This document shows positions 1 to 32,863 of a stretch of 32,863 nt of DNA, in pieces. Position numbers and translations under genes: made by a program. The number at the start of each line of letters is the position of its first letter. Position 1 is the first letter of the stretch. The DNA lies in NCBI GenBank assembly GCA_016187125.1, contig JACPKF010000005.1, forward strand, positions 1 to 32,863. Direction: 5' to 3'. The DNA is from Candidatus Saccharimonadota bacterium (GTDB lineage Bacteria; Patescibacteriota; Saccharimonadia; Saccharimonadales; UBA10212). Below the pieces are notes generated by a model, which did no database searches, was not told where the DNA came from, and worked only from the letters and a program-made list of their open reading frames with translations.

Positions 1-332
1 GCCTGTTCGGCTTGACCGATACTCGGGGCCTGAGCCTGCCCAGTGGGCAGAGTCGAAGTCAGAGCCGTGGCTGGCTCGTCACCAACAAAACCGGCTTGGG
101 TAGCTGAAGCTGGGGAGAGCTCACTGGCAAGGCTGGACTCTAAAGTCTTAATAGTGCCTTCAGTAGACTTTAGGGCGTGCTCAGCGGACTGGGCGAGGGT
201 TTTGGCTTCTTTAGCCAACAGCGTTTTAACACGATGTAGGCGCATACGGCAACGAGTGGAACAGGTTGTAGCATTCCGACTCTTAAAAACCGTATTACAG
301 CCAGGACAGATTTTGTTTTTTTGGCGCGCCAT
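1..332 (-). CDS. Small zinc-ribbon protein, truncated by the window edge (MARQKNKICPGCNTVFKSRNATTCSTRCRMRLHRVK...)
   Basis: Manual reverse-strand translation from ATG at 332-330 stays open to base 1; CPGC...CSTRC cysteine pairs. Missing from the ORF track because it has no stop inside the window. Confidence 0.7.
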   Translation of the reverse strand, partial: MARQKNKICPGCNTVFKSRNATTCSTRCRMRLHRVKTLLAKEAKTLAQSAEHALKSTEGTIKTLESSLASELSPASATQAGFVGDEPATALTSTLPTGQAQAPSIGQAEQ

Positions 333-589
333 ACTCTTTTTTGTTTTAGCTAAACGCTAGTTAAAAGTATAAGCACTTTCGTAACAATGTCAAGGAGTAA
401 AATTGTAACTTTTAAGGTGGTAGAAACATACTGTAACTAAACTAAACCGTAATATTGTAACTCATTACCTAATCCACGTCTCAAGCCTTGGCCAGCAAAA
501 TTTTTGTTTCTTGGCTTTCGACCTTGTTGCTTAGCATCAAGCTGCTGAGAGTGCAGCTTTACCGTTGTTTTTAGAAGCCTTTGCCCCGT

Positions 590-808
590 TTACAGATCAT
601 CCAGCCTCTCTTCGTGTTTATCCACCTGTTTCTTAACGTTCATTTGAACTGTTAAAAGATCAATATTGTTATCGAATTTAGCATGCAAATCTTCCAACAA
701 AACACCTTGTTTTCTCTGCTCGTTCTTAATCTCTGTCAGAACTTCACTAGTGGTAATTTCTTCGTAGACAATTTTTCTAACCCCATCTTCAGTAATTTGG
801 CTAGTCAT
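590..808 (-). CDS. Small hypothetical protein, probably coiled-coil
   Basis: 72-aa ORF, charged heptad-like C-terminus (NVKKQVDKHEERLDDL), same strand as neighbours. Confidence 0.5.
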   Translation of the reverse strand: MTSQITEDGVRKIVYEEITTSEVLTEIKNEQRKQGVLLEDLHAKFDNNIDLLTVQMNVKKQVDKHEERLDDL

Positions 809-894
809 TAATTATTTACCCCTGTTAACTTATTCCTTGAACTTTAATTATACGCTCCGTTTTGACTAGCCAAAACGGTAATATTAACACCAAA

Positions 895-3828
<2,934 letters not shown>

Positions 3829-3858
3829 GATGATTTAGATTTTAACAGAAAGTGCCTG

Positions 3859-4194
3859 TTAAATAACAGCGGTCGTGGAACTAGGCGGCATTATTATACG
3901 AGGGCTGTGTCCAATTGTACGGTTGTCTCTAGTTTGCATAGTGTAGTAAGACAGCTCATCCATCAATGGTAGTGGCGTACCTTGCCAAAGATGCTGCAAG
4001 GAGCCATTCTCGCTCATGGCCAAAATCGCTGGGTAGATAGTCACACTGTAAAGCTCGGCCATATCTGCGCCTTCGGCTGATTCTAGACTTACCAGCTCAA
4101 TAGCTTTGCCCTTATATCTCTGAAATTCAGCCACGTAATCGGTCACAATACCGCCATGTTCACTTCGCTCGTGATATAAAATTAGCACTCGCAT
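3859..4194 (-). CDS. Thioredoxin-fold-like small protein lacking catalytic cysteines
   Basis: 111 aa; MRVLILYHERSEHGG at the position of a CxxC site, then SVTIYPAILAMSENGSLQHLWQG, resembling the cis-Pro region of thioredoxins. Confidence 0.5.
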   Translation of the reverse strand: MRVLILYHERSEHGGIVTDYVAEFQRYKGKAIELVSLESAEGADMAELYSVTIYPAILAMSENGSLQHLWQGTPLPLMDELSYYTMQTRDNRTIGHSPRIIMPPSSTTAVI

Positions 4195-4244
4195 ACCGCT
4201 AGTGTATAGCTTTTTGACCTACTTTGGAAAGTAGCCAACTAAAT

Positions 4245-4268
4245 ACCACTTTGGACCGCCAAAGTGGT
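4245..4268. repeat. 10-bp perfect hairpin ACCACTTTGG-ACCG-CCAAAGTGGT
   Basis: Direct reading; its left half is also part of a 16-bp long-range inverted repeat with 4658-4673. Confidence 0.85.
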
Positions 4269-4338
4269 GCAAAGCTCTCAAACCGTGAGAAAAGCTGAAG
4301 TTCGCTAAAGTCTCAAAATAAGTGAACTTCGACAACTC

Positions 4339-4353
4339 TCCGCCTATGGCGGA
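4339..4353. repeat. Dispersed palindrome TCCGCCTATGGCGGA
   Basis: Identical 15-mer at 16397-16411. Confidence 0.8.
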
Positions 4354-4641
4354 TCAAACACGTCTCAGCTCAGCTGATTTTGAACCTTTCTTTCACTCAG
4401 TTTTCTCACACGTTCGAATTTAAGAGAGGTTCGGGCATGCGGTGCAAGTCTGAGCAGATGTATTTTTTAGTCCGGGCATCAGTAAAAATAGATGAGTTTG
4501 GTAGGCGGCTGACGAATCCAGCCGAAACTCTAGTCTCGAGCCTCCTATAGAAATAGTGAGGGATCGCTTATCGTTGTTTCGGCGCGGCAGTTGGCGTAGG
4601 CAAATTCAATCTGTTTTCACTGCGCCCGGGAGTTTTGCAAC

Positions 4642-4657
4642 TCCGCCAGCTGGCGGA
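4642..4657. repeat. Dispersed palindrome TCCGCCAGCTGGCGGA
   Basis: Identical 16-mer inside priA at 18248-18263; one-base variant at 8714-8729. Confidence 0.85.
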
Positions 4658-4784
4658 TTGGCGGTCCAAAGTGTCAAAATTTTTGGTTCTTTTTCAAAAA
4701 AGAATTATTCCTTAAAGTTCTGAAAAAGCTTTTATCTAACTACAGCCGGTGGTCGAGCCGTCCTTCGACTGTGCTCAGGGTGGA

Positions 4785-7673
4785 TCAACTGCAGCCTGTA
4801 GTTGAGCCGCAGGCGCTACAAACGTAGCAGGAGCCGGCTCTTTGGGTCTGGTTACCACAGTTATAGCAGATTGGGGCTGCTCCGTCGGCTCGTTCGGTTT
4901 TTAGCACCTTGTGGGTTGTGGACTCGGTGGTTTGCTCGATCTTAGACAGGTCTGAAGTGCTGGCAGCTACGGTTGTAACGGCTTCTGTAATAGCCGCTTC
5001 GGCTTCGGCCACGGCTTCCATGGCTTGTTCGACCACGGCGCCTTGTTTGGCAGCTTCGCTTAGTAAACTAGTTTGGGTTTCCGGTATGTCCTCTAAGGCA
5101 GCTAGTCCCAGCTCCAAGCGATCATCAAAGGTTAGGTAACTTTTCCCCAGACGCCGGAAAATATAATCTATTAACGAGGAAGCGGTGCGGATTTCTGGAT
5201 CATCGGTGATGCCAGCCGGAGCAAAACTGGTGTTAGTAAAGGTCCGGACAAACCTCTTTAGAGGCACGCCGTATTGCAAGCCAAAACTAACGCTAGTGGC
5301 AAAGGCGTCCATAACACCGCGCAAGGTCGAACCTTGTTTAGCAATACTGATAAATAGTTCACCAGGAGTACCGTCTTCATACTCGCCGACTATGGCATAG
5401 CCACGGCTGCCAGCGACAGTAAACTTAAAGGTTTTAGAATTTCGCACTCTGGGCAGTTCTCTGCGGACGGCCGACGTTCCGATGGCCGCAGCACTAATTG
5501 CTACAGCCATCATCATCGGCGTAGCAGGACCGGTTTCGACGCTCGCGAGTGCGCGGTCGGACCCCCGATCTCCGCCTTTAGCGGACGTCGGGGCTTTTTT
5601 GGCCATACTGAGTGGTTGGGCAACTTTGCAGTTATCGCGGTAAATAGCCACTGCTTTCAGGCCTCTTTGCCAGGCGTCCATATGCAGTTGCTCGATGTCT
5701 TTGACGGTCACTTGCTCAGGCATATTTACCGTCTTAGAAATAGCGCCTGAAATAAATGGTTGTACAGCCGCCATCATTTTTACATGACCCAGATAGTGAA
5801 TGGCGTTATCACCCATACTACAGGCAAAGACATTCAAATGTTCATTTTTAAGGTGTGGGGCTCCGACTATTGTCTTTTCGACATCGATGTAATTAATAAT
5901 GTCACCGATTTGGGCACGGTTGTAACCTAGTGCTTTCAATGCCCGAGGCACGGTCTGATTAACAATATGCATAGTACCTCCGCCGACTAGTTTTTTGACT
6001 TTGACAAGTCCCAAATCAGGCTCGATGCCTGTGGTATCACAGTCCATCATCAGCCCTATAGTGCCGGTTGGCGCCAGCACCGTAGCCTGCGAATTGCGAA
6101 CACCGTGTAGCTCGGCCAGCTCGACCGCCTCGTCCCAGGCTTGAGCGGCCGCCGATAACAGTTCTTCTGAGGCTAAAGCTGGATGGATTTTTTTTACTTC
6201 GTCACGATGCATGCGTAGCACTTTATTCATAGCTTCTTGGTCTTTATCATAACCGGCAAATGGCCCTACCCGTTTGGCAAGTCGGGCGCTGGTAGCATAA
6301 GCCTGCCCGGTCATGAGAGCAGTGATAGCCGCCGCCTGGGCGCGGCCTTCATCACTATCATATGGCAAACCTTGAGCCATCAACAGTGCGCCCAAATTAG
6401 CGTAACCCAAGCCCAGTTCGCGGTAGGCCCTGGCGTTCCGAGCAATACTTTGAGTCGGGTATTCGCTGTAACCAACCAATATTTCTTGGGCCGTAAATAC
6501 TAATTCAACACTGTGGCGGAAGGCTTCGATATCAAAACTAAAATCCTCGTTTAAGTATTTAAGTAAGTTAATAGAAGCTAGATTACAAGCTGAGTTGTCC
6601 AAATGCATATATTCGCTACAGGGGTTAGAGGCATTGATACGACCGGCGTTGGGCGTGGTGTGCCAACGGTTAATGGTCGTATCAAACTGCATACCGGGAT
6701 CGGCGCATTCCCAGGCAGCTTCGGCGATCTGATGGAATATATGGCGAGCTTTAACGGTTTTGATCGGTTGTCCGGTAGTTACTGCCTTCAAGTCCCAGTC
6801 CCCGTCATTTTGAACGGCTTGCATAAAGCTATCAGTAACCCGAACCGAATTGTTGGCATTTTGGTACTGGACGCTATAGCTGTCCTTACCGTCTAAGCTC
6901 ATATCAAAACCGGCTTGCTCTAGTACCCGCGCCTTACGTTCCTCTAGCGCCTTACACCAGATAAATTCTTCAATGTCGGGGTGATCGGCGTTTAAAATAA
7001 CCATTTTGGCGGCCCGGCGGGTCTTACCGCCGCTTTTGATGGCACCAGCGCTAGCATCAGCTCCGCGCATAAAAGACAGCGGTCCTGAAGCCGTACCGGC
7101 GCTTTTGCCCAATCTTTCCTTGGAACTTCGCAAAGAGCTGACATTGATGCCCGATCCTGAGCCGCCTTTAAAAATCATGCCTTCTTCGTAGTACCAGTTT
7201 AAGATGGCCGGCATGGTGTCCTGGACGGCCAAGATAAAACAGGCGCTGGCTTGCTGGCTACGTTCCCGCACACCAATATTAAACCAGACCGGGGAGTTAA
7301 AAGCCGCGCGTTGAGTCGCTAATATGTATTTAAGTTCCTCACGAAAATTCTCGGCCTCGTCAGAGCCTTCAAAATAACCTTCTTGCAAACCAGTTCGCGT
7401 TATCGTGTCAACCACTCTGTCAATAAGTTCTTTTAAAGAGCGCTCCCGCGATTTAGTGCCGGGAGTACCGCTAAAATATTTTTGAGCGACAATATTAACA
7501 GCGTTTAGCGACCAATGTTCTGGGAAATCTACATTCTTTTGCTCAAAAACAGCTTTGCCGGTGGCCGGATTAATAATGGCTGAATCTTGCGTGGTCCATT
7601 TTAGCAGGTCATAAGCCTTAGATTTAGGCTTCGTAAAAAGTCTCTTAACAGACAATGTGGTTGCTTGTGCCAT
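4785..7673 (-). CDS. nrdJ: Class II (adenosylcobalamin-dependent) ribonucleotide reductase
   Basis: 962 aa; NPCSEYMHLDNSACNLASINL, LAPTGTIGLMMDCDTTGIEPDLGLVKVKKLVGGG, C-terminal Cys-rich CYNCGNQTQRAGSCYVCSACGSTTGCS. Confidence 0.93.
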   Translation of the reverse strand: MAQATTLSVKRLFTKPKSKAYDLLKWTTQDSAIINPATGKAVFEQKNVDFPEHWSLNAVNIVAQKYFSGTPGTKSRERSLKELIDRVVDTITRTGLQEGYFEGSDEAENFREELKYILATQRAAFNSPVWFNIGVRERSQQASACFILAVQDTMPAILNWYYEEGMIFKGGSGSGINVSSLRSSKERLGKSAGTASGPLSFMRGADASAGAIKSGGKTRRAAKMVILNADHPDIEEFIWCKALEERKARVLEQAGFDMSLDGKDSYSVQYQNANNSVRVTDSFMQAVQNDGDWDLKAVTTGQPIKTVKARHIFHQIAEAAWECADPGMQFDTTINRWHTTPNAGRINASNPCSEYMHLDNSACNLASINLLKYLNEDFSFDIEAFRHSVELVFTAQEILVGYSEYPTQSIARNARAYRELGLGYANLGALLMAQGLPYDSDEGRAQAAAITALMTGQAYATSARLAKRVGPFAGYDKDQEAMNKVLRMHRDEVKKIHPALASEELLSAAAQAWDEAVELAELHGVRNSQATVLAPTGTIGLMMDCDTTGIEPDLGLVKVKKLVGGGTMHIVNQTVPRALKALGYNRAQIGDIINYIDVEKTIVGAPHLKNEHLNVFACSMGDNAIHYLGHVKMMAAVQPFISGAISKTVNMPEQVTVKDIEQLHMDAWQRGLKAVAIYRDNCKVAQPLSMAKKAPTSAKGGDRGSDRALASVETGPATPMMMAVAISAAAIGTSAVRRELPRVRNSKTFKFTVAGSRGYAIVGEYEDGTPGELFISIAKQGSTLRGVMDAFATSVSFGLQYGVPLKRFVRTFTNTSFAPAGITDDPEIRTASSLIDYIFRRLGKSYLTFDDRLELGLAALEDIPETQTSLLSEAAKQGAVVEQAMEAVAEAEAAITEAVTTVAASTSDLSKIEQTTESTTHKVLKTERADGAAPICYNCGNQTQRAGSCYVCSACGSTTGCS
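5571..5585. repeat. Palindrome TCCGCCTTTAGCGGA inside the nrdJ linker
   Basis: Same TCCGCC-N-GCGGA family; lies in the low-complexity linker encoding SAKGGDRGS. Confidence 0.7.
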
Positions 7674-7693
7674 GATGTTTGTGCCTCTCCTTT

Positions 7694-7728
7694 ACCCGCA
7701 AAAACTTTTTTTGAAAGTTTCGGCGGGT
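7694..7728 (-). promoter_or_regulatory. Leader hairpin next to the nrdJ Shine-Dalgarno
   Basis: Sense strand ACCCGC-cg-AAACTTT-caaaa-AAAGTTT-tt-GCGGGT followed by TAAAGGAG and then the start codon. Confidence 0.55.
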
Positions 7729-7867
7729 TAGTTTATTTTATTTTTAATATTTATTTAGAGCTAGCTGCGACCCACTTATGCGCTAAGCAGATCTTCCTCC
7801 TTTGCTCCTTTTAGATATTGCTAGAATATCACCAAGCAATAGCTAAAGCAACAGACCTATTTGCGGC

Positions 7868-8126
7868 TTCGTCTTATAAGAAACCCCTTCGCGGTTTCTT
7901 ACCCCCACACCCCACAAAAACCACTAGCGTTCGCTTTTTTCGGGGGCCCTTGGGGGTCCTCGCGCCGGGTGCGGCCTTCGACTGTTGCTCAGGCCGCCCT
8001 GTCTTCGAATCCGAGGTCGCTCAGACTCGAGGGGAGAGCATGTCGTCCTTCGAGTATCCTCAGGACGACCCTGAGCATCTGTCGAATGGGCGGAAATCCG
8101 CTCGCTCTGGGCTCTCTTCCCGAGGC
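7868..8126. repeat. Mosaic repeat element, copy 1 (with internal insertion)
   Basis: Shares ordered blocks with 11884-12009: TTATAAGA-AAC..., CGCGCCGGG-CGGCCTTCGACTG-GCTCAGGCCGCCCTG, TGTCGAA-GGGCG, GGGCT-CTCTTCCCGAG. Confidence 0.75.
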
Positions 8127-8132
8127 CACAAA

Positions 8133-8624
8133 CTACTTCTTGTCAGCTTTTTTAAGGGGGTTTTCGTCAGATTTGGTCTGTCGAATTTTAGTTAGTTCGC
8201 GCTCAAAACTTGATATATCGCGGAATTTGCGATAAACACTGGCAAAACGCACGTAAGCCACTTCGTTAATTTTAGATAGGCCTTGCATCAGTAGTTCGCC
8301 AATATCGGTACTACTGATTTCCGGTTCGCCGCGACCATAAAGCTCGCGTTCGATGCCGGCCACGAAACTCTCCAGTTGCATGTTAGTTACTGAAGTTTTT
8401 TCGCTAGCGTGCTGCAAACCGCGCAAAAGTTTTTCACGACTAAATAGCTCGCGGGTACCATCGCGCTTAACAACCACCAAGTTTGGTCTTTCCAAACGCT
8501 CATAAGTCGTAAAACGATGATTGCATTTAAGACATTCCCGGCGTCTTCTGATAGCTTCACTATCAGCCACGTCTCGTGACTCAATAACTTTATTATCTAT
8601 AGACCCGCAGTGATGACATTTCAT
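8133..8624 (-). CDS. nrdR: Transcriptional repressor NrdR
   Basis: 163 aa; MKCHHCGSIDNKVIESRDVADSEAIRRRRECLKCNHRFTTYER and an ATP-cone domain. Confidence 0.97.
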   Translation of the reverse strand: MKCHHCGSIDNKVIESRDVADSEAIRRRRECLKCNHRFTTYERLERPNLVVVKRDGTRELFSREKLLRGLQHASEKTSVTNMQLESFVAGIERELYGRGEPEISSTDIGELLMQGLSKINEVAYVRFASVYRKFRDISSFERELTKIRQTKSDENPLKKADKK

Positions 8625-8713
8625 TTTGTCAGACTTACCTCCAGTGGTTGCCCTAGTGCCTTTAGCAGTTTGGAACCCCTGTTTTTTAAGCTGTTATTTA
8701 ACCCGTTCGACTC

Positions 8714-8729
8714 TCCGCCAGCCGGCGGA
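8714..8729. repeat. Dispersed palindrome variant TCCGCCAGCCGGCGGA
   Basis: One-base variant of 4642-4657 and 18248-18263; inside a patch with other REP-like words (8705-8797). Confidence 0.75.
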
Positions 8730-8931
8730 TCGTTCAGGCCCTCGGCTCTGAGGTCTTCGACCGTGAGGCTCAGACCGAATCGGCTCAGGCTCGAAGAGGT
8801 TAACACTGAGCAGCGTTTAAGCGCTGTCGAATGTGTTAAGGTGCTATCACTATATTTAGTGGTCGTGAACTTTATATTAGCCCTATCCATAGCGCCTATG
8901 CAAATATTTTATGATGTATTAATCACAAAGG

Positions 8932-10434
8932 TTATTGTTTATTCTTTTTTGTGTCCTTGTTTTTTGCCGAAACACTTTTTTGTTCGCCACTCTCGTCTTC
9001 GCCTTTATCTTTTGGCTGATCGGAGTCAATTTTTGTAACTATTTCTCCGGTTTCCTTAGAATCTTGGTCGGTCTTTTCGTCCGATGTAGCGACTACTTGA
9101 TCATCATCCGTTTGACTCTGCACTACTTGATCGTCCGTTTGACTCTGCCCGGAGGCCGGTAAATCATCTACCTGTTGATCGGAAGTAGCAGGAGTGGGAC
9201 CGCCTTTTTTACGTCTAAATCGGCGCAAAAATGAAGGTTTTTCGAGTTCTTCTTCTCTATCTTTTGATTCTTGACTAACGGCTTGTTCATTTGGCAAAGA
9301 CCAAATGTTTGGCGATTCGTCACTATGAAAATCATGCACCCCGCCGTGATCAGCATCTTTAAGATCCATGTTGATGTCAGCCATGGTGGCATCGTCCAGC
9401 TGCTCTGAAGAGGCTGGAACTTCAGACTTATCGGCTTGGCGCAGCAGTTCGGCAGTTTGGGCGCTCCGCTTAGCGTAATAAGTATCGTCAAATCCAGTGG
9501 CTACCACAGTTACAATCAGCTCGCCTTCTAGCTCAGGATTAATAGTTGCCCCAAATATTATATTGGCTTCTTCATCAGCAGCAGCCGTGATTGCCTCAGC
9601 CACGGTATTAATTTCGTGCATTGACATATCTTTACCGCCAATGACATTGAACAGAATGCCCCTTGCCCCGTCTATTGATACTTCAAGCAGCGGTGAGGAA
9701 ATTGCTTGCCCAGCAGCCTCTATCGCTCGGTTCTCGCCACTGGCCCGGCCAATGCCCATAAGGGCTGTCCCGGCATTACTCATGACTGTTTTAACGTCGG
9801 CAAAATCCAAGTTAACTAAGCCATGAACGGTTATTAGATCGGAGATGCCCTGCACTCCTTGGCGTAGAACGTCATCGGCTACCTTAAAAGCTTCCAGTAG
9901 TGGTGTACGCCTATCAATTGTCTGCAAAAGCTTATCGTTTGGAATGACAATTAAGGTATCGACGCTTCGGCGGAGTTTATCGATAGCCGCTTCGGCGATG
10001 CGGCGTCTTTTTTCGCCTTCAAAGGCAAAAGGCTTGGTAGCAAAACCGACCACCAAAGCTCCGGCGTCCTGGGCCTGACTAGCCACGATTGGACCGGCAC
10101 CGCTGCCCGTACCACCTCCAGCACCAAAGGTTACAAAGACCATATCGGCGCCTTGAACGGCCTCGGCTATATCGGCTTTGGATTCCTCAGCGGCTTTTTG
10201 GCCTAAGACAGGATCGGCACCCACGCCCAAACCGTGGGTTGTTTCCTTGCCAATGTTAACCTTCCCGGCTGCTTGGGAGTGATGCAGCGCTTGGGCGTCA
10301 GTATTAATGGCCACAAAGTCCACCCCGGTCACGCCGGCGTCTACCATCCGGTTAATAGCCGCTCCCCCGGCGCCACCAACACCAACTACTTTAATTCGAG
10401 CAAATGTTTCGATTGCCGGGTCTATCTTAGGCAT
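8932..10434 (-). CDS. ftsZ: Cell division protein FtsZ with a long acidic C-terminal tail
   Basis: 500 aa; [31 protein letters not shown] tubulin signature; repetitive [19 protein letters not shown] tail. Confidence 0.97.
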
Positions 10435-10636
10435 TAAATGCTCCTTTCAGTCGCCTTAGCTAAAAGCTGATAGCCGGTAGCTGTTAGCTGGCTTTTTGCG
10501 TAATGAATCATTATCTCTTTAAATCTCTCACAAATTTAGTTGATTAAATTATACGCAAAAAACTATACTGAATGCAATTAATACTCACATAAAAGTTTTC
10601 TAAACACCCGTGAATAAAATAGTGTCTCTAAAGTCT

Positions 10637-11875
10637 TTAACGTCTTTTAAAGCGTCTCAAAATACTGTTCAGGCTGCTGCTAACAGATTGCACGATGCCC
10701 GTAGGTAGCTCATCAAACATGCCCGACTGCGGCGGACCTAGCAGCATGTCAAGCATCATTAGTCCAACGGCTGGTGCAAAAACAGTTTCGTCGATATCGT
10801 CTACGACTCTGGGAATATAATTCCACTTGCCGACTCTGGCCGGCAGTTGTAGTACGTCTTTGGTAAGGTCAACTAAACCTGGCAGTTTGGCGGAACCGCC
10901 GACCAAGACAATGCCGCCGGGCAACTTGCGAGAGCGATGAATTTTTTTAAATTCCCTGTCTACATATTCCAGTATTTCTTCGACTCGGGCTTCGGTAATT
11001 ATGCGCATCATCTCGCGGTCAAAGCGAATTTCTTCGCCAGACTTTACAAAACTGCCCTCGCCCGAAGCGGCTTTAGACAGGCTGGCATGTTTAACTTTGA
11101 TAAGATCAGCCACATCAAGGTCGGTCTTTAAGCCGATGGCCAGATCATTAGTTATATGATTGCCCCCCATTGGTATAACGGCTATATGCTCCACTTCTCC
11201 GTCTTCGATAACTACAACATTGGTAGTGGCAGCGCCAATATCAACCACTGCCACCCCCGAATCTTTTTGTTTGCGGTCCAAAACGGCTTCGGCGGCGGCT
11301 AAACTACTGACTGTCCGATGGGCAGCCCCCAGCTCGGCTCTATCTAAAACTTGTTCTAAACTCTTAAGAGCCGGCGTGGAGGCCAGCAGTATGTGAGTGT
11401 CAACTTCCAGCCGAACACCGTGCATGCCAACCGGGTTTTTTATATTGTCTTGTCCGTCCAGCCGATAATTTTTGGCAAAAACCTGAATAATATCCTTATT
11501 GGCCGGCAGTTGTACAATGGTAGCGGCTTCTTCGACTCGAAGCCGATCTTCGTGCGAGATTTCGCGGTCCGGCGAGGAAATAGCAATCACGCCTTTGCTA
11601 TTAATACCCTCTACATGAGAGCCATTGACATTAACGGTAGCGCTTTTAAGCTCGCGACCGCTGACTCGTTCGGCCTCAGTAATAGCCGCTATGACGGCTT
11701 GTGCTACTTCGTCCACATGAGCCACATTACCTTTGCGCATACCACTGTTGGGCGCCGAAGTAGCGGCCAAGATATTAGGAGTTTGGGCATCGTTAGCCAG
11801 TTCGCCAACTACACAGCGAACAGCCTTAGTCCCGATATCCAGTCCGACAAAGTAGCTAAACTTTTCTTCTGTCAT
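10637..11875 (-). CDS. ftsA: Cell division protein FtsA
   Basis: 412 aa; FVGLDIGTKAVRCVVGEL, VVDIGAATTNVVV, GGIVLVGGSAKLPGL; upstream of ftsZ. Confidence 0.95.
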   Translation of the reverse strand: MTEEKFSYFVGLDIGTKAVRCVVGELANDAQTPNILAATSAPNSGMRKGNVAHVDEVAQAVIAAITEAERVSGRELKSATVNVNGSHVEGINSKGVIAISSPDREISHEDRLRVEEAATIVQLPANKDIIQVFAKNYRLDGQDNIKNPVGMHGVRLEVDTHILLASTPALKSLEQVLDRAELGAAHRTVSSLAAAEAVLDRKQKDSGVAVVDIGAATTNVVVIEDGEVEHIAVIPMGGNHITNDLAIGLKTDLDVADLIKVKHASLSKAASGEGSFVKSGEEIRFDREMMRIITEARVEEILEYVDREFKKIHRSRKLPGGIVLVGGSAKLPGLVDLTKDVLQLPARVGKWNYIPRVVDDIDETVFAPAVGLMMLDMLLGPPQSGMFDELPTGIVQSVSSSLNSILRRFKRR

Positions 11876-11883
11876 ACGGCCAT

Positions 11884-12009
11884 CGCCTTATAAGACAACC
11901 TTTCAGGGTTTCTCATCGCGCCGGGCACGGCCTTCGACTGCCGCTCAGGCCGCCCTGAGCTTGTCGAACGGGCGAAATAAATTCGATGCTCGGGCTGCTC
12001 TTCCCGAGA
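11884..12009. repeat. Mosaic repeat element, copy 2 (uninterrupted)
   Basis: Same block order as 7868-8126; contains CCTTCGACTGCCGCTCAGG and CCCTGAGCTTGTCGAACGGG arms. Confidence 0.75.
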
Positions 12010-12147
12010 AAAAAAGAAATTACGGGGATCTTTTTTGTTCATTGTTTATTGTTTATTGTTTATTGATTTGTACTTGCAGTATAACGCTAATGCTTGCCAA
12101 GAGGCAAGCTCAAGGTTACAGGTTGTAGGTTACAGGTTACAGAAATA

Positions 12148-12181
12148 AAAAACACCGCCAAATTTCTCTGGCGGTGTTTTT
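12148..12181. terminator. Bidirectional Rho-independent terminator
   Basis: AAAAACACCGCCA-aatttctc-TGGCGGTGTTTTT; directly 3' of the minus-strand gene at 12201. Confidence 0.9.
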
Positions 12182-12200
12182 GGCATAACGAAACGAATAT

Positions 12201-12704
12201 TTAACGTGGTTTGCGGTGAGGTGGCACTTTATCAGCCGGAACAAGGTGGTCTGCCAAATTCTTCACGAAATCAAAGTCTTTTTGCTCCATTTCCATAAGC
12301 CCAGATTGACCTAGACTTTGGTACTGTGCCTCTTTATTACCGTGCGGATAAATTGTTAAGTACGAAAAGTCTTCGAAGTCATGTCCGAAAGGCTTAGTAC
12401 CCCGTCTAATTTTGCCCAAACTACGAACACCAACAAATCCAAAATGATCTTCAGCCTTTTCTCCTTCTAGGCCAAGCTCGCTACCTTTTATAGCTTCAGT
12501 AGCCAGCACTTGTCGAAACCCTGCATGTTTCCAGTGTGACTCTACCGAATAGGCGTCCGCTAGAGGACGATCTGGTCGACGTCCGGCAAAAGGCTCGCTA
12601 TATTCAATGGCAGTCAAAATTTGAGATGCCACTCCAGCGACCAATGCTTCCCTAGGCGCAGTGCGCTCAGCTTGTCTAACTTTTTTATATAGCTGTTCTG
12701 TCAT
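12201..12704 (-). CDS. Hypothetical protein
   Basis: 167-aa ORF followed by a strong terminator; no recognised motif. Confidence 0.65.
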   Translation of the reverse strand: MTEQLYKKVRQAERTAPREALVAGVASQILTAIEYSEPFAGRRPDRPLADAYSVESHWKHAGFRQVLATEAIKGSELGLEGEKAEDHFGFVGVRSLGKIRRGTKPFGHDFEDFSYLTIYPHGNKEAQYQSLGQSGLMEMEQKDFDFVKNLADHLVPADKVPPHRKPR

Positions 12705-12779
12705 TTTTTTCCTTTCTTGCTTTTGTGAACTTAGCTGTATACTATCATACTTATGCTAAAAAGTCAACAAAAATCGGGA

Positions 12780-13148
12780 TTATTGAACCGGGTTGTGTAG
12801 TTTCAGACCTTCAATTTCGGAAAAATCTTCGGCATTAGCCGTCCAAAGCTCCAAGTGGTGGACCAAAGCCGTAGCCGCGATGATAGCGTCCGGTAAATGT
12901 AGGCCGGGCTTGAGACGTTTGAGTTTAATCGATTGGGCAATAATGGCTTCGTCAAGCTGATAGTTGACGGCCTGTTTAAAAAAGTCCTCAAAGGCTGCCT
13001 CGTCAGGCTTTTCAAGTAAATGCCAGCCCAAAACTTCTATTTGGATGACGCTACAAGCTGCCACCTCCCGCGATGATAGTTGCTTACGCAATTGGTCATA
13101 ACCGGGTTGGCGCGAATAGATAACAATATTACTATCTGCCAATATCAC
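12780..13148 (-). CDS. PIN-domain ribonuclease toxin (VapC-like)
   Basis: 122 aa; MILADSNIVIYS, EVLGWHLL, LPDAIIAATALVHHLELWTANAEDF acidic PIN motifs. Confidence 0.88.
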   Translation of the reverse strand: MILADSNIVIYSRQPGYDQLRKQLSSREVAACSVIQIEVLGWHLLEKPDEAAFEDFFKQAVNYQLDEAIIAQSIKLKRLKPGLHLPDAIIAATALVHHLELWTANAEDFSEIEGLKLHNPVQ

Positions 13149-13416
13149 GGATTACGCTACTCCATTCATCCACCTCGTCGCGTATGGCTCTTTGCCAGGC
13201 CACAGGATCGGTTATAGACTTCATGGCGCCGCGGTCGTCGGCTAATTTTTGTAGGTTCTGCATTGCCCGCGCAACATTGCCCGCGCGCAGCGCCGGATTA
13301 TTGGGTAGTCCGACTTTTTGGCCCAGTTTTAAGTTTTTAGCGTCAACATAAGCTTTGGGAACTCGTAAAGCATAGGAGTTACCGGTTTTTATAACTGTTG
13401 CCGTGTATTTACTCAT
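13132..13416 (-). CDS. AbrB/MazE-like antitoxin paired with the PIN toxin
   Basis: Probable start at MSKYTATVIKTGNSYALRVPKAYVDAKNLKLGQKV; the 3' end overlaps the toxin start by 17 bp. The track starts it at 13458. Confidence 0.75.
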   Translation of the reverse strand: MSKYTATVIKTGNSYALRVPKAYVDAKNLKLGQKVGLPNNPALRAGNVARAMQNLQKLADDRGAMKSITDPVAWQRAIRDEVDEWSSVIRDIGR

Positions 13417-13454
13417 AGTAACTACTATTGTATATATATTTATAGGCTTGTCAA

Positions 13455-14207
13455 TCAAATTTGAGTTAAAATCTCCGCACTCTTCTCTGTAACCAGCACT
13501 GTGTGCTCAAAATGAGCCACCAGGGAGCCATCACTCATCAGAACCGTCCATTTGTCTTTAGCTGTCTGGACTTGCCAGCCTCCCAAAGACGCCATTGGCT
13601 CAATAGCGATTGTCACGCCGCCATGTAAAACCGAACCATTACCTCTCACACCGTAGTTCGGGATATTTGGTTCCTCATGAATTTTATCGCCTACGCCGTG
13701 GCCGACTAAATCACGGATTATACCAAGCTTATAACGCTCCAAGGTCGTTTGAATAGCCGCCGATATATCGCCAACCCGGGTGCCATCGCCTCTTACAGCC
13801 TCTATTCCGGCCGACAAAGCCCTTTGGCTGCCGGCAAGCAAACGTTTTATATCAGAGGATGGTTGCGAGCCAATATATATGGTCGTAGCCCCGTCGGTTA
13901 TCAGACCCTTATAAATTACGCCTAGGTCTAGGCTCAGTAAATCACCTTTCTTAATGATTTTTTTTGACGATGGAATACCATGTACTAATTCCTGGTTAAG
14001 CGAAGTACAAAGTACATCTGGAAAGTCCTGATGATGTAAAAAGGCCGGTCTGGCTCCTAGAGCTTTGAGTTCTTTAGCTGCCATATTTGCCAGATCCTTG
14101 GTGCTCATACCAGGGGCAGCGGCCCGGCTAACTTGGTCTAAAACGCTGGCCAGAATGCGCCCCCCGGCGCGCATCGCCTCAATTTCGGCCGGGGTTTTGG
14201 CTCTCAC
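13455..14207 (-). CDS. map: Type I methionine aminopeptidase
   Basis: 250 aa; SLNQELVHGIPSSK, LLSLDLGVIYKGLITDGATT, GHGVGDKIHEEPNIPNYG. Confidence 0.95.
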   Translation of the reverse strand: MRAKTPAEIEAMRAGGRILASVLDQVSRAAAPGMSTKDLANMAAKELKALGARPAFLHHQDFPDVLCTSLNQELVHGIPSSKKIIKKGDLLSLDLGVIYKGLITDGATTIYIGSQPSSDIKRLLAGSQRALSAGIEAVRGDGTRVGDISAAIQTTLERYKLGIIRDLVGHGVGDKIHEEPNIPNYGVRGNGSVLHGGVTIAIEPMASLGGWQVQTAKDKWTVLMSDGSLVAHFEHTVLVTEKSAEILTQI

Positions 14208-14367
14208 GAGACGATCCCTTCAGTCGCTCCATTAACCATTTTCAATTGACCGTTTACCATACATTTACCATTAGCCATTAACCACTGATCATGGATAATG
14301 GTAAAAGGATACTGCATTGTGAAGGGTGAAAGGTGAACAGTGAAAAGTTCTCTAACGGGACTCATAA

Positions 14368-14907
14368 CTAAACTTTTAGCGCTGCCTGAATTTGAGCAGC
14401 AACGTCCTCGATAGAACGACCGCCGTCAACTTCTATAACCTCAAAGCCACAGCCTTTTAAATACTCAAGGCCCGGCAGCACGGAGTCTTCATAAAACTTA
14501 AGCCGCTTGTTGATTGCCTGTTGATTATCGTCGTGCCGAGCGCGAAGTTTTAGTCTCTTGACCGCCTGGTCTTTGGGAAGTCTAATATGAATAATGCCTG
14601 TCAGCTTAAGTTCGCCTTTTTTTATCTTCTCGGCCAGCCATTTGGCCTGATTCAGACTACGTGGACTGCCGTCGAGTATAAATTCATTTTTGTCGGCTCC
14701 GATGTTGATAAATTCTTTTTCTAAGAGAGGCAAAAGTATGCTATCAGGTACTAAAACACCCGATTCAACTGCCACTTTTACCTGTGGGTTATGTCTATTT
14801 TGTCTAAGAATATCGCCGCTTGTCACCATGGGAGCATTTAGACGCTTGGATAGCAATTCTGACTGTGTTCCTTTGCCGCTGCCGGCGATACCAAACAGAA
14901 TAATCAC
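14368..14907 (-). CDS. adk: Adenylate kinase family protein
   Basis: 179 aa; FGIAGSGKGTQSELLSKRL, TSGDILRQ, ILDGSPRSLNQAKWL. Confidence 0.88.
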   Translation of the reverse strand: MIILFGIAGSGKGTQSELLSKRLNAPMVTSGDILRQNRHNPQVKVAVESGVLVPDSILLPLLEKEFINIGADKNEFILDGSPRSLNQAKWLAEKIKKGELKLTGIIHIRLPKDQAVKRLKLRARHDDNQQAINKRLKFYEDSVLPGLEYLKGCGFEVIEVDGGRSIEDVAAQIQAALKV

Positions 14908-15026
14908 GAGGCGTTTACCTTTTTCCGTTTACCCTATTGCCATACTTTTACTTTTAGTCGTTTTCCATGGTGAATGGTCAATGGCCAATATATGGTGAAT
15001 AGTTAATGGTGAACAGTGAGCCATTG

Positions 15027-15473
15027 CTAGCTCAATACCTCTTTAACAAGACGGGCGATCGTGGCCCCATCGGCAGAACTGTCTAGTTTAGCTTTAACAG
15101 CACCAATAATTTTACCCATATCTTGCATCGAAGGAGAACCAAACTGGCTGATTTCTTCTTCAATGGCTGATTTTACAGCTGTCTCATCTAATTGTTCGGG
15201 TAGATAAGCCTCGATGATCTTTTTTTCGCTCAGTTCTTTAGCTGCCCGCTCGGTTTCTCCGGCCGTAGTATATATATCAGCTGCTTCTTGGCGTCTTTTA
15301 GCCTCAGCGGCCAAGACTTTTTGAACTTGTTCAATGCTTAGAGCTTCGATTTTAACATTTAAGTTGACGGCTTGGTACTGCAGGCCGTTTTTAAGGCCGC
15401 GTAGGGTTTCAACCTTAGCTTTATCCCCGGCTAGCATGGCAGCTTTTAGGTCTTTGTCTATTTGTTCCTGCAT
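15027..15473 (-). CDS. GatB/YqeY domain protein
   Basis: 148 aa; KVETLRGLKNGLQYQAV, AYLPEQLDE, MQDMGKIIGAVKAKL; next to rpsU. Confidence 0.88.
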   Translation of the reverse strand: MQEQIDKDLKAAMLAGDKAKVETLRGLKNGLQYQAVNLNVKIEALSIEQVQKVLAAEAKRRQEAADIYTTAGETERAAKELSEKKIIEAYLPEQLDETAVKSAIEEEISQFGSPSMQDMGKIIGAVKAKLDSSADGATIARLVKEVLS

Positions 15474-15615
15474 TTTAATAAATTCCTTTTTACCAGGCGC
15501 TAGGAAAAGCTAAGTTCTAAGTTTGGATTTATTCCAAGTCCGGCGCGATGAGAACGGGGTCCCCGGCAAAGTTTACTTTGTGGAGTGATAGTACCGTAGG
15601 TTTGTCTCATATATA

Positions 15616-15828
15616 TTATTTACCTAATTTAAGCTTTTTAATCTTGGCAGCTTTACGCTCGCGGCGAACAATCGCTTTGCTTCGCCTATCGCGCTTGCTA
15701 AGCGGTTTTTCAAAGTACTGGCCCATTTTGGCTTCGACCAGCACGCCTGATTGCTGTACCTTGCGTGAAAATCGGCGTAGAAGATTTTCGACCGATTCTT
15801 TAGAATCTTTTCTGGTAACTTGTATCAT
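15616..15828 (-). CDS. rpsU: 30S ribosomal protein bS21
   Basis: 70 aa; SVENLLRRFSRKVQQSGVLVEAK, FEKPLSKRDRRSKA. Confidence 0.9.
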   Translation of the reverse strand: MIQVTRKDSKESVENLLRRFSRKVQQSGVLVEAKMGQYFEKPLSKRDRRSKAIVRRERKAAKIKKLKLGK

Positions 15829-15992
15829 ATGCGGCCAATTGTACCCTAACAGATGAGAAAATGCAAAGTTGGGCGGGCCGCCATTATTCGTTTTCCGTTC
15901 ACCGTTTAGAGTGCTTTAGCCATTATCTATTCACCATAGCAAATGGTCCACAGTAAATGCACGGTAAATTGAAAATGGTCAAAGGTAAAAGG

Positions 15993-16283
15993 CTAAAGTT
16001 GCTGACGTCTAGTCTGGCTGGCTCGTTGCGATTTAAGCACAATACTTTGAAGCTCTTTAAAAATCGGAAAATTCTTGTTGGTATGGTAGACCTTGGTGTT
16101 ACTCTGGCGCTCGCTCATCAAAAAACCAATTTTTTCTAAACGCTTAAGTTCACGCTGGATATTGCCGGCATCCTCTTTGATTAGTTTTGCCAGACCTCTA
16201 ACATGCGTTTTAAAATCCGGATATTTAGCATAGACCACTATGATTTTTCGGCGCACCCTAGAAGTGATGAACGTGTCAAGCAT
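15993..16283 (-). CDS. Winged-helix DNA-binding protein (ArsR-like)
   Basis: 96 aa; LAKLIKEDAGNIQRELKRLEKIGFLMSERQSNTKVYHTNKNFPIFKELQSIV. Confidence 0.7.
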   Translation of the reverse strand: MLDTFITSRVRRKIIVVYAKYPDFKTHVRGLAKLIKEDAGNIQRELKRLEKIGFLMSERQSNTKVYHTNKNFPIFKELQSIVLKSQRASQTRRQQL

Positions 16284-16396
16284 CTAACACCCCTCTTATT
16301 GTTATTCGGACAACGAACAGTATAACCCAGCCGTCCGAGCCAATGCAATACTTCTCTGCTTGTCCCGTACCAAATCCTGAATTCAAGAAGAGGAAG

Positions 16397-16411
16397 TCCG
16401 CCTATGGCGGA
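16397..16411. repeat. Dispersed palindrome TCCGCCTATGGCGGA
   Basis: Identical to 4339-4353. Confidence 0.8.
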
Positions 16412-16468
16412 TCGGAATATCAAGTTTTTGGTGCGGGGTTAAATATTACGTAGTAGTAGAATGAAAAT

Positions 16469-18430
16469 ATGTTTTATTACGAGGTGGCTGTTGCCGATAG
16501 TCATTTCCGAGCTGACAAACCGCTTACATATAGCTCGGAAGATGAGCTCAAATCTTTGAATATAGTCACAGTTCCGCTACAAAACCGGGCAATAACAGGT
16601 TTTGTAATCAGAAAAGTTAGGCAGCCTGAATTTAAGACCAAGTCCATAAAAACTTTGTTAAGCGCTCAGCCATTGCCTAAACATTGCCTAAAATTAGCTA
16701 GTTGGCTTCAGGATTATTACTGCGTGAGTTTTGGCGACGCCCTTCGTCAGTTTGCTCCAAACCGGCCGACAATCAGGCGAACCGATACTCAACCTAAGCA
16801 ATTAAGCAGTCTTCCTCCGGCCGTTCAGATAGAGTTCAGCTTGCCTCTGACTACCGACCAACGCACGGCCATAAAAGCCATAGCTAAAAGCCCGTCCACG
16901 ACTATTTTGCTACACGGCGAAACGGGCAGTGGTAAGACTCGAGTCTATCTGGAACTGGCGCGAGAGGCATTGAACAAAGGCTGCTCGGTTATGTTTTTAA
17001 CGCCGGAGATAGCCCTAACTTCTCAACTAGCGGCAGCTGTCAGGCAACTTTTGCCCTATCCGGCATATGTCCTGCACTCTCAACTGTCTAGTGCCAAACG
17101 CAAACGAATCTGGTTCGGTATCCTAGAAGCAAAAGAACCAATAGTTATAATTGGACCGCGTTCGGCACTATTTAGTCCAGTCAATAATCTCGAGCTGATT
17201 ATCATGGACGAAGCTCATGAACCGGCCTACAAACAGCAGCAATCACCTCGTTATCATGCCGCCCGGCTGGCTAGCCAATTAGGCCATCTAGCTGACTCAA
17301 AAGTTATTATGGGTACGGCTACGCCGAGCATTGCCGATTATTATCTTGCAAAACAGCACAATTCCGTAGTCAGGATGCGTGAGCCGGCCATCAAACATTC
17401 TCACGGAGAGACTGTAGTTGAGATTATAGACATTAAAGACCGGCGTAATTTTAGTCGGAATCCCTATCTTTCCAATCAACTAATTGATGCTATAAGAACA
17501 ACACTTTCGGCCAAACAACAGGTTATACTCTATTTAAACCGCCGCGGTTCGGCTCGCTTGATACTTTGCAATGCTTGTGGCTGGCAACTGCTTTGTCCAA
17601 ACTGCGACGTGCCGCTTATTTACCACGGCGACCAGCACATCACTCGCTGCCATATCTGTGGTCACTCTCGGAAGCCGCCCTCATATTGCCCAAAGTGTCA
17701 AAATCCCGACATTATATATAGAAGTATTGGTACTAAAGCCTTAGTTGAGGTGGTAGCTAGGCTCTTCCCAGAATTTAAATCGCAACGCTTCGATAGCGAC
17801 AATTTGGCCGGCGAACATATAAATGAGGTTTATCACCAACTTAGAGTCGGTAAAATTGATATATTAATCGGCACTCAACTACTAGCCAAAGGTTTTGATC
17901 TGCCTAGGCTTGGCCTGGTTGGGATTGTGGCCGCCGAAACTTCGCTGGCTCTGCCCGATTTTACTAGCGAAGAAAGAGCCTTCCAACTGCTTTACCAGGT
18001 TATGGGACGAGTCGGCCGTGGCCACAGTCAGGGCCACGTGGTGGTCCAGAGCTATGATCCCAATAATATGGTGCTGCGAACTGCTACTGGCCGCAATTTT
18101 AATGAGTTTTACAAGCATGCCCTGTCACAGCGCCAGCAATTCAGGTTTCCGCCATATGCCCACTTGCTTCAGCTAAGCTGCCGGCGGGCCACCGAAAAAG
18201 GGGCGGTTATAGCAGCCGAGCGCTTAAAAAGGCGGCTGGCTGCCAGATCCGCCAGCTGGCGGATACCAGTGGAAATCATTGGTCCGGCGCCAAGTTTCTA
18301 CGCCCGCCGCGGCCGGCAATTCTATTATCAACTAGTCTTAAAAAGCAAAAAACGCGTTTATCTGCAAAAACTGGCAGAATTGGTACCCCAAGACTGGACT
18401 ATTGATTTAGACCCAATCAATTTACTTTAA
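16469..18430 (+). CDS. priA: Primosomal protein N' (PriA helicase)
   Basis: 653 aa; LLHGETGSGKTRVYLELA, IIMDEAHEPAYKQQQSPRYHAARLA, CNACGWQLLCPNCDVPLIYH..CHICGHSRKPPSYCPKC. Confidence 0.96.
   Translation: MFYYEVAVADSHFRADKPLTYSSEDELKSLNIVTVPLQNRAITGFVIRKVRQPEFKTKSIKTLLSAQPLPKHCLKLASWLQDYYCVSFGDALRQFAPNRPTIRRTDTQPKQLSSLPPAVQIEFSLPLTTDQRTAIKAIAKSPSTTILLHGETGSGKTRVYLELAREALNKGCSVMFLTPEIALTSQLAAAVRQLLPYPAYVLHSQLSSAKRKRIWFGILEAKEPIVIIGPRSALFSPVNNLELIIMDEAHEPAYKQQQSPRYHAARLASQLGHLADSKVIMGTATPSIADYYLAKQHNSVVRMREPAIKHSHGETVVEIIDIKDRRNFSRNPYLSNQLIDAIRTTLSAKQQVILYLNRRGSARLILCNACGWQLLCPNCDVPLIYHGDQHITRCHICGHSRKPPSYCPKCQNPDIIYRSIGTKALVEVVARLFPEFKSQRFDSDNLAGEHINEVYHQLRVGKIDILIGTQLLAKGFDLPRLGLVGIVAAETSLALPDFTSEERAFQLLYQVMGRVGRGHSQGHVVVQSYDPNNMVLRTATGRNFNEFYKHALSQRQQFRFPPYAHLLQLSCRRATEKGAVIAAERLKRRLAARSASWRIPVEIIGPAPSFYARRGRQFYYQLVLKSKKRVYLQKLAELVPQDWTIDLDPINLL
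18248..18263. repeat. In-gene palindrome TCCGCCAGCTGGCGGA in priA
   Basis: Perfect 16-bp palindrome encoding RSASWRI; identical to intergenic 4642-4657. Confidence 0.85.
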
Positions 18431-18507
18431 GGGGTATATCATATGACGTATCAGGTATAAGGTATGTACTTCAATACCTAATACCAAATACCCTATACTA
18501 AATACCT

Positions 18508-19080
18508 ATGGTAGCTAAAAAAGACCTTATTATTACCCTGCCCAATCAACATCTTCACGACAGGTCAAAAAAAGTGACTGTTATTAGCGATGAATACCGG
18601 CGAGTCATTGATGATATGAAGGCCGCCACACTAGACTGGGAAGCCAGTCGGCCTCATGAACTTGGCGTAGCCCTAGCAGCCATCCAGATTGACCAGCCCT
18701 ATAGGATAATTATCATCCGGGCTAATTTTGAAAACAAAACCAATCCAACTTTCAAGGTATTTATAAATCCGGAAATTATCAAAAGAGAGGGTGAGTTGGA
18801 GGAAGACTATGAAGGTTGTTTGAGTGTTAAGGACATTTATGGCAAGCTCCGCCGCTATAGCAAAGTCAGGTTGCGGGCTCTTGACGAAACCGGCCGAGTA
18901 ATAAGAGTCAAAGCCGAAGGCTTTTTGGCCCGAGTCATTCAACACGAAGTCGACCATATTAACGGTATAATGTTTGTCGACCATATCAAGGATCAACCGG
19001 ATGCTTTCTTTAAGCTAACCGAAGATGGAAAGCTAATCAATATAAGCTATGATGATGCCAAAGCTGGTATTTTTCGGTAA
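18508..19080 (+). CDS. def: Peptide deformylase
   Basis: 190 aa; GVALAAIQI, EGCLSV, QHEVDHINGIMFVD. Confidence 0.95.
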   Translation: MVAKKDLIITLPNQHLHDRSKKVTVISDEYRRVIDDMKAATLDWEASRPHELGVALAAIQIDQPYRIIIIRANFENKTNPTFKVFINPEIIKREGELEEDYEGCLSVKDIYGKLRRYSKVRLRALDETGRVIRVKAEGFLARVIQHEVDHINGIMFVDHIKDQPDAFFKLTEDGKLINISYDDAKAGIFR

Positions 19081-19990
19081 TGAACGCCTAGCCACCGGAG
19101 TTAGCACCGAAACTCCTGTTCTAAGGGCCTTAACTGCCAGCGGCTACGCCGTGGCCGCTGTAATTGCCAATCAAAACCAGCAGCGTTCTCGCCAAAATAG
19201 ACGGTTGGAAATCGCCTCTACCGCTAAGCAGTTAGGGGTCCCTCTATTACTACCAAACAAGTTGGAGACCATAAGCCGACAACTTCGAGAATTCCAGGCT
19301 GAGGTGGCAGTGCTAGTAGCTTATGGCAGTTTAATCCCCCAAGATATCATCAAAATTTTCCCTAAAGGGATCATCAATATTCACCCCTCGCTGCTACCGC
19401 TTTACCGCGGTCCAACGCCCATCGAACAGACTATCTTAGATGGAGTCACCCACACTGGTGCCAGCTTAATGAAACTTACGGCTCAAATGGACAGTGGCCC
19501 GGTCTATTACCAAAAATCTCTGGACATTTTGGGCAGCGAAACAAAACAAGAATTGGCCGATAAACTGCTGGAGCTAGGTAAAAACTTGTTAATCCAAAAA
19601 CTGCCGGCAATTTTGGATGGATCCTTAAAACCACTACCTCAAGATTTTGCCCAAGCGACCACTACCAGCTCGCTAAAGAAAACCGATGGCCAAATAAATT
19701 GGCAGCTGCCGGCCCAAATTATCGAGCGGCAAGTCCGGGCTTACCAGAGTTGGCCAAAAAGCCGGGCAAAAATATATGGACATGATGTAATAATTACAAA
19801 AGCCCGAGTTGCTGATAACCAAAATGACGGAGACTTAGTCATTTCTTGTGGTCCTGGCCTCGACGCCGAAGGGTCGAGGCTCCGACCAGAGCGTCAAAGT
19901 TGGCTGGAAATACAACAATTAACCGCACCGAGTGGCCGTACAATTTCCGGCACAGAATTTCTTCGCGGCTACCCCATAAGTAGAAACTAG
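19049..19990 (+). CDS. fmt: Methionyl-tRNA formyltransferase
   Basis: 313 aa; INIHPSLLPLYRGPTPIEQTILDG; called start overlaps the def 3' end by 32 bp. Confidence 0.94.
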   Translation: MMMPKLVFFGNERLATGVSTETPVLRALTASGYAVAAVIANQNQQRSRQNRRLEIASTAKQLGVPLLLPNKLETISRQLREFQAEVAVLVAYGSLIPQDIIKIFPKGIINIHPSLLPLYRGPTPIEQTILDGVTHTGASLMKLTAQMDSGPVYYQKSLDILGSETKQELADKLLELGKNLLIQKLPAILDGSLKPLPQDFAQATTTSSLKKTDGQINWQLPAQIIERQVRAYQSWPKSRAKIYGHDVIITKARVADNQNDGDLVISCGPGLDAEGSRLRPERQSWLEIQQLTAPSGRTISGTEFLRGYPISRN

Positions 19991-20081
19991 AAAATAGAAA
20001 CTAGTAATCAGTAGGCGTAAGCTTAGGTTTTGATACTTGAACTTGCTAATTTCTTGTTGCTAGTTGCTAGTTGCTAGTCTA

Positions 20082-20519
20082 CTAGGCGGCTTTGGCCAAA
20101 TCGTCAGGATTTGGCAAATTTTGAATTGGCGGAACAGATGGTTGAGCGAAAGGATCCGGCACAGCCGGTGAAGGTGGTGGTGTAGCCATGGCCGGATTGT
20201 TAAGTTGGGCCATAGTAGCTTCTATAATTTGCGGGGCTTGAGCTTTAATCTCAGCCTTTAGTTTTTCTAATTCGTCGGCCACGACTTGCTTATAGTTCGG
20301 GAAGTTGGTTTCCAGCCATTTAAGAGCTCCGGCTTCATCATTTTTATCTATAAAAGCCTCGAATTCATCCAGCTGCTCGTCGCTCATCTGCTCGGCCAGT
20401 TTCATGCCCACACGCAGCTCTAGGGTCTCGTAGATATGTGCCAGCATCTTATTCTTCTCGGCCGGTGGTAGTGTACCGAGGCCCAGTTCTTGCAGCAGAT
20501 TGTCATCTAACTTAAACAT
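20082..20519 (-). CDS. Hypothetical protein with Pro-rich C-terminus ending ...NPDDLAKAA
   Basis: 145-aa ORF, acidic helical N-terminus; C-terminal tail resembles that of the adjacent ORF. Confidence 0.7.
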   Translation of the reverse strand: MFKLDDNLLQELGLGTLPPAEKNKMLAHIYETLELRVGMKLAEQMSDEQLDEFEAFIDKNDEAGALKWLETNFPNYKQVVADELEKLKAEIKAQAPQIIEATMAQLNNPAMATPPPSPAVPDPFAQPSVPPIQNLPNPDDLAKAA

Positions 20520-20564
20520 GTTCTTTATTATGAGCTTGTCGACTCAAAATTTCTAGCCTGAGTT

Positions 20565-23108
20565 TTAAGCCGCTTTAGAGAGTTCGTCGGGATCGAGAAG
20601 CGTTGATATAGTACGTCCTGACCAATACAGTGGGTTGTGCAGTTTGTCATATGGAGTGTGCATTAGAAAAGGTGGATTGTTGGGACCATGGTAAAGGTTG
20701 GCCTCAAGGATAGAATGGTTACTTAGCGCACCTGTGTGTGTAAACTCCAGATCTTTAACCAGGACTCGGTTTTTTTCATCAATCAACTGGACTATATTGC
20801 CGCCATGACTATCATGACCGGCGTAATGCAAGTGTTCGCCGTCTTGAAGGCGAACAGCTGTTGTAGTCATGGTACCACCATGATCATCATTCGGTACGAA
20901 TTCTATGTGAGTATGACTTAATTGCTCAGGGGTGGCTTTGCCAGGACTAACATCTAGACTCTGTCCTGAAATATTGCTACCAGTAGCAGTGTGTGTTGGG
21001 GGATTGCCGGAGCCAAGTTGATCGGCTGTGCCTTCTATTCCCGAGCTGCCAGGAATTATGTTACCGGTCTTATTGCCCGTTAGGTTTTCTATATCAGTAA
21101 TAAAATGTTGATGCGTTAAACCGTCGGTTCCTTTATATGACAAGGTATCCTGTGTGAGTTTGTAACCATGATCTGTTAAGAACCTCCTGGTCGCTTTGTC
21201 TAAATTACCCTGTGTATCCCAACCAACACGATCTAGGCCAGGTAATGCATTCCCGTTATTATCCGTTATTTTGTAAGAGCCATCGGCATTTTGTAACAGA
21301 TGTGTACCTTCTGGCATTTCTACCCCAACGCTCCTGTTGCCAAAGATTGGATTATAATATTCTTTATTCCCATCCGCATTAGTAATCCCTTTTGCACCTT
21401 CAGTGCCAGTTGTTCCGGTTGTACCACTACCTGTGCCTGAAGTTCCTTCGGTATCGGTAGCTCCGGTTGCACCACCATTGCCAGTTACTCCTTCTGTGCC
21501 CGTTGGACCAGTGGCTCCACCCGATCCGGTTGTTCCCTCAGTGCCAGTTACTCCGGTTCCGCTACCTGCGGCAGTAACATTGTTATGGTCCCTGAATGCA
21601 TCGAGAATACTCGGAATACGAGGTAGTCCTCCGTCAAGGCCTGCCACCACACCGTAGACAACAGTCAAACCGCCGCCCAGCATTGCTGTTTTACCTATAG
21701 TGTTCCATAGACGATCTCGGCGAACATTGCTTTCATGAGCCTGTCTGAATTCAGAACCCATTTGGGCTCTACGTCGGTCAATAGCTGTACCTGCCCTACG
21801 GTTCTGAAGATTTTGATGAGCATGTTGTAGGCGAGCCTGTTCGCGCTGTAAATTGTGCTGAGCGAGGTTTCTGACGCCAGAACGATTATTAAAGTATGAC
21901 ACTGAGAATTTAAGGCCTGCGCCAGCAGCCACGAAGGCCAAGCCCAGCCCAGCTGTAGCAGATACCACAGCTACTCCTGCTCCTAGTCCGGCAATGGCAA
22001 GAATTTTTCGCCCGGCAGACTGATTGCCCAAGAACCAAGTTGCGCGGGCCCAGTTACGTCTAAAGAAATTGCCGTTTTGGATAACGTCTCTTACTCGGTT
22101 TCTGTTTACGTTGTATACCTCTTCAGCCAAATTATTTAAGTCGCCAAATACGTCATTTTCTTGCGTTTCGATAATGTCCGCTTCGTTTTCACCAGCAGCT
22201 AACCGGTGAGCTCTTTCTTGGTTTTGCATGCGTCCCATTAAAGTTGTATAGCGTTCTAGGGCCTGATTATATTCCTGCTGTTCCCCGCGCCGCCAGGGTA
22301 TAAAGCGGTCAAAAAAGGTGCGGGATTTACGACGAATAGTGATGTCTACAAGATCATTTCTGGCAGTGTCAATTTGACCATGGAGCTCCTGTAGTTGGTC
22401 AGCTGTTAACTCTTGCGGGGCTGTCGGCCCTGGGGGTAGCGGCCCGCCTTGTAACAGAGTGTTAAGTCGAGCAATTTCGGCGTCACGGTCTGCTAATTCA
22501 GCTGCATGTCTGTCTCTTTCTTGCTGTAGTTCGGTGCGCAAATCTCTGATAGTGTTCTCATGAAGTGCCATCTCCCGATCAAAATTCTGCTGCTGTTGCT
22601 CAAATTGACCCTGCATTTCCTGACGAACTTCGTTTTTAGCTACTTCGATTCTCTGACCGACTAGGTCTTCGATTCTTTGCTGAATTTGCTCGTCTGTTGG
22701 TATTTGACCAAGACGTTCTTGGAGTTGACGATTAGCCTCCTCTTCAGCCCTTTGGCGCTCTTCATGACGAATTCGTTGGCGCTCGGCACCCCAGTCGGGT
22801 TCATGTTCAGGCTGATGTCGAGCACCACCCCGCTGCTCATTACCGTCACTCACACCGTTACCTTCACCGACAACCTGAACTCCAGGCCCAATTAAGCGTA
22901 CGCCGCCGCCAACTTCAACCACTCCGCCACCAGCCCTATTTACGATTGCTGTTAAGCTTTCTCCGTGGGCTTTAAGGTCGTTACTAGCTAAATATGCAAG
23001 ATAGTCTCTACTTCCACCATCTTGAGGCCAACCATAACCACCAGGCGGAACATCAAGCGTTCCAGTGTCTTGTGGTTCTCGCGCGTGAGCTTCTGGACCG
23101 ATTCCCAT
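20565..23108 (-). CDS. Large coiled-coil protein with two hydrophobic segments, Gly/Thr-rich collagen-like repeat and C-terminal domain
   Basis: 847 aa; long coiled coil (QERDRHAAELADRDAEIARLN), hydrophobic ILAIAGLGAGVAVVSATAGLGLAFVAAGAGL and TAMLGGGLTVVYGVVAGL, then GTEGTTGSGGATGPTGTEGVTG. Confidence 0.85.
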   Translation of the reverse strand: MGIGPEAHAREPQDTGTLDVPPGGYGWPQDGGSRDYLAYLASNDLKAHGESLTAIVNRAGGGVVEVGGGVRLIGPGVQVVGEGNGVSDGNEQRGGARHQPEHEPDWGAERQRIRHEERQRAEEEANRQLQERLGQIPTDEQIQQRIEDLVGQRIEVAKNEVRQEMQGQFEQQQQNFDREMALHENTIRDLRTELQQERDRHAAELADRDAEIARLNTLLQGGPLPPGPTAPQELTADQLQELHGQIDTARNDLVDITIRRKSRTFFDRFIPWRRGEQQEYNQALERYTTLMGRMQNQERAHRLAAGENEADIIETQENDVFGDLNNLAEEVYNVNRNRVRDVIQNGNFFRRNWARATWFLGNQSAGRKILAIAGLGAGVAVVSATAGLGLAFVAAGAGLKFSVSYFNNRSGVRNLAQHNLQREQARLQHAHQNLQNRRAGTAIDRRRAQMGSEFRQAHESNVRRDRLWNTIGKTAMLGGGLTVVYGVVAGLDGGLPRIPSILDAFRDHNNVTAAGSGTGVTGTEGTTGSGGATGPTGTEGVTGNGGATGATDTEGTSGTGSGTTGTTGTEGAKGITNADGNKEYYNPIFGNRSVGVEMPEGTHLLQNADGSYKITDNNGNALPGLDRVGWDTQGNLDKATRRFLTDHGYKLTQDTLSYKGTDGLTHQHFITDIENLTGNKTGNIIPGSSGIEGTADQLGSGNPPTHTATGSNISGQSLDVSPGKATPEQLSHTHIEFVPNDDHGGTMTTTAVRLQDGEHLHYAGHDSHGGNIVQLIDEKNRVLVKDLEFTHTGALSNHSILEANLYHGPNNPPFLMHTPYDKLHNPLYWSGRTISTLLDPDELSKAA

Positions 23109-23275
23109 ATTGATAAGTTAAGCTTTTCGTTTATCCCGCAGATACCCACATCTCTGCGCAGTAAGCAAAAAGCAACTCCTTATTTACTGATAAATGGAAC
23201 TATACTGTATTTTTAATTTAATGTCAACAATATTATGAGGAAGTTTTTCAGGATCTCTAATTGACCTTTTTCTGT

Positions 23276-25036
23276 CTAAAGGCTGCGGGTTTTACTGGAG
23301 CGGGTAAATAACTCGATTTTGTCACCTTCTTGGACCTCGAGACGAGCATCGGTGCGGAAACTCAAACCGCACATTTCTCCAGTTTGGACTTCTTGTACAT
23401 CGCTAGGTCCGCGTTTTAGGTTGGTGACTTCTAAATTGTCAGCTAGTAACTCCTTATCGCGGTACAACCGGGCCAGTGCCGGAACTGCTAATTTGCCCTT
23501 GGTCACTTCCCCGCCGCATATAACCTCGGTCTTGGTAACTTTAAAGACTCCTTTAACAATTAACTGCCCAAGGCTTTCCTCTACTACTTCCGGCGCCAGC
23601 AGCATTTCCATTTCAGCTTTAGCATCGTTAATCAGCTCGTAAATAACGCTAAAAAGTCTAATAGAGATATGGTCACGCAGCGCCAGATGTTTTAAGCTAG
23701 CCGGCAGACTAACGTGAAAGCCGTAAATAATCGCGCCGGTTGTGGCGGCAGTATGCAGATCGTTTTCGGTTATAACTCCCACTCCCGAACTGACTATTCG
23801 AACGGCCACTTCCTCGGTGCCAAGCGTTTTTAAACTATCGACTACCGAAGTCAAGGAGCCTTGGACATCGGCTTTTACGATTATATTCAACTCGCTGAGC
23901 CGATTTGTCTGACTGATCATGTTCAGTAGTTCTGAGCTGGTGGTAGCCGAAGATATCCCGGCGATTTTACGCGTTTCCTTGACCTCTGAAGCTCTGATGC
24001 GAGCTTGTTTTTCGCTGGGCACAACCAAAAACTCGTCGCCAAAATCCGGCAGTTCTTTAAGTCCGCTAATAACTACCGGCGATGAAGGACCGGCCAAGTC
24101 AATAGTCTTACCATCAGGTGTCTCCAAAGTCCGAATTTTGCCATACGTTGTACCTATTACTACAAAGTCGCCGGTTTTTATGGTGCCATGTTCGACAAGC
24201 GCCACTGCCGTGCGGCCTTTACCCCGCTCCATATGAGATTCGATAATAATACCCTCGGCCGGACCTTCGGGATCGGCTTTAAGCTCCTCCACGTCAGCTA
24301 CCAAGATCACCATATCTAAGAGTTCCGGCAGTCCTTCTTTAGTTTTAGCCGAAACCGGTAGCACGACTGTGTCGCCGCCCCAGTCATCAGGCATAAGATC
24401 GTTTTCGCTGAGTTGTTGCTTGAGACGGTTGATATCAACCCCGGTTTTATCCATCTTGTTAGCCGCCACGACAATCTTAACGCCAGCGTTTTTGGCAAAC
24501 CTGATAGCTTCAACAGTTTGAGGCTTAATCCCCTCGTCAGCGGCGATAACCAAAATAACCAGATCCGTCAGCCGAGCGCCATGTTCTCGCAGGGCGGCAA
24601 AAGCTTCGTGTCCGGGAGTATCAATAAACGTTAACATTCGCCCGTTATGGCTAACTTGATAGGCCGAGAGGTGTTGGGTAATGCCCCCAGCTTCGTCTTT
24701 GGCTGTTTCTACTTGGCGAATAGCATCTAGTAGTGAGGTTTTACCGTGGTCAACATGTCCCATAACGGCGATTACTGCCGGCCGAGGCTTAGCGTTTTTG
24801 CTAAGCTCTTTTTTAAGCCTGGCGGGTGGTCCGGATGGCTGTTTTTTAACCAGTGTAGTGTCTATTTTTAGTTCGTCTAAGAGAATCTGAGCCGTATCAA
24901 AATCAATTTTTTCATTAACGGTCGCCATCACGCCGTTTTTGAGAAGCTCTCCTATTAATTTAGAGACTGGTAAGTTAAGAAGGCTGGCCAAGGCGCCGAC
25001 AGTAACTTGTTCCTCAATTTCAACTTTTCGGGACAT
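23276..25036 (-). CDS. infB: Translation initiation factor IF-2 (short form)
   Basis: 586 aa; PRPAVIAVMGHVDHGKTSLLDAIRQ, FIDTPGHEAF, AANKMDKTG. Confidence 0.97.
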   Translation of the reverse strand: MSRKVEIEEQVTVGALASLLNLPVSKLIGELLKNGVMATVNEKIDFDTAQILLDELKIDTTLVKKQPSGPPARLKKELSKNAKPRPAVIAVMGHVDHGKTSLLDAIRQVETAKDEAGGITQHLSAYQVSHNGRMLTFIDTPGHEAFAALREHGARLTDLVILVIAADEGIKPQTVEAIRFAKNAGVKIVVAANKMDKTGVDINRLKQQLSENDLMPDDWGGDTVVLPVSAKTKEGLPELLDMVILVADVEELKADPEGPAEGIIIESHMERGKGRTAVALVEHGTIKTGDFVVIGTTYGKIRTLETPDGKTIDLAGPSSPVVISGLKELPDFGDEFLVVPSEKQARIRASEVKETRKIAGISSATTSSELLNMISQTNRLSELNIIVKADVQGSLTSVVDSLKTLGTEEVAVRIVSSGVGVITENDLHTAATTGAIIYGFHVSLPASLKHLALRDHISIRLFSVIYELINDAKAEMEMLLAPEVVEESLGQLIVKGVFKVTKTEVICGGEVTKGKLAVPALARLYRDKELLADNLEVTNLKRGPSDVQEVQTGEMCGLSFRTDARLEVQEGDKIELFTRSSKTRSL

Positions 25037-25049
25037 TGGCTGACTCCGT

Positions 25050-26186
25050 TCATTTTTTAACGTCTTTGAGACTCAGGGCGATTTTACGGTTATCGGTATC
25101 GATCTCCAGAACTTTAAACTGCTTTTTTTCATTGAGTTTAAAGAGTTTTTCCGGATCAATACTTTCGTCGTCGCTCATTTCTGATACGTGCACCAAGGCC
25201 TCGACAGCCGGGGACAGCTCTACAAAAGCCCCAAAAGGCGTAATCCGCGTGATTTTACCTTCGACTTTGTCGCCTTTTTTGAACTTTTTAACTTCGCTTA
25301 ACCAAGGATCTTCGGCCATTTGTTTAATACTCAATGATAAGCGGTCTTTATCAATGGCAATAATCTTGGCTTTGACAACCTCACCCATTTTTACGTATTT
25401 GCGAGGGTCTTCAACCCGCTCCCAGGATATTTCGGAAATATGGATTAGGCCCTCAATACCATCAACGTTGACAAAGGCGCCAAAATCAATTACTCCGGTA
25501 ACGATACCTTCTACAACTTCGCCAACTTTAAGACTCTGTAGCCTGGACTGCATATCGTCCCTGGTGGCCTCTTTTTCAGAGAAAATCAATTTGTTGTCTT
25601 TACGGCTGACATCCAAAACTCGAACTCGGAGATTTTTGCCAACTAAAGCGTTAAGTTTGGTTAAGATTTCGTCTTTATCGGCGTCAGAAACTCTAGGGTA
25701 GTGCTCGGCTGAGAGTTGAGACACCGGCAAAAAACCACGAATACCTTCTAATTCAACCAGCAAACCGCCGCGGTTGGCGCTATAAGCCACGACGTCAATT
25801 ATTTCCTGCTCGTCAAACAATCGCTGCAGCTCGGTCCAACCCCGATCTTTACTGGCTCGCTTCATGGAAAGCAGCGCATAACCTTCGTCCAGTTCCGGAT
25901 CAACCACACTGGCGCTGATTGTTTCGCCTTCTTTCAAAGTGTTGGCGCCAACCTCCCGACGGAAAATAACCCCGACACCATTGGCGCCCATGTCTACCCA
26001 TATTTCGTGCTTGCGCACTGAACTTACTATGCCTTCTACCATGTCACCGGTTTTTATCTGTGTCAGTTTAGTGGTCTTTAGTAGTTGGTCCATAGTTAAA
26101 CCTCGACTCGGCGACGGAGTTCTGGCTGCTCGCGCAGGCTCTGTGCCCGCAACTCGAGCGTCAATTTTAGTAGCTGCTTTTGGCAT
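25050..26186 (-). CDS. rpsA: S1 RNA-binding domain protein, ribosomal protein bS1-like
   Basis: 378 aa; multiple S1 motifs, e.g. GEVVEGIVTGVIDFGAFVNVDGIEGLIHISEISWERVEDPRKYVKMGEVVKAKI. Confidence 0.93.
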   Translation of the reverse strand: MPKAATKIDARVAGTEPARAARTPSPSRGLTMDQLLKTTKLTQIKTGDMVEGIVSSVRKHEIWVDMGANGVGVIFRREVGANTLKEGETISASVVDPELDEGYALLSMKRASKDRGWTELQRLFDEQEIIDVVAYSANRGGLLVELEGIRGFLPVSQLSAEHYPRVSDADKDEILTKLNALVGKNLRVRVLDVSRKDNKLIFSEKEATRDDMQSRLQSLKVGEVVEGIVTGVIDFGAFVNVDGIEGLIHISEISWERVEDPRKYVKMGEVVKAKIIAIDKDRLSLSIKQMAEDPWLSEVKKFKKGDKVEGKITRITPFGAFVELSPAVEALVHVSEMSDDESIDPEKLFKLNEKKQFKVLEIDTDNRKIALSLKDVKK

Positions 26187-26205
26187 GAACTATAATTATT
26201 CCCTT

Positions 26206-26280
26206 CTTCGGCTGCCTAAATCTCTCCTTTAGCGGATGAAATTTGCGCGGCCAAAGCCCGCGATTCGTTTCAGGCGAACG
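26206..26280 (-). promoter_or_regulatory. Shared leader element upstream of rpsA
   Basis: CTTCGGCTGCCTAAATCTCTCCTTTAGCGGATGAAATTTGCGCGGCCAAAGCCCGCG aligns across its length to 28614-28697. Confidence 0.65.
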
Positions 26281-26339
26281 GCGAACCGTTTTCCACTTAA
26301 AAGTTAATAAAGCAGATTGAGAACTATTGTACAGAGGTA

Positions 26340-26361
26340 AACGCTGTTTGTAAACAGCGTT
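26340..26361. repeat. Perfect inverted repeat AACGCTGTTTGTAAACAGCGTT
   Basis: Direct reading; in the divergent rpsA/ROK intergenic region. Confidence 0.85.
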
Positions 26362-26568
26362 GTTGATAGTAGATAGTCAAGTAGTAGATAGCGAAAAAAC
26401 AGACTTATCACTAACAACTAATGACTAACTCTTGCCAAGTTGATAAACTTAATCTCATGTATCCCGTTAGATCTCAGCCTGCAATTTTCAAGCTAAGTTT
26501 GCGTTGGAAATATTTTGAGCTACCAAAGATAGAAAATTTTTATAAGCCAGGGGTCAGGTTCTAACGGT

Positions 26569-27408
26569 ATGTACTTGGGGATAGATGTTGGGGGAACAAA
26601 AACCTTAATGGCTGTCTTTTCCGAAGAGGGGCAGATACTCAAAGAACACAAATTTCCGACTAGCCCTAACTACAAAAGCTTTTTGAAAGATTTGTCGGCC
26701 GCTTTAAAAGAAATTCAAGACTACAAAATAACAGTCTGTTGCTGCGCTTTACCGGCCCTGATTGACCGTCAAAGAGGTATTGGTATAACTTTTGGCAACT
26801 TAAAGTGGCAAAATGTGCCCGCTAAAGATGACTTAAAGGACTTACTTCAAGGTGCAGACATCTTTTTAGAGAGTGACAGCAATTTAGCCGGACTCCACGA
26901 AAGCCTAGTATTTAAGAGTCAATACCATAAGGTCTTATATATAACCATCGGTACAGGCATAGGCGACGCCGTGGTTGTAGATGGCCAACTCGACGAGGCC
27001 TATCTGGACAGCGAGGGTGGCCAAATGGTCTTGAGCCGCGGTGGAAAGCTGACCAAATGGGAGGATTTTGCTTCCGGTCGAGCGATTGTTGAGCGCTTTG
27101 GCAAGAAAGCTGCTGATATAGACGACCCTAGCATCTGGAAGTTATATGCTTCGGATCTGGCACAAGGTTTAGCAACCTTAATAGCTCCCTTTCAGCCAGA
27201 CGTTGTAATAATTGGCGGCGGTGTAGGCGCCCATTTTGCTAAATACGGCGCCTTCTTAAACGAAGAACTCAAAAAATATCAGAACAATATGGTAACGATG
27301 CCACCGGTAATTCAAGCCAGGAAACCCGAGGAGGCCGTGATTTATGGTTGCTATGACTTTATCCGCCTTCGCCAAGGTTACGGCGGACAGGTCCGCCAAA
27401 ATGCCTAG
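26569..27408 (+). CDS. ROK family sugar kinase/regulator-like protein
   Basis: 279 aa; MYLGIDVGGTKTLMAVF, ITIGTGIGDAVVVDG, VVIIGGGVGAHF. Confidence 0.9.
   Translation: MYLGIDVGGTKTLMAVFSEEGQILKEHKFPTSPNYKSFLKDLSAALKEIQDYKITVCCCALPALIDRQRGIGITFGNLKWQNVPAKDDLKDLLQGADIFLESDSNLAGLHESLVFKSQYHKVLYITIGTGIGDAVVVDGQLDEAYLDSEGGQMVLSRGGKLTKWEDFASGRAIVERFGKKAADIDDPSIWKLYASDLAQGLATLIAPFQPDVVIIGGGVGAHFAKYGAFLNEELKKYQNNMVTMPPVIQARKPEEAVIYGCYDFIRLRQGYGGQVRQNA
27362..27397. repeat. TCCGCC...GGCGGA repeat at the 3' end of the ROK gene
   Basis: TCCGCCttcgccaaggttacGGCGGAcaggtCCGCC encodes the ROK tail RLRQGYGGQVRQ. Confidence 0.8.
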
Positions 27409-27901
27409 GAAAAAGATCACTCAAGGCAGTTCTGCCAAAGACGCTAAGGCTTTTATCAAACACCTAAATTCAGACTACCCGGATTATGGTTTTATAGCTG
27501 GTAAACAAGATCATTGGTCGCCTAGAAATAAGACTATTAACTTTAATCAAGGTCAAACTTTAACTAATTTACAATACGCTGTGTTGCATGAGCTGGCCCA
27601 CGCCCTGCTAAGACATGACAATTATCAAACCGACTTTGAACTGCTAAAACTGGAAAGTGAGGCGTGGCAGTTAGCCGCTCAAATCGGTAAGAATTACAAC
27701 GTTAGCATAAGTCAAGACCACATTCAAAATTGTTTAGACACCTACAGAGACTGGCTGCATCGCCGTAGTGCCTGCCCCAGTTGCGGTATGCATGTTTTAC
27801 AACAAAGTCCCAAAATATATAAATGCTTTAACTGCCAAGCACAGTGGCACGTCAGTAGTGGTCGTTTCGTGCGTCCCTACCGAAAAACAATCAACAAATA
27901 A
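27401..27901 (+). CDS. Small HExxH metalloprotease-like protein with C-terminal zinc ribbon
   Basis: Start taken at MPRKKITQ; HELAHALLRH, ESEAWQLAAQIG, CPSCGMHVLQQSPKIYKCFNCQAQW. The track start at 27344 lies inside the ROK gene and repeat. Confidence 0.75.
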   Translation: MPRKKITQGSSAKDAKAFIKHLNSDYPDYGFIAGKQDHWSPRNKTINFNQGQTLTNLQYAVLHELAHALLRHDNYQTDFELLKLESEAWQLAAQIGKNYNVSISQDHIQNCLDTYRDWLHRRSACPSCGMHVLQQSPKIYKCFNCQAQWHVSSGRFVRPYRKTINK

Positions 27902-27961
27902 CAATCAACAATAAACAGAAAACAAAAAACAATCAGCAATCAACAAAAAACAGTAAACAGC

Positions 27962-28321
27962 TTAGTTTTCTTGATGTTTTTGTAAAGTTTTAATCTTGGT
28001 CCAAATCATTTTTGCCACTTCTTCTCCTAGTAGGCTTGGGTCTTTTATTGATTCTGGTGAGATATAATTTTCTTCGGCAGCAAACTCAAGTATATATTGT
28101 GACTCCTTGAGCGACCCATAAGCAATAGTGAGGAATTGAGCTTCAGATTTACGAGATTGCCTAGCATAACCTTCTACGATATTGAGGGCTACAGAGATTG
28201 CCGCTCTTCTTAGCTGGGACGCTAAGCCAAATTGCTCTTCTTTCGGTAATTGTTTGCTTAGTTTATATACAGAATGGGCATATTTATTGGCTTTTTGCAG
28301 AATTATGTCTTGACTACCCAT
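27962..28321 (-). CDS. Four-helix-bundle protein (S23/23S rRNA intervening-sequence type)
   Basis: 119 aa; YAHSVYKLSKQLPKEEQFGLASQLRRAAISVALNIVEGYARQSRKSEAQFLTIAYGSLKE. Confidence 0.9.
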   Translation of the reverse strand: MGSQDIILQKANKYAHSVYKLSKQLPKEEQFGLASQLRRAAISVALNIVEGYARQSRKSEAQFLTIAYGSLKESQYILEFAAEENYISPESIKDPSLLGEEVAKMIWTKIKTLQKHQEN

Positions 28322-28403
28322 AATTTACTATCAATCATTTATTGACTTTAGTTAATAAAACAAAAGGCGGGAGTTACTCCGCCTCTTGTTTATTGTTTTT
28401 TGT

Positions 28404-28604
28404 TTATTGTTTTTTGGCTTTGCCGCGTCGCGAAATTCGTCCGCCTTTGGCGCCAGCCTTGCGGGCTAGTTCACGGTTGGCGTAAAAGCCACCAGTGCGG
28501 CCTATCTTACCGCCCATCGCTCCAATTCGAGCGTAAAAGTCTTTGCCGTACTTGTTTCTGTTTGTAAAAGCAGCCTTGCGACCACCGTCTTTAGTACCAG
28601 CCAT
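28404..28604 (-). CDS. Small basic KGG/stress-induced-repeat-like protein
   Basis: 66 aa; YARIGAMGGKIGRTGGFYANRELARKAGAKGGRISRRGKAKKQ. Confidence 0.8.
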   Translation of the reverse strand: MAGTKDGGRKAAFTNRNKYGKDFYARIGAMGGKIGRTGGFYANRELARKAGAKGGRISRRGKAKKQ

Positions 28605-28613
28605 AATGATTCT

Positions 28614-28697
28614 CCTTCGGCCGCCTAAATTTCTCCTTTACGGATGAAAATTGTGTGGCCAATGCTCGCAAAAAATTCTTTTGAAATTTCGGCGGGC
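28614..28697 (-). promoter_or_regulatory. Shared leader element upstream of the KGG gene
   Basis: Aligns to the rpsA leader 26206-26280; ends in a hairpin resembling the nrdJ leader hairpin. Confidence 0.65.
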
Positions 28698-28733
28698 CTT
28701 AAGTTGATATAGATCTAGCTTATCTTCAGAAAT

Positions 28734-28755
28734 AAAAAAGGTCCCGGATGGACCC
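28734..28755 (-). terminator. Putative intrinsic terminator/attenuator in the KGG leader
   Basis: Sense (minus) GGTCC-atccg-GGACC-TTTTTT; about 25 nt downstream of a TTGACA-17-TACCAT promoter. Confidence 0.55.
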
Positions 28756-28776
28756 TCATTCCCTGAAACTATGCTT

Positions 28777-28805
28777 ATGGTATCACCTCATTGCGGTAGT
28801 GTCAA
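28777..28805 (-). promoter_or_regulatory. Putative sigma70-type promoter for the KGG gene
   Basis: Minus-strand TTGACA (28805-28800), 17-bp spacer, TACCAT (28782-28777). Confidence 0.5.
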
Positions 28806-28818
28806 GCAATCATGGCGA

Positions 28819-28947
28819 CCTGAATCTCAAAACATAATTTATTAGACAATATTTTTGCCGTTTACAAGTTTACAAGGAGGCTCCTTGTAAACAACGGATA
28901 AGTCGATCCTTAACTTTACACATTGACTGGGGGTTTTGAGATTCAGG
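28819..28947. repeat. 129-bp element bounded by 15-bp perfect inverted repeats with a nested 11-bp hairpin
   Basis: CCTGAATCTCAAAAC (28819-28833) / GTTTTGAGATTCAGG (28933-28947); inner GTTTACAAGGA-GGC-TCCTTGTAAAC (28868-28892). Confidence 0.8.
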
Positions 28948-29006
28948 GCTCGTGGCTGTTCTTGGCCTCGTTTATAATTTCAAAATGTAAAATATACAAT
29001 TTATTA

Positions 29007-29034
29007 CAAAAAGTGCGCGATCGCACACTTTTTG
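29007..29034. repeat. Inverted repeat CAAAAAGTG-CGCGATCGCA-CACTTTTTG
   Basis: 9-bp arms around a GCGATCGC palindrome with one mismatch; T/A tracts on both strands. Confidence 0.75.
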
Positions 29035-29338
29035 AAATAATGCAGGTGAATCTTGTGAACATACATTAAACTAAACTGATGTTCGATGCTGACTCTGCTT
29101 TCTAACCATCAATGCTTGTACTATGCCATCGCTAATGGTATTGAGATTGTCAATCAATATAATGTATGTAGCACCTAGTCAAGACCTACGCAACACCTAT
29201 GCAGTAACAGATAACAAAGTTGTCATTTTGGCAAACTATTTAAATTAAGGAGTATCAAGCGTAGTTAGCCGTAGCAACGTTATGACCAGGCCGCAATCAA
29301 GGCTTCGCCTGAATTAGAATTGGGTGGGTTGGGTGGGT

Positions 29339-29812
29339 CTATTGGCCTGTTTGTTGTTGGTTGGCTGAAGCGTTATTACCAATATTAATTGGCGCCAACT
29401 CGATAACCTTGTCCGTGGAAGGCCGGTATAAAAAGGCTCGGCGAGCTTGACTGAATATTAAAACCTTATCGCCATTTTGGGCTTTGGCGTAAAACGGCTG
29501 GTCCTTAAGTTTGGAAACGTCACTAACTGTCGCGATTGTCGGAGTTTCGTTAGTCGGAATTTCCACCAGTCTGCCGACTTTGGCAGTCAGCTGACGAGTT
29601 TCCTCGCGGGCCGATTCTTGCGGATTAGATAAGCGCTTAACCTCATTTTGGGAGTGAACGTATTTATAAACCAGGAAACCGCTCAAAACAACCAGAGCTA
29701 TAATGACTAGCCTAACTAGAATCTGCCGCCAAGTCAGCTTGGCTAGATTGTTTTTTAGTTTAGCTGGCCTGCTCAGTTCGCTTTCTGCCGGATCTTTAGG
29801 CGTGGCCTTCAT
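29339..29812 (-). CDS. Single-pass membrane protein, hypothetical
   Basis: 157 aa; transmembrane segment ILVRLVIIALVVLSGFLVYKYV after a basic N-terminus. Confidence 0.75.
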   Translation of the reverse strand: MKATPKDPAESELSRPAKLKNNLAKLTWRQILVRLVIIALVVLSGFLVYKYVHSQNEVKRLSNPQESAREETRQLTAKVGRLVEIPTNETPTIATVSDVSKLKDQPFYAKAQNGDKVLIFSQARRAFLYRPSTDKVIELAPINIGNNASANQQQTGQ

Positions 29813-29928
29813 TGAGTGTATCCCTCCTGATTAATTAGTAACGCTCCAAAATCTACTTAAGCTTAAGTTTAGTAGATTATGCACTATTAATGCAAGTCCA
29901 GTAATCGCTAGACAAGGCTCAGGCTTCA

Positions 29929-32863
29929 TTATTGTGATATCCAATAAGAGTAAACATATGGCGTGGAATCCAGCGGTGCCGTGTTGGACTTGATCTCAAA
30001 GGCCTGAGTATCCGAGTTGTAGTAATACTGCAGGGCCGCGGCCTTATCGTTAGCCGGAGTTAAAATTATTCTTGGCGCTTTAGCGTATGGCAGGTGGAAT
30101 GCCAGCCGCACAAGGCTACCAATCTGGCTACCAGCACCGCTGTTCAGGGTCACGGTGCCGGATTGGTCATTGCCATCGACACTGGCTGTGGCACCAGCGC
30201 CGGCACCAGCAGAAGCCGTAATAATCGGCTGTTCGCCGGTGGTAATAACGTGGCCGCCCAGGGTTACGCTGCCCTGGAAGACGGCGTTACCAGCTACGGT
30301 TATAGTACCCTTAAAGCTGGCGTTGCTGCTAACTGATAATTGGTTGGCCTTCAGCTCGCCGTTAACAACCAGGTTGGTAACCACCGGATCGCCGCCTTGC
30401 CAATCTGCAGTGGTACTGCCTGTCCCGCCGTAATAAGACATATTGATTAACACCGAAATGTCTCCCTTACTGCCACTAAAAGATTCCAAAGCCTTGCCGA
30501 TAGTCGGCCCAGCCGTAGTCGCTTTCATGGCGTAGCCGGGTGTTGAGGAACTAGTTAAGTAATCGCCGGGATGGATGGCGCCATTTTCGTCTGTTACTTT
30601 AACCGGTATACGGCCGGCTAGAGCCATAGGCAGCAGGTGGGGGTGAAGGCTGTCGGTTTTAGCGTCGGAATTTAGAGTAACTCCAGGGTTGGTAGAGATA
30701 ACGCCAACAACTGAGGCTTGGTAAGCAGATGAGGTAGGCAAGACAGCCAGGCTGTTGCCGTCGTTAGCCGGTGTGACCAACGTGCCGGGTTCCAGCGGCT
30801 GGGAAGAAATATAGTTTTCAGCCATGTCGGCCGCCTGGACGGTGGTATTAGTGGCATAGATAGTTCCAGAAACCGTGCCGGCGCAGTTCCCGGTGGCACT
30901 GCTGACACACAGCGAACCGACAACTTTCAGCGTGCTAGTGGAGGCTGTATCGCCAATGCCAACATTTCCCCCGAAATAGGAAGGCGTGGAGGCTTCGGTA
31001 TAGACGGCGTAATTTAACGCCGAGCCGGAAGTCAGTGAAGTGACATATACGCCATAATTGTTGGTCAACAATCCCGCTGGAGAACCGGTTTTAGCCGGAT
31101 TATTTATTTTCACTCCGTAGAAATTGGTATAGGAAGAATTTGCGCCTAGTGTAGACGTCAAGGTGAATCCAGAGATGTTCGTTCCCGTGCCCGTGCTCGT
31201 CGGCTGAGCGACTATAATCGAATAGTCGCTTGAAGCAGCGGTATGAGTGCCAGCAATATTTATATCCTTACCAGACGGAGAGTTACCTTTTATCAATAGT
31301 TCCTGCGCCCCAATTCTACCTTTGGCTCCAGAAGTTATAGTCGCTGGGTCGCCGACGATAAAGCCACCCTGTTTTTCAACCGATACCAGTACGTTGCTTG
31401 ATGAGTCCAGCCAGTTAGTCAAATTCCCCGTTTGAGAAGCAGCAGCTTTAACCACCAGGGGTACAGTGGCAACTACGGTATTTGTCAAGATAGCATTTGC
31501 GGCATTCACGGTAGCAAAGGTAGACACTCCGGCTTTAGTGACCTGCCAAGTAGACGAAGTACCTAAAATATCAACTCCTGTACCAGAGTTAGAGATAGCC
31601 AGCACCGCCCCAGAAGCCGAGGCATAGGTCTGGGTTAAGGATAGGATGTTGGCTGAGTCAGTACAGCTACCAGCCGTAACTGTACAGTTGGAAGTCAGGG
31701 CGGCTACGGCTCCTGTGGTAGTTAAGGCTCCACCGGTGTTGGTGGTTAAACCTCGGTTGAGGTTCAGCAGGTTGCCTGAGTTGGCGACGGTGGTGGTATA
31801 GGTAGCGGTATGGTCAATATTGAACAATTTGCCCGATGACTGAGTGGTAGAAGTTGAGGCAATGGAGCCTAGAGTTCCAGTGGTTAATGAAGAAGAGTTA
31901 AGGTACAGACCAGTACCGGTAGTCAGGGCATTGTCAGTAAAGACAAAAGCTGAGGAAGTGGTGGCAGTGGTAGCTACAGATGAAGCAAAAGTCTGTGAGC
32001 CAGTGCCAGAGGTTAGGTTAAGAGCTGTGGCTCCAGTAGAGTTACCAATGGTAATGGTCTTGGCGTTAGAGCCGTTGCCCAGGTTAACATCACCAGTAGT
32101 ACCTGAATCTAGAGTTAGGGCACTGCTGGTGGTAGTTTTAATGGTTAAGGCGCCACTATCGACTATGTTGTTAGTCGTAAAAGTTTGGGAGCCAATAGCG
32201 GTAGCAGTGACGAAAGTAGCTACGCCGGCTTTAGTAACTTGCCAAGTAGATGAAGTACCTAAAATATCAACCCCTGCGCCAGAGTTGGAAATAGCCAAAA
32301 CGGCACCTGAAGCACTGGCGTAAGATTGGGTCAGTGACAGTACGTTGGCGGTATGAGTTAAGGTTCCAGCACTTTGAGTGCCGCTGTCGGAAAAAGTAAC
32401 CAAGGCTCCAGAAATAGTATGAGTATTGCCAGCGTTACTCATTGTAATAGAGCGCGATACATCTAGAGCATTACCGGTAGACTCAAGCCCTACTCCGCCA
32501 CTGAACGTCTGAGAATAAGCAATATTGGCTATATCTCCAGTAAAGGCGGTGGAGCCGCCCGTGCCGGTTTTACTTAAACTCAACAGTTTACCAGAACTAG
32601 CGGAATTGGAACTTGAAAAAATCAACATACCTGTTCCAGATGTTAAACCAGCCAAACCCAGCTGATAGCCAGTCGAGCCGGCCGCGGCGCTCGTATGAGT
32701 GACGTTGCCAGTGGTATTGATGGTCAGCGACGTAGCCGATCGGCCAATGGCTACAGAGGCAGCATTGCTACCGCCAATGGCGATGGCCCCGCCGGTAGTA
32801 CCGGAGCCAGAGTCAATGGTCACTCCGCCGCCGACTTGGGTACCGCCAGTGGCATCGCCGCCC
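29929..32863 (-). CDS. Very large repetitive Ser/Thr/Gly-rich surface or fibre-like protein, 5' end outside the window
   Basis: Frame stays open upstream of the called GTG (GGDATGGTQVGGGVTIDSGSG), so it is truncated; repeated LSLTQxYASASGAVLAISNSGxGVDILGTSSTWQVTKAGV; C-terminal AADMAENYISSQPLEPGTLV region. Confidence 0.85.
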   Translation of the reverse strand, partial: GGDATGGTQVGGGVTIDSGSGTTGGAIAIGGSNAASVAIGRSATSLTINTTGNVTHTSAAAGSTGYQLGLAGLTSGTGMLIFSSSNSASSGKLLSLSKTGTGGSTAFTGDIANIAYSQTFSGGVGLESTGNALDVSRSITMSNAGNTHTISGALVTFSDSGTQSAGTLTHTANVLSLTQSYASASGAVLAISNSGAGVDILGTSSTWQVTKAGVATFVTATAIGSQTFTTNNIVDSGALTIKTTTSSALTLDSGTTGDVNLGNGSNAKTITIGNSTGATALNLTSGTGSQTFASSVATTATTSSAFVFTDNALTTGTGLYLNSSSLTTGTLGSIASTSTTQSSGKLFNIDHTATYTTTVANSGNLLNLNRGLTTNTGGALTTTGAVAALTSNCTVTAGSCTDSANILSLTQTYASASGAVLAISNSGTGVDILGTSSTWQVTKAGVSTFATVNAANAILTNTVVATVPLVVKAAASQTGNLTNWLDSSSNVLVSVEKQGGFIVGDPATITSGAKGRIGAQELLIKGNSPSGKDINIAGTHTAASSDYSIIVAQPTSTGTGTNISGFTLTSTLGANSSYTNFYGVKINNPAKTGSPAGLLTNNYGVYVTSLTSGSALNYAVYTEASTPSYFGGNVGIGDTASTSTLKVVGSLCVSSATGNCAGTVSGTIYATNTTVQAADMAENYISSQPLEPGTLVTPANDGNSLAVLPTSSAYQASVVGVISTNPGVTLNSDAKTDSLHPHLLPMALAGRIPVKVTDENGAIHPGDYLTSSSTPGYAMKATTAGPTIGKALESFSGSKGDISVLINMSYYGGTGSTTADWQGGDPVVTNLVVNGELKANQLSVSSNASFKGTITVAGNAVFQGSVTLGGHVITTGEQPIITASAGAGAGATASVDGNDQSGTVTLNSGAGSQIGSLVRLAFHLPYAKAPRIILTPANDKAAALQYYYNSDTQAFEIKSNTAPLDSTPYVYSYWISQ

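Follow-up and report, generated by a model that had tools for sequence, protein, structure and literature searches.

A dispersed palindromic repeat beside the Shine-Dalgarno sequences of rpsA, a KGG-motif gene and other genes of a Saccharibacteria genome

Why do rpsA, the gene of a ribosomal protein S1 homologue, and the otherwise unrelated gene of a KGG-motif protein carry look-alike leaders? The likeness was noticed in a first-pass annotation of a 32,863-nucleotide stretch of a Saccharibacteria genome (the whole of which is called the window here), with two proposals to account for it: a cis-regulatory RNA, perhaps for co-regulation with S1, or a mobile leader cassette. As the analysis below indicates, the element is an unusual dispersed repeat rather than a switch devoted to ribosomal protein S1.

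Anatomy of the shared leader element

The resemblance of the two leaders was confirmed on the minus strand, at 26206-26280 and 28614-28697, and extends over their whole length. The core pattern AAAGGAGNNATTTAGGCNGCCGAAG has two matches in the window with 0 expected, and none of 100 dinucleotide shuffles gave even one. Folds and models describe the element in both leaders as two hairpins followed by a Shine-Dalgarno (SD) sequence, with model coordinates of 26198-26286 (rpsA) and 28607-28694 (KGG gene). The outer arms of hairpin 1 read CCYGC/GCGGG and the arms of hairpin 2 CCGCAC-AAACUUC / GAAGUUU-AGGCGG, the consensus being a palindrome of about 31-47 bp, CCCGC-NN-AAANUUC-loop-GAANUUU-N-GGCGGG. 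The two-hairpin anatomy is conserved in four copies of the same genome, which fold 2-3.7 sd below shuffles, and many hairpin-2 copies of an 18-copy alignment share an internal loop, 5'-AC / 3'-NG. Model R2, which represents hairpin 2, was made from these 18 aligned copies; it was trained on leader copies and includes the SD. The features of the window are the following.

26257..26285, minus: hairpin 1 of the rpsA leader, the upstream palindrome of the tandem (fold and match to model R1 at 26198-26286, 95.7 bits, the copy belonging to the R1 training set)
26208..26254, minus: hairpin 2 of the rpsA leader, UUGGCCGCGC-AAAUUUC-AUCC-GCUAAA-GGA-GAGAUUU-AGGCAGCCGA (fold and R2 match at 26198-26255, 58.8 bits, E 5e-14, a training-set copy)
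26224..26230, minus: AAAGGAG of the rpsA copy, its GGA being the 3' strand of the apical stem
26201..26205, minus: AAGGG, the SD-like sequence of rpsA, a few nt past the hairpin (sequence and geometry)
25050..26186, minus: rpsA, ribosomal protein S1 homologue of 378 aa with S1 domains (Pfam S1, E 7e-58), start codon ATG at 26186
28665..28696, minus: second tandem palindrome, CCCGCCGAAATTTCAAAAGAATTTTTTGCGAG, upstream of the KGG copy (hairpin-only scan)
28616..28663, minus: hairpin 2 of the KGG-gene leader (R2 match at 28607-28663, 57.7 bits, E 1e-13, a training-set copy)
28633..28639, minus: AAAGGAG of the KGG copy, its GGA again the 3' strand of the apical stem
28613..28618, minus: AAGGAG, the SD of the KGG gene, directly adjoining the hairpin (sequence and geometry)
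28404..28604, minus: KGG-motif protein of 66 aa (Pfam KGG, 26.4 bits, cut-off 20.4), start codon ATG at 28604
7682..7731, minus: third copy, in the leader of nrdJ, with a hairpin at 7695-7727 followed by AAAGGAG (R2, 36.6 bits, E 2e-7)
4785..7673, minus: ORF of 962 aa downstream of the third copy (ORF list), which from its sequence we take to be nrdJ, for a B12-dependent ribonucleotide reductase

Adjoining the KGG gene, at 27962-28321 (minus), lies a gene for a protein of the 23S rRNA-intervening-sequence type (PF05635, E 3e-32).

An additional AAAGGAG within both leaders had been placed 25-35 nt before the start codon and, possibly, in a small loop. The distance holds for the KGG gene (29-35 nt) and is slightly exceeded at rpsA (about 38-44 nt); as to the loop, only the AAA lies in it, whereas the GGA pairs with an upstream UCC in a 3-bp apical stem. 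The AAAGGAG loop occurs in only 6 of about 70 copies, and the apical part that would hold it is missing from the fifth strong copy of the genome (L015), so the motif is not what defines the element. Its candidacy as a second SD was rejected, as it is not conserved.

Copies, their genes and their placement

The whole 0.83 Mb genome (828,455 bases) was searched by model and by pattern, with genes called by a simple script that missed some short ones. The covariance model found five strong copies, all immediately 5' of start codons, and R2 found about 15, among them the third copy of the window, which has 0-1 mismatches in the hairpin-only scan. The pair first noticed was therefore an incomplete count, with one more copy at nrdJ and about a dozen elsewhere in the genome. 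Combined pattern and model searches add the leaders of a 108-aa ORF and of what are, from their protein sequences, presumably secE and a prephenate-dehydratase-like gene. The genes behind leader copies are diverse and include rpsA, nrdJ, KGG, secE, tuf, pnp, rplL, rplY, groES, hsp20, recA, ssb, metS and gmk, most of these names being our own assignments from protein starts. Several copies look decayed. One copy lies at the start of a prepilin-like gene (L115:1501-1548; C6:131548-131595 of the same genome, minus) and may supply its N-terminal codons.

Random scatter of the matches, which the first-pass annotation had named as fatal to a regulatory leader, was not seen; outside coding regions they cluster before start codons. 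A start codon follows within 50 nt in 46 of 63 non-coding matches (median 15 nt), and the SD begins 0-1 nt past the hairpin in 28 of the 40 leaders with a recognisable SD, both figures being partly biased by the training of R2 on leader copies that include the SD. Since R2 contains the SD, the genome was rescanned for the hairpin alone (at most 3 mismatches), and 12 of 15 loci proved to lie in leaders (P about 1e-11), the leader status of some being set by eye because the gene caller had missed secE, KGG and the full start of rpsA. TATAAT-like boxes just upstream of the hairpin are only mildly enriched (19 lie within 10 nt, where about 7 would be expected). That the hairpin forms the 5' end of the mRNA was rejected as a rule, since rpsA, KGG and nrdJ have promoter-like boxes farther upstream. 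Screening the upstream regions of all genes for hairpins of any kind was too unspecific to be of use.

Beyond this genome, R2 has matches in 10 of the 16 genomes of its Saccharibacteria family, and among 295 genomes of the order (E <= 1e-4) only three outside the family match, two of them in one sister family. Scanned for the exact pattern, 84,980 species genomes yielded 76 stretches, of which about 66 fall in Patescibacteria, 5 in other named bacteria and 5 in further bacteria. In Kaiserbacteria and a related Parcubacteria record, about six similar palindromes (L197, L215, L227, L230, L240, L244) precede a start codon by 44-45 nt, mostly within a longer conserved leader. From these sequence comparisons the element appears to belong to a palindrome family dispersed in Saccharibacteria, and the look-alikes in other Patescibacteria need not share its descent. 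Other palindromic repeats are present in the family genomes as well. Repeats resembling AATTAGCAATCAGGAATTAGC occupy spacers of a ribosomal-protein operon in one of them (G015, contig C7, about 253000-261500).

Orthologous sites with and without the element

Orthologues of the nrdJ ORF were found in all 16 family genomes and KGG homologues in 15 of 16, and only a minority of the rpsA, nrdJ and KGG leaders in up to 16 genomes carry the element; it is absent from rpsA in most of them and present there in five. The same leaders are matched in several genera (four for nrdJ, five for rpsA), with KGG, secE and groES also recurring. Empty sites were found within genera for nrdJ (G006/G012 and G009/G013), KGG (G012/G006 and G009/G013) and rpsA (G009/G013). 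One genome, G009, has the element at all three genes, its KGG copy with a different inner palindrome, and the congeneric G013 has it at none. Sister genomes with empty sites keep the same spacer and SD without the hairpin, and where a site is filled the element stands exactly between the AT-rich leader spacer and the SD, as in an aligned KGG pair (GGGAATAATTAACCCGCC...GGCGGACAAAAGGAGG versus GGGTATTAATTAAGGAGG). Any target-site duplication in such pairs amounts to at most a 2-bp AA, explicable by the palindrome's own end; gain by insertion and precise loss would fit the empty sites equally. Different palindromes occupy the same slot in other species (for example, KGG in G004 and G015, nrdJ in G002).

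Some copies lie inside genes, namely rpsP (in two genomes), dnaG, alaS and a single ORF from beyond the family, all in frame and in one and the same reading frame; those of rpsP, dnaG and alaS encode LPAxTSxExSAGK-like peptides, and dnaG and alaS orthologues are shorter or different at that position. From the presence and absence at orthologues, the dispersion and the coding copies we infer that the element is, or once was, mobile, so that the proposal of a mobile leader cassette fits.

The leaders of the window have features of their own. Upstream of rpsA (26290-26332, minus), most family genomes share promoter-like TTTACA/TAYAAT boxes followed by a separate leader of the form UAAUCU-stem...stem-GGAAAUA. 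Five of the seven pairs of its stem change on both sides among 12 family genomes (14 cells versus 5.0 shuffled), a count made on the same sequences on which the helix was chosen. GGAAAUA also precedes the SD of rpsA in several other families of the order, and the leader has no match in Rfam; it is a stronger candidate than the shared element for control by S1. Nearly all family genomes have a conserved TTGACA-17-TACCAT promoter upstream of the KGG gene (28734-28805, minus) and, between promoter and gene, a terminator-like hairpin, GAGGGTC...GACC-TTTTTT, with a U-run; the flanking bases before and after it could, by eye, also pair, and the hairpin is a possible attenuator. In many family genomes the nrdJ leader (about 7740-7830, minus) contains a recurrent GGAGCAA...AGCUC...AAAUAAAAA.

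Weighing the explanations, and the known systems

A dedicated cis-regulatory RNA on rpsA and the KGG gene, a riboswitch or S1 r-leader that would bind S1 or a metabolite, possibly through AAAGGAG, could draw on the conserved anatomy and low folding energies of the four copies, on the recurrent internal loop and on the five genomes with the element at rpsA. The presence and absence at orthologues largely refutes it: most rpsA, KGG and nrdJ orthologues lack the element and leave clean empty sites, in-frame coding copies and unrelated target genes add to the case, and rpsA has a different covarying leader of its own. Covariation, which the first-pass annotation had suggested as a check, does not rescue it. 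Changes on both sides are indeed common, at 7 of 13 hairpin-2 pairs across the 18 copies (27 cells versus 9.8 shuffled), but they do not indicate selection on an RNA, because a family of palindromic repeats covaries by nature; among the four sequences only, covariation was no better than in shuffles. Rfam gave no match in the window at gathering score, nor did the element match any family when permissive E-values were allowed. Co-regulation with S1 is likewise unsupported, given that rpsA mostly lacks the element, AAAGGAG is rare and the target genes are diverse, and we consider a dedicated regulatory RNA very improbable. The rpsA and KGG leaders are alike because each has a copy of the repeat in tandem with a related palindrome.

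Our preferred explanation, to which we assign a probability of about 0.65, is that of a dispersed palindrome, inserted or precisely excised, that is retained at the SD as a hairpin aiding initiation. Copies would arrive by insertion, or leave by precise excision, and those settling directly 5' of an SD would survive; the RNA hairpin would keep the SD single-stranded and shield it from base-pairing with other parts of the leader, and initiation of translation would thereby be maintained or improved. It is the geometry alone that suggests this function. A neutral repeat would share the mobile half of this explanation and differ on function alone, its site before the SD reflecting mere tolerance, as insertion elsewhere would break a promoter, a gene or the SD. 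The decayed copies and the other palindromic repeats of these genomes suit such neutrality, yet tolerance predicts scatter over the spacers, and the gap between hairpin and SD is 0-1 nt in most leaders (a tally inflated because the model contains the SD); we regard neutrality as a real though minority prospect. An ancestral 5'-UTR hairpin at each gene, immobile, kept for translation and repeatedly lost, would account for the recurrence of nrdJ, rpsA, KGG, secE and groES in several genera, which could be old functional sites. It is unlikely in view of the close sequence likeness at unrelated genes within one genome, the in-frame and tandem copies, and the different palindromes that fill the same slot in other species.

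A broader and rather speculative extension of the retained-hairpin explanation is that a palindrome family spread through Patescibacteria might constitute a portable translation module, either directed to the SD boundary or selected there, which would give many genes of one genome a 5'-UTR hairpin in common; a single RNA-binding protein or RNase might recognise this hairpin through the internal loop. The genomes of Patescibacteria are small, and a repeat settling at the ribosome-binding site with near single-base precision would illustrate a way for such tiny genomes to gain post-transcriptional control from mobile DNA. The natural pairs of filled and empty sites make the effect of the hairpin directly testable. 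A limited search of the open literature found no dispersed palindromes of this sort in Patescibacteria, and to our knowledge none has been described there.

Like an r-leader, the element is a structured RNA 5' of a ribosomal-protein gene; it differs in extending beyond such genes, in not being conserved at orthologues and in having no Rfam match. REP/GTAG palindromes with their RAYTs offer another parallel, as they are 20-40 bp long and present in many copies, and RAYT-like genes occur in the same genomes. The element lacks their tag: by eye, no GTAG was seen at the hairpin-2 ends of the printed copies, which start TTTA/TTCA/TTGG-like and end CAAA/TAAA/CGAA-like, and a GTAG-like palindrome near a RAYT-like gene (C6:320376) matches the element only weakly. 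RAYT-like (Y1_Tnp) transposases were rejected as mobiliser, because they are flanked by other palindromes, as judged by eye at the 23 readable loci of 24 matches (L310-L333; 8 genomes, up to seven per genome). Copy numbers of element and RAYT-like genes correlate over the 16 genomes (rho 0.74, p 0.001, kinship ignored); presence and absence in these genomes are not significantly associated (Fisher p 0.12). The part of PMC3733652 drawn on here does not name Patescibacteria among GTAG or CGTC hosts.

Rickettsia palindromic elements (RPEs) are short dispersed palindromes found in frame within unrelated protein genes (PMC10969869), and those of R. conorii have a CGTC end tag (PMC3733652). The element too is a dispersed palindrome with in-frame copies in unrelated protein genes; it is shorter (31-47 bp, RPEs being about 150 bp) and sits mostly at the 5' edge of the SD, whereas RPEs are notable for coding insertion, and CGTC is absent from hairpin 2 and internal in hairpin 1. 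The Correia elements of Neisseria (MITEs), at 204 bp and with promoters, differ from a single short hairpin with no recognised promoter of its own, but they share with it a location chiefly right before genes, where they act on expression at the post-transcriptional level, by way of RNase III among other routes (PMC10969869).
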